64,000 nt of DNA from Croceicoccus pelagius (GTDB lineage Bacteria > Pseudomonadota > Alphaproteobacteria > Sphingomonadales > Sphingomonadaceae). The first letter of the stretch is position 1. The number at the start of each line of letters is the position of its first letter. The notes below the pieces were generated by a model, which was not told where the DNA came from, searched no databases, and saw only the letters and a list, made by a program, of their open reading frames with translations. The stretch is from assembly GCF_001661915.1 (NCBI RefSeq), contig NZ_LYWY01000037.1:62001-126000 (forward strand), in the 5' to 3' direction. Of this stretch, positions 1-64,000 are shown one piece after another. Position numbers and translations under genes: made by a program.

Positions 1-149
1 TCCTTGACCCCTTCCTCACTGGTGAGATCGAAGCCCCAGGTATCGACCTCGATGGTACGCGTCTCTTCCTTGGCATGGGCGGTTGACGTAGTACCGGTAG
101 CAGCGATCCCGGCGGCGACAATGGCAATGAAAGCCTTCTTGGAATACAT
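1..149 (-). CDS. UrcA family secreted protein, cut by the window edge
   Basis: Reverse-strand reading from the ATG at 149 gives a signal peptide (MYSKKAFIAIVAAGIAATG, then an Ala-rich cleavage region ending near STAHA), followed by a charged stretch and DTWGFDLTSEEGVK. The phrase 'DLTSEEGV' is the hallmark of the small UrcA family proteins of Caulobacter and sphingomonads, which are exported and of unknown function. Only the first 49 codons lie in the window, so the C-terminal part and its usual cysteine region cannot be seen. It is transcribed away from pyrD, with a 510-bp gap between the two starts that contains a CRP/FNR-like dyad. Confidence 0.7.
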   Translation of the reverse strand, partial: MYSKKAFIAIVAAGIAATGTTSTAHAKEETRTIEVDTWGFDLTSEEGVK

Positions 150-224
150 GATAAGAACTCCCCACAGTCTTGCATGTAACGTGTAGCGACCATTCAAGAC
201 CTACGAGAGTTTTTGAAACATTTC

Positions 225-242
225 GCGTGACGTCTATCACGC
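225..242. promoter_or_regulatory. Dyad operator candidate, CRP/FNR-like, copy 1
   Basis: GCGTGACGTCTATCACGC is a dyad with arms GCGTGA and TCACGC around six bases. The core GTGA-N6-TCAC is the layout recognised by CRP/FNR family regulators. It lies about 75 bp upstream of the urcA-like start. Fifteen of 18 positions are identical to the second copy at 544-561. Confidence 0.5.
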
Positions 243-530
243 GTAATTTTATTTCAGTTGCAACCGTATGATGCATTTCAGAATTTAATTGTTCTCGGGC
301 ACTTCCTGCAGCTTTAAACCAATTGCCCGGCCCTGAAACGGCGAATGCCCGGACCTGTAAAAGATCCGGGCACCCCCCACGGACACCGGCGCGGACAAAC
401 GCCGGTAGGCCTTGCAAGCGAGCCCTGGTCTTTCGGACCATGACGGACGGCTCAGCTCACAACGTACAGAACGGGAACTCCCCCAAGTCCCTGCCCTGTA
501 TCTGCTGTCGAAGACGGGTTTACGCCGGGG

Positions 531-570
531 TCTGCGCGGCTACGCGTGACGGCGGTCACGCCCGCGCAGA
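531..570. promoter_or_regulatory. Nested inverted repeat containing dyad copy 2, upstream of pyrD
   Basis: The inner dyad GCGTGACGGCGGTCACGC (544-561) repeats copy 1. It is enclosed by outer arms TCTGCGCGG (531-539) and CCGCGCAGA (562-570), with four unpaired bases on the left side only. As RNA it could form a 16-bp hairpin with one bulge; as DNA it is an extended operator. It ends 90 bp before the pyrD ATG. No T-run follows on either strand, so it is not an ordinary terminator. Confidence 0.5.
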
Positions 571-622
571 AAAATGCGGATTTGTCCGGATGCGACTTTG
601 CGTAAATTGCAGACAGCCGCCG

Positions 623-652
623 TTCGACATTGCACAAAGCCTCTCTTATAGG
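623..652 (+). promoter_or_regulatory. pyrD promoter candidate with almost no leader
   Basis: TTCGAC (623-628) and TATAGG (647-652) are separated by 18 bases. Only seven bases separate the -10-like hexamer from the ATG at 660, so transcription would begin at or within a base or two of the start codon. No Shine-Dalgarno sequence is present. This fits a leaderless pyrD mRNA but rests only on sequence. Confidence 0.35.
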
Positions 653-659
653 CGCGCGC

Positions 660-1700
660 ATGGTCTATTCGCTGCTGCGCCCGCTCATCTTCCGTCTCGA
701 CGCCGAACAGGCGCACGGTGTCGCGCTCGACGCGCTGAAGACGACGCCCAGTTCGCTGCTGGCCAGCCCGCCGCGCCCCGATCCGGCGCTCGCGATGGAC
801 GTGGCGGGGATTACCTTCCCCAATCCCGTCGGTATGGCGGCAGGGTTCGACAAGAACGGCGAAGTGCCCGATGCCCTGCTGCGCTGCGGTTTCGGGTTTG
901 CGGAACTGGGCAGCGTCACCCCGCGTCCACAGGAGGGCAATCCCAAACCGCGCCTGTTCCGCCTTGCCGAGGACCGCGCCGTCATCAACCGCATGGGTTT
1001 CAACAACGAAGGCGCCGAAGCGGTCGAGACCCGCATGAAGCGCCGCGCTGGCCGCCCGGGCGTTGTCGGCATCAACATCGGCGCGAACAAGGACAGCGAA
1101 GACCGCGTCGCCGACTATGCGACGATGACGCGGATCATGGCTCCTTATGCCAGCTATCTCGCAGTCAACATTTCCAGCCCCAACACGCCGGGCCTGCGCG
1201 CGCTGCAGGACGAGTCTGCGCTGACCGGCCTGCTCGATGCGGTACTGGATGCGCGGGGACAGGATGGCCCGCCGGTCTTCCTCAAGGTCGCACCCGATCT
1301 CGAACCCGCCGACGTCGATGCGATCTCGCGCATCGCGATCGACAAGAAGCTGGGCGCGCTGATGGTGTCGAACACTTCGATCACGCGGCCTCCGCTCGCC
1401 TCGAAGCACCGCGACGAAGGCGGCGGACTGTCCGGCGCGCCGATCAAGGCGCTGGCGCTGCAGCGGCTTCGCGATTTCCGCAAAGCGACAGGGCGCGCGA
1501 TGCCGCTGATCGGCATCGGCGGCATCGCGACGGCGGAAGACGCGTGGGAACGCATCCGTGCGGGCGCAAGCCTCGTGCAGCTCTACTCAGCCATGGTCTA
1601 TGAAGGGCCCGGCATTGCGGCAAAGATCGTGCGCCGCCTGCCCGCCCTGATGGAGCGTGACGGATTTTCCTCGATTGCGGAAGCGGTTGGCAGCGAATAG
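660..1700 (+). CDS. pyrD: Dihydroorotate dehydrogenase (quinone), class 2
   Basis: PyrD oxidises dihydroorotate to orotate in pyrimidine synthesis, binding FMN and passing electrons to membrane ubiquinone. The 346-residue protein starts with a short hydrophobic helical region (MVYSLLRPLIF) typical of the membrane-associated class 2 enzymes. It shows NPVGMAAGFDKNGE, NRMGFNNEG, INIGANK and VNISSPNTPGLR (with the catalytic serine of class 2), then VSNTS, GGLSG and the FMN phosphate loop IGIGGI. An upstream in-frame TTG at 630 is possible, but ATG 660 fits family length. The lipoprotein GGT gene follows 10 bp after the stop, so they probably share a transcript. Confidence 0.95.
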   Translation: MVYSLLRPLIFRLDAEQAHGVALDALKTTPSSLLASPPRPDPALAMDVAGITFPNPVGMAAGFDKNGEVPDALLRCGFGFAELGSVTPRPQEGNPKPRLFRLAEDRAVINRMGFNNEGAEAVETRMKRRAGRPGVVGINIGANKDSEDRVADYATMTRIMAPYASYLAVNISSPNTPGLRALQDESALTGLLDAVLDARGQDGPPVFLKVAPDLEPADVDAISRIAIDKKLGALMVSNTSITRPPLASKHRDEGGGLSGAPIKALALQRLRDFRKATGRAMPLIGIGGIATAEDAWERIRAGASLVQLYSAMVYEGPGIAAKIVRRLPALMERDGFSSIAEAVGSE

Positions 1701-1710
1701 CCTGCGCCCC

Positions 1711-3429
1711 ATGATCCAACGCCTGATTGCCATTCTCGCCGCGCCGCTCGCCCTTGGCGCCTGTGCGACAGTTCCCGCCGAAACCCCTCCCGCCCGCCCC
1801 GAGACAGGCCCAACCCTCCCTTCCACCGGAATGGTCAGCGCCGCCGACCCGCGCGCGGCAGAGGCAGGTGTCACCATGCTCAAGGCGGGCGGCAATGCGA
1901 CTGACGCGGCGGTGGCGACGATGCTGGCGCTTACGGTCGTGGAGCCGCAGTCGAGCGGGATCGGCGGCGGCGGGTTCCTCGTACTCGACCCCGAAGGCGA
2001 CGGCGACCCGACGACATACGATGGCCGCGAAACCGCGCCTGCCGCCGCCATGCCTGCGCGGTTTCTTGACGCGTCGGGCCGACCGCTGCCGTTCCGCGCC
2101 GCCGTCGAAAGTGGGCTCAGCGTCGGCGTGCCGAGCAATATCGCGCTTGTCGCCAGGGCGCATGGCGAACACGGCGCGCTGCCTTGGAAAGACCTGTTCG
2201 CGCCCGCCATCGCGCTGGCCCGCGAAGGGTTCGTGCTCTCCCCCCGTCTTCGCGAAAGCCTCGACCGCTGGCGCTCCGTCGGCGCGATGAGTGCGGACGG
2301 GCGTGCCCTGTTCTACGGCGCCGATGGCGAGCCGCTTCCGGTCGGCACCAAGGTGCGCAATCCCAAGCTCGCGGCGTTCCTCGAAAGCCTAGCCAACGAA
2401 GGGCCGGACGCATTCTACACCGGCAGCAACGCTGCTGCGGTTGCCAGCACCGTTTCCGCGGCAACACCTGCGGGCAAAGGTGCGATGACGCTCGCCGATG
2501 TCGCTGCATACGAAGCGAAAGAACGGCCTTCAGCCTGCGGCACCTACCGGCTGTACGTCATCTGCGGCATGGGTCCGCCATCTTCCGGCGCGACGACCGT
2601 CTATGCGATTCTCAAGCAGATCGAGCGTTTCGACATGCGCGCCTATGGTCCCGAAAGTCCGGTTGCATGGCACCTGATTGCCGAATCGACCCGCCTTGCT
2701 TTTGCCGACCGCGGGCGCTGGCTGGGCGACAGCGACTTCGTCGACGTTCCGCTGCCGGGCCTGATGGACGAGGGCTACCTCGTAAAGCGCGGACAGCAGA
2801 TCAGCGCCGACAGCACGATCGCCGATCCGCAGCCCGGTCTGCCGCCGGGCGCGATGGCGATCATGAGCATGGCCGATCCGCAGCCCGAGAACGGCACTTC
2901 GCATTTCGTCGCGATCGACGGCGATGGCGGAATCGCCAGCTATACCTCGACGGTCGAAAGCGCGTTCGGATCGGGGCTGATGGTGAACGGCTACTACCTC
3001 AACAACGAACTGACCGACTTCAACTTCGCGACCGGCACGGCAAACAGCGTCGAGGGCGGCAAGCGTCCGCGTTCCTCAATGTCGCCCTCGATCGTCTATG
3101 GCCCCGACGGCACCTTCCGCCTTGCCGTTGGCGCGGCCGGCGGCTCCACGATCATCACGCAAGTCGCCAAGGCGCTGATCGCGGTCATCGACTGGGACAT
3201 GAGCGCGCAGGACGCGATCGACCTGCCGGTGATCTACGCACCGGGCGATACCGTCTTCGTCGAGGAAGGCACTGTGCTTGTGGCGATGATCCCTGCTCTG
3301 CAGGCGCTCGGCCATGCCAAAGTGATGACGAGGCCCGGTACCTACAAGGCCAACGCGGTGGAGCTGGTGGACGGCGAATACGTCGGCGCCGCAGACCGCA
3401 GAAGCGAGGGGATGGCGGTCTCTCAATAG
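1711..3429 (+). CDS. ggt: Gamma-glutamyltransferase, lipoprotein form
   Basis: This enzyme hydrolyses or transfers the gamma-glutamyl group of glutathione and related peptides outside the cytoplasm. It is made as a precursor that cleaves itself. Starting at ATG 1711 the 572-residue product begins with a lipoprotein signal (MIQRLIAILAAPLALGAC), so Cys16 should be lipidated. The self-processing and catalytic threonine is Thr396 in NGTSHF. EPQSSGIGGGGF, PPSSGATT and RPRSSMSPSIV are further family blocks. The start is placed just after the pyrD stop; an in-frame extension back into pyrD would bury the signal peptide. Confidence 0.93.
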   Translation: MIQRLIAILAAPLALGACATVPAETPPARPETGPTLPSTGMVSAADPRAAEAGVTMLKAGGNATDAAVATMLALTVVEPQSSGIGGGGFLVLDPEGDGDPTTYDGRETAPAAAMPARFLDASGRPLPFRAAVESGLSVGVPSNIALVARAHGEHGALPWKDLFAPAIALAREGFVLSPRLRESLDRWRSVGAMSADGRALFYGADGEPLPVGTKVRNPKLAAFLESLANEGPDAFYTGSNAAAVASTVSAATPAGKGAMTLADVAAYEAKERPSACGTYRLYVICGMGPPSSGATTVYAILKQIERFDMRAYGPESPVAWHLIAESTRLAFADRGRWLGDSDFVDVPLPGLMDEGYLVKRGQQISADSTIADPQPGLPPGAMAIMSMADPQPENGTSHFVAIDGDGGIASYTSTVESAFGSGLMVNGYYLNNELTDFNFATGTANSVEGGKRPRSSMSPSIVYGPDGTFRLAVGAAGGSTIITQVAKALIAVIDWDMSAQDAIDLPVIYAPGDTVFVEEGTVLVAMIPALQALGHAKVMTRPGTYKANAVELVDGEYVGAADRRSEGMAVSQ

Positions 3430-3492
3430 GTTGCCGCTAGGGAACGTGCGCCGTAGAAGCGCATTACGGAGAGGAAAGGAAGGACACGCCGC

Positions 3493-5343
3493 ATGGCGAA
3501 AACCACTGCGGGTGGACCGCATTCGGGCCCGAACGGGTTCACCATTGCCGAGATCGACGAGGCGCAGAACCTCGTCTCGCTTTTCCTGCATCGCGCCGAA
3601 CGTTTGGGCGATGCCCCCTTCCTCTATGCCAAGATCGACGGAAGCTGGCAGCCGCTGAGCTGGAGCGAAGTCGCCCGCCAGGTTACCCTGTTGGCCGAAG
3701 CGATGCTGACCATCGGCCTCAACAAGGGCGACCGCGTCGTCATCGTTAGCGAGAACCGGCCCGAATGGTGCATCGCGGACCTTGCGATCATGGCCGCGGG
3801 CCTTGTCAGCGTTCCGGCCTATACCACCAACACGACGTCCGATCACTTGCACGTGCTGGAAAATTCCGGCGCGCGCGCGGCTTTCGTCTCATCGGCCAAG
3901 TTGGCCAAGACCCTCCTTCCCGCCGTCCTCAACAGCCCGTCGGTCGAACACGTGATCGCTTTCGAACCGCTGAAGCAGCAGCAGGTCGGCACGGCGCGTT
4001 TCCACACCTTGTCGGACATGCTGACCGGCGACGCGGACGCGGCTTTCGAGTCTGTGGCCAGGCGCATGGAGGCGGTTCAACGCGCCGATCTTGCCTGCAT
4101 CATCTACACCAGCGGCACCGGAGGAGCGCCGCGCGGGGTTCGCCAGCATCATGGCGCGATCCTGATGAACTGCGGCGGCGCGGCGCGAGTGATCGCCGAG
4201 GATCTGGGGTGGGAACAGGAAAGCTTCCTGTCCTTCCTGCCGCTCAGCCACGCTTACGAACATACCGGCGGGCAGTTCCTGCCGATCGGACTTGGCGCGA
4301 CGATCCACTATGCGGAAGGGCTGGACAAACTGGCCGGCAATATCGAGGAGGTCCGCCCGACGATCATGGTCGTTGTCCCGCGTCTGTTCGAAGTCTTGCG
4401 CGCACGGATCCTGAAGCAACTGCAGAAGCAAGGGAAGGCCGCGCAGATCCTGACCGATCGGGCGATGGCCTTGGCCGAACGCGAATCGAACGACCAGCGC
4501 CGCCCTTTGATCGACGCCGTGGAAGACCGGGTGCTGGACAAGCTGCTGCGCCCCAAAGTGCGGGCGAGGTTCGGCGGCCGGATCAAGGCTATGGTATCGG
4601 GCGGTGCGCCGCTCAACCCCGAAATCGGCTATTTCTTCACCGGGCTCGGTCTGCCGCTGATGCAGGGTTATGGGCAGACCGAAAGCGGGCCGGTCATCTC
4701 GGTGTGTCGGCCCAAGACGGGTCTGAAGATGGATACCGTCGGCCCGCCTCTGCATGGCGCCGAAGTCCGCATTGCCGAGGACGGCGAGATTCTCGCGCGC
4801 GGCGAAATGGTGATGTACGGGTATTGGCAAAACGCATCGGAAACCGCGAAGGCGCTCGTCGACGGCTGGCTCCACACTGGCGACATCGGCCATTTCGACG
4901 AACGCGGGCGGATCAAGATCACCGACCGCAAGAAAGACATGATCGTCAACGACAAGGGCGACAACGTCGCGCCCCAACGTGTCGAGGGCATGCTGACGCT
5001 GGAGCCGGAGATCGCGCAGGCCATGGTCTCGGGCGATCGCAAACCGTACATCGTCGGCCTGATCGTGCCCGATGCCGAATGGGCCCGCGACTGGGCTCGT
5101 GAGAACGGTGCCGATATCGACTGGACCAAGCTTAAGGACAATCCCGAATTCAAGGCGGCGGTCCGCAAGGCGGTGGACCGGGTGAACGTCGACCTGTCGG
5201 TAATCGAAAAGGTGCGCCGATTCGAATTCGCGGACGAGGCATTCACGATAGAGAACCACGAAATGACGCCGTCGCTGAAGATCCGGCGCCACAAGATCCG
5301 CGACCGCTATGCCGAGCGGATCGCGGCGATGTACAAGAGCTAG
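3493..5343 (+). CDS. AMP-dependent long-chain acyl-CoA synthetase (FadD15-like)
   Basis: The 616-residue protein belongs to the ANL adenylating superfamily. It activates a carboxylic acid, most likely a long-chain fatty acid, with ATP and joins it to CoA. Motifs in order are the phosphate loop IIYTSGTGGAPRGV (about 200-213), LPLSHAYEH, GYGQTESGPV (about 394), LHTGDIGHFDERGRIKI with the ribose-binding aspartate (about 458), and the C-terminal hinge DRKKDMI. The second phosphate-loop position is Gly-Gly rather than the usual Thr-Gly. A strong purine-rich Shine-Dalgarno (GGAAAGGAAGG) precedes ATG 3493. Substrate length cannot be told from sequence. Confidence 0.88.
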   Translation: MAKTTAGGPHSGPNGFTIAEIDEAQNLVSLFLHRAERLGDAPFLYAKIDGSWQPLSWSEVARQVTLLAEAMLTIGLNKGDRVVIVSENRPEWCIADLAIMAAGLVSVPAYTTNTTSDHLHVLENSGARAAFVSSAKLAKTLLPAVLNSPSVEHVIAFEPLKQQQVGTARFHTLSDMLTGDADAAFESVARRMEAVQRADLACIIYTSGTGGAPRGVRQHHGAILMNCGGAARVIAEDLGWEQESFLSFLPLSHAYEHTGGQFLPIGLGATIHYAEGLDKLAGNIEEVRPTIMVVVPRLFEVLRARILKQLQKQGKAAQILTDRAMALAERESNDQRRPLIDAVEDRVLDKLLRPKVRARFGGRIKAMVSGGAPLNPEIGYFFTGLGLPLMQGYGQTESGPVISVCRPKTGLKMDTVGPPLHGAEVRIAEDGEILARGEMVMYGYWQNASETAKALVDGWLHTGDIGHFDERGRIKITDRKKDMIVNDKGDNVAPQRVEGMLTLEPEIAQAMVSGDRKPYIVGLIVPDAEWARDWARENGADIDWTKLKDNPEFKAAVRKAVDRVNVDLSVIEKVRRFEFADEAFTIENHEMTPSLKIRRHKIRDRYAERIAAMYKS

Positions 5344-5344
5344 A

Positions 5345-5854
5345 TCAGAAACCGAAGTTGGTCTGGAACTGCTCCAGCTCGATGCTGAGCAGGGTGTAGG
5401 CCGCGTCGAGTACTTCTTCGAACGCTTCGGCCTCGACCTTGTCGGCGACCCATTGTTCGATCTTCACGCTGCCGCCGCTGCCGGTCATCGAATCGAAGCG
5501 GGCGTGCCAGCGTTCCTTGTTCTGCATGAGCGCAGTGATCACCCCGCTGACCACGAAAGGCCGGCGCACGCCCAGTTTGGACCAGGCGTCAATGGCACGC
5601 ACGACGTTCGAACGCTTGCCCTCGCCCCCTGTCTCCGCCTCTGCAAGATCGCGCAGAATGCCAAGCTGTTCGTGTGGCGGAAGAGTCAGGTCGACCTCGT
5701 GCCCGGCGGCTTCGGCAACCATCAGCGTTTCGCAGATGATCTCGTCACTGCGCGCGTAGAGGTTCATGCAGCGGCCACGCCAGCTGCAGATTTCGTCCCA
5801 ATGGGGTCCGTTCCCGCCGGTTTCGGGCACCGGCTGTCCCGTGATAGCGCTCAA
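5345..5854 (-). CDS. Uncharacterised protein, second gene of a coupled pair
   Basis: I do not recognise this 169-residue protein. It is acidic and soluble, has no signal peptide or membrane segment, and contains a Trp/Cys-rich N-terminal part (WDEICSWRGRCMNLYARSDE). The rest looks mainly helical. It begins inside the last codons of the upstream gene (ATGA overlap at 5851-5854), so the two are translated together and probably act together. Its stop falls just after the stop of the convergent acyl-CoA synthetase. Confidence 0.7.
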   Translation of the reverse strand: MSAITGQPVPETGGNGPHWDEICSWRGRCMNLYARSDEIICETLMVAEAAGHEVDLTLPPHEQLGILRDLAEAETGGEGKRSNVVRAIDAWSKLGVRRPFVVSGVITALMQNKERWHARFDSMTGSGGSVKIEQWVADKVEAEAFEEVLDAAYTLLSIELEQFQTNFGF

Positions 5855-6387
5855 TGGATCTCCGCCGACTGGTCTTCGATCCAGTCAGGATAGAATCCCG
5901 GGCGGCGCTTTGACCAGCCCGGAGCGCATGCGGCCGCCTCGCTGATCGAATGGAGCAGCACCTTGCGCCGTTCTGGCACAATCTGCGGCAGCGCAGAGGC
6001 GGCACAGAAGGCCGCGGGCAGCCAGGGACGCACTTCCGGGCCGAGCAGACGCTCGTAAAGGAAGCGGTAGGCCGCGAACCCGTTGATGCACCCTTCGACA
6101 AGATCTGCCGCGGTCAGCGCGATGAGGCGTCCCATGAAGCGCTCCATCCGCTCGCCGCTCTGCATCGCAGGAAGCGCGGCGCGAAGCGTGCGAAGCTGCT
6201 GGTAGGCCAGCGTCTGGCGGCGGATCGATGAAGCCTCATCGGGATTGCGCGCCCAGCGGGCCAGCGCGTCGGCGCGGGCGAGGCCGATGTCGAGACCTCG
6301 CCGGATATAACGTTGCTCCGCCGGGTCGAACTCGGCAAATTCGCGAAGTTCCGCGATTGCCAGAGATGCCGTGTCGAGCTGCGCCAT
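5851..6387 (-). CDS. Uncharacterised protein, first gene of a coupled pair
   Basis: This 178-residue protein is mainly helical and is rich in Ala, Arg and Leu (LDTASLAIAELREF, FDPAEQRYIRRGLDIGLARADALARWARNPD). I can assign no family. ATG 6387 is preceded by GAAGGAAGG, which makes it a better start than the more upstream in-frame codon at 6405. It overlaps the downstream unknown gene by four bases. Upstream (6460-6488) are three helically spaced TAACCC repeats on the coding strand. Confidence 0.65.
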   Translation of the reverse strand: MAQLDTASLAIAELREFAEFDPAEQRYIRRGLDIGLARADALARWARNPDEASSIRRQTLAYQQLRTLRAALPAMQSGERMERFMGRLIALTAADLVEGCINGFAAYRFLYERLLGPEVRPWLPAAFCAASALPQIVPERRKVLLHSISEAAACAPGWSKRRPGFYPDWIEDQSAEIH

Positions 6388-6459
6388 GATCCTTCCTTCT
6401 CGCATTGCGCCGTCCCTGCGAAGACTATGCGGGGCTGTCCGGCAAGCTTGCGCGAAACG

Positions 6460-6488
6460 GGGTTAGGATCGGGTTAAGACGCGGGTTA
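6460..6488. repeat. Three GGGTTA repeats in an unknown operon's promoter region
   Basis: GGGTTA occurs at 6460-6465, 6471-6476 and 6483-6488, at spacings of 11 and 12 bases, roughly one helical turn. Read on the minus strand they are TAACCC, and the last two give TTAACCC-N6-TTAACC. That resembles the CtrA box TTAA-N7-TTAA but with N8 between the TTAA halves. They lie 73-101 bp upstream of the ATG at 6387. Confidence 0.45.
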
Positions 6489-6505
6489 ATTTTCTCGCTC
6501 TACGA

Positions 6506-7090
6506 TTAGGCTGATGCGATCGAGATCAGAAGCGGCCCCTTACTCGAGTCGATTCTGATCGATAGGTGCGCCCCATCCTCCTCAGCGCACGTAGTCGCCC
6601 AATCGATAGCCGATTGGGCGAAATTTTCCGGCATCTTGGATGATCCAGCCTGCCAAGGAACATAGATCGCAATTCCCAGACGGATACAATCTGTTGCAAA
6701 GTCTCGGGCCGTAACGTCAGCAACTGCTGCTGCCAAAAGCCCCTTGATGTAGTTTGGCTTTCGTTCGTTTGGCCAACCGATCTTGAACTCTACGATGGCC
6801 GTCGAAGGGCCTTCCCGATCAATCAGGATGAGATCATGCCGGCCAGAGCGCGCCCCATCCCTCTTAGCGTTGGCCTCGACCAACGTGAGATAGCCGGATT
6901 TGGCTGCCGCCGCGCTAAACGCACCGACTGCGGTCAATTCTCCGTGGACCATCGGATCGTACGCCGGATCAACATTGATCAGATGCTGCCGCGCGGTCGC
7001 AAGTTCTTTGAGCACCGACAACAGCCGCGAGGGCAGTCGAAAGCCTTCCATCATCTGGTTGGTTAGGTCACCAACCGTGAAGATCTGCAT
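6506..7090 (-). CDS. PD-(D/E)XK nuclease-like protein of unknown role
   Basis: The 194-residue product contains HDLILIDREGP followed by AIVEFKIGW. An aspartate (Asp86) leads a beta strand, and Glu101-Phe-Lys103 ends the next one. That arrangement is the catalytic signature of the PD-(D/E)XK nuclease fold, but I cannot assign a named family. Its ATG overlaps the thiS-thiG stop (TGATG at 7088-7092), so it is translated with the thiazole synthase. The three 60-base lines 6601-6780 are 50-52 per cent G+C by direct count, against 65 per cent for the thiG line at 7201. That suggests recent acquisition. Confidence 0.6.
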   Translation of the reverse strand: MQIFTVGDLTNQMMEGFRLPSRLLSVLKELATARQHLINVDPAYDPMVHGELTAVGAFSAAAAKSGYLTLVEANAKRDGARSGRHDLILIDREGPSTAIVEFKIGWPNERKPNYIKGLLAAAVADVTARDFATDCIRLGIAIYVPWQAGSSKMPENFAQSAIDWATTCAEEDGAHLSIRIDSSKGPLLISIASA

Positions 7091-8085
7091 CAGATCAACC
7101 CGGCAAGCGGGCTCGACGGGTCGGCGTACTTGCGTGTGGCCATGCGGCCTGCGCGATAGGCGGCGCGGCCTGCCTCGACCGAGAGTTTCATGGCATGGGC
7201 CATCAGGATCGGGTCCTTCGCCTCGGCGATGGCGGTGTTCATCAGGACGCCTTCGCAGCCCAGTTCCATTGCGACGGCAGCGTCCGAGGCCGTACCGACG
7301 CCGGCATCGACCAGCACTGGCACGCTTGCGCCTTCAACGATCAGGCGGATTGTAACGCGGTTCTGAATGCCGAGACCCGAACCGATCGGCGCGCCCAGCG
7401 GCATGATCGCGACGGCGCCGGCGTCTTCCAGCTGCTTGGCCGCGATCGGGTCGTCGGCGCAGTACACCATCGGTTTGAAGCCGTCCTTGGCCAAGACTTC
7501 GGTGGCGCGGAGAGTCTCGATCATGTTGGGGTAGAGCGTCTTTGCCTCGCCCAGAACTTCGAGTTTCACGAGGTCCCAGCCGCCCGCCTCGCGCGCAAGA
7601 CGCAGGGTGCGGATCGCGTCTTCGGCAGTGAAGCAGCCCGCCGTGTTGGGCAGGTAGGTGATCTTCTTCGGATCGATATAGTCAGTCAGCATCGGCGCCT
7701 TGGGGTCCGACACGTTGACGCGGCGTACAGCGACGGTGACGATCTCGGCCCCGCTCGCCTCGACCGCGGCGGCGTTCTGTTCGAAATCCTTGTACTTGCC
7801 CGTGCCCACGATCAGGCGCGAACGGAAGGTCTGGCCGGCCACCGACCAGCTATCGTCGCCTACCGGACTCACGTCACCACCTCCCACGAAATGTACGATT
7901 TCCAGCTTGTCGCCCTGCGCCAGACCCACGCCTTCGAGGGTAGAGCGCGGGACGATGTCGCCATTGCGCTCCACCGCGACTTTCGCAGGGTCCAGTTCGA
8001 GCAGGCGGGCTAGGTCCGCGATCGAGCTGCCGCGGGGAATACGGCGGGTCTCGCCGTTGACGATGATGGAGATCTGTTCGGACAT
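7090..8085 (-). CDS. thiSG: ThiS-ThiG fusion: sulfur carrier plus thiazole synthase
   Basis: The N-terminal ~65 residues ([19 protein letters not shown] through [10 protein letters not shown]) are ThiS, which carries sulfur as a thiocarboxylate on its terminal Gly-Gly. The remainder is ThiG ([15 protein letters not shown] with the Schiff-base lysine, [41 protein letters not shown]), the TIM-barrel enzyme that builds thiazole phosphate for thiamine. The carrier's GG is internal here and runs straight into DVSPVGDD. Such bifunctional fusions are known. MSEQ at 8085 is preferred; ATG 8097 is an alternative. No TPP riboswitch fits in the short space upstream. Confidence 0.92.
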
Positions 8086-8168
8086 GGAAGGCGACATAGC
8101 CGCTTTGCCCGCCGCTTCAAGCTCCGCCATGCAAGAGGGCGGGGGCGGCCGGTGCTTTTGTCGGGCAA

Positions 8169-8543
8169 TCAGAAGGAATGCGCGCGTAGGTTCATGACGT
8201 GCGCGATGGCAACACAAACGACACCCGCGATCGTCAGGAAAGCTTCATGCGCGCCATGCGGAACGGTCAGAGCCACGCCCATCAGCGCGAGGCCGAAACC
8301 GCCGACGGCCAGCGGCATCATCCGGCCATGGCGCAGGACGCCAACCCCGATGGTCGCCGCGCCGACGAGGATCGCAAGGCCGAGACCGAATTCGTGGATT
8401 TCAGGTGCGAGCAACCACTGCCCGCCAAGCCCCAGCAGCCCGACAAGCAGGATGCTGGCCACGCAATGCACGGCACACAGGCCGGAAAGGGCGATTCCCA
8501 TCCGGTCCAGCTTCAGCCGCGTCGCATAGCTTGGTCGTTCCAT
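8169..8543 (-). CDS. MerC-domain membrane protein
   Basis: This 124-residue protein has about four membrane segments and the N-terminal motif [15 protein letters not shown], the paired cysteines of MerC-type mercury/metal transporters. The cluster HEFGLGLAI and the C-terminal H-rich tail ([11 protein letters not shown]) may also touch metal. No other mer gene is near, so resistance to mercury is unlikely to be its main task. It is divergent from ctaA/COX15, and a Zur-like dyad overlapping a perfect TATAAT sits between them, so zinc-responsive control is plausible. Its stop lies about 80 bp before the thiS-thiG start in the same direction. Confidence 0.75.
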
Positions 8544-8555
8544 GAGGGGTCATGT

Positions 8556-8572
8556 ATGTAACATTATATCAT
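8556..8572. promoter_or_regulatory. Zur-like operator over the MerC gene -10 box
   Basis: Read on the minus strand the 17-mer is ATGATATAATGTTACAT. It matches 12 of the 15 defined positions of the Zur-type consensus ATGTTATA-NN-ATAACAT. It contains a perfect TATAAT (complement of 8563-8568) at a suitable distance from the MerC ATG at 8543. Binding by Zur is inference; the regulator gene is not in the window. Confidence 0.4.
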
Positions 8573-8641
8573 TTAACAAGCGGAATCGGCGAGACGCCCT
8601 TGCGCTTTGCGCCAAAGCGACGCAGATGCGGGGCCGAAGAG

Positions 8642-9748
8642 ATGAAAACGGCCCTTATCTATCCCCCCGATTCCGTCCGGTATGGCAGCGAGAGGCCTTT
8701 GGCCCTGTCGCGCTGGTTGGCGTTCGTTGCGGCACTCGTAATCCTGATGATCGCAGTGGGTGGCATTACCCGTCTCACCGAATCGGGACTGTCCATCACC
8801 GAATGGAAGCCGGTGACCGGCGCCTTGCCGCCCCTTAGCGAAACCGCGTGGCAGGCCGAGTTCGACGCCTATAAGCAGATCCCCGAATATATCGAGGTGA
8901 ACGGCCCGGCCGGCATGACGCTGGCCGAATACAAATTCATCTACTTCTGGGAATGGTTTCACCGCCTGCTGGGGCGTTTGATCGGCATGGCCTTTGCTCT
9001 GCCGCTGGCATGGTTCTGGTTTCGCGGGGCTATTCCGGCCGGATACAAGCCGCGCCTGTTGGCGCTTCTGGCGCTTGGCGGCCTGCAGGGTGTGTTCGGT
9101 TGGATGATGGTCCGGTCGGGCGTTGGCGCCGAAGCGATGCTGGATATGCGGACCGACGTTTCGCACTACTGGCTCTCGATCCACCTGATGACCGCGCTGT
9201 TCACGCTGGGCGGCCTGGTCTGGACCGCGCTCGACTTGCGCAACTGGGCGCGCAGCGATCCGCATGCGGGGCTTTCGGGCTTCAGCGTCGGTGTTCTTGC
9301 GGTCCTGGCGGTACAGCTGCTTTACGGTGCATGGATGGCAGGTCTCGACGCGGGCTATGTCGCAGGCGGCGGGCTGCTCAATTCGTGGCCGCTGATGCAG
9401 GGCAGCCTGTTTCCCGAGGGCATCGACTGGTCGCGCGGCGCACTTTTCGCGTTCACGGCCGACCCGTATCTCGTGCACTTCATCCATCGCTGGTGGGCAT
9501 GGGTCGCGGTCGCCGCGCTTGTCGTAATGGGCCGCCGGCTGCGAGCAAGGCATCGCCATATCTCTATCTTCATTCACGCCGCTTTCGGAACGCAAATCTT
9601 GCTCGGCATCGCGACGATCTGGACCGGCATGGAAATCTGGGTCGCTGTCGCCCACCAGGTCGTCGGCGCGCTGGTGCTCGTCACTACGGTCTGGGGCGCA
9701 CACGCGCTGGGCTTTCGCGACAGGATGCCGGGAAGCGTGATGAAATGA
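8642..9748 (+). CDS. ctaA: Heme A synthase (COX15/CtaA)
   Basis: This inner-membrane enzyme oxidises the C8 methyl of heme O to the formyl group of heme A, needed by aa3-type cytochrome oxidase. The 368-residue protein has eight membrane segments. The conserved histidine blocks are all present: FWEWFHRLLGRLIG, SHYWLSIHL, FIHRWWAWV and AHQVVGAL. The GGxTRLTxSGLSxxxWxPVTG signature appears as GGITRLTESGLSITEWKPVTG. ATG 8642, after CGAAGAG, is chosen over an upstream in-frame ATG at 8552 that would overlap the divergent promoter. cutA begins within its last codons (ATGA). Confidence 0.93.
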   Translation: MKTALIYPPDSVRYGSERPLALSRWLAFVAALVILMIAVGGITRLTESGLSITEWKPVTGALPPLSETAWQAEFDAYKQIPEYIEVNGPAGMTLAEYKFIYFWEWFHRLLGRLIGMAFALPLAWFWFRGAIPAGYKPRLLALLALGGLQGVFGWMMVRSGVGAEAMLDMRTDVSHYWLSIHLMTALFTLGGLVWTALDLRNWARSDPHAGLSGFSVGVLAVLAVQLLYGAWMAGLDAGYVAGGGLLNSWPLMQGSLFPEGIDWSRGALFAFTADPYLVHFIHRWWAWVAVAALVVMGRRLRARHRHISIFIHAAFGTQILLGIATIWTGMEIWVAVAHQVVGALVLVTTVWGAHALGFRDRMPGSVMK

Positions 9749-10074
9749 GCGGGGCGGCGCTGATCTGGGCTCCCTTCGAGGACGAAGATAGCGCCGCAAA
9801 GGTCGCCGACGCGCTGCTCGACGAAGGCCTGATCGCCTGCTGCAACATGATCCCGATCAAGTCGCGCTACGTCTGGCATGGCGAGCGCGGCGCCGGCGAT
9901 GAAGTCGGCGCGCTGTTCAAGACGCGGGCCGACATGCTCCACCGCGCGGTCGCCCGGTTGGAAGAGCTACACCCCTACGAAACCCCCGCGATAACGGGTT
10001 GGACTTGCGGGGCCGCAGGGGGCGAGACGCTGGCGTGGCTCGCGGGGATTGGGACGGTCGCACGCAACGGCTGA
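9745..10074 (+). CDS. cutA: Divalent-cation tolerance protein CutA
   Basis: CutA proteins form trimers with a ferredoxin-like fold and bind divalent metals; their exact role is unsettled. The 109-residue product has the family landmarks ALLDEGLIACCNMIP, SRYVWHGERG, LFKTRADML and the terminal HPYETPAI. Its ATG overlaps the heme A synthase stop by four bases, so both come from one message. Its stop is about 140 bp before rplM. Confidence 0.93.
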   Translation: MSGAALIWAPFEDEDSAAKVADALLDEGLIACCNMIPIKSRYVWHGERGAGDEVGALFKTRADMLHRAVARLEELHPYETPAITGWTCGAAGGETLAWLAGIGTVARNG

Positions 10075-10212
10075 CTCTGAACGGTATTATTTTACCGCGC
10101 CCGAAAGCCCCCGATTTGCTTGACTTGCGGCACCGATGCGCACAAAAGCGCGCCAACTCGCCGCGGCAGCCCCGTGGCGATTCTGTTTTTTCAACGTAAG
10201 GAACTGAAAGCC

Positions 10213-10692
10213 ATGAAGGCAATCAGCACCCAGACCCGGTCGATCAAGCCGGCCGAGGTCGAAAAGAAGTGGCACATCATCGACGCCGACGGTCTCGTCG
10301 TCGGTCGTCTGGCGGTGATCATCGCCAACCACCTGCGCGGCAAGCACAAGCCGAGCTACACCCCGCACGTCGATTGCGGCGACCATGTCGTCGTCATCAA
10401 CGCGGACAAGGTGAAGTTCACCGGCAACAAGACGCAGGACAAGAAATACTACAAGCACACCGGCTATGCCGGCGGCATCAAGGAAACGACCCCGGCGAAG
10501 ATCCTCGGAGGCCGCTTCCCTGAGCGCGTGCTTGAAAAGGCCGTTGAGCGTATGGTTCCGCGTGGCCCGCTTGGCCGTCAGCAGATGAAGGCTCTCCACC
10601 TCTACGCCGGCACCGAACACCCGCACGACGGTCAGAAGCCCGCCGTGCTCGATGTCGCTGCCCGCAATCGCAAGAACAAGGTTGGTGCATAA
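10213..10692 (+). CDS. rplM: 50S ribosomal protein L13
   Basis: L13 is an early-assembling 23S rRNA-binding protein. The 159-residue product matches the family from [23 protein letters not shown] to [28 protein letters not shown] 10213 after GTAAGGAACTGAAAGCC gives the usual start. The leader from 10075 contains TTGACT at 10120-10125 but only a weak -10 element. The rplM stop overlaps the rpsI ATG by one base (TAATG), the normal coupling of this pair. Confidence 0.97.
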
Positions 10693-11198
10693 TGGCCGAC
10701 AACGAAGTTAAGGACCTTTCCGATCTCGCCGAGCTTACCGAAGGCACCGAGATCGAGAACACCGAAGCCCAGGCCCCCACCACGCCGCTGCGCGAGCAGC
10801 AGCTGGACAAGTTCGGCCGCGCCTACGCAACCGGCCGCCGCAAAGACGCCGTCGCACGCGTCTGGATCAAGCCCGGCTCGGGCAAGGTCATCGTCAACGG
10901 CCGCGACCAGGAAGTCTACTTCGCGCGTCCCACGTTGCGTCTCGTCATCGACCAGCCCTTCTCGATCACCGATCGCCAGGGCCAGTACGACGTCGTCGCC
11001 ACCGTCAAGGGTGGTGGCCTCTCGGGTCAGGCAGGCGCCGTGAAGCACGGTATCTCGCAGGCTCTCACCAAGTACGAGCCTGCTCTGCGCGGCACCGTCA
11101 AGGCGGCCGGCTTCCTCACCCGCGACAGCCGCGTGGTCGAGCGTAAGAAGTACGGCCGTGCAAAGGCACGTCGTAGCTTCCAGTTCTCGAAGCGTTGA
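10692..11198 (+). CDS. rpsI: 30S ribosomal protein S9
   Basis: S9 binds the 3' domain of 16S rRNA, and its C-terminal KR tail reaches the P-site tRNA. The conserved part begins at [22 protein letters not shown] (about residue 40) and ends FQFSKR. In front is an acidic extension of about 40 residues ([22 protein letters not shown]...) that is common in sphingomonads and rare elsewhere. A strong terminator follows at 11219-11250. Confidence 0.97.
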
Positions 11199-11218
11199 CG
11201 TCTCGCAGACATACATCG

Positions 11219-11250
11219 AAAAAGGGCCGTATTCGTACGGCCCTTTTTTT
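11219..11250 (+). terminator. Rho-independent terminator after rplM-rpsI
   Basis: AAAAAGGGCCGTA (11219-11231), a TTCG loop and TACGGCCCTTTTT form a perfect 13-bp stem followed by a T-run. It lies 20 bases after the rpsI stop. Confidence 0.95.
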
Positions 11251-11284
11251 TGCGCCCCATCCTTGTGAAGGTCCCGCCTGACCC

Positions 11285-12025
11285 ATGCGTTTCCTGACCA
11301 GATCGAAGCCGCAGGCCCCTGCCCGGCTTCCCGGTTTCGACTATGCCGAAGACCCGCGGATCGAACGCATGGTCTTCATCTGCGGGCTCCATCGCAGCGG
11401 GACGACCCTGCTCGAACATTACCTCGCCTCGCATTTCGAACTCTCGATCCTGCGCGCCTCGGTGCCCGAGAACGAGGGGCAGCATATCCAGACCGTCTAT
11501 TCGACCGCCAAGTCGTTCGGCGGACCGGGCAGGTTCGCGTTCAATCCGGCGCTTGGCACGCAGATCCTCGACCAGTGGAAGCCCTTCGTGGTCGGCAATG
11601 CCCCAGCGCTGCTGGAAAAGAGCCCGCCCAACCTCGCGAGGATAGGCTGGCTGCGGAAGGTCTTCCCCGGCGCACGTTTCGTCATCCTGACCCGCGATCC
11701 GCGCGCAGCGGCGGCCGCTACGCAGAAGTGGGCCAAGACTTCGCTTCCCGAACTGATGATGCACTGGAACGTCGCCCATTCCGCCGCGCTTGCCGACATG
11801 CGCGAGGATGACTGCCATGTCCTTCGCTATGAAGACTTGTGCGAAGATGCCGAGGCGGCGCTCGCGGCGAGCGGCCTTGCCGCCACGCTGACGCGCCGCG
11901 CCGAACCTGTCGCGATCGAGGACCGTTTCGCGACCTTTCGCAATTCGAACGCCCGCTATTTCGAACTGCACGAAGGCACCAGATATGGCCGGGGCGCGTG
12001 GGACGAATTCGGCTACAGCGTCTGA
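11285..12025 (+). CDS. Sulfotransferase family protein
   Basis: The 246-residue protein has the PAPS-binding 5' phosphosulfate loop as GLHRSGTTLL (residues 34-43) and the 3' phosphate site as VILTRDPRAAAAATQKW. That identifies a sulfotransferase-3-like enzyme. The final segment NARYFELHEGTRYGRGAWDEFGY resembles the C-terminal part of bacterial glycan or tyrosyl-type sulfotransferases. The acceptor is unknown and no sulfate-activation gene is close. It stands alone after the ribosomal terminator, starting at ATG 11285. Confidence 0.85.
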   Translation: MRFLTRSKPQAPARLPGFDYAEDPRIERMVFICGLHRSGTTLLEHYLASHFELSILRASVPENEGQHIQTVYSTAKSFGGPGRFAFNPALGTQILDQWKPFVVGNAPALLEKSPPNLARIGWLRKVFPGARFVILTRDPRAAAAATQKWAKTSLPELMMHWNVAHSAALADMREDDCHVLRYEDLCEDAEAALAASGLAATLTRRAEPVAIEDRFATFRNSNARYFELHEGTRYGRGAWDEFGYSV

Positions 12026-12088
12026 CCACGCACTTCAAATCGAGTAACCAGTCGTGCATCTTCCCTTTCGAACAGGATTGGGGGTCGC

Positions 12089-13513
12089 ATGAAAAGAACC
12101 ACATATATCGGGCTCGCCGCAGTTGCGCTGGCGGCATCGCCGATACACGCAAAGACCACAGCGCTTGTCGGGGCCACCGCCATCGACGGAACCGGCACCG
12201 CGATCGAGGACAGCGTGATCATTGTCGACGACGGGCGGATTTCCTGCATCGGAACCGCAGACGACTGCAAGGTCCCGAAGAAGGCCGAGATCGTCCAGCT
12301 TGCCGGGCGTTACGTAACGCCGGGCCTTATCGACTCTCATGTCCATTTCGCCCAGACCGGCTGGCTCGACGGACGGCCAGATGGGTTGAGTGCGCCGGAT
12401 ATCTATCCCTACCACGAAACCATGGCCACGCTTCGGGCCGATCCGGGGCGCTGGCACCGGGCCTATCTGTGTTCAGGCATTACCTCGGTTTTTGATGTCG
12501 GCGGTGCTGACTGGAGCGTTACGGGCGAGCAGGCGACCGATACCGACCGTCCCGATCGCGCGCGCGCCCGCGCGGCAGGCCCGCTGATCACGCATGCCAG
12601 CGAGTATAATGAGAATTACGTCGCGGGTGGCCATCCTGAACTCGCACCATTTCTGCCATTCGACACCGACGACGAGGTGCGTGCAGCCATCGCGCATCTT
12701 CAGGCCATCGGCTCTAATGCGGTAAAGGTCTGGTTCCTGAAGCCCAAGCCCGAACTGCGCGAGGAACTGGAGAACCGCCTGCTTTTGACCGGAAAGCTGG
12801 CGCGGGAAGCGGGCCTGCCCCTCATCGTCCACGCGACCGGACTGGAGGAGGCCAAGGCCGCCCTGCGCGCCGGAGCGACGATTCTGGTTCACAGCGTCGA
12901 CGACAAGCCCGTCGATGCCGAGTTTCTCGACCTCCTGAAAGTGAACGACACGGTCTACACGCCCACCATCGTCGTTGGCGAAGGCTGGCTTCGCGCAATG
13001 GCTGCCGTCGCGACGGGCGCTGCCTACACCATCGACGATCCGGGCAAGTGCGTGGACGATGCGATCATCGAGCGGATCGTCACGCCCGAAGGGCTTAAGG
13101 GACTGGCCGAGCGTCTCACGCCCGATTACGTCGTCGACAGGGCGCTGGCAATAGGACGGGAGCAGGCGATCATGGAGCACAATTTGCGCGCCGTTCGCGA
13201 TGCGGGCGGGCGGATAGCGGTCGGCACCGATGCCGGCAATCCGCTGACGCTCCACGGCGCGTCGATCTACTGGGAGATGGAAGCGATGCAGGCCGCGGGC
13301 ATGCCCCCTGGCGAAGTGATCGAGGCCGCAACAATCGCCGGCGCGAAGGCGATGGGTGTCGACGCAGAAACAGGCTCGCTAACGGCGGGGAAGTCAGCCG
13401 ACCTGCTCGTCATGGCCGAAGACCCGCGCAAGAACGTTACCGCCTTTCGCCAGATCAGCCATGTAATGCGCAAGGGCACCTTGTACGAGCAGCACGAGCT
13501 GCAGGTGCGTTAA
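12089..13513 (+). CDS. Secreted metal-dependent amidohydrolase
   Basis: The 474-residue product has a signal peptide (MKRTTYIGLAAVALAASPIHA) and an imidazolonepropionase/prolidase-like amidohydrolase barrel. Metal-site motifs in order are DSHVHF, NAVKVWF (the bridging, probably carboxylated lysine), IVHATG, LVHSVDD and GTDAGNPLTLHG. The terminal beta-sandwich contains GSLTAGKSADLLVMAEDP. Relatives act on peptides, lactones or beta-lactam-like amides in the periplasm; the substrate here is unknown. Its TAA shares two bases with the stop of the convergent CDGSH gene. Confidence 0.88.
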   Translation: MKRTTYIGLAAVALAASPIHAKTTALVGATAIDGTGTAIEDSVIIVDDGRISCIGTADDCKVPKKAEIVQLAGRYVTPGLIDSHVHFAQTGWLDGRPDGLSAPDIYPYHETMATLRADPGRWHRAYLCSGITSVFDVGGADWSVTGEQATDTDRPDRARARAAGPLITHASEYNENYVAGGHPELAPFLPFDTDDEVRAAIAHLQAIGSNAVKVWFLKPKPELREELENRLLLTGKLAREAGLPLIVHATGLEEAKAALRAGATILVHSVDDKPVDAEFLDLLKVNDTVYTPTIVVGEGWLRAMAAVATGAAYTIDDPGKCVDDAIIERIVTPEGLKGLAERLTPDYVVDRALAIGREQAIMEHNLRAVRDAGGRIAVGTDAGNPLTLHGASIYWEMEAMQAAGMPPGEVIEAATIAGAKAMGVDAETGSLTAGKSADLLVMAEDPRKNVTAFRQISHVMRKGTLYEQHELQVR

Positions 13514-14196
13514 TCGCGGTCGGAAAAGCCGATCTTGATATGCGAGCCGTCGCAGAACGGCTTGTTCCCGCTCGCACCGCAACGGCATAACGCCATGCGG
13601 TTGCGGGACTCGTAGCGCTCTCCATCCGCGCCGGTCAGCGACACGCCGCCTTCGACATAGAGCGGGCCCGAACATTCCTCTGCCGGGTCCTGCGTCGTCG
13701 AGATGCGGGGGTCGCGCGGGTGTTCGACCATGTCACCGCTCTCGGCGTCGACCGCGACGAGCCGCCCCGATGGGCAGCGGGCGATCTGGTTGAGAAAGAC
13801 GTCTGCGATTTCGTCCTCGTCGGTCCGCTCCACCTCTTTCCAAACGGTCTGATACGTGTCGCAGAACCGTGCCACGGCGCAGAGGTCTTCCTTGTCGAGC
13901 AGATGATAGCGCGGGCCTTCGAGCTTATTCGCCTTTTCGACGAAGCCGCTGCGATCCGCCGTCTCGGTGCCGTCGAAATCGGTGTCCTCGTGGCTGCCGT
14001 CGCAGAACGGCTTGTTGGCGCTGTGCCCGCAGCGGCACAGATAATACGTCGGTTCGGCATCATGTTCGCCGGTCTTCGCCCAGTCGAGCGAAGCGCCGTC
14101 CGGGCCGGTTTCGATCTTCTGATCGATGAGGGGAAGCGAAGCGCTTACCTCGTAGGGGCCGTCTTCGGTGATCTTGATGCCGTGTGCGTCTGCCAT
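13510..14196 (-). CDS. Double CDGSH iron-sulfur protein
   Basis: The 228-residue protein contains two copies of the CDGSH motif: LCRCGHSANKPFCDGSH in the first third, and LCRCGASGNKPFCDGSH near the C-terminus. Each binds one redox-active [2Fe-2S] cluster through three Cys and one His, as in mitoNEET. The middle part (AVARFCDTYQTVWKEV, QIARCPSGRLVAVD) resembles the DUF1271-type iron-sulfur domain often joined to CDGSH motifs. No signal peptide is seen, so it should be cytoplasmic. Confidence 0.9.
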   Translation of the reverse strand: MADAHGIKITEDGPYEVSASLPLIDQKIETGPDGASLDWAKTGEHDAEPTYYLCRCGHSANKPFCDGSHEDTDFDGTETADRSGFVEKANKLEGPRYHLLDKEDLCAVARFCDTYQTVWKEVERTDEDEIADVFLNQIARCPSGRLVAVDAESGDMVEHPRDPRISTTQDPAEECSGPLYVEGGVSLTGADGERYESRNRMALCRCGASGNKPFCDGSHIKIGFSDRD

Positions 14197-14237
14197 GCCC
14201 GATCAACTGACCGGCAGGCCGTGCGGTTCCTCGAGCC

Positions 14238-14909
14238 TCAAGCCTCTTCGGCGCGGCCCTTGAAGTCCTGGGCGATCACGTACCATTCCGAACTGCCCTT
14301 GCGGCTGGCAGGAGGCTTGGCGTGTTTAACGGTGCGGAAGTTCTTTTTCAGGATGTCGAGCAGCGCCTTGTCGGTGCCGCCGGCAAAGACCTTGGCCACG
14401 AAATCGCCGCCCGGCGCCAGTGTCTGGACTGCAAAGTCGACCGCCGTTTCGACAAGACCCATCGTGCGCAAGTGGTCGGTCTGTTTATGACCGACAGTGT
14501 TCGCCGCCATGTCGGACAGGACAAGATCGGGAGCCTGACCCAATGCCTCCATCAGCGCGTCGGGTGCCGTGTCATCCATGAAGTCCATTTTGAAGATCGT
14601 CACGCCGGGCAGGGGATCGACGTCGAGCAGGTCGATGCCCACAATCTTCGCCTGCGGACGGCGTTGCGCAACGACCTGGCTCCACCCACCCGGTGCAATG
14701 CCCAGATCCACGACGGCGTTCGCTTTCTTCAGAAGCGCGAACTTCTCGTCCAGCTCCTTCAGCTTGTAAGCGGCGCGGCTGCGATAGCCGTCCGCCTTGG
14801 CCTGCGCGACGTAAGGATCGTTCAGCTGACGCGCCAGCCAGCGCGCCGACGACGCAGTACGCTTCTTGTTGCTTTTCAGCTTCTGGCGGTCCTGACCCGA
14901 TCTGCTCAT
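14238..14909 (-). CDS. rlmE: 23S rRNA 2'-O-methyltransferase RlmE (FtsJ)
   Basis: RlmE methylates the ribose of U2552 (E. coli numbering) in the A-loop of 23S rRNA with SAM. The 223-residue protein shows the SAM motif [15 protein letters not shown], the catalytic K-D-K-E set with [18 protein letters not shown] and FVAKVF, and an N-terminal basic tail. ATG 14909 gives the family start; longer in-frame starts would run into the upstream ppx gene. That gene ends 10 bp before, so they form an operon. Confidence 0.95.
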
Positions 14910-14919
14910 GGCGCGCCTC

Positions 14920-16155
14920 TTACAGCGGTTTTTCACGCTGGGCGAGAGCGCGCGGCTGATCCAGTCTCGCCCCGCCCATGAGCGAGCGCAGAATACCCTC
15001 GCGAATGCCGCGATCGGCAACGCCAAGGCGGGCGGCAGGCCAGAGGTCGAGGATCGTTTCCAGGATCGCACAGCCCGCGACGACCAGTTCGGCACGGTCG
15101 CGCCCGATGCAGGGCAGCGCCTGCCGTTCCTCGGGCGAAATGTGCGAAAGCTGCTTGGCGATGTCGCGCATGGCCAGCGCCTCGACGATCAGCCCGTCGA
15201 CCGCGCGGCGATCGTATTGCGGCAGGCCGAGGTGCAGGCTGGCCAGCGTGGTGACAGTGCCGCTGGTGCCCAGAAGCCGCAGACCGTCCTCGCCGCCTTG
15301 CGAGCGGAAGGGTTTGAGACGCATCGAGAAGTCGGAGAAGGATCTATGCACCGCGCGGCGCATCTCACGATACCGTTCGAGCCGCTGATTGTCGGATTCC
15401 TCGGCGTTGCTGGCGGGGAAACTCTCGGTCAAAGAGACGACACCCCACGGCACCGATTGCCAGTCAACGATGCGCGGAACGGCCTTGCCGGTCTCGATCA
15501 GGACCAGTTCGGTCGAGCCGCCGCCGATGTCGAAGATCATCGCCGGGCCTTCGCCGCGTTCGAGGAGGACATGGCAGCCGAGCACGGCAAGCCGCGCTTC
15601 TTCCTGGGCACTGATCACGTCGAGCACGATGCCCGTTTCGCGGCGGACGCGTTCGATGAAGTCGTCGCCGTTCGATGCGCGGCGGCACGCCTCGGTCGCG
15701 ACCGAGCGGGCGAGGTGGACGTTGCGGCGCTTCAGCTTGTCCGAGCAGACGTGGAGCGCGGACAGCGCGCGATCCATCGCCTCGTCCGACAGTCGCCCGG
15801 TCTGCGCCAGGCCTTCGCCCAGACGCACGACGCGGCTGAATGCATCGATCACGACGAAGTTCTCGCCCGAAGGCCGTGCGATGAGAAGGCGGCAGTTGTT
15901 GGTGCCAAGGTCGATCGCGGCATAGGCCTGCCGCGAGGGGCGGCCCTGCGGAACGTTGCCGGAAGAAGGTTTCGCGTTCTGCTGCGGAGCGTTTCCGCGC
16001 GCAGGTCTGCCTCGCCTGTTCCGGTTGTTCGACTGCCTGTCCGGCGCGCCCTTGGCAGATGGGGGTCTGCGTGCCCCTTCCGATCCCGGATCGTGCGACC
16101 TGTCCGCGGTCTGCCGATCCTCGTCCTGCGATGCCGGCGGGTCCAGATCCGCCAT
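14920..16155 (-). CDS. Exopolyphosphatase / pppGpp phosphatase (Ppx/GppA)
   Basis: The 411-residue protein hydrolyses polyphosphate or the gamma phosphate of pppGpp. The actin-like fold motifs are [52 protein letters not shown] and [12 protein letters not shown]. The first ~75 residues are Pro/Arg/Gly/Asn-rich and look disordered, an extension not found in E. coli Ppx. The C-terminal domain is short, as in alphaproteobacterial forms. It is followed closely by rlmE. Polyphosphate and pppGpp substrates cannot be told apart by sequence. Confidence 0.9.
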
Positions 16156-16346
16156 GCTGTATTTCCAAATCCAAAATCAATGAACTGCGCCCCTGGCCAG
16201 TGGCCATGCGCAGCGAACCTGGAACCCATGCTAACGGCGGGTGGTTAAAGTGACAAGTTCGCGGCCGGAAACCATGCAAGACTCGCCTTGACGCAGGCGG
16301 GAGATGCTAATATTGGGCGCCCCTCGGCGGCCGATTGGCTGCCCGT

Positions 16347-16420
16347 TGCCCCGTCGTCTAATGGTAAGACTACGGATTCTGATTCCGTCTATCGAGGTTC
16401 GAATCCTCGCGGGGCATCCA
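16347..16420 (+). tRNA. tRNA-Gln (anticodon CTG)
   Basis: The cloverleaf is complete. The 7-bp acceptor is TGCCCCG (16347-16353) with CGGGGCA (16410-16416). The anticodon stem ACGGA/TCCGT encloses the loop TTCTGAT, giving anticodon CTG. The T arm is CGAGG-TTCGAAT-CCTCG. The discriminator is T and CCA is encoded. It reads opposite to both flanking genes and stands alone. Confidence 0.96.
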
Positions 16421-16450
16421 CTTTCCAAACCTCCCTGATGAACGGGCTGC

Positions 16451-17218
16451 TCAGGCAGCGGCACCGTCGATCCGTGCGCGGATGTTGCGCAGGACGCGGC
16501 GGGAGATCTGGCGCTGTTTCTCGCGGTCGAGCGGGTGGTCCGGGTCGAAGCGGGCCTTGTCGTTGTCGGCAAAGACGTAGCGGGTGACGATGGCGCGCTC
16601 CATCGCAAGATCGCGCTCAAACGCGTCAATATCGGCGGGGTGGACAGTGCCGGGCATGGTCTGGCGGCTCCGCAAGACGGCACGGGCGCGCTCCTTTTCC
16701 GCTCTTTCGCGCATCATCGCCTCGTACGCGTCAAGCATCTCGTCGAGGGAACGTTGCGCGATGCGGGCGGAGGTTTCCGCTTCTACCCGGGCGCTGGCGT
16801 CCTCATCCTCGATCTCGAAGCCGAGGGAGACATCACCCTCACCCATCATCGCGTCGAGCGAGACGGTACGCGCGCCGACGCGCTTTGCGCTGTCTCGTGA
16901 ATCCAAGCGGACGCGGTGGCGCAGGGCCTGAAGCTCGCAGCGCAGTTGCCAGTTCACGAACGTAGTGAAAAGCGCGCGGGCGGGATCATAGTCGCAGATC
17001 GCGCGGTGGACGCCGATGGCACAAACCTGTTCGGCATCGTCGGCCATGTCGACCAGGCCATAGACCCGCGTGAAGTGCCTGATGCGCGGCGCGATAAGCC
17101 GCATGATGCGGCCGAAATGCGCGTCGATCTCGCGCAGCACGCGCGGCCCCTGCGGTCCCGAGCGCAAGGCGATGATCGCCGCGACTTCGTGCTCCAGAGC
17201 CTGCGTCGTGCGCGACAT
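16451..17218 (-). CDS. Sigma-70 region 2-like protein
   Basis: The 255-residue protein has a stretch from about residue 30 to 105 that reads like sigma-70 region 2: APRIRHFTRVYGLVDMADDAEQV, then IGVHRAICDYDPARALFTTFVNWQLRCELQALRHRV. That is the polymerase clamp-binding and -10 recognition segment. The middle is acidic and coiled (DEDASARVEAETSARIAQ). The C-terminus LDREKQRQISRRVLRNIRARI could be a reduced helix-turn-helix, but a normal region 4 is not obvious. It may be a divergent alternative sigma factor. A single TTAACC lies upstream near 17270. Confidence 0.6.
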   Translation of the reverse strand: MSRTTQALEHEVAAIIALRSGPQGPRVLREIDAHFGRIMRLIAPRIRHFTRVYGLVDMADDAEQVCAIGVHRAICDYDPARALFTTFVNWQLRCELQALRHRVRLDSRDSAKRVGARTVSLDAMMGEGDVSLGFEIEDEDASARVEAETSARIAQRSLDEMLDAYEAMMRERAEKERARAVLRSRQTMPGTVHPADIDAFERDLAMERAIVTRYVFADNDKARFDPDHPLDREKQRQISRRVLRNIRARIDGAAA

Positions 17219-17335
17219 GTCCGGTTCCCTCCATCAGCGAAGGGCGGGCGCCCTTCCAAGGGGATCAGGGTTAACGGGTCGGTCATCAACGCCGCCCGCA
17301 ACGGCGGATAGGCATTTGCCCGTATCTCGCGCCGA

Positions 17336-18565
17336 TCAGGATAGCAGCGCGTCGAGCGCGTGGATCGCGACGCCGACGAGCCCGCCGACAAGCGTGCCGT
17401 TGATGCGGATGAACTGCAGATCGCGCCCGACCGCGCCTTCGACCCGCTGGGTGATCGTCGTCGCGTCCCAGCGCTTGACGGTTTCGGAGACGAGCCGGAC
17501 GAGCTGGTCGCCATAGCGGTTGGCGATGCCGACCGCGCTGCGACGCGCGAACCGGTTGATCTGGATCTGCAATCTTGGATCGTCGCGCAGGGCCTGCCCC
17601 AGTTCGGAGATCGCGCCGCCAAGCTGGCCACCCATCGCCGCATCGGGATTGCGGGCCATGTCGATAAGGCCGCGGCGCATCCGTTCCCAAACGCTCTGCC
17701 ACCAGACGCCGACGGCGGGGCTGGACAGCACTTCGTGCTTCATCCCTTCGACCCGCGCGCGCATTTCAGGATCGTGGACCAGATCATGGGCGAGCTTCTC
17801 CAACCCTTCCTCGATCTTTTCGCGCACAGGATGGTCAGGGTTTACCAGCATCTCGGCCAGCATCCGGTACAGCCCGTCGAGTACCGAATTTGCGAGGCGT
17901 TCGTCCAGACCCGTCCAGCGCAGCAGGGCATTGGCCCGTTCGTGTATCATGGTCCGCACCATTGGCTCGTTCGCCTCCAGCGTCAGGCCCGCCCAGCGGA
18001 TTGTCGAATCGACCAGCGGCAAGTGTTTCCCGTCAGCAATGGCGGTCGACAACACGTTGCCCAGAAGCGGTGCGACCTCCAGCTTGTCGAGCTGGTTCTT
18101 GAGGCCCGAACGTACCTGTTCGCCCAGCCTTTCGGGGTCGAGCGATTCGAGTACTTCGGCGAAAAGCTCCGCCGCGCCTGCGCGAACCCCGGCTCCGCCA
18201 TGGTCGGGCGCCGCCAGATAGTCGCCGATGCCGCGCGCGATATTCATGCCTGCCATGCGGCGGGCAACGACTTGCGGCGTCAGGAAATTTGCCCGCAGAA
18301 AGCCCGCCATGGTGTCGGCAATGCGGTCCTTGTTGGTCGGGATAATCGCGGTGTGCGGGATCGGGATGCCGAGCGGGTGGCGGAACAGGGCGGTGACCGC
18401 GAACCAGTCCGCCAGCGCGCCGACCATCGCAGCCTCGGCAAAGGCCATGACATAGCCCACCGCCGGATGCATCCCGAGATACTGGCGCGAAACCAGGAAA
18501 ACCGCCGCCATGAGCACGAGCAGCCCGGTCGCGACCCGGCGCATCGTGCGGGCCCGGTCGGGCAT
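17336..18565 (-). CDS. DUF445 family membrane protein
   Basis: The protein starts with membrane helices (TGLLVLMAAVFLVSRQY; YVMAFAEAAMVGALADWFAVTALFRHPLGIPIPHTAIIPTNKDRI), the DUF445 signature. A long helical, probably cytoplasmic, domain follows, and a final hydrophobic helix (GTLVGGLVGVAIHALDALL) closes it. The function of the family is unknown. ATG 18565 is chosen because the helix begins soon after. GTG 18685 or ATG 18676 would add a hydrophilic leader that overlaps the end of the RND gene, and these cannot be excluded. Confidence 0.85.
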   Translation of the reverse strand: MPDRARTMRRVATGLLVLMAAVFLVSRQYLGMHPAVGYVMAFAEAAMVGALADWFAVTALFRHPLGIPIPHTAIIPTNKDRIADTMAGFLRANFLTPQVVARRMAGMNIARGIGDYLAAPDHGGAGVRAGAAELFAEVLESLDPERLGEQVRSGLKNQLDKLEVAPLLGNVLSTAIADGKHLPLVDSTIRWAGLTLEANEPMVRTMIHERANALLRWTGLDERLANSVLDGLYRMLAEMLVNPDHPVREKIEEGLEKLAHDLVHDPEMRARVEGMKHEVLSSPAVGVWWQSVWERMRRGLIDMARNPDAAMGGQLGGAISELGQALRDDPRLQIQINRFARRSAVGIANRYGDQLVRLVSETVKRWDATTITQRVEGAVGRDLQFIRINGTLVGGLVGVAIHALDALLS

Positions 18566-18623
18566 GGCGCCCGACGCGAGCGCGAGGTCGTCGCTTCCGC
18601 TCAAACCGTGTGCATCTTCCGCA

Positions 18624-21600
18624 TCATTCGGCAGGCGCAGGGCGATTCTGCCCGTCAGCATCATCGCGCAAACCATGTTCGTCACCCGGACGATAGGTCA
18701 GGAACCACTGGCGAAGCTTGGGGCCGACGCGCTTTTCGAATCCGTCTGCCAGCGAGAAGCCTGCCGGCACGATGACCAGCGTCAGGATCGTCGAGAGGAT
18801 CAGGCCGCCGATCACGACCGTGCCCATCGGCGCGCGGAATGCACCGTCACCGCTGAGCGAAAGGGCCGTCGGCACCATGCCGGCCGCCATGGCGACCGTT
18901 GTCATCACGATCGGCTGCGCACGCTTGTGACCTGCGTCGATGATCGCTTCCTTCTTCGGCACGCCGGCTTCCATTTCTTCGATCGCGAAGTCGATCAGAA
19001 GGATCGAGTTCTTGGCGACAATGCCCAGGAGCATCAGCAGGCCGATATAGACCGGCATCGAGATGATCCCGAGGTTCTTGTCGAATATACCCAGGAACCA
19101 GAGCAGCAAGAGCCCGCCCAGAGGCGCGAGCAGAAGCGATGTCATGTTCACCAGCGGCGAGATGATGCGCTTGTAGAGAAGCACCAGCACGGCAAAGACG
19201 AGGAAGATGCCGGTCACGACCGCGTACATGAAGTTCGTGATCATTTCCTGCTGCCACTCGTCGTCGCCGACCGGTGGGGTCGAAACGCCTGTCGGCAGGT
19301 TCTGCATCGTGGGCAGCTTGTTGATTTCGCCCATCACGTTGCCCTTCACCTGGCCGTCGGCCATGTCCGCGCCGACGAGGATGCGGCGCGACAGGTTGAA
19401 GCGCTGGATCTGCGTGGGGCCCGCTCCGAAGCTGACATCGGCAACGCGGCCCAGCGGGACCGAGCCACCCGTCGCAGTCGGGATCGGCAGGTTCTCGATC
19501 GTCGAGATGTCCTGTCGCGACTTCTTGGCAAGGATCACACGGATCGGGATCTGGCGATCCGATAGCGAGAACTTCGCAGCGTTCTGGTCGATCTCGCCGA
19601 TCGTCGCGATACGGATCGCCTGGCTGAGCGCGGCGGTCGTCACGCCGAGCTGGGCGGCCAGATCGGGCCGCGGCGTGATGATGAGTTCGGGCCGCTGGAG
19701 ATCGGCCTCGATACGCGGAGCGATGATCGAATCGAGCCCGCGCATTTCGCTAACGAGCTGGTTGGCGACATCCTCAAGCTGTTCCGAATCGGAACCCGAC
19801 AGCATGATGGTGATATCGCGGCCCGTGCCAAAACCACCGGACTGGGACGCGAAGCTGACGCGGGCGTCGGGAATGTCCTGCAGCGCCGGGGTCAGGCGGT
19901 TCTCGAACTCGATACTCGTGGTCTCGCGCTCGTCCTTGAGCGCGATGTAGATATTCGCGTTGCCTTCGCGGATCGATGCCAGAGCGCGTTCGACTTCGGG
20001 CTGATCATAGAGCATGTCCGAAATCCGGTCGGCAACGGCGACCGTCTGGTCGAGCGTGGTACCCGGCGTCATTTCGATGCGGACCTCGCTCGTATCCTGG
20101 TCCGATTCCGGCTGGAACTGCTGGGGCAGGGAAACGAGGAGAACCGCGGTCAGCACAAGGGCCGCGACGCCTCCGATGAAGGCCCAGAAACGATGGTCGA
20201 AGAAACGGGCGTAGGCGCGGTGACCGAAACCACGGAGCCTTGCCATCGCACCGCCTCCGCCGCGCGTCGCGCGAATGATGACGGCGATCAGCAGGCTGAT
20301 ACCGAACATAGCTCCGCCTGCGATGGCTGCCACCATCAGCGTCCCGCCGAGCACCTTGCCGATGGCGATCAACGTTTCGCCCCAGGTGTCACCGTATTCG
20401 GCGGTCGCCAGTCCAAACGATGCGCCCACTACGAAGACGAACACGGCCAAAGCGAGCGCGGGCACGAACATCTCGATATCGCGGGCCGGACGGGCCTTGC
20501 GCTCCTCTGCCTTGCTTTCGTCCAGCATGAAGGGAAGCACGCGCATGTAGAGGTCCATCATGCGCCCGCCGCCATGTTCGGCATGACCCTTAGCGCGCAG
20601 GAAATAGGCCGCGATCATCGGTGTGATCATGCGGGCCACGGCAAGGCTGGTCAGCACCGCAGCAACGACGGTGAGGCCGAAGTTTTTGAAGAACTGGCCC
20701 GAAATGCCCGGCATCATGCCGACCGGCAGGAAGACCGCGACGATACACATGGTGGTCGCGACGACGGCAAGTCCGATTTCGTCGGCAGCATCGATCGAGG
20801 CCTGGTAGGCCGATTTGCCCATACGCATGTGGCGCACGATGTTCTCGATCTCCACGATCGCGTCATCGACCAGGACGCCCGCGACGAGGCTGAGCGCGAG
20901 GAGCGACAGCGTGTTCAGCGAGAAACCCATGAGGTCCATGAAAAAGAACGTCGGGATCGCGGAGAGCGGGATCGCGATGGCGCTGATGATCGTGGCGCGC
21001 CAGTCGCGCAGGAAGAAGAAAACGACAATGATTGCCAGCAGCGCCCCTTCGACAAGCGCTTCGATCGAGCTCTTGTACTGGTCCTTCGTGTACGTGACCG
21101 AAGTGAAGAGCCGGTTGATGTGAATGCCCGGGTTCTCTTCCTTGATCTTTTCCAGCTCGACCACTGCCGCATCATAGACGGTGACTTCGGACGCACCTTT
21201 CGCGCGTTCGAGGCTGAAGGTCACGACTTGGCGTCCCTGCAGCGTGGCGACGCGGGTCTGTTCCGAATAGCTGTCGGAAACGGTCGCGATATCCTTCAGC
21301 CGGATGATGCGGCCATTGGACAGGTTGATGCGCGTTTCGCCAAGGCGGAATGCGTCGTCGGCATTACCCAGCACGCGGACCGACTGACGCGCACCGGCGA
21401 TCTCGGCCTGACCGCCCGCGGCATCGATGTTGACCTGCCGCAGCACGCCGTTGACCTGTGCAGCCGTGACGCCCAGCGACATCATCTTGGCAGGATCCAG
21501 CACGACGCGGATCTCGCGGTCGACGCCGCCGTTGCGGCTGACCGAAGCCATGCCCTCGATCGAGAGCAGGCGTTTTGAAATGGTGTCGTCGACGAACCAG

Positions 21601-22070
21601 CTCAGCTGCTCCATCGTCATGTCGTCGGCATAGATCGCGAAATAGGCGATTGGACCGCCAGCGATGTCGACCTTTGAGACCTGCGGTTCGAGAATCCCGT
21701 CGGGCAGGTCGCTGCGGATCTGGTCGATCGTGTTGCGGACCTCGTTCGTCGCCTCGTTCGGGTCGATGCCCAGTTCGAACTGCACGAAAGTGCTGCTCGA
21801 CCCTTCACGCGCGGTCGACTGGATCTCATCGACGCCGTTGATCGAACGGACCGCCGCTTCAACCTTCTGGGTAATCTGTGTGTTGATCTCGCTCGGCGCG
21901 GCGCCGGGCTGCGAGATGCGCACGTTCACACCGGGAAAGTCGATGTCCGGATTGTTGTTCACGTCCATCTGCGCGAACGAGAACATGCCGGCGAACAGCA
22001 GAGCCGTGAACAGGACGATGGGAACGATCGGATTGCGGATCGACCAGGCGGACAGGTTGCGGAAGTTCAT
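18624..22070 (-). CDS. RND-family multidrug efflux permease (AcrB-like)
   Basis: This inner-membrane proton/drug antiporter (1148 residues) has TM1 at the N-terminus, two large periplasmic loops, and the TM4 acidic pair in VAGVLVDDAIVEIENI, needed for proton relay. GIVAKNSILLIDFAIEEM is in TM10. It is about 100 residues longer than AcrB. The excess lies between TM6 and TM7 (about residues 530-600) and contains two or three extra hydrophobic stretches. It lies 12 bp downstream of its membrane-fusion partner; no outer-membrane channel gene is nearby. Confidence 0.93.
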   Translation of the reverse strand: MNFRNLSAWSIRNPIVPIVLFTALLFAGMFSFAQMDVNNNPDIDFPGVNVRISQPGAAPSEINTQITQKVEAAVRSINGVDEIQSTAREGSSSTFVQFELGIDPNEATNEVRNTIDQIRSDLPDGILEPQVSKVDIAGGPIAYFAIYADDMTMEQLSWFVDDTISKRLLSIEGMASVSRNGGVDREIRVVLDPAKMMSLGVTAAQVNGVLRQVNIDAAGGQAEIAGARQSVRVLGNADDAFRLGETRINLSNGRIIRLKDIATVSDSYSEQTRVATLQGRQVVTFSLERAKGASEVTVYDAAVVELEKIKEENPGIHINRLFTSVTYTKDQYKSSIEALVEGALLAIIVVFFFLRDWRATIISAIAIPLSAIPTFFFMDLMGFSLNTLSLLALSLVAGVLVDDAIVEIENIVRHMRMGKSAYQASIDAADEIGLAVVATTMCIVAVFLPVGMMPGISGQFFKNFGLTVVAAVLTSLAVARMITPMIAAYFLRAKGHAEHGGGRMMDLYMRVLPFMLDESKAEERKARPARDIEMFVPALALAVFVFVVGASFGLATAEYGDTWGETLIAIGKVLGGTLMVAAIAGGAMFGISLLIAVIIRATRGGGGAMARLRGFGHRAYARFFDHRFWAFIGGVAALVLTAVLLVSLPQQFQPESDQDTSEVRIEMTPGTTLDQTVAVADRISDMLYDQPEVERALASIREGNANIYIALKDERETTSIEFENRLTPALQDIPDARVSFASQSGGFGTGRDITIMLSGSDSEQLEDVANQLVSEMRGLDSIIAPRIEADLQRPELIITPRPDLAAQLGVTTAALSQAIRIATIGEIDQNAAKFSLSDRQIPIRVILAKKSRQDISTIENLPIPTATGGSVPLGRVADVSFGAGPTQIQRFNLSRRILVGADMADGQVKGNVMGEINKLPTMQNLPTGVSTPPVGDDEWQQEMITNFMYAVVTGIFLVFAVLVLLYKRIISPLVNMTSLLLAPLGGLLLLWFLGIFDKNLGIISMPVYIGLLMLLGIVAKNSILLIDFAIEEMEAGVPKKEAIIDAGHKRAQPIVMTTVAMAAGMVPTALSLSGDGAFRAPMGTVVIGGLILSTILTLVIVPAGFSLADGFEKRVGPKLRQWFLTYRPGDEHGLRDDADGQNRPAPAE

Positions 22071-22082
22071 GGGTCCGGCCCC

Positions 22083-23291
22083 TTACGTACCGGGCTTGAA
22101 CATGCTGGGCTTCACCTTGTCGCCTTCGAACAGGAAGCCGCCTGCGCGCAGCACCACCTTCTCGTTTCCGGTCAGCCCTTCGACCACCGTGATGCCCGCA
22201 TCCGTGACGAGGCCGGTCTTGACCGCACGGCGCTGGACCGTGTCGTCCTTGTCGACGATGTAGACGAACGAGCCCGTGTCGTCGTTCTGGATCGCCGATT
22301 CGGGTAGCATCGGGGCATCGACCCCGCCGGTGCCGATTGCCGCCGTGGCAAAGCCGCCGGGGCGCAGTGCACGGTCATAGTCGAGCGCGATGCGCGCCTC
22401 GCCCTGACGCGAACCTTCATCGATTGTGGGCGAGAGCTGCCAGATCTGACCGGTGAAAGTCTTGTCGGAGCCAACCGGCTTCACTTGCGCGGTGGCGCCG
22501 ACCGAAAGGCGGGAAAGATCGCTTTCGCCAACAAGCGCAGCCAGTTCCATCTCGCCGCCGCGGGCGATAAGGAACAGCGGGCCCGACCCTGCCGACACGA
22601 CCTGCGCCTGTTCGACATTGCGCTGGAGCACGAAGCCGCCAGCCGGGGCAACGATGTTGAGCCGTGCGTTACGTGCGCGCAGTTCGCCAAGCTGGGCCTC
22701 TGCCACTCGGACGCGGGCCCGGGCGGCGTCGCGTGTCGCGGTCAGGCGATCGACGTCGGCCTTGGAAATAAAGCCGCGATCCACCAGCTGTAGCGCGCGT
22801 TCGAGATTGCTTTGCGCCAGTTCGGCATCGGCGCGGGCGACTTCGACCTGCGCGGCCTGTGCCTGGACCTGCTGGCTCTGTACCGAACGCTCGATCACGG
22901 CGAGAACCTGTCCGGCGCGGACCCAGTCGCCTTCGTCGACGCGGATGTCGGTGATCTGGCCGCCTTCTCCCACGACGCCAACCGGCATCGGGCGACGCGC
23001 GGCAAGCGTGCCACTGGCGTCGATTTCGCCCAGCACGGTCTCGCTGCCCGGCACGATTACGGTGACGGACGGCACCTGCTCGCCATCATCGGTGGTCAGC
23101 GCGGCATCGTCGCCGCCGCTCATGGCAAGGAACAGGGCGATGATGACGACAAGGGCGCCTGCCACGATGGCGGCGATCACGATTTGCTTGCGGCGACGCT
23201 CACGCGCCGGCGAATCGTCAAGCGCATCATCGTAAGGGTCGACGATCGCAGGCTCTGCCGGCCCGCTGTTGGACATGGAATCGTACTTCAT
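22083..23291 (-). CDS. Periplasmic membrane-fusion subunit of the RND pump
   Basis: The 402-residue protein bridges the RND permease to an outer-membrane channel. It has an N-terminal cytoplasmic tail of ~35 residues and one membrane anchor (QIVIAAIVAGALVVIIALFLAM), rather than a lipoprotein signal. The split lipoyl domain (GVVGEGGQITDIRVDEGDWVRAGQVLAVI; LNIVAPAGGFVLQRNVEQ) surrounds a helical hairpin, and a beta-barrel domain follows. ATG 23291 has AAGG eight bases upstream; ATG 23276 is possible. It is the first gene of the operon MFP-RND-DUF445. Confidence 0.9.
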   Translation of the reverse strand: MKYDSMSNSGPAEPAIVDPYDDALDDSPARERRRKQIVIAAIVAGALVVIIALFLAMSGGDDAALTTDDGEQVPSVTVIVPGSETVLGEIDASGTLAARRPMPVGVVGEGGQITDIRVDEGDWVRAGQVLAVIERSVQSQQVQAQAAQVEVARADAELAQSNLERALQLVDRGFISKADVDRLTATRDAARARVRVAEAQLGELRARNARLNIVAPAGGFVLQRNVEQAQVVSAGSGPLFLIARGGEMELAALVGESDLSRLSVGATAQVKPVGSDKTFTGQIWQLSPTIDEGSRQGEARIALDYDRALRPGGFATAAIGTGGVDAPMLPESAIQNDDTGSFVYIVDKDDTVQRRAVKTGLVTDAGITVVEGLTGNEKVVLRAGGFLFEGDKVKPSMFKPGT

Positions 23292-23417
23292 AAGCGTGGC
23301 CTTGCGGCGCTCCCCATCATCGTCACCCGATATAACGACGCTGTATTACTCGTCTAAGTCACCTTGGGCAAGAGCCATGGCCACGCGATAACCGGCAAGA
23401 GGGCTGATACACAAGAA

Positions 23418-23450
23418 CCGGCCCGCCGAAACGGCAGGCCGGATATATTT
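23418..23450 (-). terminator. Hairpin terminator candidate downstream of glsB
   Basis: CCGGCC-C-GCCG-AAA-CGGC-A-GGCCGG (23418-23442) forms a stem of ten pairs with one mismatch. An A+T-rich run follows on the right and TTCTTGTG follows in the leftward direction. It can end the leftward glsB transcript before the MFP-RND promoter. Confidence 0.5.
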
Positions 23451-23480
23451 TCATATGTTACATTCTAAGGCCCCGACTTA

Positions 23481-23506
23481 CAATCCGTCCGGGCAATCCG
23501 TCCGGG
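23481..23506. repeat. Tandem 13-bp duplication
   Basis: CAATCCGTCCGGG is present twice back to back (23481-23493 and 23494-23506), 14 bp beyond the GlsB stop. It looks like a simple slippage duplication. Confidence 0.7.
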
Positions 23507-23519
23507 CGTCAGGGCAAGG

Positions 23520-23777
23520 TCAGCGAACGCGCCCGCGCTGCACCATGTTCACGATGCCCAGCAGGATAACCGCACCGACCAGCGCGCTGATGAACCACAG
23601 CAGCCAGTTCGCACCGCCCGCGACGCCCAGAAGGCCCAGCACGAACTTGCCGACGATGGCACCGATCACGCCGACGATGATGTTCCAGAAAATGCCCATC
23701 GAGGCATCGCGGTTCATGACCATGCTGGCCAGCCAGCCGGCGATACCGCCCACGATAATAGCGAGAATCCAATCCAA
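23520..23777 (-). CDS. GlsB/YeaQ/YmgE family small membrane protein
   Basis: The 85-residue protein has three membrane helices. It carries the family pattern WILAIIVGGIAGWLASMVMN, NIIVGVIGAIVGKFVLGLLG and a last hydrophobic helix. These transglycosylase-associated proteins are often induced by general stress; the molecular role is not known. GGAGGACG precedes the ATG at a normal distance. Confidence 0.9.
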   Translation of the reverse strand: MDWILAIIVGGIAGWLASMVMNRDASMGIFWNIIVGVIGAIVGKFVLGLLGVAGGANWLLWFISALVGAVILLGIVNMVQRGRVR

Positions 23778-23877
23778 GGCGTCCTCCTCTTTTCTTGATG
23801 AGGGGAAAACGCCTTCGATCAGAAGCGGTTCCGGTAATGTCTTGGTTAATGCGATTCGCGGGGGCGCGACGGGCGCG

Positions 23878-24177
23878 TTAGTACTTCATCTGCCGTTCGT
23901 ACAGGTCGCGGTAGTGCTGGATCCGCGTAACGCGCAGGCCCTTCATGCCCGAGCGTTCGACAGCGCGCTGCCAGGACGCGAATTCCTCGAGAGTCAGGTC
24001 GTAACGCTTGCATGCGTCGTCGATGGTGAGCAGCCCGCCGTTCACGGCCGCGACCACTTCCGCCTTGCGGCGAACGACCCAGCGCTTGGTCGACGCGGGC
24101 GGCAAGTCGTCCAGCGTCAGAGGCTCGCCAAGCGGGCCGATTACCATCGCAGGTTTGATGTCCTGGTTCTCGATCAT
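23878..24177 (-). CDS. sciP: CtrA inhibitor SciP (DUF1153)
   Basis: SciP binds the master cell-cycle regulator CtrA at its promoters in Caulobacter and blocks transcription activation. The 99-residue product matches along its length: VIGPLGEPLTLDDLPPASTKRWV, RRKAEVVAAVNGGLLTIDDACKRYDLTLEEF and SWQRAVERSGMKGLRVTRIQHYRDLY. The central segment is a Trp-repressor-like helix-turn-helix. It starts 8 bp after an upstream unknown gene and probably shares its promoter. CtrA itself is not in the window. Confidence 0.93.
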   Translation of the reverse strand: MIENQDIKPAMVIGPLGEPLTLDDLPPASTKRWVVRRKAEVVAAVNGGLLTIDDACKRYDLTLEEFASWQRAVERSGMKGLRVTRIQHYRDLYERQMKY

Positions 24178-24185
24178 CTACGTCC

Positions 24186-24635
24186 TCAAGCGTTCCCTTC
24201 AGACGACGGCGAGGTCTTGGGGGAGACCTCGAAGTCGAAGCCATCGCTGGCCACTCGTTCCGTCGTTTGTGACGGATTCTTACAATCGGAAGACTTAGGA
24301 TTGCGTAAACGCGATGGCGCGCCCGCTACCTGTTGCGAAAGAGCGGCCAAATCCTCGGGCAAGAAGCGCCGCTCGGGCGTGTCGCCGGGCACGCCTGCAC
24401 CCGCGGCTAGCGCGAACAGCATCTCTGCCGCGTGGGGATCGAAGCTGCCTTCGGTGATGAGGGTCGCAAGCCCGCGGCGGTCAAGACCGTCCTCCAAAGA
24501 GGCGCGCAGATCGCGTTCGGCCTGAAGCCTTGAGAGCAGGGCATGCCAGTCGATCCGCCGGGTGGCCCCACGGTCATCTTCCGTTGCCCCGTCCAATGGC
24601 AGATTGGGAAGATTCTCGAACATGTCGGTGACCAT
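24186..24635 (-). CDS. Uncharacterised protein upstream of sciP
   Basis: I do not recognise this 149-residue protein. It is acidic in its first half ([49 protein letters not shown]), helical, and ends in a Ser/Pro/Lys-rich tail that looks disordered. ATG 24623 (MFENLPNL) is an alternative start; neither has a clear Shine-Dalgarno. It is likely co-transcribed with sciP and divergent from mnmA, whose start is 149 bp away. Confidence 0.65.
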
Positions 24636-24783
24636 GCAACAGGCTTGGTCAAAAAAGCATAAACGCGGGCTTCATAACTCATTAGGGATAATGCTTAATC
24701 CTTCCGGCCCGCGCCCCCACCTCGTCCCCGCCCTCGTCCATGCCTTTTGCCCCGTGCCGGAAACGTGTAGGGGCAGCCGCGAC

Positions 24784-25956
24784 ATGACCGGACAGACCGT
24801 GACCACTCTCCCCACCGCCCCTTCGGCGACCGACCTTGCCGGGCTATTCCAGCTCGAGCAGCCGCTTTCCGCGCGCCGGATCGTTGTGGCCATGTCGGGC
24901 GGGGTGGACAGTTCGGTCGTCGCCGCGCTTGCGGCCAAGAGCGGAGCCGAAGTCATCGGCGTCACGCTCCAGCTTTACGATCATGGCGAGGCGGTGAAGC
25001 GCAAGGGCGCCTGCTGTGCCGGCGACGATATACGTGACGCGCGCGAAGTGGCCGACCGGCTGGGCATCGCGCATTACGTCTTCGACCATGAAAGCCAGTT
25101 CCGTGAAGACGTGATCGACCGCTTTGCCGACGAATACATGGCCGGGCGCACGCCGATCCCCTGCATTCGCTGCAACATGGGTGTGAAGTTTACCGACCTG
25201 TTCCGCATGGCGCGCGAACTGGGCGCCGACTGCCTTGCCACCGGCCACTACGTTCAGCGCGTGGTGGGCGAAAACGGTCCCGAACTGCATCGCGCCGCCG
25301 ATCCGGCGCGCGACCAGTCGTACTTCCTCTACGGCACGACCGACGAGCAGCTCGACTTCCTTCGCTTCCCCTTGGGCGGTTTGCCCAAGCCGCAGGTGCG
25401 CGAAATCGCCGCCGAACTTGGCCTCGGCGTCGCCGCCAAGCCCGACAGCCAGGACATCTGCTTCGTGCCGGAGGGCGATTATGCGTCGCTGGTCAAGAAG
25501 CTGCGGCCCGAAGCAGGAAACACCGGCCCCATCGTCCATGCCCAGACGGGTGAGGAACTTGGCACGCACAAGGGCATCATACACTACACCGTCGGCCAGC
25601 GCCGCGGGCTGGAGATCGGCGGACAGGCCGAGCCGCTTTATGTCACCGACATCGATGCGGAGCGTCAGGCGGTTATCGTAGGGCCCAAGCGACTGCTGGC
25701 CGTAACCGCGATGGAAGTGGTGGAGACCAACCGTATCGGGCCGATACCGTCGGGACAAGTCGCTGTAAAGGTTCGCTCTCTTGCGAAGCCGGTGCCTTGC
25801 CGGATAGAAGGCGATCTTGGCGGTAACGCCACTGTCCGCGTGGTGTTCGAGCGTGCCGAATACGGTGTCGCCCCCGGACAGGCCGCGGTTTTCTACGCGG
25901 GGGAAAGGGTCGTCGGCGGCGGATGGATCGAGGATACCGAAAAGGTCTCAGGCTAG
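24784..25956 (+). CDS. mnmA: tRNA-specific 2-thiouridylase MnmA
   Basis: MnmA inserts sulfur at C2 of wobble uridine 34 in tRNA Lys, Glu and Gln, using ATP and a persulfide. The 390-residue enzyme has the PP-loop SGGVDSS (residues 38-44), the Cys of GACCAGDDI, the catalytic Cys of [12 protein letters not shown], and the second catalytic Cys of PDSQDICFV. The C-terminal barrel starts near [13 protein letters not shown]. The N-terminus is ~25 residues longer than in E. coli. The next gene begins inside its 3' end. mnmE and mnmG, which act on the same wobble base, lie at 59-62 kb. Confidence 0.95.
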
Positions 25957-26987
25957 AGGCCGACCGGAAAAGCCGGAGCACGTGGCTCGGGCTGCTCATC
26001 GCATCGTGGGTGGTGATCGCCCTGCTTGCTTGGCTGGACCCGTTCAAGATCGGGCACCGGCGGTACGAACAACCGACCTGGCCGGCGAACATTCACCTCC
26101 AGACACCCGAGCGCAGCGGGTCGATTCCCAATGGCGTGACGCTGCAGCCTGATGGTTTCGGCGAACTCTTCGCATTCGGCACGATTGAGGATGCGCCTAC
26201 GCTATACGGCACGACAGCCCAACTGGAGAGCGCGGGCATGGGCCGCTGGGACGGGCCGTGGAGCCTGACCGAGGCGTGGTCCCGCGAAGCGCGAGGCGAG
26301 GAGCTGATCGGCAAAGTCGGCGACGCAGTGCGCGTCGTCGCTTTCGCAGACCCCGGCAGGCAGGAAGAGCACCTGATCATTATCGATGTCGCTGGGTCGG
26401 GGCCAAGCCGGACGGGACCGGAGCAGACGAAGCTTGTGCTGGCGCGCGGGTGCCTGCGGCTTGGCAGCGCGAAGGGACCGCTCGTCTTGTTGGGACCTCG
26501 GGCGAACGGGGTATACGTCGATAGCGAAGGCTGGCTGGCGGTCGGACGTTTTGGACTGCAACAGCTACGCGTGGGCGAGGTGGGGGAGATCTGGATCGAT
26601 CCGCCGGTCGAGGACGAGACCGCTCTCAATGCTCTGCGCCTCCAGTGCGGCGGCAACGGCGACGTCGTGCAAATCAGCGGGATTTCCCGAAAGCCCGTTT
26701 GCGACCTGACCGCTGAACAAGCCGCCGCCAATCGCGCTGCGCTGACCGAGCAGCAGCGCATGGTCCGCGACCGCATGGCCGAAGCGTTCGAAGAACAGGT
26801 GGCTGTCTGCATGAAGCAGGGCCGTACCCGCCTCGCCTGCGAACGGTCGATCCCGCCCATGCCGCCGCCGCCCATGCCCTATGGCGCGCCCGACGGGCCG
26901 GTCTATCAGGGTCTTGGTCCCGGAGAGCGCTGCGTCCCGCAAGAAGACCTGCCGCCCGGTGTGTGGGCGTCGGATCAGTCCTCGTAA
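25923..26987 (+). CDS. Uncharacterised membrane-anchored protein
   Basis: No family is recognised. The 354-residue product has one N-terminal membrane anchor ([21 protein letters not shown]), then a beta-rich extracytoplasmic region. A helical segment holding two cysteines ([18 protein letters not shown]) and a Pro/Met-rich C-terminus ([15 protein letters not shown]) follow. Its ATG 25923 lies 34 bases inside mnmA, so it is coupled to that gene. Its stop overlaps a convergent gene by 13 bases. Confidence 0.65.
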
Positions 26988-27367
26988 GTTTCCAGCACGC
27001 AGCCCCAGCCTTCGCGATAAGTCGCGGTCGTGCTGGCGATCAGCGGTACGCTGGCGGTGACCGAGCGGTCGACGTCGTCCTCGGACAGCGAGACCATGCC
27101 CATGCCGTCGAGAAAGTCCTTTTCGCAGTCACCCAGTTCGCGCCCGCCGACATAGCGGCACGAACAGGCGACGCGCGCGCCATAGGCGGTCCCCGCCTCG
27201 GCCTGCGCGGTCAGCGGCGTCCAGCCCCAGGCCAGCAGCACCGCGAGAACTCCCGCGATCAGCAACGCGGCCCTGGCACCCTTGCGGGCGGGCTGGCGGG
27301 TGGCGTGCCTGCGCGACGATTTTGCGGGTGGTGATTTTGCGGATTGGGGTGATTTGCTTGGGGGCAT
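26975..27367 (-). CDS. Uncharacterised small membrane-anchored protein
   Basis: The 130-residue product has a basic, Ser/Pro-rich N-terminal tail of ~30 residues, a single membrane helix (AALLIAGVLAVLLAWGW), and an extracytoplasmic domain with four cysteines (VACSCRYVGGRELGDCEKDF, WGCVLE), likely in disulfides. I cannot name a family. It is convergent with the gene on its left and divergent from the serine hydrolase on its right, with about 50 bp between starts. Confidence 0.6.
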   Translation of the reverse strand: MPPSKSPQSAKSPPAKSSRRHATRQPARKGARAALLIAGVLAVLLAWGWTPLTAQAEAGTAYGARVACSCRYVGGRELGDCEKDFLDGMGMVSLSEDDVDRSVTASVPLIASTTATYREGWGCVLETYED

Positions 27368-27417
27368 CCGGGTTGCCGACTTGCTTTGAAAGGGGGACTT
27401 GGTCGATCACGCGCGCA

Positions 27418-28557
27418 ATGAAGACGCGTTACCTGCTTCCTATCCTTGCTGCCGCGTGCCTGCCAGTGCTTTGCGCCTGCGATGCGACGGACGGTGCCCA
27501 GCCGCTACCGCCGCCGAGCGCGGAATCGATGGCCTCGCTTGCCGACGGCGAAACCGGCGCATCGCGTGAGGGGCTGGCCCGTGCCATCGACGGCGTGTTC
27601 GCGGACGACGTGGGCGAAACCCGCGCGCTGATCGTGATGCATGACGGCAAGATCGTCGCCGAACGCTATGCCGATGGGTACACGCCCGAAACACGCCATG
27701 TCGGCTGGTCGATGACCAAGACCGTCACCGGCGTCGTGATCGGCATGCTGATCGCGGACGGTTCACTTGCCTTGGACGAGCCTGCCCCGGTACCGCGCTG
27801 GCAACGGGTCGGCGATCCGCGCGGCGAGATCACGGTGCGACAACTGCTCCAGATGCGCAGCGGGCTGCGGCATGTCGAAACCGGCGAACCTGCCTATGAT
27901 GCCGACACACCGCAGATGCTGTTGCTCCAAGGCCGCGACGACATGGCGCATTTCGCAGAAACCCAGCCTTTGAGCGCGGCACCGGGCGAAGAATTCGTCT
28001 ATTCCACCGCCAGCAGCGTCATCCTTGCCGACATCGCCACCCGCGCGCTGACCGAATCGGACCGCCCCGCCACCCGCCGCGCGGCGATGGACGGATACCT
28101 GCACGAACGCCTTTTCGAATTGCTGGCGATGGACAGTGCCGTCGCCGAATTCGACGCGCATGGTACGCTTGTCGGCGGCAGCATGATCCACGCAACCGCG
28201 CGCGACTGGGCAAAATTCGGCGAGATGCTGCGGGGCGGCGGCGCATCACCCAGCGGCGTTCGTATCGTGCCGCAAGGCTGGGTCCGCTTCATGCGTACAT
28301 CCAGTCCCGCGGACCCGGCCTATGGCGCGCACTTGTGGCTCAACAAGCCGAGACCCGAAGGGCGCGAGCGTGTCCTTTTTCCCGGCAGCGCACCTGAAAG
28401 TACGTTCGCCATGCTCGGCTTTCGCGGGCAGTACACGCTGGTCTCACCGTCACAGAAGCTGACGATCGTGCGGCTGGGCAACTCGAACGAGGAGGAGCAG
28501 GACCTGCTGCGCGAGGCGATGGCGAACCTCGTCTCGCGCTTTCCGACAGGTCAGTAG
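27418..28557 (+). CDS. Serine hydrolase, class C beta-lactamase family, lipoprotein
   Basis: The 379-residue protein begins with a lipoprotein signal (MKTRYLLPILAAACLPVLCAC). The penicillin-binding fold has the catalytic SxxK as Ser98-Met-Thr-Lys101 (GWSMTKT) and the tyrosine motif as YSTASS. It is related to 6-aminohexanoate-dimer hydrolases and esterases rather than to classical AmpC; no clear KTG triad is visible. It probably acts on an ester or amide in the periplasm. ATG 27418 is used because it starts the signal. Confidence 0.85.
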   Translation: MKTRYLLPILAAACLPVLCACDATDGAQPLPPPSAESMASLADGETGASREGLARAIDGVFADDVGETRALIVMHDGKIVAERYADGYTPETRHVGWSMTKTVTGVVIGMLIADGSLALDEPAPVPRWQRVGDPRGEITVRQLLQMRSGLRHVETGEPAYDADTPQMLLLQGRDDMAHFAETQPLSAAPGEEFVYSTASSVILADIATRALTESDRPATRRAAMDGYLHERLFELLAMDSAVAEFDAHGTLVGGSMIHATARDWAKFGEMLRGGGASPSGVRIVPQGWVRFMRTSSPADPAYGAHLWLNKPRPEGRERVLFPGSAPESTFAMLGFRGQYTLVSPSQKLTIVRLGNSNEEEQDLLREAMANLVSRFPTGQ

Positions 28558-28568
28558 CGACCAAAGAT

Positions 28569-29363
28569 TCAGTAGCGGAACGTTCCTTCGAGCAGCGTGA
28601 CGCAAGGCCCGCCAAGCCACGCAGTCTCGCCATCCAGCCTACAGGTCAGCAGCCCGCCACGCTGCGAAGCCTGGAACGCGGTGAATTCTGCCCTACCCAG
28701 CCGCTGCGTCCAGAACGGGGTCAGCACGCCATGGGCCGAACCGGTCACGCTGTCTTCGTCCACGCCGGCACCGGGGACGAAGACGCGGCTTACAACGTCG
28801 GTCTCGGTTCCGGGTGCAGTGCAGATGAACTGATCGTCGCCCATCGCGCCAAGGGCGGAGAAATCGGGTCGCAAGGCGCGCACCGTATCCTCGCTGTCGA
28901 ACAGGAAGACTTTGTAGCCGTCGCCCGATCGCGAAATCGCCTGTGGCGCAGCGCCCAGTGCGGCAATGGCCGCAGGAAACTCGCCCGGCTGCGTGGGGAT
29001 CGCGGGCAACGCGACTTCATAGGCATCGCCATGCCGCTTGACGGTCAAGACGCCTGCCCGCCGCGTCAGGAAACGGACCTCGTCTGTCCCGTCCCGCCCC
29101 AACATGGCATGGCCCGAAGCCAACGTGGCATGGCCGCAAAGCCGGATCTCGCATTGAGGCGTGAACCAACGCAGTTCATAATCCGCTTCCGGCCCCGCGT
29201 AAGGGACCAGAAAAGCGGTCTCGGCAAAATTGTTCTCGTTCCCGATGCGCGCCATCGTCGCATCGTCGGGAAAGCCGTCAGCGTAGAGCATGACCGCGGC
29301 CTGATTTCCCGCGAATGGCTCGGGCGCGAAGGCGTCGATATGCCAGAAGGGAATTGCGGGCAT
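28569..29363 (-). CDS. PhzF family isomerase
   Basis: The 264-residue protein has the PhzF double diaminopimelate-epimerase-like fold. The N-terminal block HIDAFAPEPFAGNQAAV is followed by the catalytic glutamate in NENNFAETAFL, CGHATLASGHAML, and the C-terminal FVPGAGVDEDSVTGSAHGVL. No phenazine genes are present, so it is a general-type PhzF homologue with unknown substrate. It starts two bases after the CDF transporter stop and shares that message. Confidence 0.9.
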   Translation of the reverse strand: MPAIPFWHIDAFAPEPFAGNQAAVMLYADGFPDDATMARIGNENNFAETAFLVPYAGPEADYELRWFTPQCEIRLCGHATLASGHAMLGRDGTDEVRFLTRRAGVLTVKRHGDAYEVALPAIPTQPGEFPAAIAALGAAPQAISRSGDGYKVFLFDSEDTVRALRPDFSALGAMGDDQFICTAPGTETDVVSRVFVPGAGVDEDSVTGSAHGVLTPFWTQRLGRAEFTAFQASQRGGLLTCRLDGETAWLGGPCVTLLEGTFRY

Positions 29364-29365
29364 GG

Positions 29366-30361
29366 TCAGGCCGGCTTTGCCTGTTCGGGGAAATCCGCGT
29401 CCACGCCTTCGGTCAGCAAGTCGACCGGGCGATCGGAATCCAGTTCCACATGTCCTTCCGGATCGGTGTGGATGAGGAACTCGGTCTCGGGAAACCTTGC
29501 CAGCAGGCTCGCCTCGATCGCGTCCATGACCTCGTGCGCTTCGGCCACGGTCATGTTGGGGTCGACGGTGATGTGAAACTGCGCGAAATCGCGGTTGCCC
29601 GCCGTGCGGGTGCGAAGATCGTGGACTCCCTGAAGGTCAGGGTTATCGCGGATCGTATCGAGCAGTTCCTCACGTTTCTCGACCGGCCATTCGCGGTCCA
29701 TCAGGTTGTCGATGGCATGCTGGCTCGCTTCCCAGGCGTTCCAACCCAGCCATATCGCGATGCCGAGCGCGAAGATCGGGTCGGCGCCGGTGACGCCTGC
29801 ATACTGGTCGAGCAGCAGGGCCGCGATCACCGCGAAATTCAGGAAAATATCCGACTTGTAATGGACGTGATCGGTCTGGATCGCGATCGATCCGGTCTTG
29901 CGAATGACATGGCGCTGCCAAGCCAGCAGCAACAGTGTCGCAGCGACCGCGATCAGCGAGACGACGACGCCTTCCTCGGCCTGTTCGACGCGTCCGCCGC
30001 CAAGCCACACCTCTATCGCGCGGGCGGCAATGCCCACCGCCGAGATCGAGATCAAAACGACCTGCACCAACGCTGCCAGCGCCTCTGCCTTGCCATGCCC
30101 GAACCGGTGGTCCGAATCGGGCGGATGGGCCGCGACCCACACGCCAATCAGTGTGACGAGGCTGGCCACGATGTCGAGCGCGGTATCGGCAAGACTGCCA
30201 AGCATCGCAGTCGAGCCGGTACGGGCCGTGGCGTAGATCTTGAGGGCGAGCAGGAGCGCGGCCACGCTCATGCTCGCAATGGCGGCGCTGCGGGTCAGCA
30301 GCGCGCGGCGCGCCCGTGCCTCTTCGGCATGGACGGCAATGGTCGCAGGGCCTGACGTCAT
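29366..30361 (-). CDS. Cation diffusion facilitator (FieF/CDF) transporter
   Basis: This is a proton-coupled efflux transporter for Fe(II), Zn(II) or a similar divalent metal. The 331-residue protein has six membrane helices. The TM2 metal site is SLADTALDIVAS and the TM5 site HYKSDIFLN (His and Asp). A C-terminal cytoplasmic ferredoxin-like domain has metal-binding histidines (QFHITVDPNMTVAEAHEVMDAIE; IHTDPEGH). ATG 30361 is chosen because earlier in-frame codons lie inside pdxH. Metal preference is not decided by the sequence. Confidence 0.92.
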   Translation of the reverse strand: MTSGPATIAVHAEEARARRALLTRSAAIASMSVAALLLALKIYATARTGSTAMLGSLADTALDIVASLVTLIGVWVAAHPPDSDHRFGHGKAEALAALVQVVLISISAVGIAARAIEVWLGGGRVEQAEEGVVVSLIAVAATLLLLAWQRHVIRKTGSIAIQTDHVHYKSDIFLNFAVIAALLLDQYAGVTGADPIFALGIAIWLGWNAWEASQHAIDNLMDREWPVEKREELLDTIRDNPDLQGVHDLRTRTAGNRDFAQFHITVDPNMTVAEAHEVMDAIEASLLARFPETEFLIHTDPEGHVELDSDRPVDLLTEGVDADFPEQAKPA

Positions 30362-30374
30362 CGGCGGATAGAAC

Positions 30375-31082
30375 TCACGGATAGAGAAGAGTGCTGGCCC
30401 AGCCGCTCGCGCTGCGCGTGAAGCGCCGGCGTTCGTGCAGGCGGAATGGCCGGTCGTGCCAGAACTCGATCGCTTGCGGCACGAGGCGGAATCCGCCCCA
30501 ATGGTCGGGGCGCGGCACGTCCTTGCCTTCGTACTTGCGACGAACTTCCTCGAACCGCGACAGGAACTCGCGACGGTCGGCCATCGGCGCCGACTGGTCG
30601 CTGGCGAGCGCGCCAAGCTGCGAATCGCGGGCGCGGCTGGAAAAATATGCGTTCGCCATGTCCTCGCTCACCGGTTCGAGCCGGCCCTCGATGCGGATCT
30701 GGCGGCGCAGGCTCTTCCAGTGGAACAACAGAGCAGCCTGCGGATTGGCGGCGATCTCGCTGCCCTTGCGGCTGTGCTGGTTGGTGTAGAACACGAAACC
30801 GCCGCCCGCCCCCAGATCCGCGCCGTGCCCTTTCAGAAGGACCATGCGAACCGACGGTGCGCCGCTCGGGCTCGCCGTGGCGAGCGCCATGGCGTTCGAA
30901 TCGTTCGGCTCGTGCTCTCGTGCGAGCGCATACCACTCGTCAAAGAGGTTGAAGGGATCGCCGGTCGGGATCGCGTCTTCTGCCAGGAGTTCGGGTTCCA
31001 CTGTTCTCGCCGTGCCTGCTGTCTGGGACCATTCTGCGCCGGACGGACTCGCATCGTCGCCCCGCGCTTGCAACATAGGCAT
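30375..31082 (-). CDS. pdxH: Pyridoxamine 5'-phosphate oxidase
   Basis: PdxH oxidises pyridoxine or pyridoxamine 5'-phosphate to pyridoxal 5'-phosphate with FMN and oxygen. The 235-residue product has the family blocks FDEWYALAREHEPNDSNAMALATAS, RMVLLKG, FVFYTNQHSRKGSEIAANP, ALLFHWKSLRRQIRIEG and the C-terminal end RPDHWGGFRLVP, FWHDRPFRLHER and LYP. Start 31082 or 31076 is likely. The N-terminal ~30 residues are not conserved. It runs divergent to dnaJ with a gap under 80 bp. Confidence 0.94.
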   Translation of the reverse strand: MPMLQARGDDASPSGAEWSQTAGTARTVEPELLAEDAIPTGDPFNLFDEWYALAREHEPNDSNAMALATASPSGAPSVRMVLLKGHGADLGAGGGFVFYTNQHSRKGSEIAANPQAALLFHWKSLRRQIRIEGRLEPVSEDMANAYFSSRARDSQLGALASDQSAPMADRREFLSRFEEVRRKYEGKDVPRPDHWGGFRLVPQAIEFWHDRPFRLHERRRFTRSASGWASTLLYP

Positions 31083-31159
31083 GCCCTGCCGCCTTCGCAA
31101 AGGTCGATGCACGACACTGCTCCGTTGCGTAAAGCGCAAATGCTTCCTAGCTAACGATC

Positions 31160-32113
31160 ATGGCCGATCCCTATTCGATCCTCGGTGTGCAGCGCGGCGC
31201 GAGCGAGAAGGACATCAAGTCCGCCTATCGCAAGCTGGCGAAAGAGCTTCACCCCGACAAAAACAAGGACAACCCCAAGGCGTCGGAACGTTTTTCCGAC
31301 GTCACGAAGGCGTATGACCTGCTGTCCGACAAGGACAAGCGCGCCCAGTTCGACCGGGGCGAGATCGACATCGACGGCAATCCGCAAATGCCCTTCGGCA
31401 TGGGCGGGCAAGGCTTTGGCGGCGGGCGGCGGGGTCATCCCGGCAGTGGCGCAGGCGGTTTCGGCGCAGAGGAAGTCGACCTTTCCGACCTGTTCGAAGG
31501 TATTTTCGGCGGCGGCGGTCCGCGTTCGGCGCGTGGCGGCCCCGGTGGCGGTTTCGGCGGCGGCATGGGAGGCGGTCCGCGTCGTCCTCCGCCCAAGGGC
31601 GCGAACGTGCAGTACCGGCTTGCGGTTACGCTGACCGACATCGCCAACCTTGCCCCGCAGCGCATCACGCTGTCGGACGGCAAGACGATCGACCTTAAGC
31701 TTCCCAACGGGGCCGAGGACGGAACGCAGATGCGCCTGTCCGGCAAGGGCGAGCAGGGTCCGGGCGGCGCCGGCGATGCGCTGGTCACTATCGTCGAGAA
31801 ATCGCACGCCTTCTTCCGCCGCGACGGGGATGACGTGCGGCTCGATCTGCCCGTGACGCTGGACGAGGCGGTTAACGGCGCGAAAGTCAAAGTGCCGACG
31901 ACCAGCGGCGCGGTCATGCTGACCGTCGCGCCGGGCAGTTCGTCAGGCAAGGTCCTGCGCCTCAAGGGCAAGGGCTTCACCCGCAAGGACGGATCGCGCG
32001 GCGATCAGCTCGTCACGCTGGAAATCGATATTCCCGAAGACGACGCAGACCTGAAGCAGCGGCTCGAGGGGTGGAGCGATACGCGCGCCATCCGGGCCAA
32101 GCTGGGCGTGTGA
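31160..32113 (+). CDS. DnaJ-type co-chaperone (type II, CbpA-like)
   Basis: The 317-residue protein stimulates DnaK ATPase and delivers substrates. The J domain carries HPD at 31-33. A Gly/Phe-rich linker (about 75-145) follows, then a two-part C-terminal substrate domain ([43 protein letters not shown]). The zinc-finger of true DnaJ is missing, making it a type II J-protein. Confidence 0.9.
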
Positions 32114-32153
32114 CACCCGAATATCTCTTCGTGCCTTGCCCGGTGACTGCCGG

Positions 32154-33089
32154 ATGAGACGGCGGATCAATCGCCACCTCCACAAGGTCCGAAGCGAGAT
32201 CGGCCCGGGGACGCGTACGTACCAGGTTATCAAGTGTACCCTGCTGGGCGCGTGGGAAGACGGCTTCATCCACGCGGGCAACCTTGCCTATATGGCGATC
32301 CTGTCGCTATTTCCGTTCTTCATCGTCGCCGCCGGCGTCTTTTCTCTGTTGGGCGACGCCGAGGACCGCACGGCGGCGATCAACGCTCTGCTGCTGGCGG
32401 TGCCGGCTGTCGTCGCCGAAGTGGTCGAGCCTGTTGCCAAGGACGTCGTTTCCTCGCGGACGGGCTGGCTCTTGTGGGCAGGCGCGATCTTCGGGCTGTG
32501 GACTGTGGGCAGCCTGATCGAGACGATCCGCGACATCCTGCACCGCGCCTATCACACCAAGCCTTCGGCCAGTTTTCTGAAACACCGCCTGCTTTCGGTT
32601 GCCGTCATCATCGGCTCGATCATCCTCCTGATGATGTCGCTTTCGGCCCAGTTCTACATTTCGGCCGTGCAGGAAATGATCACCGCCTGGTTCCCGGATG
32701 CGGCCGATCTTGGTTCGGCGCTTTCGCTGTCGCGCATTATTCCTGCGTTTGGCCTGCTGCTGTCGATCTGGCTTCTGTTCGTATCACTGACGCCCAAGAA
32801 ATACCGCGGACCGGAATATCCCAAGTGGCCCGGCGCGCTGTTCGTTGCGGGATGGTGGATGCTGGTGACGGTCGCCCTGCCCCCTGTCCTGCGCACGGTC
32901 TTCGCCTACGACCTTACCTACGGAAGCCTTGCCGGCGTGATGATCGCCCTTTTCTTTTTCTGGCTTGTCGGGCTAGGGCTTGTCGTCGGTGCGGAGCTTA
33001 ATGCCGCGCTGGCCAACACGCCGTCAGTGCGTGACATGGAAACAGCAGAGGCTGGCGAAGAAACGTCGGCCCAGCAGGAACGAAGATAA
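32154..33089 (+). CDS. YihY/BrkB family membrane protein
   Basis: This 311-residue inner-membrane protein has six predicted helices and the family pattern AGNLAYMAILSLFPFFIVAAGVF, GLWTVGSLIETIRDILHRAY and LYISAV-like / GALFVAGWWMLV segments. YihY proteins were once called ribonuclease BN in error; their function is unsettled. ATG 32154 (MRRRINRHLHKV) is preferred to a TTG at 32136. fabI starts 5 bp after its stop, so they are co-transcribed. Confidence 0.88.
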   Translation: MRRRINRHLHKVRSEIGPGTRTYQVIKCTLLGAWEDGFIHAGNLAYMAILSLFPFFIVAAGVFSLLGDAEDRTAAINALLLAVPAVVAEVVEPVAKDVVSSRTGWLLWAGAIFGLWTVGSLIETIRDILHRAYHTKPSASFLKHRLLSVAVIIGSIILLMMSLSAQFYISAVQEMITAWFPDAADLGSALSLSRIIPAFGLLLSIWLLFVSLTPKKYRGPEYPKWPGALFVAGWWMLVTVALPPVLRTVFAYDLTYGSLAGVMIALFFFWLVGLGLVVGAELNAALANTPSVRDMETAEAGEETSAQQERR

Positions 33090-33094
33090 CAGGC

Positions 33095-33919
33095 ATGGAC
33101 GAAAACGCTCTTCCCACCGGAACCCTGATGCAGGGCAAGCGCGGGCTGATCATGGGGCTCGCCAACGACAAGTCGCTGGCTTGGGGCATTGCAAAGGCAC
33201 TTCGCGCACAGGGCGCGGAACTGGCCTTCTCCTATCAGGGCGAGGCACTGGCCAAGCGCGTCAAGCCGCTGGCCGAAAGCCTGGGCAGCGATTTCCTGCT
33301 GGAATGCGACGTGGCGGACATGGACGCGCTCGACACCGCGTTCGAAACGCTGGCCGCGCGCTGGCCGAAGATCGACTTCATCGTCCACGCCATCGGCTTT
33401 TCCGACAAGAACGAACTTCGCGGGAAGTATGTCGACACCAGCCTCGACAACTTCCTGATGACAATGAACATTTCGGCCTACAGCCTCGTTGCCGTGACCA
33501 AGCGTGCGGCCCCGCTGATGACCGACGGTGGCTCGATCCTGACGTTGACGTACTACGGCGCGGAAAAGGTCGTGCCGCACTACAACGTCATGGGCGTCGC
33601 CAAGGCCGCGCTGGAAACCAGCGTAAAGTACCTGGCCAACGACCTTGGCCCCGACAACATCCGCGTGAACGGCATTTCTGCAGGCCCGATCAAGACGCTG
33701 GCCGCCAGCGGCATCGGCGATTTCCGCTACATCCTGAAGTGGAACGAATTGAACGCCCCGATGCGGCGCAACGTCACGATCGACGATGTCGGCGGCTCGG
33801 CGCTCTACCTTCTGTCCGACCTTTCGTCCGGCGTGACGGGCGAAACCCATCACGTCGATTGCGGCTATCACGTCGTCGGCATGAAGCAGGAAGACGCGCC
33901 CGACATCGCGCTGTCCTGA
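33095..33919 (+). CDS. fabI: Enoyl-[acyl-carrier-protein] reductase (NADH) FabI
   Basis: FabI carries out the last reduction in each cycle of fatty-acid elongation and is the triclosan target. The 274-residue SDR-type protein has the nucleotide loop GLANDKSLAWGIAKAL and HAIGFSDKNELRGKYVDTS. The FabI-specific Tyr-x6-Lys is seen as HYNVMGVAKAALE, and the substrate loop is ISAGPIKTLAASGIGDF. It lies between a YihY-like gene and a sugar epimerase in one direction. Confidence 0.95.
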   Translation: MDENALPTGTLMQGKRGLIMGLANDKSLAWGIAKALRAQGAELAFSYQGEALAKRVKPLAESLGSDFLLECDVADMDALDTAFETLAARWPKIDFIVHAIGFSDKNELRGKYVDTSLDNFLMTMNISAYSLVAVTKRAAPLMTDGGSILTLTYYGAEKVVPHYNVMGVAKAALETSVKYLANDLGPDNIRVNGISAGPIKTLAASGIGDFRYILKWNELNAPMRRNVTIDDVGGSALYLLSDLSSGVTGETHHVDCGYHVVGMKQEDAPDIALS

Positions 33920-33932
33920 CGGGGCAGGGACG

Positions 33933-34934
33933 ATGACGACCACGCTCGTCACCGGGGTCGCCGGGTTCATCGGCGCGGCGCTGGCAAAGGCCTTGCTGGC
34001 TCGGGGTGAGCGGGTCGTCGGGATCGACAACCTCAACAACTATTACGATGTCGCGCTGAAGCGTGACCGGCTGACCGATATCTGCCAGGGCGCGGGCAAC
34101 CGGTTCCGCTTCATCGAGCTGGACTTTGCCGACATGGCAAAGCTGCGTAGCGCGCTGGAAGGCGAAACGATCGACCGGATCGCGCATCTGGGTGCCCAGG
34201 CGGGCGTGCGCTATTCGATCGACAATCCGCACGCCTATGCGCAGTCGAACCTCGTCGGCCATGTGAACATGCTCGAATTCGCGCGCGAACGCTCGGTCGC
34301 GCACATGGTCTATGCCAGCTCGTCCTCGGTCTATGGCGGGAACGAGAAAGTGCCGTTCGACGTCGACGACAGGGTCGATCATCCCGTCTCGCTCTACGCC
34401 GCCACGAAGAAGGCGGACGAACTGATGAGCGAAACTTACGCCCATCTTTACAAGCTGCCGATGACGGGGCTGCGGTTCTTCACCGTCTATGGGCCATGGG
34501 GACGGCCCGACATGATGATGTGGATCTTCACGGACCGCATCCTGTCAGGCCAGCCCATCCCCGTGTTCAACAACGGCGAAATGTATCGGGACTTTACTTA
34601 CATCGACGACATCATCGCCGGCGTGGTCGCATCACTGGACTGTCCGCCCGCCGATGACGGCTCGAAAAAGCCCGGTGGCAGCACCACGGCGCATACGATC
34701 TACAATATCGGCAACAACCAGCCCGAACAGCTGATGCGCGTCATCGGCCTGTTGGAGGACGCCTGCGGACGCAAGGCGGAGCTCGACATGAAGCCGATGC
34801 AGCCGGGCGATGTGCCGCGCACTTATGCCGACATCACGGCAATCAGCCGCGATCTCGGCTATGCGCCGACGACTTCGGTGGACGCAGGCGTTCCCGCCTT
34901 CGTCGACTGGTTCAGGAAATACCGAGGCATCTAG
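33933..34934 (+). CDS. UDP-glucuronate 4-epimerase-like NAD-dependent epimerase
   Basis: This extended SDR enzyme (333 residues) probably interconverts UDP-glucuronate and UDP-galacturonate for surface polysaccharide. It shows TLVTGVAGFIGAALAKALL, GIDNLNNYYDVALKRDRL, HLGAQAGVRYSI, ASSSSVYGGNEKVPF and the catalytic YAATKKADE. FFTVYGPWGRPDMM and FNNGEMYRDFTYIDDI are typical for UDP-glucuronate epimerases. It starts 13 bp after fabI. No other polysaccharide gene is in the window. Confidence 0.9.
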   Translation: MTTTLVTGVAGFIGAALAKALLARGERVVGIDNLNNYYDVALKRDRLTDICQGAGNRFRFIELDFADMAKLRSALEGETIDRIAHLGAQAGVRYSIDNPHAYAQSNLVGHVNMLEFARERSVAHMVYASSSSVYGGNEKVPFDVDDRVDHPVSLYAATKKADELMSETYAHLYKLPMTGLRFFTVYGPWGRPDMMMWIFTDRILSGQPIPVFNNGEMYRDFTYIDDIIAGVVASLDCPPADDGSKKPGGSTTAHTIYNIGNNQPEQLMRVIGLLEDACGRKAELDMKPMQPGDVPRTYADITAISRDLGYAPTTSVDAGVPAFVDWFRKYRGI

Positions 34935-34952
34935 GCCGCGGCGCTAAACGGT

Positions 34953-35501
34953 TTATTCCGCAACGATTTCCGGCAGCGGCTCGTCCTCGGCGGCGGCGGC
35001 TTCCTGCGCTTTGCGGCGGGCCTCGTACTCGGCCTCGATGGATTCGACGCGGGCCTGTTCGGCGGCGGCATCTTCGTCGATCTCGGCAAGGCGGGCAGCG
35101 CGGGCTTCGGCGACAAGCTGACCCATGCGAACGTCGGAGCCGGTGGCCTTTTCGGCATAGGCCTGCTCGATGATGGCGGCGGTGCAGCCGGTCTGACCCT
35201 CGGGCCCGATCACGGTGCACGAACCGACGCCGGTGGAACCGACATCGCGATTGGCAGCAACGCGCTGCGCCCAGGCTTCGTTCTGCTTGCTCTCGCTTTG
35301 CCGCAGGGGCTTGGGAATGCGATAGGGATCTTCCTGCCTCACGCAGACGACGATCTCTTCAGCGGTCGGAACCGGGCATTCCTGGTCGCCATAGACGATG
35401 ACCGAATTGACGGCAGGTTCTGCCTCCTGCGCGAAAGCGGGGCTGGCAAGGCCGATCCCGGCGGTGGCGATGGCAAGGGTAGCGATCAGCGTGCGGGTCA
35501 T
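34953..35501 (-). CDS. Conserved periplasmic protein, unknown
   Basis: The 182-residue product begins with a clear signal peptide (MTRTLIATLAIATAGIGLASPAFA). A small domain follows with conserved-looking cysteines (VYGDQECPVPTAEEIVVCVRQEDPYRIPKPLR; GSCTVIGPEGQTGCTAA). The tail is a long charged helix rich in Ala/Glu/Arg and probably a coiled coil. I recognise the type as a sphingomonad periplasmic protein without a known job. ATG 35501 is preferred over 35522 because it starts the signal directly. Confidence 0.7.
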   Translation of the reverse strand: MTRTLIATLAIATAGIGLASPAFAQEAEPAVNSVIVYGDQECPVPTAEEIVVCVRQEDPYRIPKPLRQSESKQNEAWAQRVAANRDVGSTGVGSCTVIGPEGQTGCTAAIIEQAYAEKATGSDVRMGQLVAEARAARLAEIDEDAAAEQARVESIEAEYEARRKAQEAAAAEDEPLPEIVAE

Positions 35502-35597
35502 CGGTCTATGCGCCTCCTTCAAGCGCGAGGTCTGTTTTCCAGTCCTGATATAAGTGCCCTTCGCACTGAATGACAGGTGAAGGGTGGGCCATTTTGG

Positions 35598-36131
35598 TCA
35601 GATGCGTTTTGAAAGCCCGATGGCAACGCGGCAGCCGAGGCGTATCGCGCCCGACATCAGGCCATAGACCGGCGCGCGTTCGGCACCGGCATTTATCGCG
35701 GCGTCGTGATGCTCACGCTCGTCATCGCGGAATTCGGTGACCATGGCGGAAAGCTCGGGATCTTCCTCGCCCAGTTCTTCCAGCTGCTGGGTATAGTGGC
35801 GTTCGATCTCGGTCTCGATCGCGGCAGTGCAGGCCATTGCGGCTTCGGGCCCGATCAGCGCGGTTACGGCGCCAAGCGCAAAACCGGCCTTGTCCCAGAT
35901 CGGCTGAAGCAATGTGGGACGCACGCCGCGTTCCGCCATCAGGGCATCGAAACGCGCGCGGTGATCCGCTTCCTGCTGCGCCATCGCGGCAATTTCGCCC
36001 GCGCCCGGCGCACGGTCGCCCATGACGGCTAGCTGACCCGCATAGATGCGCGTTGCGCCATATTCACCGGCCTGGTCGACGCGGATCATCGATTCGATCC
36101 GCTGCTTCTTTTCCGCTTCGGTCATCGTCAT
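35598..36131 (-). CDS. coq7: Demethoxyubiquinone hydroxylase Coq7
   Basis: Coq7 adds the last hydroxyl of ubiquinone. The 177-residue protein is a ferritin-like di-iron enzyme in two repeats. Iron ligands appear in RVDQAGEYGATRIYAGQ, QQEADHRARFDAL, AIETEIERHYTQQ and FRDDEREHHDAAI. It replaces the flavin enzyme UbiF of E. coli, as usual in alphaproteobacteria. Its start overlaps the dsbB stop by four bases. Confidence 0.95.
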   Translation of the reverse strand: MTMTEAEKKQRIESMIRVDQAGEYGATRIYAGQLAVMGDRAPGAGEIAAMAQQEADHRARFDALMAERGVRPTLLQPIWDKAGFALGAVTALIGPEAAMACTAAIETEIERHYTQQLEELGEEDPELSAMVTEFRDDEREHHDAAINAGAERAPVYGLMSGAIRLGCRVAIGLSKRI

Positions 36132-36622
36132 GCCCTACCAACGCCCGACCGGCCCGTCCGTGCCGAGAGAACGAGGACGACGATAGCGCCAATACCCGAG
36201 ATCAGGAAGTTCCAGCCTGCGAGCGAGATGCCGAACAACGACCACTGCACTTCATCGCAGCGCACCGTGGGCGCGCCCATGATCGCGTCGAGCGCGCTCT
36301 GCCCCTCGGCGATTTCGAGCGAGGTGCACTGAGTGAACCCTTCCCACCAGCCATATTCGACACCCGCATGGAACGCGCCGATGAGGCCGGAGATCAGAAC
36401 GGCAATCGCAGCCAGACGCACCAGCCAAACCTTTGCGGCATCTCCCGGCACGACAAAAGCAAGCAATGCGATCGCAACGGCAGCGAAATGCGGCCAGCGC
36501 TGCCACCAGCACATCTCGCAAGGGTAAAGCCCGAAGCCGTATTGCGAGATATAGGCTCCCGCGAGAAGGGCTGCGGGGATAAGCAGCGCAAGCAGGCGCG
36601 CAAGTTTCAGGTCGGCGGTCAT
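36128..36622 (-). CDS. Disulfide bond formation protein B
   Basis: DsbB re-oxidises DsbA in the periplasm and gives electrons to ubiquinone. The 164-residue protein has four membrane helices. The first periplasmic pair is Cys35-Glu-Met-Cys38 (YPCEMCWWQRWPH) and the second pair appears in FTQCTSLEIAEGQ...VRCDEVQW. No dsbA is in the window. It lies between ctpA and coq7 in the same direction. Confidence 0.9.
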   Translation of the reverse strand: MTADLKLARLLALLIPAALLAGAYISQYGFGLYPCEMCWWQRWPHFAAVAIALLAFVVPGDAAKVWLVRLAAIAVLISGLIGAFHAGVEYGWWEGFTQCTSLEIAEGQSALDAIMGAPTVRCDEVQWSLFGISLAGWNFLISGIGAIVVLVLSARTGRSGVGRA

Positions 36623-36648
36623 TGTCGGTCCGGAAATATCAGATCAGA

Positions 36649-37989
36649 TCAGGGCTTGGCCGCACCGGTGTGCTTCTGCGCCAGCCGGGTATTGCGCAAG
36701 GTATCCAGCGCGTAGTGCATCTGGAAGTCCTTGATGCCCTGCTTCTCCAGCTCCTCTGCCGAAATCTGGAAACGCGGATCGTCGATCAGGTCCTTTTCCA
36801 GTTCCTGGTCCTCGACCTGAAGTTCGTTGATCAGGTGACCGCGGAGATCGGATTCGCGGATTGCACGTTCGGCGCGGGCGCGGGCATCGGGGTCGGACAG
36901 CTGCGGCACGGCGATATCCGGCTCGATCCCGCCTTCCTGAACCGATTTGCCCGACGGCGTGTAATACCGCGCCGTCGTCAGCTTCAGCGCGCTGTCGTTA
37001 GTGAGCGGAACCAGCGTCTGTACGCTGCCTTTGCCGAAACTGCGCTGCCCCATGACGAGCGCGCGGTGATGGTCCTGCAATGCGCCGGCCACGATTTCGG
37101 AGGCCGACGCCGAGCCTGAATCGATCAGAACGACCAGCGGGATGCCGCGCGCGATATCGCCGGTACGTGCGACGTAGCTTTCATTGTCGCGCGCGAAACG
37201 ACCGCGCTGCGACACGATCTGGCCCTTGTCGAGGAACAGGTCCGACATGGCGACTGCCTCATCCAGCAGACCGCCGGGGTTGGAGCGCAGGTCGATCACG
37301 ATGCCTTCGGGCATCTTGCCCAGCTTGGTACGAATTCCGTTCATCGCCCGCTCGACATCGCGGCCGACGTTGGCACTGAACGAGGAAACGGTGATCACGC
37401 CCATATTGCCATCGACTTCCCACTCGACGGGGGTCAATTCGATGATCGCGCGCGTAACGTTGACGTCGAACGGCTCTTCGCGGCCCGAGCGATAAATGGT
37501 GAGCTTGATGTCGGTGCCCGGACGCCCACGCATCTGATCGACCGCTTCGTCCAGCGTTCCGCCATAGATCAGCTTGCCGTTGAGGTGCGTGATGTAGTCG
37601 CCCGCCTTAATACCGGCAGTTTCGGCCGGGGTACCCTTGGTCGGGGCGATGACCTTGACCACGCCGTCTTCCATCGTGACCGAGAGGCCAAGGCCGCCGT
37701 AGTTGCCGTCGGTCTGGGTGCGCAAGCTCTCGAAAGCGGTTGCATCGAGATAGCCCGAATGCGGATCGAGGCTGGCCAGCATGCCGTCGATCGCGCCGCG
37801 CAGCAGCTTTTCATCATCGACCTGATCGACGTAATTCGCCTTCACCCGCTGGTAAATGACCATCAGCTTGCCGAATTCCGGAGCGCTGCGGGCATCGACG
37901 GCGGCAAGGCCGGCAGTCGTGGCGGGCAGCATGGCAAGTGCGGTCACGAGAGCCGCAGAGCGCAGGAACGGCGCGAGGCGAATGGCCAT
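36649..37989 (-). CDS. ctpA: Carboxy-terminal processing protease (S41, CtpA)
   Basis: This 446-residue periplasmic protease trims C-termini of envelope proteins. A signal peptide (MAIRLAPFLRSAALVTALAMLPATTAGLAA) is followed by a PDZ domain (GLGLSVTMEDGVVKVIAPTKGTPAETAGIKAGDYI). The S41 catalytic domain has IDLRSNPGGLLDEAV, the nucleophile in DSGSASASEIVAGAL, and the general-base lysine in RSFGKGSVQTL. It sits directly downstream of the EnvC-like gene, with about 100 bp between. ATG 37989 starts the signal. Confidence 0.94.
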   Translation of the reverse strand: MAIRLAPFLRSAALVTALAMLPATTAGLAAVDARSAPEFGKLMVIYQRVKANYVDQVDDEKLLRGAIDGMLASLDPHSGYLDATAFESLRTQTDGNYGGLGLSVTMEDGVVKVIAPTKGTPAETAGIKAGDYITHLNGKLIYGGTLDEAVDQMRGRPGTDIKLTIYRSGREEPFDVNVTRAIIELTPVEWEVDGNMGVITVSSFSANVGRDVERAMNGIRTKLGKMPEGIVIDLRSNPGGLLDEAVAMSDLFLDKGQIVSQRGRFARDNESYVARTGDIARGIPLVVLIDSGSASASEIVAGALQDHHRALVMGQRSFGKGSVQTLVPLTNDSALKLTTARYYTPSGKSVQEGGIEPDIAVPQLSDPDARARAERAIRESDLRGHLINELQVEDQELEKDLIDDPRFQISAEELEKQGIKDFQMHYALDTLRNTRLAQKHTGAAKP

Positions 37990-38096
37990 GGGTAACTTGA
38001 TCCTTTTTGTCGCGCGGCATGGGTGGCCGCCACGCATCACGAACAAATGTATAGCGCATGAAGGCTTAACGCCAGATGGCAGGTTTTCAGCGCGTT

Positions 38097-39230
38097 TCAG
38101 CGTGCCAGCAAGGGATGAATCGCCCGCCTTCCCTGCCGCAATTCGTAAAGGATGCGCGGCTCTGCATCGGGTGCGCTGCCGATAATTTCGCCGCGCCTGA
38201 CCTTGGTGCCGGTTTTGACGGCGGTGCGATCAAGACCTGCAAGCAGGCTGAGCTTGCCATCGGGATGGCGCAGGATGACGATCGTACCATAGCCGCGAAA
38301 CGGCCCGGCGAAGGCGACTTCGCCCGCCAGCGGCGCAACTATTGGCGCACCGCCGCGCGGCGCGATCGTCATGCCGCTGCTGCGCCCGCCTGCGGCGTCG
38401 CGTTCGCCGAAACCTGCAAGAATGTCCCCGCGAACCGGCAGGCGCGGGGCGTCGGGATCGGTCTTTGCAGCCGTGGTGGAGGCCAGCAGCGTGGGGGCCG
38501 GAAGCGCCGATAGCGCGGCAAGTGTGCGCTCGCCCTGCTGTTCCTCTGCGACAAGAGCGCCGATCGACCGGACCTGTGCGCCGCGCAAGGTTGCCTCGCG
38601 CCGTGCCTCGTTCGCGGCATCGACCAGCTTTTCGGCGGTCATCCGGTCCTCGACGCCCATCGCCTGAAGCTCTGCGCGCCTTTCGGTGAGGTCCGCCCTC
38701 GCCTGCTCGCCTTCTTCACGGGCGCGCCGCGCGGTTGCGGCAAGATCGCGTGCCTCGGCCAGATCGCCGCGCAGTTCCCTTGTGTGCGCCGCGATCTGCG
38801 GCTGCATGCCCGCAACCATCGATCGCATCCGCACAAAATCGCGGGTCGAGGACGGGCGCATCACCAGAAGCAGTGCGGGGCGCTGCGCCAGCCGCTGAAG
38901 CCCGGCCATCATGCGGGACAGTGGCGCACGCTTGTTCGCGAGTTCGTCGCGCAGCACGGCAAGACGGTTTTCCGAAGCCTCCGCGCGCAGTTGCGCGGCC
39001 TCCAGCCGGTTCTGCGTCTCGGCCACTTCGGCGGATAGCGCCCTCGCCCGTGCTTCCGACTTCAGCGCGCGATCCTCGATCAGGCGCGCCTGATCGGCAA
39101 ATTCCGCCGCCTTGCGCTGTGCTTCCGCCCTTGCCGCCTCGACTTCACGAAGCCGGTCTTCCGCGCTCGTCACCGCGCCAGCGGCAGCGGGCAGCAGGGC
39201 AAGCGTCAGGATGGCAAAGCGCAGGCGCAT
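38097..39230 (-). CDS. EnvC-like murein hydrolase activator with degenerate LytM domain
   Basis: The 377-residue secreted protein has a signal peptide (MRLRFAILTLALLPAAAGA), a long coiled coil (about 25-220), and an M23/LytM fold. The zinc ligands are lost: the HxxxD position reads SSGMTIA and the HxH position reads RILYELR. Degenerate LytM proteins with coiled coils (EnvC) do not cut peptidoglycan but activate amidases at the division site. It is next to ctpA and rlmH in one leftward series. Confidence 0.88.
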   Translation of the reverse strand: MRLRFAILTLALLPAAAGAVTSAEDRLREVEAARAEAQRKAAEFADQARLIEDRALKSEARARALSAEVAETQNRLEAAQLRAEASENRLAVLRDELANKRAPLSRMMAGLQRLAQRPALLLVMRPSSTRDFVRMRSMVAGMQPQIAAHTRELRGDLAEARDLAATARRAREEGEQARADLTERRAELQAMGVEDRMTAEKLVDAANEARREATLRGAQVRSIGALVAEEQQGERTLAALSALPAPTLLASTTAAKTDPDAPRLPVRGDILAGFGERDAAGGRSSGMTIAPRGGAPIVAPLAGEVAFAGPFRGYGTIVILRHPDGKLSLLAGLDRTAVKTGTKVRRGEIIGSAPDAEPRILYELRQGRRAIHPLLAR

Positions 39231-39653
39231 CTACCCGGCCCGGTGATAGGGGTGACCGGCCAGAATGCTGGTCGCCCGCCAAAGCTGTTCGGCCAGCATC
39301 GCACGCACCATCAGGTGCGGCCAAGTCATCGGGCCGAAACCCAACAGCACGTCTGCCTCTTCGCGCGCGGCATCGCCGTGCCCGTCGGCAGCGCCGATCA
39401 AAAACCGCGCCTCGCGCACGCCATCGTCGCGCCAGCGTTCCAGCAATTTGGCGAAATCTTCGGACGACATCTGCTTGCCCCGCTCATCCAGCAGGACCTG
39501 TTTCGCAGGCGTCAGTGAAGCGGGTACCGTGCCGCCGGTGTCGGGCAGCTCGGTCCACTTCATCGGCCAGGTCACGCGCTTGGCATAGCGCTGAACCAGC
39601 TCGGCCTCTGCCGAGCGGCCGATCTTTCCGCGAGCGATGACGTGCAGGCGCAT
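39231..39653 (-). CDS. rlmH: 23S rRNA (pseudouridine1915-N3)-methyltransferase RlmH
   Basis: RlmH is a small SPOUT-fold methyltransferase that modifies helix 69 of 23S rRNA on the 70S ribosome. The 140-residue product fits the usual ~155. It starts MRLHVIARGKI and shows FLIGAADGHG (the family usually has FxIGGxxG) and the C-terminal RAMLAEQLWRATSILAGHPYHR. It overlaps neither neighbour but abuts the envC-like start directly, and follows rsfS. Confidence 0.95.
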   Translation of the reverse strand: MRLHVIARGKIGRSAEAELVQRYAKRVTWPMKWTELPDTGGTVPASLTPAKQVLLDERGKQMSSEDFAKLLERWRDDGVREARFLIGAADGHGDAAREEADVLLGFGPMTWPHLMVRAMLAEQLWRATSILAGHPYHRAG

Positions 39654-39739
39654 GAGGGCCTGTTACACCGCTCGCACAATTCGCGTCCAGCGCCCCGGCC
39701 GGTTATCCCGGCTGCGGAGGACAGGATCCGCGGTTCAGC

Positions 39740-40150
39740 TCAGGCGTTGCCGCCCTCGCCAAAACCCCACATGCGTTCCAGGTTGTAGAACGTACGCACT
39801 TCGGGGCGGAAGATGTGGACGAGCACGTCGCCCGCGTCGATCAGCACCCAGTCGGCGGCCGGAAGGCCTTCGATGCGTACCGATCCGAAACCGCCAGCCT
39901 TCACCCGCTCGGCAAGTTTCTGCGCGATCGCGGCAACCTGACGGCTGGAGCGGCCACTCGCGATGACCATCTGGTCCGCGATCGAGCTTTTGCCGGCAAG
40001 GTCGATGGAGACGATTTCCTGCGCCTGGTCGTCGTCAAGCGACTGGAGGACCAGTTCGTGCAGGGAACCCGGTTCGGCATCGATGTCGGCAATGCCCGAT
40101 CCGGGGGTGTTGAAGCCGGTCTGCTCCGGCATGGCTTGGGCCTGGTTCAT
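39740..40150 (-). CDS. rsfS: Ribosome silencing factor RsfS
   Basis: RsfS binds L14 on the 50S subunit and blocks subunit joining during starvation. The 136-residue protein contains the DUF143 core: LDDDQAQEIVSIDLAGKSSIADQMVIASGRSSRQVAAIAQKL then GLPAADWVLIDAGDVLVHIFRPEVRTFYNLERMW. An N-terminal extension of ~25 residues is weakly conserved. It lies in the usual nadD-rsfS-rlmH series. Confidence 0.95.
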   Translation of the reverse strand: MNQAQAMPEQTGFNTPGSGIADIDAEPGSLHELVLQSLDDDQAQEIVSIDLAGKSSIADQMVIASGRSSRQVAAIAQKLAERVKAGGFGSVRIEGLPAADWVLIDAGDVLVHIFRPEVRTFYNLERMWGFGEGGNA

Positions 40151-40273
40151 GGGTGTTATGTAGGCTCCTCGTCTTCGCCCTTCAATTCCCCGCGGCGCAA
40201 ACCGCCGGGTGCCTGCACCATGCAGGCGTTATGCAACCGAACTGTGATGAAACGGACACGGGTGTCGCGGCGA

Positions 40274-40936
40274 TCAAGCCAGGTCCCCATGCGTCGGCCC
40301 CGATAGAACCTTCCGCGTGACCGCATCGCGCGGTCTTGAAGCAGAAAAGGCCCCTGCCCAATCGGGCATAGCATTGCGCCGGGCGGTGGCCGAGCGCGGA
40401 TCGGGATCGAATGCCAGGAACACCAGTGCCGGTGCGCTCCAACTTCCCCGGTTGCGTAATCCGGACAAAGGCACCCGGAAGCGCCTTAGCCAGGCCGTGG
40501 CAGGGCTTGTCACGGCATGGGCATCATATCCCGGACGAGCGATCACCGCAATCGGCATGGTTCGCGCTATCCGCCGCCAATCCTTCCAGCGGTGGAACTG
40601 GGCCAGATTGTCGGACCCCATCAGCCAGATGAAACGCCTATGCGGATAACGCCTTACGATGGCCTGAAGCGTATCGGCGGTGAACACCGTTCCGAGCTCC
40701 CGCTCGATCGCGGTCACGCGGATCGGGGCGCGGCGGGCCTGCTTGCGGGCCGACGCGACCCGCGCGTTCAATGGCGCCATGCCCTTCTTGGGCTTCAGCG
40801 GATTACCCGGCGAGACCAGCCACCAGACCTCGTCCAGTGCCAGCGCATCTTTCGCGAATAGCGTGATTCGCCGGTGCCCACCGTGGGCGGGATTGAAGCT
40901 CCCGCCCAAGAGGCCGGTATAGATCGGCGCGCTCAA
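40274..40936 (-). CDS. nadD: Nicotinate-nucleotide adenylyltransferase
   Basis: NadD joins ATP and nicotinate mononucleotide to form deamido-NAD. The 220-residue protein has the nucleotidyltransferase motif GLLGGSFNPAHGGHRRIT at its N-terminus, WWLVSPGNPLK, and FIWLMGSDNLAQFHRWKDW. The ISSTxxR motif is altered to DPRSATARR, common in alphaproteobacteria. It begins 18 bp after the proA stop. Confidence 0.94.
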   Translation of the reverse strand: MSAPIYTGLLGGSFNPAHGGHRRITLFAKDALALDEVWWLVSPGNPLKPKKGMAPLNARVASARKQARRAPIRVTAIERELGTVFTADTLQAIVRRYPHRRFIWLMGSDNLAQFHRWKDWRRIARTMPIAVIARPGYDAHAVTSPATAWLRRFRVPLSGLRNRGSWSAPALVFLAFDPDPRSATARRNAMPDWAGAFSASRPRDAVTRKVLSGPTHGDLA

Positions 40937-40954
40937 CCGCAGGACCTCGACAAG

Positions 40955-42244
40955 TTACGGACGAGTCTGACCCGTTCCGCGCACCTGCCACTTGTAAGTG
41001 GTCAGCCCTTCGAGAGCGACCGGGCCGCGCGCGTGAATGCGCCCCGTGGCAATGCCGATTTCTGCGCCAAGACCGAATTCGCCGCCATCGGCGAACTGGC
41101 TGGAGGCATTGGCCATGACAATCGCCGAATCGACCGAATTGAGGAAAGTCTGCTCGGCCTCGGCATCAGACGTCACAATCACGTCGGTATGGCCCGAGGA
41201 ATGTTCGGCAATGTGCGACAACGCGGCATCAATGCCGTCGACGACCGCGACCGAGGCCACGGCTTCGAGATATTCGGTATCCCAGTCCTCGTCCGTCGCG
41301 GGCAGCACCCGCTTGTCAAGCGACTGCGCCCGGCCATCGCCGCGCAGTTCGCAGCCCGCGTCGAGCAGCTTGCCGACAAGTGCCGACGCCTCAGGGTACG
41401 AAGCGTCGACCAGTAGCGTTTCCATCGCGCCGCAAATGCCGGTGCGGCGCATCTTGGCGTTTACCGCGACTTGCTCGGCCATGTCCTTGTCGGCGGCCGA
41501 GTGGATGTAGGTGTGGCAAATGCCGTCGAGGTGGGCGAGCACCGGCACGCGGGCCTCGTCCTGCACGCGGGCGACCAGCGACTTGCCGCCGCGCGGGACG
41601 ATCATGTCGACCGCGCCGGTTGCGCGCAGCAGGGCGCCGACAGCGGCGCGATCCTGGGTCGGAACCAGCTGGACCGCCTTCTCGGGGATTCCGCCCTCGG
41701 CCAGACCCTTCGACAGAGCGGCGAGGATGGCGTGGTTCGAATGCACGGCCTCGCTACCACCGCGCAGGATCGCGGCATTGCCGGCGCGCACGCACAGGAC
41801 GGCGGCATCGGCAGTCACGTTCGGGCGGCTTTCGTAGATGATGCCGATGACACCTATCGGCACGCGCACGCGCGATAGCTTGAGGCCATTGGGACGCTCG
41901 CTGGAATCGATGACTTCACCGACGGGGTCGGAAAGGTCAGCGACCTGGTCGACGGCATCGGCAATGCCGGAAAGGCGCGCTTCGTCGAGACGGAGTCGGT
42001 CGAGCATCGCGCCCGAGAGCCCGCGTTCCTCACCGGCTGCAACGTCCTTGGCGTTTTCTGCAAGAATCTTCGGGGCAGCATCGCGCAGCGCCTGTGCGGC
42101 GAGGTGAAGCGCCGTCGCCTTGTCGGCATCGCTCATCTGCGCAAGCTTGCGCTGGGCCGTGCGGGCATCGGCGGCAAGGCCGGCGATTAGCGTCTCGACA
42201 TCGGTTTCGGTTTTCTCGGGGGCGAGTTCGGTCTGTGTGTTCAT
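40955..42244 (-). CDS. proA: Gamma-glutamyl phosphate reductase
   Basis: ProA reduces gamma-glutamyl phosphate to glutamate semialdehyde in proline synthesis. The 429-residue aldehyde-dehydrogenase-fold enzyme has PIGVIGIIYESRPNVTADAA, the catalytic cysteine in RRTGICGAMETLLVD, and the closing FGLGAEIGIATGRIHARGPVALEGLTTYKW. It is the first gene of the leftward proA-nadD-rsfS-rlmH-envC-ctpA series. No proB is nearby. Its start lacks a Shine-Dalgarno and lies only nine bases from a -10-like box. Confidence 0.95.
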   Translation of the reverse strand: MNTQTELAPEKTETDVETLIAGLAADARTAQRKLAQMSDADKATALHLAAQALRDAAPKILAENAKDVAAGEERGLSGAMLDRLRLDEARLSGIADAVDQVADLSDPVGEVIDSSERPNGLKLSRVRVPIGVIGIIYESRPNVTADAAVLCVRAGNAAILRGGSEAVHSNHAILAALSKGLAEGGIPEKAVQLVPTQDRAAVGALLRATGAVDMIVPRGGKSLVARVQDEARVPVLAHLDGICHTYIHSAADKDMAEQVAVNAKMRRTGICGAMETLLVDASYPEASALVGKLLDAGCELRGDGRAQSLDKRVLPATDEDWDTEYLEAVASVAVVDGIDAALSHIAEHSSGHTDVIVTSDAEAEQTFLNSVDSAIVMANASSQFADGGEFGLGAEIGIATGRIHARGPVALEGLTTYKWQVRGTGQTRP

Positions 42245-42605
42245 ATAGGCGCGCCTATCATCTTTGGGGGCGTTCTGTCAGGGATTTTCCCGCAAGAGCG
42301 GCGGGTTTTGCGGGCTCATCAACGCAACGGCACAGGCCTGCGGACGTTCCGGCATGCGCCAGCGAATCTACTGACACCCCTGTCAGCGCCACTGGCGCGA
42401 TGCGACGAAACGCCTTAAATCTAAGAGCGTTCCCGAGGGCCTGTGAATTTATGCACGGTAACGGCTCGGCTCGTCCCGTTGGGCCAACGGTTCATCTGAA
42501 AGTCAGATTCGGGAACTCGACGTTAACCTTGGCCCTGTTAGCCCTTTCGTCGACGGGAAAGTTTCGCACCCCCAGCGGAACTGCAAGGGACTATGGGGTC
42601 TAACT
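42245..42605. other. Divergent intergenic region between proA and the M23 peptidase
   Basis: No gene is supported in these 361 bp. It contains the proA promoter candidate and the ATAGGCGCGCCTAT palindrome on the left. A GANTC site (GATTC) lies near 42507 and a CtrA-like half-site CGTTAACC near 42520. No clear promoter hexamers for the M23 gene stand out. GGGG eight bases before the GTG at 42606 could serve as ribosome site. Confidence 0.5.
42254..42281 (-). promoter_or_regulatory. proA promoter candidate with almost no leader
   Basis: On the minus strand CTGACA (42281-42276) and GATAGG (42259-42254) are 16 bases apart, with nine bases from the -10-like box to the ATG. The sequence GATAGGCGCGCC directly before the start closely resembles TATAGGCGCGCG before pyrD. 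A 14-bp perfect palindrome ATAGGCGCGCCTAT (42245-42258) overlaps the box. Confidence 0.35.
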
Positions 42606-43781
42606 GTGACACAGGTTGTCAGCGGGCTTGCCACCCGCCTGCAGAACTGGTTTCCGGATCGCGAATTCATCATGCGTTCGCAAGGTCAGGTGCGGTTCGT
42701 CCGCATCAGCGGGAAATTCCAGAAGCGCTGCGCCGCCGCCATCGCGGCTCTCACGGTCGTATGGACCGGAACGATGGCCACTGCCCTCGTGAACGAGTGG
42801 CTGACGCACCAGGACGCTGTCGAGCTTGCCAGCCGCGAAGCCAAGGTCGCCACGGCCGAAAGCCGCGTTGCCGCCTATCGCGAGGACATCGACGCGGTGG
42901 CCGACGACCTGGTCCGCCGTCAGGACTTCATCGACGACATGGTCGAAAGCCACCTAGGCCAGCTTCCCACCAACGGCGTTGCCGGCGTGCAGGACAGCAC
43001 CGACCAAACGCAAGCCACGATCGAAAAGGTCAGCGCCGCCCTGCCCGAGGCTTCGGCCCTCGCCCATCTTGAAGCGCGCCAGCTCGCCTTCGTCGAAGGT
43101 CTCACTCGCCTTGCCGACACGCGTGCAGAGCAGGCCGCCAGCGAAATCCGCCGCCTCGGCCTCGACCCCAAGGCGATCGTGCGCACCGCCGAACCGGTTG
43201 CCATGGGTGGCCCGTTCGAAGCTTTCAGCAGTGGCGATAAGGGCCTGGACCCTCGTTTCGAAAAGCTGGGTCTCTCGCTCGCGCGGATGAGCGCGCTTGA
43301 ACGCGGCCTCGAAGGTATTCCGAACGTGCTTCCGGCGGCCAAAGACATGATCTCCTCGCCATTCGGCTATCGCCGTGACCCGTTCAACGGACACGCAGCG
43401 ATGCACAAGGGCCTCGATTTCCGCGGTCCGGTGGGCACGCCGATCCACGCCGCTGCCAAGGGCAAGGTCAGCTACGTCGGCTGGAAGGGCGGATACGGCA
43501 AAGTCGTGGAAATCCGCCACGGCAACGGCATGATGACCCGCTATGCCCACATGTCGAAGTTTGACGCCAAGGTCGGCGAAGCGGTAAAGGCCGGCGACAT
43601 CATCGGCCGTATCGGATCGACCGGCCGTTCGACGGGTCCGCACCTCCACTTTGAAGTGCGCATCAACAATCGCGCGGTCAATCCGCGTCCCATTCTCGAA
43701 AAGGGCGCGAGCCTTTCCGGAGCGAAACGTGTTCTCGAAGCAAAGCAAAGTGGCGGAGCAGCGCCCGCAAAGAACGGTTAA
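42606..43781 (+). CDS. M23 family peptidoglycan endopeptidase, membrane anchored
   Basis: This zinc peptidase (391 residues) cuts peptide cross-links of murein. An N-terminal tail is followed by one membrane anchor (RCAAAIAALTVVWTGTMATALV), a coiled coil (about 75-115), and a complete LytM domain. The zinc site is His267 with Asp in MHKGLDFRGPVGTPI, and the catalytic HxH is His346-Leu-His348 (HLHFEVR). The start is GTG 42606. A bactofilin gene begins inside its 3' end; the pairing of bactofilins with M23 peptidases is a known cell-shape module. Confidence 0.92.
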   Translation: MTQVVSGLATRLQNWFPDREFIMRSQGQVRFVRISGKFQKRCAAAIAALTVVWTGTMATALVNEWLTHQDAVELASREAKVATAESRVAAYREDIDAVADDLVRRQDFIDDMVESHLGQLPTNGVAGVQDSTDQTQATIEKVSAALPEASALAHLEARQLAFVEGLTRLADTRAEQAASEIRRLGLDPKAIVRTAEPVAMGGPFEAFSSGDKGLDPRFEKLGLSLARMSALERGLEGIPNVLPAAKDMISSPFGYRRDPFNGHAAMHKGLDFRGPVGTPIHAAAKGKVSYVGWKGGYGKVVEIRHGNGMMTRYAHMSKFDAKVGEAVKAGDIIGRIGSTGRSTGPHLHFEVRINNRAVNPRPILEKGASLSGAKRVLEAKQSGGAAPAKNG

Positions 43782-44163
43782 TCACGTGGCCAGCAACAGC
43801 TCGACTTTCTCGGTTTTCGGACCGGACATCAAGATCAAGGGCGACATCAACGCCACCGACGACCTGCACATCGATGGCAGCATCGACGGCGACATCACTT
43901 GCGGCACGCTCGTCCAGGGTGAGCAGAGCGTGATCAACGGTGCGATCGAGGCGGATTCGGCTCGCCTGGCCGGCACGGTCGACGGCTCGATCAACGCCAA
44001 GACGCTGGTCATCCTGCGCAGCGCGAAGATCACCGGCGACGTTTTCTACGACACGCTGACGATCGAACAGGGCGCCGCCGTCGAAGGCAAATTCGCGCAG
44101 CGTCCGGCCAAGGGCGCGGCCGCTTCGAAAAGCGACGAGCCCGTCCTCAGCCTCGCAAACTGA
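43729..44163 (+). CDS. Bactofilin
   Basis: Bactofilins form non-nucleotide-dependent beta-helical filaments that place cell-wall enzymes. The 144-residue product has the repeating DUF583 core from TFSVFGPDIKIKGDINATDDLHIDGSIDGDI to TIEQGAAVEGKFAQ, with flexible ends. The start GTG 43729 is chosen because GGAG (43719-43722) lies exactly six bases before it and because the product then begins MFSKQSK, the usual FSK start of the family. This overlaps the M23 gene by 53 bases. GTG 43786 would be a non-overlapping but unsupported start. Confidence 0.9.
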   Translation: MFSKQSKVAEQRPQRTVNHVASNSSTFSVFGPDIKIKGDINATDDLHIDGSIDGDITCGTLVQGEQSVINGAIEADSARLAGTVDGSINAKTLVILRSAKITGDVFYDTLTIEQGAAVEGKFAQRPAKGAAASKSDEPVLSLAN

Positions 44164-44175
44164 TCTGACGTATTG

Positions 44176-44223
44176 AAAAGGTGGCGCGAACCGGGGCTCA
44201 GGCCGCCGGTTCCGCCACCTTTT
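44176..44223. terminator. Bidirectional terminator between bactofilin and acyl-CoA ligase
   Basis: AAAAGGTGGCGCGAACCGG (44176-44194) pairs with CCGGTTCCGCCACCTTTT (44206-44223), an 18-bp stem with one bulged base. A-run and T-run flanks serve both convergent genes. The right arm encodes the last codons of the ligase. Confidence 0.85.
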
Positions 44224-45943
44224 CCTTTGCCTGTGCCGCGACTTCGGCGCGCAGCGCCTTGCGGTCCAGCTTTCCTATCATCGTCTTGGGCAGGTCCTCG
44301 CGGATTTCGACCGAGACGACGCGCTCATGCTTGCCGACATGACGGTTGACCCATGCGCACAGCGTATCCGCGTCGTCGTCGCTGCCTTCTTCCAGCGTGA
44401 CGTAGAGCTTCGGACGTTCGCCCAGATAGTCGTCGGGCACACCGATGACGAGCGCCTCTTGGATCCCCTTCCGCTCCATCACGACTTCCTCGATCCGGCT
44501 CGGGAAGACCTTGAAGCCACCGACGCTGATCATGTCTTTGATACGATCGACGATGGTGACGAAACCGTCCTCGTCGATCGTGGCAACGTCGCCAGTGCGC
44601 AAGAAACCGTCGGCAAAGACGCCATCGTCGTTTGAACGGCTCCAGTAGCCCACCATCGTCTGCGGCCCGCGGATCGCCAGTTCACCCGGTTCGCCATCAG
44701 GGGCAAGACGCGTGGGGTCGGTCTTGTCGAGCAGGCGGATCTCGGTTCCCGGCAGGGGTTGCCCGATCGTGCCGGGCTTTTCGAAGTCTAGATTGCCGAA
44801 CGGATTGGTCGACACGATGCCCGATTCGGTGAGCCCGTAGCCTTCCACGATATGCGCGCCGGTCCGCCCCTCGAACTTCCGCTTCAGCGGCAGGGGCAGC
44901 GGCGCGCCGCCCGAAATGCATACCAGCAACGAATCGAAATCGGTCTTGGCCACGTCGGGATGGTCGAGGAGCGCCTGGAACATCGTCGGCACGCCGGGCA
45001 TCGAAGTCGCCCTCACCCGGTTCTGCGCCTTCAGCGTCTGGCGCGCGTCGAATCGCGGCAGCATCACGATCATGCCCCCGTCCAGCACGGTGCGGTTCAG
45101 GACGACGATGTTCGCGAAGATATGGAACATCGGCAATACGCCGATCATGATGTCACGCTCACCCCGGTGGCGGTCGACCCGCAGGGTCTGGCGCGCGTTT
45201 ACCGTGATGTTCTGATGCGTCAGCATCGCGCCTTTCGGCGTGCCGGTGGTGCCGCCGGTATATTGCAGCAGGACCACGTCGTTCGGATCGATCTCGACCG
45301 GTTTTGGCTCAGTGCATCCAGCGATGAAATCCGCGTAAGTCCGCACCCGCTTGTCGTTGGTGGGAATGGCGGCGAGCTGCTTGCGACCGACTATGCGGAT
45401 CAGCGCCGATTTCAGGCGCGGCAGCATGTCGGCAAGGCTCTCGACGACGAGGCCTTCAAGCGACGAGCAATCGAGCACTTTCAGTGCCGTTGGAAGGAGC
45501 GCGGAAGAGTCGATGGTAAAGAGCAGCTTCGCGCCCGAATCTTCGACCTGTTGAGCCAGTTCCTCGACCGTGTAGAGGGGCGAAAAGTTGACTACTGTCG
45601 CCCCGGCCATCGCGATGCCGTAATAGGCCGCAACATAGACCGGCACGTTGGGCAGGAACAGTCCGACGCGGTCGCCTTTGCCGACGCCTGCGCGCTGCAA
45701 GGCGGCGGCGACCTTCTTCGCCTGCGCCAACATATCGATGTAGCTGGTGCGGCGCCCATAGAAATCAACGATCTTGCGCGTTCCAGCAAGGTGCGCGCCA
45801 CGTTCCAGCAGTTGAGGAACCGTCAGTGGCTCGAACTCACTGTCCCATGCGATAGGGTGGCGATATTGGCCGAGGGCCTCTTCACGGTCCTTACCGGGCC
45901 ATTCTGCTCTCAAGATCCTCTCCGATGTTTTATTGACATTCAT
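44198..45943 (-). CDS. Long-chain-fatty-acid--CoA ligase (FadD-like)
   Basis: The 581-residue ANL enzyme activates fatty acids to acyl-CoA for beta-oxidation or lipid use. It has the phosphate loop LQYTGGTTGTPKGAMLTHQN, LPMFHIFAN, GYGLTESGIVSTNPF, FLRTGDVATIDEDGFVTIVDRIKDMI and the catalytic lysine in LPKTMIGKLDRKAL. It is closer to E. coli FadD than the enzyme at 3.5 kb. ATG 45943 begins MNVNKTSE. A palindrome covers the start codon and another lies 23 bp upstream, suggesting local repression. Confidence 0.92.
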   Translation of the reverse strand: MNVNKTSERILRAEWPGKDREEALGQYRHPIAWDSEFEPLTVPQLLERGAHLAGTRKIVDFYGRRTSYIDMLAQAKKVAAALQRAGVGKGDRVGLFLPNVPVYVAAYYGIAMAGATVVNFSPLYTVEELAQQVEDSGAKLLFTIDSSALLPTALKVLDCSSLEGLVVESLADMLPRLKSALIRIVGRKQLAAIPTNDKRVRTYADFIAGCTEPKPVEIDPNDVVLLQYTGGTTGTPKGAMLTHQNITVNARQTLRVDRHRGERDIMIGVLPMFHIFANIVVLNRTVLDGGMIVMLPRFDARQTLKAQNRVRATSMPGVPTMFQALLDHPDVAKTDFDSLLVCISGGAPLPLPLKRKFEGRTGAHIVEGYGLTESGIVSTNPFGNLDFEKPGTIGQPLPGTEIRLLDKTDPTRLAPDGEPGELAIRGPQTMVGYWSRSNDDGVFADGFLRTGDVATIDEDGFVTIVDRIKDMISVGGFKVFPSRIEEVVMERKGIQEALVIGVPDDYLGERPKLYVTLEEGSDDDADTLCAWVNRHVGKHERVVSVEIREDLPKTMIGKLDRKALRAEVAAQAKEKVAEPAA

Positions 45944-45947
45944 GTCA
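45934..45947. promoter_or_regulatory. Palindrome over the acyl-CoA ligase start codon
   Basis: TGACATTCATGTCA has perfect 6-bp arms around two bases and includes the start codon complement CAT at 45941-45943. It could be an operator for a TetR- or GntR-type fatty-acid regulator; which one cannot be told. Confidence 0.35.
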
Positions 45948-45965
45948 GCTATTTTGCGCTTTTCC

Positions 45966-45977
45966 GCGGAATTCCGC
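45966..45977. promoter_or_regulatory. 12-bp perfect palindrome upstream of the acyl-CoA ligase
   Basis: GCGGAATTCCGC is perfectly symmetric and lies 23 bp before the ATG at 45943. It is a second operator candidate beside the palindrome at 45934-45947. Confidence 0.35.
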
Positions 45978-46003
45978 AAGGTAGCAGTCTCGCAGGCGCA
46001 GCA

Positions 46004-46039
46004 AAAAGCCCGGCACCGCGCTATGCGGGCCGGGCTTTT
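46004..46039 (-). terminator. Terminator after trcR
   Basis: AAAAGCCCGGC (46004-46014) pairs perfectly with GCCGGGCTTTT (46029-46039). Read leftward it ends with a T-run 47 bp after the trcR stop and before the ligase promoter. Confidence 0.88.
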
Positions 46040-46085
46040 CGCAGATGCCGTAACGTCAGGCGCTGCGGCAGAACCTGCAAAATAA

Positions 46086-46790
46086 TTATTCCTCGGGGAT
46101 GCCTTCGGCGCGACGGGCGGCAAGCCACGCCTCCGCTTCGGCTTCCTGGGCCGCTGTGACAGCTGCGCGAGCAGCGTCTTCACGCTCTTTCTTCAGCTCG
46201 TCGATCAGAGCCTGCTTGTCGTCAACCAGCTTCGAATCCGGAATGGCGTCAGCCTCAATGCCTGCCTTCTTCGCGGCCTTGGCGACAGCGGAATCGAGCT
46301 CGCGCTGCGAACAAAGGCCCAGCGTAACCGGGTCCTTCGGGTTGATGTTCTGGATGTTCCAGTGGCTGCGTTCGCGGATCGCGCCGATGGTGTTGCGGGT
46401 CGTGCCGATCAGCTTGCCGATCTGCGCGTCCGACATTTCGGGGTGATTACGCAGGATCCACGCGATGCCGTCGGGCTTGTCCTGACGCTTGGACACCGGG
46501 GTATAGCGCGGGCCCTTGGTACGCTGGATCTGCACCGGCACCTTCTGGATCTTCAGCTTGTAGGTCGAGTCGGCCTGGCCTTTCTCGATCTCGTCGTGCG
46601 TCAGTTCGCCCGAACGCACGGGATCGCGGCCGGTGTACTTTGCGCCTGCAAGATCGTCGGCCATGGCCTGGACCTCGAGGATGTGGAGGCCGCAGAATTC
46701 GGCAATCTGCTCGAAAGTCAGGCCGGTATTGTCGACCAGCCAGCTTGCCGTGGCGTGCGGCATCAGCGGAGTGGCTTGATTCTGGCTCAC
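46086..46790 (-). CDS. trcR: Cell-cycle transcriptional regulator TrcR (DUF1013)
   Basis: The 234-residue protein matches the DUF1013 family, named TrcR in Caulobacter, where it associates with RNA polymerase and cell-cycle promoters. Family blocks are PLMPHATASWLVDNTGLTFEQIAEFCGLHILEVQ, KGPRYTPVSKRQDKPDGIAWILRNHPEMSDAQIGKLIGTTRNTI and WNIQNINPKDPVTLGLCSQRELDSAV. A C-terminal charged helix follows. Two helix-turn-helix-like segments are visible. GTG 46790 after GAGAGG is the start. It is likely transcribed alone, with a good terminator behind it. Confidence 0.9.
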   Translation of the reverse strand: MSQNQATPLMPHATASWLVDNTGLTFEQIAEFCGLHILEVQAMADDLAGAKYTGRDPVRSGELTHDEIEKGQADSTYKLKIQKVPVQIQRTKGPRYTPVSKRQDKPDGIAWILRNHPEMSDAQIGKLIGTTRNTIGAIRERSHWNIQNINPKDPVTLGLCSQRELDSAVAKAAKKAGIEADAIPDSKLVDDKQALIDELKKEREDAARAAVTAAQEAEAEAWLAARRAEGIPEE

Positions 46791-46960
46791 GCTAAAAACC
46801 TCTCGAAAAAGGGGCCCGGTCGATCGTTCGGAAAAGGTGCCGGGCGGTAAATACGATAAGGGCCGCCCCTTACCGGAGCGGCCGCTTGCGCTGTCGCATT
46901 TAGGCCAAGGCGTCGCTTTCGGCAAGGCCGGATACGGCCCTGCTACGGATTCACGGGGTT

Positions 46961-47581
46961 TCAGCCTTTCATCGCGACATATCCGGGCAGAGTCTCGATC
47001 CGCGAAAGCCACCGCTCCACCGCCGGATAGCCCGACAGGTCGAAGCCCGCCTCGCCCGCGACGTGAGTGTAAGGATATAGCATGAGGTCCGCGAGCGTCG
47101 GCCCCTCCCCCACCAGCCAGTCGCGGGCGGCCAGTTCGCGATCCATCAGCGCGAGCGCGGCCTCACCCCCTGCCCGCTTGCCGGGGATCGCAGCCGTCTG
47201 GACGGCATCAAGGGCGCCCTCGCCCACGACCGTCAGCCAGAAGCGCAGGGTCGCCACGTTCGGCTCGTGATTGTACTGCTCGAAGAACATCCAGCGCAGC
47301 ATGTCGGCGCGTGCGAACCTGTTCTCGGGAATGAAAGGCAATCCTTCCGCGAGATAGACACATGCCGCGTTGCTTTCCGGCAGAAAGCGGTCTCCCACCT
47401 GAAGCACGGGGATACGCCCGTTCGCGTTCACTTCGGCAAGAAACTCCGGCGTGCGGGTTTCGCCCTTCGTGATGTCGTAGGCCCGTCGCTCGATCGCTAC
47501 TCCGACCAGCGCGGCGGTCAGCCGGATCTTGTAGCAATTGCCGCTGATCGGGTCCTCGTGAAGGACCAGCCGGTCAGACAT
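46961..47581 (-). CDS. Glutathione S-transferase family protein
   Basis: The 206-residue protein has the thioredoxin-like N-terminal domain (LVLHEDPISGNCYKIRLTAALVGV, NGRIPVLQVGDRFLPESNAACVYLAE with the cis-proline and Glu-Ser glutathione site). The helical C-terminal domain (RDWLVGEGPTLADLMLYPYTHVAGEAGFDLSGYPAVERWL) follows. The active residue may be Ser or Asn near SGNC. Substrate is unknown. Its ATG overlaps the stop of the upstream quinone oxidoreductase gene by eight bases, so both act from one message. Confidence 0.92.
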   Translation of the reverse strand: MSDRLVLHEDPISGNCYKIRLTAALVGVAIERRAYDITKGETRTPEFLAEVNANGRIPVLQVGDRFLPESNAACVYLAEGLPFIPENRFARADMLRWMFFEQYNHEPNVATLRFWLTVVGEGALDAVQTAAIPGKRAGGEAALALMDRELAARDWLVGEGPTLADLMLYPYTHVAGEAGFDLSGYPAVERWLSRIETLPGYVAMKG

Positions 47582-48566
47582 CGAGCACGATCTTCCCGAT
47601 GTGCTCGCCGCCGTCCATCCGCGCGTGGGCGGCACTCGCCTCGCGCAGCGGGAAGGACTGGTCCATCACCGGACGAAGCTGGCCGCTGGCAACGAAAGGC
47701 CAGGCATTGGCGCGAATCTCGTCGGCAACGGCCGTCTTGAAGTCATTCGAACGCGGACGCAGTGTCGATCCGGTCAGCGTCAGGCGCTTGGTCATGACCT
47801 TGTGCATCGGGATCGTCGCCTTGACCCCGCCCATGACCGCAATCGTGACGTGGCGGCCTTCGTCGGCCATGCAAGCGATGTTCTTCGCGACGTAATCGCC
47901 CGAGATCATGTCGAGCACGACATCGACTCCGCGACCGCCGGTAATGCGGGCGACTTCCTCGACGAAGTCCTGCGTCTTGTAGTCGATCGCGTGAGTTGCA
48001 CCATGGCGCAGCGCGGCCTCGCACTTGTCGGCGCTGCCGCAAGTGACGATCGTGCGGATGCCGAACAGCTTCGCGAGCGAGATCGCGGTCGTGCCGATCC
48101 CGCTGGTTCCGCCGTGGACCAGCAGCCAGTCGCCTTCATCGGCAAAACCGCGTTCGAAGACATTGTGCCAGACGGTGAAGACGGTTTCGGGCAAGGCTGC
48201 CGCTTCGGCCAGCGGCACGCCATCGGGTACCGGCAAGCAGTGGCTGGCCATCGCAAGGCAATACTCGGCATAGCCGCCACCGACGACAAGCGCGCACTGG
48301 CGAGAACCGATCATGCCTGCGTCGACGCCCTCACCCACGGCGACGACCTCTCCCGCGATTTCCAGACCCGGAACCTCGGGCGCGCCGGGCGGCGGCGGAT
48401 AGAGACCCTTTCGCTGCATCACGTCTGGGCGGTTTACGCCCGCGTGCGCGACCTTGATCAGGACCTGTCCCGCTGCGGGTGAAGGGACCGGCATTTCCTT
48501 CGGCACAAGGACCTCTGGCCCTCCATGTCCTTCACAGACGATGGCAGTCATCGTGTCCGGCAGCAT
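47574..48566 (-). CDS. NAD(P)H-quinone oxidoreductase (zeta-crystallin/PIG3-like)
   Basis: The 330-residue medium-chain dehydrogenase/reductase reduces quinones or other reactive carbonyls with NADPH. It has HAGVNRPDVMQRKGLYPPPPGAPEVPGLEIAGEV, the nucleotide site VHGGTSGIGTTAISLAKLFG, and the C-terminal EHIGKIVL. The structural and catalytic zinc ligands of alcohol dehydrogenases are missing, as expected for this branch. ATG 48566 follows AGGGGG with normal spacing; ATG 48551 is a second choice. It is linked to the GST gene downstream. Confidence 0.92.
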   Translation of the reverse strand: MLPDTMTAIVCEGHGGPEVLVPKEMPVPSPAAGQVLIKVAHAGVNRPDVMQRKGLYPPPPGAPEVPGLEIAGEVVAVGEGVDAGMIGSRQCALVVGGGYAEYCLAMASHCLPVPDGVPLAEAAALPETVFTVWHNVFERGFADEGDWLLVHGGTSGIGTTAISLAKLFGIRTIVTCGSADKCEAALRHGATHAIDYKTQDFVEEVARITGGRGVDVVLDMISGDYVAKNIACMADEGRHVTIAVMGGVKATIPMHKVMTKRLTLTGSTLRPRSNDFKTAVADEIRANAWPFVASGQLRPVMDQSFPLREASAAHARMDGGEHIGKIVLDV

Positions 48567-48710
48567 CAAATTCCCCCTGTTGCGACCAAAACGAACTCCG
48601 AAAACGGCCAAGCCCCCTGCCCGCTTGTGGATTTCGCATCGTTTCGCCGGGTGATTAACCGCCCCGCCCATTGACAGCAAGCCGAACGAACCCAAGATTG
48701 TCACAGCAAT

Positions 48711-48926
48711 ATGGACGACGACGATCGCCCCCGGACACGCGGCGACAATGCCAGCCGCCTCACCAGCGAAAGCCTGGACAGCTATTCGCAGGACGAGCTG
48801 GAAATTCGCATTGCGCAGCTTGAAGCGGAGATTCTCCGCACCCGTTCCCACATGGAAAAGGCAGCGGCCCACAGACTGGCGGCGGACGCCCTGTTTTCAC
48901 CCAAGCCGGACAAGCCTCCGCAGTGA
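48711..48926 (+). CDS. DUF1192 family small protein
   Basis: The 71-residue protein has the DUF1192 pattern LDSYSQDELEIRIAQLEAEILRTRSHMEKAAAHRLAADALF, a short coiled coil, after an acidic start (MDDDDRPRTRG). The function is unknown. It is divergent from the quinone oxidoreductase gene, with a TTAACC near 48655 in the gap. Confidence 0.85.
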   Translation: MDDDDRPRTRGDNASRLTSESLDSYSQDELEIRIAQLEAEILRTRSHMEKAAAHRLAADALFSPKPDKPPQ

Positions 48927-49106
48927 TCGCGATACGCCCTTCCCATACGGTTTGGGCAGTTCAGCCTGCATTCGTCGCATTTCTCTTTACGCATGTGCAG
49001 CAGTTGTGTTGCACTGCAGCAACCAAGTCGTTTGCCGTTCGTTCAGACCCGATAGGGTATACCGTAGGAACGGACTCGCTTCCTAGGCACAGAAAGGGCC
49101 TGACAC

Positions 49107-51518
49107 ATGCCATCTTTTGCCCAGAGCCTTGAAAAGACTCTCCACACGGCGCTCGCCAACGCGGCGGAACGCAGCCACGAATACGCGACGCTGGAACACC
49201 TCCTGCTCGCTCTCGTGGATGATCCGGATGCGGCGCAAGTCATGGAAGCGTGCGGGGTCGATCTCCCCGAACTGACCAACGTGGTCAAACAGTACCTCGA
49301 CCAGGAATACCAGTCGCTGAAGACCGCGGAAAAGGCGGACCCTTCGCCTACGGCAGGGTTCCAGCGCGTGATCCAGCGGGCAATCCTCCACGTCCAGTCT
49401 TCGGGCAAGGACACGGTGACAGGTGCGAACGTGCTGGTTGCCCTGTTCTCCGAACGCGACAGCTATGCGGTCTACTTCCTGCAGCAGCAGGACATGAGCC
49501 GCCTCGACGCCGTCAGCTACATCAGCCACGGCATCGGCAAGTCGGGCCGTTCGGTCGAACAGCGTCCGGCGAAGGGCACGAGCGAGGAAGAAGCCAAGCA
49601 GGAAGAGAAGACGGAGAACGCGAAGGGCAAAAAGGACTCCGCGCTCGACCAGTTCACCGTCAATCTCAACGAAAAGGCGCTGGCCGGCAAGGTTGACCCG
49701 CTGATCGGCCGCGGCCCCGAAGTGGACCGGACGATCCAGATTCTGTGCCGCCGTTCGAAGAACAACCCGCTTTATGTCGGTGATCCCGGCGTCGGCAAGA
49801 CGGCGATCGCCGAAGGTCTTGCCCGCAAGATCGTAGAAGGCGACGTGCCCGAAGTCCTGATGGACGCGGTGATCTACTCGCTCGACATGGGCGCGCTGCT
49901 GGCGGGCACCCGTTATCGCGGCGATTTCGAGGAACGCCTGAAGCAGGTCGTCAACGAGCTTGAAAAGATGCCCGAGGCGATCCTGTTCATCGACGAGATC
50001 CACACCGTCATCGGTGCCGGCGCCACCAGCGGCGGTGCGATGGATGCATCGAACCTGTTGAAGCCCGCGCTTTCCAGCGGCGCGATCCGCTGCGTCGGGT
50101 CGACGACTTACAAGGAATTCCGCAACCACTTCGAAAAGGACCGCGCGCTACTGCGCCGGTTCCAGAAGATCGACGTGAACGAACCCACGGTCGAGGATAC
50201 GATCAAGATCCTAAAGGGCCTGCGCACCGCGTTCGAGGAACACCACCAGGTCAAGTACACGCCCGACGCGATCAAGACGGCGGTGGAGCTTTCGGCCCGT
50301 TACATCAACGACCGCAAGCTGCCCGATAAGGCCATCGACGTCATCGACGAAGTCGGCGCGATGCAGATGCTGGTTCCGCCCAGCAAGCGTCGCAAGACCA
50401 TCACCGCGCGCGAGATCGAGAAGGTCATCTCCACGATGGCCCGCATCCCGCCCAAATCGGTGTCGAAGGACGACAAGAAGGCGCTCGAACACCTCGAACG
50501 TGACCTCAAGCAGGTCGTCTTCGGGCAGGACAAGGCCATCGAGGTGCTCTCCACCGCGATGAAGCTGTCCCGTGCGGGTCTGCGCGATGCGGACAAGCCG
50601 ATCGGCTCGTTCCTATTCTCCGGTCCCACCGGCGTCGGCAAGACCGAGGTTGCGCGCCAGCTGGCCGACATCATGGGCATCCCGCTGCAGCGTTTCGACA
50701 TGTCGGAATACATGGAACGCCACTCTGTCAGCCGCCTGATCGGTGCCCCTCCGGGCTATGTCGGGTTCGACCAGGGCGGTCTGCTTACCGATGCCATCGA
50801 CCAGCAGCCGCACTGCGTCCTGCTGCTCGACGAAATCGAGAAGGCACACCCCGACCTGTTCAACATCCTGCTGCAGGTGATGGATAACGGCCGACTGACC
50901 GACCACCACGGCAAGACCGTCGATTTCCGCAATGTCGTCCTCATTATGACGACGAACGCGGGCGCGGCGGACATGCAGCGCAGCGGTATCGGGTTCGGCG
51001 ACGTGTCGAAGGCGGACGCGGGCGACGAGGCAGTGAAAAAGCTCTTCACCCCCGAATTCCGCAACCGTCTCGATGCGATCGTCCCCTTCGCCTACCTCGG
51101 CAAGCCGGTCGTGGCGCGCGTGGTCGACAAGTTCATCCTGCAGCTCGAACTGCAGCTAGCCGATCAGAACGTCCACATCCAGTTCGACAGCGATGCCCGC
51201 AGCTGGCTGGCCGAACGCGGCTATGACAAGCTCTATGGCGCGCGCCCGATGGGTCGCCTCATCCAGGACAAGGTCAAGCAGCCGCTGGCGGAAGAACTGC
51301 TGTTCGGCAAGCTGGCGCAAGGCGGCGAAGTCCACGTTTCCACCAAGGACGACGAGGATGGCAAGCCGATCCTGGCTTTCGAACTGACCCCGGCCGCCCC
51401 GAAAGTCGTCAAGCGCCGCAAGCGCAAGGCCAAGAAGGTCGAAGCACCCAAGACGCCCGACAGCAAGGCGGATTCATCGGACGAAGCACCGCAGGGCGGC
51501 GATGACGCTGCTGAATGA
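49107..51518 (+). CDS. clpA: ATP-dependent Clp protease ATP-binding subunit ClpA
   Basis: ClpA unfolds proteins and feeds them to ClpP. The 803-residue AAA+ protein has the N-domain repeats, the first Walker A as GDPGVGKTA with FIDEIHT, and the second as GPTGVGKTE with LLLDEIEKA. The ClpP-docking loop is IGF in RSGIGFGD. No long middle domain exists, which separates it from ClpB. The C-terminal ~50 residues are Lys/Asp-rich and poorly conserved. ATG 49107 follows AGAAAGG. ClpS, often adjacent, is not seen. The 180-bp leader contains TATACC and a duplicated TGCAGCA. Confidence 0.96.
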   Translation: MPSFAQSLEKTLHTALANAAERSHEYATLEHLLLALVDDPDAAQVMEACGVDLPELTNVVKQYLDQEYQSLKTAEKADPSPTAGFQRVIQRAILHVQSSGKDTVTGANVLVALFSERDSYAVYFLQQQDMSRLDAVSYISHGIGKSGRSVEQRPAKGTSEEEAKQEEKTENAKGKKDSALDQFTVNLNEKALAGKVDPLIGRGPEVDRTIQILCRRSKNNPLYVGDPGVGKTAIAEGLARKIVEGDVPEVLMDAVIYSLDMGALLAGTRYRGDFEERLKQVVNELEKMPEAILFIDEIHTVIGAGATSGGAMDASNLLKPALSSGAIRCVGSTTYKEFRNHFEKDRALLRRFQKIDVNEPTVEDTIKILKGLRTAFEEHHQVKYTPDAIKTAVELSARYINDRKLPDKAIDVIDEVGAMQMLVPPSKRRKTITAREIEKVISTMARIPPKSVSKDDKKALEHLERDLKQVVFGQDKAIEVLSTAMKLSRAGLRDADKPIGSFLFSGPTGVGKTEVARQLADIMGIPLQRFDMSEYMERHSVSRLIGAPPGYVGFDQGGLLTDAIDQQPHCVLLLDEIEKAHPDLFNILLQVMDNGRLTDHHGKTVDFRNVVLIMTTNAGAADMQRSGIGFGDVSKADAGDEAVKKLFTPEFRNRLDAIVPFAYLGKPVVARVVDKFILQLELQLADQNVHIQFDSDARSWLAERGYDKLYGARPMGRLIQDKVKQPLAEELLFGKLAQGGEVHVSTKDDEDGKPILAFELTPAAPKVVKRRKRKAKKVEAPKTPDSKADSSDEAPQGGDDAAE

Positions 51519-51569
51519 TTTGGGCCGAGTGATTTGGCCAGATAACGACTTTTACAGTCGATGAGCGGG

Positions 51570-51594
51570 AAGGGCGGTCCATCGGGCCGCCCTT
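51570..51594. terminator. Terminator between clpA and coaE
   Basis: AAGGGCGGTCC pairs with GGGCCGCCCTT around a short ATC loop, with TTTCT after it. It lies between two convergent genes and can serve clpA. Confidence 0.75.
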
Positions 51595-51613
51595 TCTCTA
51601 TGCGGTCCTTGCT

Positions 51614-52243
51614 CTAGGTGTCGTGTCGCAGGCGCAGGGCCTCGACCATTTCGCGCACCTGTTCGCGCGTTTCATCCATCGTCTTGCCGGTATCGATCAC
51701 GAAATCGGCGCGGAGGCGCTTTTCCGCATCGGGCATCTGGCGAGCGAGAATGTCCACGAACTTCGCCTCGGTCATGCCCGGTCGCGCAAGAACGCGGCGG
51801 CGCTGGTCTTCTGCCGGGGCGGAGACGACCGCCACCGCGTCGAGACCGGCAGTACCGGTCTTTTCGTAAAGCAAAGGAATGTCGAAACAGACGACGGGCG
51901 CATGCCAGTGCTCGTCCATGAAGTCGAACCGCTCGGCAGCGACGGCGGGATGAACGATAGCCTCAAGGCGGGCGAGGGCTTCGCTGTCGCCAAAGACGAT
52001 CGCGCCCAGTTCCGCGCGTTTGACCCCTTCCGGACCGGTCGATCCGGGAAATTCCGCCTCGATCGCAGGCAAAAGCGCGCCGTCCTGGCCCTGCATCCGG
52101 TGTACTTCGGCATCGGCATCGAAAACCGGCACGCCCAGATCGCGCAGCATTCCCGCAACGGTGGATTTGCCCATGCCGATTGAGCCGGTGAGGCCGAGGA
52201 TGAACGGCCTTGGCCCATCGCGTTCGGGATAGACGCGGCTCAT
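51614..52243 (-). CDS. coaE: Dephospho-CoA kinase
   Basis: CoaE phosphorylates dephospho-CoA in the last step of coenzyme A synthesis. The 209-residue product has the Walker A GLTGSIGMGKSTV, FDADAEVHRM, and the lid region HPAVAAERFDF through DIPLLYEK. It is the last gene of the leftward series ppsR-maf-aroE-coaE, and its ATG overlaps the aroE stop (ATGA). The dnaQ gene that usually follows in relatives is not here; clpA is convergent instead. Confidence 0.95.
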   Translation of the reverse strand: MSRVYPERDGPRPFILGLTGSIGMGKSTVAGMLRDLGVPVFDADAEVHRMQGQDGALLPAIEAEFPGSTGPEGVKRAELGAIVFGDSEALARLEAIVHPAVAAERFDFMDEHWHAPVVCFDIPLLYEKTGTAGLDAVAVVSAPAEDQRRRVLARPGMTEAKFVDILARQMPDAEKRLRADFVIDTGKTMDETREQVREMVEALRLRHDT

Positions 52244-53094
52244 GCCGTCAGCCTGGCGCGCAAAGCCGCGTCGTCATCTCGTGGGGCAGGGGCGGCGAAG
52301 AATTTCTCAAACGCTGCGGCGGCCTGCCCGATCAGCATCGAGAGCCCGTCGACCGTGCGGAACCCGCGCGCCCTGGCCTCTTTCAGGAACGGTGTTTCCA
52401 GAGGCGCCGTGACAATGTCGTAACAGACGCTGCCCGGCGGGACGTGGCTGAAATCGAAGGCCAGCGGCGGCTGTCCCACCATGCCAAGCGCGCTGGCGTT
52501 CACAACGACGTCGAAGCAGCCCTTGCGATCATCGAAAGCAAAGTCGGTCTCGGATCCGAAATGGGCGAGGAGGGCGACGTGATGCTCGCCTTCAGGGTCG
52601 AGTTCGTCGAGAAGCGCGCGGGCCTTGTCGACATTGCGGCCCGCGACGACGAGGACATGCCCTGTATCTGCCAGCGCCGCGATTATCGCTCGTGCCGCAC
52701 CGCCGGTTCCGATGATCCGCGCCATGCGGAAAAGGTGCTGACCCGCCAGATCGTCCTGCAACGGTTCAAGGAAACCGGCGGCATCGGTATTGTAGCCGAC
52801 AAGCGCGCCATCTTCGGGAACGACAGTGTTCACTGCCCCGATCCGCGCGGCCAGCGGATCGATCCGGTCTAGCAGCGGGATGATCGCCTGCTTGTGCGGC
52901 ATCGTCACATTGCATCCGCGCCAGTCGGGATCTGCCCGGCGCTGGGCAATGTATTCGGCAAGTCCCTCCGCCGTGACGTGGCAATGCCGGTAGTCAGCGT
53001 CGATTCCGGACTTTTCGAGCCAGAACCGGTGGATCGTCGGCGATTTGGACTGCGCTATCGGGTCGCCGATCACTTCGGCATAGGGCTGGTTCAT
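52240..53094 (-). CDS. aroE: Shikimate dehydrogenase
   Basis: AroE reduces 3-dehydroshikimate with NADPH in aromatic amino-acid synthesis. The 284-residue protein has [20 protein letters not shown], the catalytic lysine in [25 protein letters not shown], the nucleotide loop [11 protein letters not shown], and a C-terminal [28 protein letters not shown] replaces the usual YDLVYxPxxTxLL. It overlaps both maf and coaE by four bases. Confidence 0.95.
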
Positions 53095-53675
53095 GTCGGC
53101 AGCTCGCCCTCTGCGCGCAGTGCGCCCAGCACTTCGAGCAGCGGCATCCCGAGAACCGTGAACTGGTCGCCGTCAATGCTTTCGAAAAGCTGTGGACCCA
53201 ATGCCTCGATACGGAAAACGCCGACGCAATAGCCGACTTCGGGCCATTCCGCATCGAGGTAGCTCTCGATAAACGCCTCGCTGAGATCTCGGACCTTGAG
53301 GCGGGCGAGGCTGACCGTGCGGAACACGATCTCTCCGCCACGCGCAAGAACTGCCGCGCTATAGAGGTACATGACCCGGCCCGAAAAGAAGCGCAGGTGC
53401 TGCGCGGCGTTCTCGCGGCTCGCCGGCTTGTCGAACCGCTCGCCATCCACAACGACGAGCGAGTCGCTGCCCAGCACGAGTTCGCGCGGGCGCAAGGCCG
53501 ATACGCCCAACGCCTTTGCCGCCGCCAGCTTTTCGGCAACATCAGGGGGAAGCGCGTCTTCCAGTTCCGTCTCGAGCGCGCGTTCGTCGAGATCGGCTGG
53601 CACCGCCTCGAAAGCGACGCCGGCAGACGTCAGCATCGCCTGGCGCGAAGCACTTTTCGACGCGAGTACGATCAT
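53091..53675 (-). CDS. maf: Maf family nucleotide pyrophosphatase
   Basis: Maf proteins hydrolyse modified or canonical NTPs such as dTTP or UTP. The 194-residue product has the N-terminal [25 protein letters not shown] with the catalytic aspartate, and [32 protein letters not shown]. The last part is typical of the alphaproteobacterial branch. It overlaps ppsR and aroE by four bases each. Confidence 0.93.
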
Positions 53676-54517
53676 ACTGGGTTCGTCCCGGCATTGCGCG
53701 GCGACATCTGGGTGCGGCGCTCGTTATAGAGATTGATGACTGCGGCGGCCGTTTCCTCGATGGAGCGGCGCGTCACGTCGATTACCGGCCAATTGTTGTC
53801 AGCGGCCATGCGGCGGGCATAGCGGACTTCGTCTTCGACCTGCTCCTTGTCCACATAGGCCGTCTCGGGCGCCTGGTTGAGCGACAGAAGCCGGTTCCGG
53901 CGAACCTGGATCAAGCGATCGGGCGAAGTCGTCAGCCCCACGACCATCGGCCGCTTCAACCGGAACAGGTTCGGAGGGGGCGGGGATTCCTTTACGATCG
54001 GGATATTGGCAACGCGATACCCGCGATTGGCAAGATAGATCGACGTCGGCGTTTTCGACGTGCGCGATACGCCGGCAAGGACGATGTCGGCCTCTTCCCA
54101 CTCTTCCCACATCAGCCCGTCGTCGTGAGCGATGGTGAACTGGATCGCTTCGACACGCTTGAAATAGGCTTCGTCCATCTGATGTTGGCGGCCCGGGCGG
54201 TGGAGCTGTTCCTGTCCCAGCGCGAGCGACAGGCTCTCCGTCACGGCATCGAGCGCCGAAACGGTCGGCATATTCGCCTCAGCACATGACTCTTCAAGAC
54301 TCCGGCGAATGTCGGGATTTACCAGCGTGAACACGACAAGGCCCGGAAAATGCGTGATTTCCTGCATGATCCGGTCAAGATGCTGCTGCGAGCGCACCAT
54401 CGGCCAGAAATGCCGCTCGACCTCGACTGCGTCGAACTGCGACAATGCCGCCTTGGCTATCATTTCAAGTGTCTCTCCGGTCGAATCGGACAGGAGATGG
54501 AGGTGAAGCTTGGTCAT
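53672..54517 (-). CDS. ppsR: Bifunctional kinase/pyrophosphorylase regulating PPDK or PEP synthase
   Basis: This DUF299 protein (281 residues) phosphorylates with ADP, and dephosphorylates with phosphate, a threonine of pyruvate phosphate dikinase or PEP synthase. It has [20 protein letters not shown] at the start, and the P-loop-like [30 protein letters not shown] 54517 is chosen because earlier in-frame codons lie in the origin region. In Caulobacter and Rickettsia the same gene lies beside oriC opposite hemE, as here. It is the first gene of the series ppsR-maf-aroE-coaE. Confidence 0.93.
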
Positions 54518-54833
54518 GCGGCCCCGGATGCCTGTGGACAGGTGGCCGGATAAACCACGGGAGGGAACTGCGGACAAGCGAAAGGGTCGAAACTGCACCC
54601 GCTGTCCCTGATTCCATTCAGGGTATTTCTGGACAGGGACAACAATCCCCCACAGGCTGTGGGTAAGGCGAACAAGTTTCGTTTGACCACGGACCGGGCG
54701 GGATTCGGGTGGCCGAAATGGGCATGGCCTTTGCCGGATAATTCGGGCAGGGCCGCGCAATCCCCGATATCCACAGGACCAACAGAGTCCATCAACCCTT
54801 TTAAAATTTAATTATTTGGAGTTTCTAAGGGGC
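54518..54833. other. Probable chromosomal replication origin (oriC)
   Basis: This 316-bp gap has no gene and lies between divergent ppsR and hemE, the origin position known from Caulobacter. DnaA-box-like 9-mers (consensus TTATCCACA) are ATATCCACA at 54767-54775 (8/9), TGTGGGTAA at 54658-54666 (complement TTACCCACA, 8/9), and TGTGGACAG at 54533-54541 (complement CTGTCCACA, 7/9). An A+T-rich tract at 54798-54818 next to hemE can serve as unwinding element. GANTC sites, targets of CcrM methylation, are at 54610, 54702 and 54785. Genes on both sides mainly point away from it. Confidence 0.75.
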
Positions 54834-55859
54834 ATGCCCGGTCTTTTGCTCGACACATTGAAGGGAACGAACGGTTCCCGCCGCCCGCTTTGGCTCATGC
54901 GCCAGGCAGGTCGCTATCTGCCTGAATATCGCGCGCTTCGTGCGGAAAAAGGCGGTTTCCTTGCACTCGTCTATGACTGCGAGGCCGCGGCCGAAGTCAC
55001 GCTGCAACCGATCGACAGGTTCGGTTTCGACGGCGCGATCCTGTTCTCCGATATCCTGATCGTCCCTTACGCGATGGGTCAGGATCTGCAGTTCCTTGCC
55101 GGCGAAGGTCCGCACCTTTCGCCGCGCCTGGCAGATGCCGCGCTCGCCTCGCTGGAAATGGTGCCCGAGCGGTTGACGCCGATCTACCGGACGGTCCAGC
55201 TTTGCGTAGAACGGCTCGACGACACGAAGACGATGCTGGGTTTCGCAGGCTCTCCGTGGACGGTCGCGACCTACATGGTGAACGGCGAGGGGAGCCGCGA
55301 TCAGCACGCTGCGCGCGAAATGGCCTATGGCGATCCGGCAGCGTTCAAGGCGATCATCGATGGAATCGCCGACGTTACGGTCGAATATCTCGTCGGGCAG
55401 GCAAGGGCAGGGGCAGAGGCGGTACAGCTGTTCGATTCGTGGTCGGGCAGCCTTGCACCGGACGAATTCGAACGCTGGGTTATCGCGCCCAATGCCGCGA
55501 TCACAGCGCGGTTCAAGCAGCAGTGTCCTGGCGTTCCAGTGATCGGATTTCCGAAGGGCGCTGGCGAGAAGCTGGCCGCCTATGCGCGTGAAACCGGCGT
55601 CGACGCAGTTGGCGTGGACGAGACTGTCGATCCGGTCTGGGCCGCGCGCGAACTGCCCGCGAACATGCCAGTGCAGGGCAATCTCGATCCGCTGCTCCTG
55701 CTTTCGGGCGGTAAACGCATGACCGACCGGGCGAAGTTCGTTCTCGATTGCTTTGCCGACAGGCCGCACGTCTTCAATCTTGGCCACGGGATCGGCAAGG
55801 AGACGCCGATCGCCCATGTCGAAGACCTGCTTGCGACCGTAAGAAAGTGGTCCCGCTAA
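54834..55859 (+). CDS. hemE: Uroporphyrinogen decarboxylase
   Basis: HemE removes four carboxyls from uroporphyrinogen III in heme synthesis. The 341-residue product has RPLWLMRQAGRYLPEYRALR at its N-terminus, ILFSDILIVPYAMGQ with the substrate aspartate, GFAGSPWTVATYMVNGEGS, and VFNLGHGIGKETPI. ATG 54834 follows CTAAGGGGC. An upstream in-frame TTG at 54816 lies in the A+T-rich tract and is unlikely. It is next to hemJ, a second heme gene. Confidence 0.96.
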   Translation: MPGLLLDTLKGTNGSRRPLWLMRQAGRYLPEYRALRAEKGGFLALVYDCEAAAEVTLQPIDRFGFDGAILFSDILIVPYAMGQDLQFLAGEGPHLSPRLADAALASLEMVPERLTPIYRTVQLCVERLDDTKTMLGFAGSPWTVATYMVNGEGSRDQHAAREMAYGDPAAFKAIIDGIADVTVEYLVGQARAGAEAVQLFDSWSGSLAPDEFERWVIAPNAAITARFKQQCPGVPVIGFPKGAGEKLAAYARETGVDAVGVDETVDPVWAARELPANMPVQGNLDPLLLLSGGKRMTDRAKFVLDCFADRPHVFNLGHGIGKETPIAHVEDLLATVRKWSR

Positions 55860-55925
55860 CGATTTTCCCGTTCCGGCCGGGCAGGGGGGTTTGCGCCGCG
55901 CCTTGCCCGCCCTATCTCATGCCCC

Positions 55926-56378
55926 ATGCAGGAGTATCTTTCCTTGCTCTATCCCTGGCTCAAGGTCGGCCACCTGGTCTTCGTGATCTTCTGGATGGCG
56001 GGATTGTTCATGATGCCGCGGTTCTTCGTGTACCATCAGGAAGCACCCGAAGGTTCGGAAGAGGCCGCCCGCTGGGTCGAGCGTGAGGCAAGGCTTCGCA
56101 AGATCATCCTCAATCCCTCGATGATCCTCGTCTGGGTATTCGGGCTGGCGCTGGCCTTTACGATCGATGCGTGGAGCCAGGGCTGGTTCCACCTGAAGCT
56201 GTTTTTCGTTCTGGGGCTGTCGGGCTATCACGGCTGGATGATGGCCTATGCAAAGAAGCTGGCTCGCGGAGAACGCCCGCTTTCGGGCAAGAAACTGCGT
56301 CTTCTCAACGAAGTGCCCGGTATCGCTGCTATCCTGATCGTGACGACGGTGATCGTGGGCAGGCTCTACCTCTCGTAA
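55926..56378 (+). CDS. hemJ: Protoporphyrinogen IX oxidase HemJ
   Basis: HemJ oxidises protoporphyrinogen IX in the inner membrane and is found where HemG and HemY are absent. The 150-residue protein has four membrane helices and the family pattern WLKVGHLVFVIFWMAGLFMMPRFFVYH, RLRKIILNPSMIL, and GWFHLKLFFVLGLSGYHGWM with the conserved His and Lys. It follows hemE by 66 bp in the same direction. Confidence 0.92.
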   Translation: MQEYLSLLYPWLKVGHLVFVIFWMAGLFMMPRFFVYHQEAPEGSEEAARWVEREARLRKIILNPSMILVWVFGLALAFTIDAWSQGWFHLKLFFVLGLSGYHGWMMAYAKKLARGERPLSGKKLRLLNEVPGIAAILIVTTVIVGRLYLS

Positions 56379-56595
56379 GGCGCAGCCGGTCGCAGGTCGC
56401 CATCGGGGCAGATTGACGATTCGCTGCACAAAACCTATCTAGGAAGCCAGCGGCGTCCTGCCGCCGTTCGAACCCGCAAAGGTGCGAACAAGGTCCGCTT
56501 TCACCAAGCCCAAAGACCACGGCCCTGCCAGCCTGCCGAATGATCGGTCCAAGGCCCGACAGGATCCACCAGACTCCACGATGGAATTTCAAGCA

Positions 56596-57849
56596 ATGCA
56601 TCTCAAGGAACTCAAACAGAAAACTCCCGCCGAACTGGTCGAGATGGCCGAAGAGCTGGGCGTTGAAGGCGCGTCGACGATGCGCCGCCAGGACCTTATG
56701 TTCGGCATCCTCAAGGAAGTCGCGGAAGACGAGGAAATCCTCGGCATCGGCACGATCGAGGTTCTGCCTGACGGTTTCGGTTTCCTGCGCAGCCCAGAGG
56801 CGAACTACCTTGCCGGGCCCGACGATATCTATGTCTCGCCCAACCAGGTCCGCAAGTTCCAGCTGCGCACCGGCGACACGGTAGAAGGCGAGATCCGCGC
56901 CCCGCGTGACGGAGAGCGTTATTTTGCCCTCACGAAGCTGCTGAAGGTCAATTTCGATGATCCCGACGTGGTGCGCCACCGCGTCAATTTCGACAACCTG
57001 ACGCCGCTCTATCCCGATGAGAAGCTGGTCCTCGACACCGTCGACCCGACGGTGAAGGACAAGTCTGCCCGCGTGATCGACATCATCAGCCCGCAAGGCA
57101 AAGGCCAGCGCGCCCTGATCGTCGCACCGCCGCGCACGGGTAAGACCGTGTTGCTGCAGAACATCGCCAAAGCGATCACCGATAACCACCCGGAGGTGTT
57201 CCTGCTGGTCCTGCTCGTCGACGAGCGTCCCGAGGAAGTGACCGACATGCAGCGCAGCGTGAAGGGCGAGGTTATCTCCTCGACTTTCGACGAACCCGCG
57301 CAGCGCCACGTACAAGTTGCTGAAATGGTTATCGAAAAGGCTAAGCGCCTGGTCGAGCACAAGAAGGATGTGGTCATCCTGCTCGACTCGATCACCCGCC
57401 TCGGCCGCGCCTACAACACCGTCGTCCCGTCCTCGGGCAAGGTGTTGACCGGCGGTGTTGACGCCAACGCGCTGCAGCGGCCCAAGCGCTTTTTCGGCGC
57501 TGCCCGCAACATCGAGGAGGGCGGCTCGCTCTCCATCATCGCGACCGCGCTGATCGATACCGGCAGCCGCATGGACGAGGTAATCTTCGAAGAATTCAAG
57601 GGCACCGGTAACTCGGAAATCGTGCTGGATCGCAAGGTTGCAGACAAGCGTATCTTCCCGGCACTCGACGTCGGCAAGTCCGGTACCCGCAAGGAGGAGT
57701 TGTTGGTCGGCAAGGACAACCTGTCGAAGATGTGGGTCCTGCGCCGCATCCTCATGCAGATGGGTACGGTCGATGCGATGGAATTCCTGCTCGACAAAAT
57801 GAAGGATTCCAAGACCAACGAGGATTTCTTCGCGACTATGAACCAGTAA
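56596..57849 (+). CDS. rho: Transcription termination factor Rho
   Basis: Rho is a hexameric RNA helicase that ends transcripts. The 417-residue protein has the N-terminal helix bundle [22 protein letters not shown], the RNA-binding cold-shock-like domain ([45 protein letters not shown]), Walker A APPRTGKT, and the Q/R loops around [31 protein letters not shown] 56596 (MHLKEL) is typical; ATG 56581 adds five residues. The 217-bp leader shows no gene. A strong terminator follows. Confidence 0.96.
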
Positions 57850-57873
57850 CCGGGTTCACGGGTAATCTTATGC

Positions 57874-57910
57874 AAAAGGACGGCAGCCCCATCGGATGCC
57901 GTCCTTTTTT
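57874..57910. terminator. Terminator after rho
   Basis: AAAAGGACGGCA (57874-57885) pairs with TGCCGTCCTTTT (57897-57908) and a T-run follows. It lies 25 bp after the rho stop and can also act on the convergent dienelactone hydrolase. Confidence 0.93.
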
Positions 57911-57932
57911 GTTTTCTTTACAGTGAGGTGAG

Positions 57933-58631
57933 TTAGGCGAGGTTCGCGGCAAAGAATTCCGCCGTGCGCTTGTCGGCAAGATTTGCGCCTTCCTCGTTAC
58001 GGCGCTTGCCCATTTCGGTTGCGAAACCGTGATCCAGCCCTTCGTAGTCGTGGAGCGTGACCTTGGGGTGATCGTCCAGCCCCTCGTGCATCTTGGCCTG
58101 CGCTTCGGGCGAAACGAAGCCATCTTCCGTCGGGATATGAAGCATCAGCGGATGGGCGATGGCGTGAGATTCGTTGAGCATCTGGTCGATCATCACACCG
58201 TAATAACCCACGCTGGCATCGATATCGGTGCGTGTCGCGGTCATGTAGGCAAGCTTGCCACCAAGGCAGTATCCGACGCATCCGACTTTCGCGACGCCTT
58301 CCTTCTGGCGAATGAAGTGGATCGTCGCCTCGATGTCGCGCACGTTCTTGTCAGGGTTGTTCTTGCCCATGTAGTCGAGCGCTGTCTGGAATTCTTTTTC
58401 GACATCGGGGTCGAGCTCGATGCCGGGTTCGATCCGCCAGAACAGGTCGGGGGCGACGGCGAGATAACCTGCAGCGGCCAGCTTGTCGCATTTTTTCCGG
58501 ATGCCTTCGTTTACGCCGAAGATTTCCTGGATGACGATGATCGCGGCGCGCGGTGTCCCCTCGGGGCGGGCGACGTAGGCGCCGAAGCTGTCTTCGCCGC
58601 TCAGCGTCTGGATTTGTGCATTGAAGGCCAT
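57933..58631 (-). CDS. Dienelactone hydrolase family protein
   Basis: The 232-residue alpha/beta hydrolase shows VIQEIFGVNEGIRKKCDKLAAAGY with the assisting glutamate, the nucleophile Cys in VGYCLGGKLAY, the Asp in PTEDGFVSPEA, and the His in LDHGFA. A catabolic operon is not present, so the substrate is uncertain. ATG 58631 follows AGGAGACGACCG. It is the only leftward gene on the right side of the origin. Confidence 0.9.
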   Translation of the reverse strand: MAFNAQIQTLSGEDSFGAYVARPEGTPRAAIIVIQEIFGVNEGIRKKCDKLAAAGYLAVAPDLFWRIEPGIELDPDVEKEFQTALDYMGKNNPDKNVRDIEATIHFIRQKEGVAKVGCVGYCLGGKLAYMTATRTDIDASVGYYGVMIDQMLNESHAIAHPLMLHIPTEDGFVSPEAQAKMHEGLDDHPKVTLHDYEGLDHGFATEMGKRRNEEGANLADKRTAEFFAANLA

Positions 58632-58751
58632 CGGTCGTCTCCTGACATTTTTGCGTTTCCCTGTGGGGATATGGCGCGGTAATGGACTTTGCCAAGGTCG
58701 TATGACAGCTTGGCGCTGCAACGGGTGCTGACGGACGAAGGGAAACAGGCG

Positions 58752-59006
58752 ATGAAAGTGAATGTCGAGATCGATTGCACGCCTGAAGAGGCGCGTCGCT
58801 TCATGGGTCTGCCCGACGTTTCGCGCGCCAACGATGTCTATGTCGACAGTCTGGTGACCGCGATGAAGGGTGCAGGCAGCCTCGATCAGGTGCAGGATCT
58901 TATCAAGGGCTTCGCGCCGATGGGCGAAATGGGCCTGCGCATGTTTCAGCAGATCATGGAAAGCGGCACAAAGGCGGCTTTCGGCGCGCCCACCAAGAAA
59001 AGCTGA
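58752..59006 (+). CDS. DUF6489 family small protein
   Basis: The 84-residue protein begins MKVNVEIDCTPEEARRFMGLPDVS, characteristic of a small alphaproteobacterial family near mnmE. It continues with amphipathic helices (DSLVTAMKGAGSLDQVQDLIKGF, LRMFQQIMESGTKAAFG) resembling phasin-type segments. The function is unknown. ATG 58752 is better than an earlier in-frame start at 58689 because the conserved part begins there. mnmE starts 30 bp after it. Confidence 0.75.
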   Translation: MKVNVEIDCTPEEARRFMGLPDVSRANDVYVDSLVTAMKGAGSLDQVQDLIKGFAPMGEMGLRMFQQIMESGTKAAFGAPTKKS

Positions 59007-59036
59007 TCTTTTCGCGATTGAAGGACCGGGCCGCAG

Positions 59037-60320
59037 ATGGGCGGCGATACGATCTTTGCCCTTTCCAGCGGTAGTCCGCCCGCAGCAATCGCGGTTGTGC
59101 GCCTTAGCGGGCCGGACTGCCGGCTTGCGCTAGAAACTTTGGCAGGTTCGGTGCCGGCGCCGCGCAAGGCGGTCCTGCGATCCTTGCGTGATCCGCTGGA
59201 CGGGGCTTTGCTCGATCGGGCGCTTGTCCTTTTCATGCCGGGGCCAGCCAGCGCCACGGGTGAGGATTGCGCGGAGCTTCACCTCCACGGCGGGCGTGCG
59301 ATCGTCTCGGCCATCGAGAAGGCGCTGGATGCTATCGACGGGCTCCGCCATGCCGAGCCGGGCGAATTTACGCGGAGGGCCTTCGCGAACGGACGGATGG
59401 ACCTTTCAGAGGCCGAGGGGCTGGCAGACCTGCTTTCCGCCGATACCGAGTTACAGCGTCGCAATGCACAGGCGTTGGCGGGTGGGGCGTTGTCCCGGCA
59501 AGTGGGGGAGTGGCGTGATGCCGTTCTCTCGCTTGCGGCCGAGGTCGAAAGCAATCTCGATTTTTCCGACGAGGACGACGTGGCGGATCTTTCGCCTGCC
59601 TTCTCCCGATCATGCGAAACGTTGGCGTACAGTCTTTCGGCTTGGCTGGATGCACCGAGGGCCGAAGTTTTGAAGGAAGGCTACCGTATCGTGATCGGTG
59701 GTCCGCCCAATAGCGGTAAAAGCAGTCTTTTCAATGCTTTGCTGGAAGAGGAGGCCGCAATTGCGACACCGATTGCGGGGACGACCCGTGATGTGCTGAG
59801 CCGTTCTGTGGGTCTGGGCGGGGTGCCATTCACTTTCACCGACACCGCCGGGATTCGGAGCACGACCGACGACGAGATCGAGCGGATCGGCATTCAGCGG
59901 GCCCGCGATGAGATTGAGCGGGCTGATCTCGTCCTCTGGCTCGGGCCTGAGGGGGAGGGGCCGCGAGGTGCATGGGAGATCGAGACTATGATCGATCAGG
60001 CCGACCACATCGCCAAGGCGGCACCGCGCCATCGCATTTCTTCGATTACGCTTGAAGGCGTTGGCGATCTCGTCAAGGATCTTGTCGCTCATGCACGTGA
60101 TGCGATGCCTAAGCCCGGACAAGTTGCGCTCGCCCGGCACCAGAGAGCACTTTTGGCAGAAGCTCGAGAAGCGATTGAGGGGGCCAGTGGCGAGTCTGAC
60201 ATGCTTATCGTTGCCGAACATCTGCGCCGCGCGCGAATGGCGTTCGACCGCCTGACGGGCCGCGCTGCAACCGAGGATATGCTTGATACGCTGTTCGGAC
60301 GCTTCTGCATCGGCAAGTGA
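59037..60320 (+). CDS. mnmE: tRNA modification GTPase MnmE
   Basis: With MnmG, MnmE makes the 5-carboxymethylaminomethyl group of wobble U34. The 427-residue product has the tetrahydrofolate-binding N-domain (DTIFALSSGSPPAAIAVVRLSGP), the GTPase P-loop GGPPNSGKSSLFNALL, the switch IAGTTRDV, DTAG in FTDTAGIRSTTDDEIERIGI, and the C-terminal FCIGK with the conserved cysteine. The G domain is inserted between helical segments as usual. A parS site begins immediately after the stop. mnmG follows within 62 bp. Confidence 0.95.
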   Translation: MGGDTIFALSSGSPPAAIAVVRLSGPDCRLALETLAGSVPAPRKAVLRSLRDPLDGALLDRALVLFMPGPASATGEDCAELHLHGGRAIVSAIEKALDAIDGLRHAEPGEFTRRAFANGRMDLSEAEGLADLLSADTELQRRNAQALAGGALSRQVGEWRDAVLSLAAEVESNLDFSDEDDVADLSPAFSRSCETLAYSLSAWLDAPRAEVLKEGYRIVIGGPPNSGKSSLFNALLEEEAAIATPIAGTTRDVLSRSVGLGGVPFTFTDTAGIRSTTDDEIERIGIQRARDEIERADLVLWLGPEGEGPRGAWEIETMIDQADHIAKAAPRHRISSITLEGVGDLVKDLVAHARDAMPKPGQVALARHQRALLAEAREAIEGASGESDMLIVAEHLRRARMAFDRLTGRAATEDMLDTLFGRFCIGK

Positions 60321-60336
60321 TGTTCCACGTGAAACA
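60321..60336. other. parS: parS site 1 (between mnmE and mnmG)
   Basis: TGTTCCACGTGAAACA differs from the parS consensus TGTTTCACGTGAAACA at one base, a position that varies naturally. It begins directly after the mnmE TGA. ParB binds such sites to load the segregation complex near the origin. Confidence 0.93.
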
Positions 60337-60381
60337 CCATCTTGCTTTGACCTGATGGCGGGCCGGTTCTAGAGGGCGGCT

Positions 60382-62232
60382 ATGCAAGAATTCGATGTCG
60401 TCGTTGTAGGTGGAGGACACGCAGGTTGCGAAGCTGCAGCCGCTGCGGCGCGTGCCGGTGCCCGCACGGCGCTCGTGACGTTCGACTGCTCCAAGACCGG
60501 TGCCATGTCGTGCAACCCGGCTATTGGCGGGTTGGGGAAGGGGCACCTCGTGCGCGAGGTTGATGCCTTCGACGGACTAATCGGGCGCGCTGCCGATGCA
60601 GCGGCGATTCATTATCGGATGCTCAATCGGTCGAAGGGGAGCGCTGTGCACGGACCCCGTGTTCAAGCCGATCGCAACCTGTTCCGTCGCGCTATCCAGA
60701 CGATGATCCGGGAGCAGGATGGTCTTGAAGAAATAGAGGGTGAGGTTACGGCGCTACGTCTCTCCGGGGGCCGAGCGAATGGTGTCGTGCTGGGTGATGG
60801 GACCGAGATTGCGGCCGGTGCGGTCGTCCTCTGCACAGGGACGTTTCTTGGCGGTCGGCTTTTCCGCGGCGAGGAAGTATTTGAAGGCGGACGGCTCGGA
60901 GAGGCTGGGGCCCTACGATTGGCGGCACAGCTGCGCGAAGCCGCGCTTCCGATGCAGCGTCTCAAGACTGGCACGCCTCCGCGTCTGGATGGGCGAACGA
61001 TTGACTGGGCGAGATTGGAGGAACAGCCGTCCGATCCGGATCAGTGGACGATGTCGCCCATGACGAAGGAACGGGCAAATCCTCAGGTCTTCTGCTCAAT
61101 CACGCGAACCACCACCGAAACCCACGAGATCATCCGCGGGGGTCTTGATCGGTCGCCCTTGTTCAGCGGGGCGATCGATGCACGTGGGCCACGCTATTGT
61201 CCTTCGATCGAAGACAAGATCCACCGTTTCGCCGATCGTGAAAGCCACCAGATCTTCCTGGAGCCGGAGGGTCTCGACACGCACCTGATCTATCCGAACG
61301 GGATCAGTACGTCGTTGCCAACCGACATCCAGTTGGCTTTCCTCCGGACTATTAAGGGACTTGAAAGAGTCACGATGGCGGTGCCGGGTTATGCGGTTGA
61401 GTATGACCACGTGGATCCGCGATGTCTGCATCGCACGCTTGAGCTACAGGCGATCCCGGGACTCTACTGTGCAGGACAGATCAACGGTACGACGGGGTAT
61501 GAGGAGGCAGCCGCCCAAGGGTTGATTGCCGGGCTCGAAGCGGCATGTGCTGTGCTTGGCAAACAGGGGCCGGCGATCGATCGCGCCAATAGCTACATGG
61601 CAGTTATGATCGACGACCTCACCCTTCATGGTGTGAGCGAGCCTTATCGCATGTTGACGGCAAGGGCAGAGTACCGTCTCCGCCTCCGTGCAAGCAATGC
61701 GTCTTCACGGCTGACCCCGGCGGCGCTTGAGGTTGGATGTGTTCGGGCAGAGCGCCGAGAATGGTTTCAGCGTCGGGGTGTTTCACGTGAAACACTAGAC
61801 GGGCAGTTCGCAAAGACCTGGACCGGATCCCAACTTGTCGCGCTGGGAATCGATGTGCGTCAAGACCTGCCGTCGACCAGTTTGACCGATTGGCTTCGCT
61901 TCGATAGCGTTGCTGCTGCTATCTGTGGCCTGATTGAACCTGACTTCGACGATCACGATCTTCTTGAGGAGATGGTCGAGGACGCGCGTTATGCGCCCTA
62001 TCTTGCGCGTCAAGAGGCCGAACTACGTGATCTCCGGGCCGGCGAAGCACTCCGTCTTGCACCCGACTTTCCATACGGCGACATACCCGGCCTTTCACGT
62101 GAAATGGTCGAACGGCTTACCAACGCAAGACCCGACAGCCTCGCCGCAGCAGCTCGCATTGCCGGGATCACGCCTGCCGCCCTCTCGGCGCTTCTGGTTC
62201 ATGCCCGTCGACGTGCGAACGAGGTTGCCTGA
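60382..62232 (+). CDS. mnmG: tRNA uridine-5-carboxymethylaminomethyl enzyme MnmG
   Basis: MnmG (GidA) is the FAD/NADH partner of MnmE. The 616-residue protein has the dinucleotide loop [80 protein letters not shown], and [25 protein letters not shown]. The helical C-terminal domain binds MnmE. Two parS-like sites lie inside the gene. The stop TGA overlaps the rsmG ATG by one base (TGATG). Confidence 0.96.
61779..61794. other. parS: parS site 2 (inside mnmG)
   Basis: TGTTTCACGTGAAACA is a perfect match to the parS consensus. In the mnmG frame it encodes the stretch VSRET. Confidence 0.96.
62091..62106. other. Degenerate parS-like site (inside mnmG)
   Basis: CCTTTCACGTGAAATG keeps the 12-bp core TTTCACGTGAAA but has lost both outer base pairs. 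It encodes LSREM in the same frame as site 2. ParB binding would be weak. Confidence 0.6.
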
Positions 62233-62864
62233 TGTTCGACAATCAGGACGAGAGCTGGTCGCGCGAGTGGTTACGATCCGAGTTGAATGTAGAGAATGAT
62301 GGTTTCCAGCGGCTTGAGACGCTACTGGCGATGCTTGTCACTGAGGCCGGAACTCAGAACCTGATTGCGAAAGGGACGGTGCCTTTCGCATGGTCTCGAC
62401 ACATCGTCGACAGCGCGCAGTTGCTCACTCATGTTTCACGTGAAACAGCTACTTGGCTTGATCTGGGCACTGGTGCTGGGTTCCCTGGCCTTGTCTGTGC
62501 AGCACTCTTACCGGGCTGCAATTTCACTTTGGCGGAGCAGAGACCGCTCCGCACCGATTGGCTGGAAAGGGCCGCAGAAGGGATGCGACTCGAGAATGTG
62601 TATATCGTGACAGCCAACGTCTCGCAGCTTCCCGAGATGAAATACGATGCGATCAGCGCCCGCGCCTTCGCGCCTTTGCCCCGTTTGCTCAGGCTATCCG
62701 CCGCCTTTTCCACAAAGGCTACCGAATGGCTCTTGCCCAAGGGGCGCTCGGCAAAGCAGGAATTGGAAGACTTGAAGGGGTGGCGGCATGCGTTCCACGT
62801 GGAACAGTCGGTAACCGATCCGCAATCGGGCATTATTATCGGGAATTTGCTCGGTCCAAAATAA
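62232..62864 (+). CDS. rsmG: 16S rRNA (guanine527-N7)-methyltransferase RsmG
   Basis: RsmG (GidB) methylates G527 of 16S rRNA with SAM; its loss gives low-level streptomycin resistance. The 210-residue product has the lead-in helix LETLLAMLVTEAGTQNLIAKGT, HIVDSAQLL, the SAM loop WLDLGTGAGFPGLVCAALL, VTANVSQLP, and ISARAFAPLPRLLRLS. Two parS-like sites are inside the gene. It starts within the mnmG stop and ends 13 bp before parA. Confidence 0.95.
   Translation: MFDNQDESWSREWLRSELNVENDGFQRLETLLAMLVTEAGTQNLIAKGTVPFAWSRHIVDSAQLLTHVSRETATWLDLGTGAGFPGLVCAALLPGCNFTLAEQRPLRTDWLERAAEGMRLENVYIVTANVSQLPEMKYDAISARAFAPLPRLLRLSAAFSTKATEWLLPKGRSAKQELEDLKGWRHAFHVEQSVTDPQSGIIIGNLLGPK
62432..62447. other. 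parS: parS site 3 (inside rsmG)
   Basis: TGTTTCACGTGAAACA is a second perfect match to consensus. It encodes VSRET in the rsmG frame. Confidence 0.96.
62791..62806. other. parS-like site 4 (inside rsmG)
   Basis: CGTTCCACGTGGAACA matches the symmetric variant TGTTCCACGTGGAACA at 15 of 16 positions and the consensus at 13. It lies 72 bp before the parA start. Confidence 0.7.
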
Positions 62865-62877
62865 AGCGAGGGTTCGC

Positions 62878-63651
62878 ATGATCACGATAGCGGTTGCCAA
62901 TCAAAAGGGCGGGGTTGGCAAGACCACCAGCGCCGTGAATCTCGCAACCGCGTTTGCCGCGATCGGTTGGCGGACGCTTCTTGTCGATCTCGATCCGCAG
63001 GGCAACGCGTCAACCGGCCTTGGCATCGAACGCGAAGATCGCGTGAAGTCTAGCTATGACCTGTTGGTCGATGGCATTCCGATTGATGACTGCATCGTGA
63101 GAACGCAGATTCCCGACCTCGATCTGCTCCCCGCGACGGTTGACCTGTCAGGTGCTGAAATCGAACTCGTCGAGATGCATGATCGCACTGGCCGACTGCG
63201 CGCAGGACTTGCCGAAGCCCATCACGACATCTGCTTCGTCGATTGCCCACCTTCGCTGGGACTGCTCACGCTCAATGCGCTGACGGCAGCAGATCGTCTT
63301 CTCGTTCCGCTGCAGTGCGAGTTCTATGCGCTTGAGGGACTCAGCCAGCTGCTCATTACGGTCGAGCAGGTACAGCAGCGCTTCAATCCCGAACTCGCAA
63401 TTGTCGGCATCGCACTCACCATGTACGATCGCCGTAATCGCCTGACCGATCAGGTTTCGGACGATGTACGCAATGTTCTTGGCAAGCTGGTCTTCGAAGC
63501 CGTGGTGCCGCGAAACGTCCGTTTGTCCGAGGCGCCGAGCCACGGACTTCCCGCCATCGTTTATGACCACAACTGCACCGGATCGCGCGCCTATATGGAT
63601 CTTGCGCGCGAACTGATCGGTCGCTTGCCCGAAAAGAGGAAAGCCGCATGA
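62878..63651 (+). CDS. parA: Chromosome partitioning ATPase ParA (Soj)
   Basis: ParA binds DNA when ATP-bound and moves ParB-parS complexes. The 257-residue protein has the deviant Walker A KGGVGKTT (residues 10-17), LVDLDPQGNASTGLG, VDCPPSLGLLTLNAL with the Walker B Asp, and DRRNRLTDQVSDDVR. It has no N-terminal helix-turn-helix, so it is the chromosomal type. It overlaps parB by four bases. Confidence 0.96.
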   Translation: MITIAVANQKGGVGKTTSAVNLATAFAAIGWRTLLVDLDPQGNASTGLGIEREDRVKSSYDLLVDGIPIDDCIVRTQIPDLDLLPATVDLSGAEIELVEMHDRTGRLRAGLAEAHHDICFVDCPPSLGLLTLNALTAADRLLVPLQCEFYALEGLSQLLITVEQVQQRFNPELAIVGIALTMYDRRNRLTDQVSDDVRNVLGKLVFEAVVPRNVRLSEAPSHGLPAIVYDHNCTGSRAYMDLARELIGRLPEKRKAA

Positions 63652-64000
63652 GCCAGGACACCAGGACCAAGCCGTCGCCGAAGGGTCGCGCAGCACTCGG
63701 TCGCGGACTTGGCGCGCTGCTGGGTGATACGCGCCGCGAGGAGCCAGTCGCTCCCGCTGGCGCTAAGCCCGCTGCGAAGAACGCTCCTGCCCCCATCGGG
63801 GAAGGGCTGGCCATGCTTTCGGTATCGAGCATTGCGCCGCATCCCGAAAACCCGCGCGTGCACTTCGAGGAAGGCGCGCTTGAAGATCTCGCCAAGTCGA
63901 TTTCGGCACGCGGTGTGATCCAGCCGGTGATCGTTCGTCCTGCCAAGGACGGCACGTACCAGCTTGTCGCCGGTGAACGCCGCTGGAGAGCTGCACAGAA
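63648..64000 (+). CDS. parB: Chromosome partitioning protein ParB (Spo0J), cut by the window edge
   Basis: The ATG overlaps the parA TGA (ATGA). The visible 117 residues contain the ParA-stimulating N-terminal motif LGRGLGALLGD, a flexible Ala/Pro linker, and the CTP-binding domain start (VSSIAPHPENPRVHF, LAKSISARGVIQPVIVRP, VAGERRWRAAQ). GERRWR is the nucleotide-binding and parS-dependent clamp motif. The DNA-binding helix-turn-helix and dimer domain lie past the edge. Confidence 0.95.
   Translation, partial: MSQDTRTKPSPKGRAALGRGLGALLGDTRREEPVAPAGAKPAAKNAPAPIGEGLAMLSVSSIAPHPENPRVHFEEGALEDLAKSISARGVIQPVIVRPAKDGTYQLVAGERRWRAAQ

Follow-up and report, generated by a model that had tools for sequence, protein, structure and literature searches.

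The origins of replication closest to the locus described here are those of alphaproteobacteria that lie beside hemE. The origin of Caulobacter crescentus (Cori) reportedly sits in a hemE/DUF299 context, as described by Brassinga et al., and the origin of Rickettsia prowazekii occupies the same gene neighbourhood as the ppsR-hemE gap. Judging by the title of a 2002 paper, Brassinga et al. are also said to have found conserved CtrA and IHF sites in the Rickettsia prowazekii origin. Cori is bound and repressed by CtrA, and in Caulobacter parS lies within 8 kb of the origin (PMC4468827). Within the Sphingomonadaceae, PMC4741004 places the predicted origin of Sphingopyxis granuli TFA, and of most family members in DoriC, beside hemE (DoriC/Ori-Finder), reporting putative DnaA boxes, an unwinding element and conserved gene order. 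The Croceicoccus gap shares with Sphingopyxis granuli the family, the hemE-side location and the conserved gene order (PMC4741004), and with Cori the hemE/DUF299 context, weak DnaA boxes and GANTC motifs in the origin (PMC3973325). It belongs to the known hemE-type alphaproteobacterial origins, and its location is not new, because published predictions already place most Sphingomonadaceae origins beside hemE. The contribution made here is the layout read from the aligned sequences: rigid spacing, six degenerate predicted DnaA boxes, an invariant GANTC and two conserved motifs (E1 and E2). No description of E1, E2 or the invariant GANTC was found in the literature searched, a comparison made outside the element figure of PMC4741004, whose analysis covers Sphingopyxis and is itself a prediction.

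The window, that is the whole stretch of DNA analysed, comprises 64,000 nucleotides and corresponds to positions 62001-126000 on a 385-kb contig. The genome, from a Croceicoccus (order Sphingomonadales), is a 3.30-Mb draft in 40 contigs. A first-pass annotation, made from the sequence alone, had proposed an origin between ppsR and hemE, and its limits of the gap and the divergent starts of both genes are correct (Table 1). Its description of genes pointing outward on both sides also holds: hemE, UPF0093, rho, mnmE, mnmG, rsmG and parA follow on the plus strand to the right, and ppsR, maf, aroE and coaE on the minus strand to the left. The single exception is a dienelactone hydrolase-family gene (57936-58721, minus) that points at the origin within the otherwise co-directional hemE-parB block. 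On the other side, about 8 kb from the origin, is a match to TrcR (Pfam PF06242, transcriptional cell cycle regulator; 46089-47012, minus; E=1.2e-61). The parABS system was likewise rightly noticed nearby, with parA in the window and parB just outside. Four parS matches were found in the window against 0.1 expected, the fourth (at 62791) with 3 mismatches. The parS sites are 5.5-7.6 kb from hemE, and parS and parAB together lie 5.5-10 kb from the gap; parS within about 10 kb of the candidate origin is a mark of hemE-type alphaproteobacterial origins. At least three parS sites precede parA: one a short way upstream of mnmG, one within mnmG and one within rsmG.

Table 1. Features of the putative origin and its surroundings (window positions).
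Feature	Position	Strand	Remarks
ppsR (DUF299 / Kinase-PPPase, PF03618)	53675..54517	-	start at 54517
Putative chromosomal origin (oriC)	54518..54833		whole ppsR-hemE intergenic gap, 316 bp
Predicted DnaA box B1	54533..54541	-	CTGTCCACA, 7/9; core TGTGGANA nearly invariant
Conserved element E1	54550..54562	+	ATAAACCACGGGA
Predicted degenerate DnaA box B2	54569..54577	-	TTGTCCGCA, 7/9; GACAA invariant
GANTC site	54610..54614		position not conserved
Predicted degenerate DnaA box B3	54628..54636	-	consensus TGTGGACAG, here TCTGGACAG; column frequencies, 109 species
Two facing predicted DnaA boxes B4/B5	54646..54666		around CCACAGGCTGTGG
Predicted DnaA box B5	54658..54666	-	TTACCCACA, 8/9
CcrM-type site GA[G/T]TCG, invariant	54702..54707		GATTCG here
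Conserved element E2	54735..54749	+	consensus GGGANAAWTCGGGCA; left half resembles weak DnaA box
Predicted DnaA box B6	54767..54775	+	ATATCCACA, 8/9; inside conserved block TATCCACAGGRCCAAC, beside unwinding region
GANTC site between B6 and A+T-rich tract	54785..54789		62/109 at same column
Putative DNA unwinding element	54799..54828	+	87% A+T, highest of any 30-mer in the 64-kb window
hemE, uroporphyrinogen decarboxylase (TIGR01464)	54834..55859	+	start at 54834
parS sites	60321..62447	+	60321 (15/16), 61779 (16/16), 62432 (16/16)
parA	62878..63651	+	parB next, just beyond window

We are highly confident that the single main chromosome has its DnaA-dependent origin in the ppsR-hemE gap, because the skew switch, the conserved gene context, the conserved DnaA boxes, the A+T-rich tract and the nearby parABS all agree; the origin first proposed is supported on the same grounds. 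Total GC skew on the contig is negative in all seven stretches or stretch parts leftward of the gap and positive in all ten rightward (two flanking stretches were divided at 54600, and the negativity on the left is stated bar noise in third-position skew). Cumulative skew, suggested in the first-pass annotation as a check, is favourable over the part of the chromosome covered: across 264 contiguous kb the raw minimum falls at 53543, and a change-point fits best at 54000 (54.0 kb; block-permutation p=0.0056), with a wide bootstrap 95% interval of 27-95 kb. Since the genome is a 40-contig draft, the whole-chromosome minimum was examined only in sampled complete relatives, four single-contig genomes represented by 20 stretches of 20 kb each. 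In these, skew differs between the left and the right of hemE (p=0.0003, 0.015, 0.0007 and 0.003), so that the sign change typical of a hemE-type origin is seen at the site both in our contig and in all four relatives, one of them noisy.

An origin at dnaA is ruled out by the skew split in three of the four complete relatives, where cutting at hemE clearly beats cutting at dnaA and dnaA lies 250-509 kb from hemE (123-509 kb over all four). The fourth (G011, 123 kb) has noisy skew; its dnaA split scores slightly above its hemE split (2.25 vs 1.97), and the two cannot be told apart. In the Croceicoccus genome dnaA is on a different contig from hemE.

The divergent ppsR-hemE gap, which is the intergenic setting of hemE-type origins, was present in 123/123 close relatives (297-385 bp, and 675 bp in one), in 28 of 30 members of the order picked for distance and in 22 of 30 members of other orders. 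The placement shared with Caulobacter and Rickettsia, which the first-pass annotation had drawn upon, agrees with this divergent hemE-DUF299/ppsR context. The 675-bp gap, twice the usual length, belongs to a relative of the same genus (L012, G005) and contains additional, insertion-like A+T-rich sequence towards ppsR. In one genus of the family, three species (L249, L253 and L255) have lost ppsR from the origin flank, so that maf is now adjacent; in front of hemE all three retain an origin-like block, with a DnaA box together with five or six GANTC sites.

We aligned 109 distinct gaps (109 species) with a mean pairwise identity of 59%; the sequences are related by descent, so a count such as 109/109 does not represent that many independent observations. 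Near-invariant blocks stand at almost fixed distances across the alignment, in the order B1, E1, B2, B3, facing B4/B5, TTGAC, GANTC, E2, B6 and A+T-rich tract from ppsR to hemE. The distance is 16-17 bp from B1 to E1, exactly 23 bp from E1 to B2 in 108/109, 18-19 bp from TTGAC to GANTC, 34-37 bp from GANTC to E2, and 32 bp from E2 to B6 in 104/109.

In Escherichia coli, oriC combines DnaA boxes, an A+T-rich tract and methylation sites concentrated in the origin under Dam/SeqA control. The Croceicoccus gap resembles it in having predicted DnaA boxes, an A+T-rich tract beside a box oriented like R1, and methylation sites within the origin. Scored against the consensus TTATCCACA, the three box-like 9-mers reported in the first pass hold up as B6, B5 and B1. 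The best boxes of the gap match at 8/9, and no DnaA box in the window itself is perfect; two 8/9 boxes within 316 bp have P of about 6e-4 at window density (7 such boxes per 64 kb). The cluster is conserved among relatives, as is characteristic of hemE-type origins: TCCACA cores number 2.93 per gap vs 0.17 in shuffles, and the B1 region (54533-54540) has a mean information content of 1.68 bits. A further mark of such origins is an A+T-rich region beside a DnaA box, and the tract first noticed near the hemE start is the window's top 30-mer. The gap had also been said to depart from textbook origins in box spacing and degeneracy. The boxes are indeed degenerate, but their positions are conserved in 109 species and are accompanied by conserved elements that had been missed. 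The sequence after the last DnaA box gives no convincing sign of a DnaA-trio element (3-nt repeats) in the Croceicoccus clade: its lag-3 self-match reaches 0.40-0.45 in the wider family and also in other families and orders, but 0.34 among the 109 core species, where it barely exceeds the values at lags 1 and 7. The single-stranded fold of 54590-54700 is no more stable than shuffles (z -1.0).

All three GANTC sites of the first-pass annotation are in place. GANTC is depleted across the window (117 vs 329 expected), and three or more in the gap have P of about 0.02 at window density, a modest signal when taken alone. Origin gaps hold 5.21 GANTC each vs 1.50 in shuffles; a general intergenic effect was rejected, as other intergenic regions of the sampled genomes hold 0.4-0.8 vs about 5 at origins. 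In another family of the order, the hemE origins of L215 and L217 have 13 GANTC each in 457 bp, far above their neighbours. At column 54702 the motif is present in 109/109 gaps, with G (74) or T (35) at N and G as the next base in 98%, while the remaining GANTC sites of the same gaps have all four letters at N, C being commonest. In the wider family a mid-gap GANTCG occurs in 126/135, also with A and C at N. In many relatives the invariant site is preceded, at a distance of 16-17 bp (column 54685), by another GANTC, sometimes inverted as CGACTC...GAGTCG. The inverted CGANTC...GANTCG pair was found in 28/109 core and 5/26 wider sequences vs 0.65 and 0.2 in shuffles, and its upstream partner is missing from the Croceicoccus window sequence.

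The genome encodes DnaA, a CtrA orthologue (above its cut-off), a GcrA-family protein (above the Pfam cut-off, below that of NCBIfam) and a CcrM-type enzyme whose alignment spans almost the whole of the CcrM profile from NCBIfam (606 bits, below the model's strict cut-off). Given the column conservation, the enrichment of GANTC in origins and the encoded CcrM-type enzyme, the 54702 site fits a CcrM target, and it appears to fit most of the extended GcrA/CcrM-responsive motif YGAKTCG (PMC7987155): GAKTC is kept in 109/109 and the trailing G in 98%, the leading Y varies, and N can be A or C in more distant genera. We regard the site as a very probable substrate of the CcrM orthologue and hypothesise, from its conservation, that methylation there may regulate initiation. 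Caution is needed here because Caulobacter also has GANTC in its origin, yet deletion of ccrM left DNA content unchanged (PMC3973325). Compared with GATC and Dam at E. coli oriC, the Croceicoccus gap would rely on GANTC and CcrM, with one fixed site vs many.

E1 is the most conserved block of the gap (1.86 bits per column, above the recognisable DnaA boxes); it is exact in 81/109 gaps and mostly 1-2 bases off in the remainder. It is restricted to Croceicoccus and near genera; within the family, some genera that are more distant have ATAAATCAAGGGA-like sequences in its place, and E1 and E2 were absent from most other families and orders sampled. The possibility that E1 marks a family of sites around the genome was rejected: the Croceicoccus genome has one exact copy of the 11-mer and no excess of 1-mismatch copies over a reversed-pattern control. 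Candidate roles of E1 and E2 are weak DnaA sites, a ppsR promoter (E1/B2) or sites of another factor. We would entertain, with some reserve, that both are weak DnaA sites like the Caulobacter G- and W-boxes and not those of another factor. GGGANAA in E2, with its free position as in the conserved DnaA boxes, and CCAC in E1 are suggestive of this, although E1 is more conserved than the recognisable boxes, the opposite of what weak sites would lead one to expect.

B2 could alternatively be a -35-like hexamer for ppsR. A rather unlikely reading is that E1/B2 within the origin also serve as the ppsR promoter, transcription accounting for part of the extreme conservation: the 23-bp spacing is fixed, the pair lies 33-60 bp upstream of the ppsR start, and TTGTC stands 17 bp from a TG-preceded TTTATS, but the second position of the -10-like hexamer is not the usual A and other genera of the family have ppsR without E1. 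Very improbable, in our judgement, is that the gap is a mere divergent promoter or leader region for ppsR and hemE, the origin being elsewhere, for instance at dnaA or nearer parAB. The exact distance between E1 and B2 does resemble that of a -10/-35 pair, and CTTGTC and GGTTTAT on the minus strand face ppsR. However, no sigma-70-type promoter in the gap passed a consensus scan, the species without ppsR retain the origin-like block, three of four relatives have dnaA at a great distance from the skew switch, and the enrichment of DnaA boxes and GANTC, the skew switch and the A+T maximum would be left unexplained.

Taking the gap as the origin, it differs from those of Caulobacter and Rickettsia in its regulatory sites. 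Unlike CtrA-repressed Cori, it holds no full CtrA consensus (TTAA-N7-TTAA) in any of the 109 species, no TTAACCAT was found, and regulation by CtrA through full consensus sites was rejected. Among 22 origins sampled from other orders, only one has full sites, so their lack is nothing unusual beyond these two models. The ctrA gene is not essential in Sphingomonas melonis, although it has some influence on replication there (PMC8116508). A near match (7/8) lies at 54801-54815, inside the A+T-rich tract. Such near matches occur in 6 of 13 Croceicoccus (the window's own and 5 of 12 others), which are close relatives, vs 0.9 in local shuffles, and show no excess in the whole core set (8 vs 7.4); there may be a weak CtrA site at the level of the genus. 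The absence of CtrA and IHF consensus sites from the 109 gaps is also a difference from the Rickettsia prowazekii origin. For IHF, rejected as a consensus site with 0/109 matches, the best sequences reach 7-8 of 9 fixed positions; ATAAATCAAGGGATGA, which is close to an IHF site, stands at the E1 position in some more distant genera, and the Croceicoccus form is no match.

Bacterial origins are opened when DnaA loads and melts an A+T-rich tract. From the sequence and this general knowledge, we infer that DnaA would load on the cluster of mostly weak boxes B1-B6 at fixed spacing. B6, which is beside the A+T-rich tract and points to it, would help to open it for loading of the helicase, with forks then departing in both directions. 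Once a fork has passed, the 54702 GANTC would be hemimethylated, a state that could signal to GcrA, or to a different reader, that the origin has been replicated. In a more speculative extension, which we regard as improbable, a CcrM checkpoint would replace CtrA repression at sphingomonad origins. A hemimethylated GAKTC, often with a second GANTC 16-17 bp off, would be read by GcrA or a SeqA-like factor that delays re-initiation, and E1 and E2 would bind a lineage-specific initiation regulator.

The analysis fixes the origin of the genus to a 316-bp fragment and provides a 109-species map of its constrained parts. Because GANTC is kept in 109/109 gaps amid divergent surroundings, a direct test of CcrM control at an origin without full CtrA sites would be possible.
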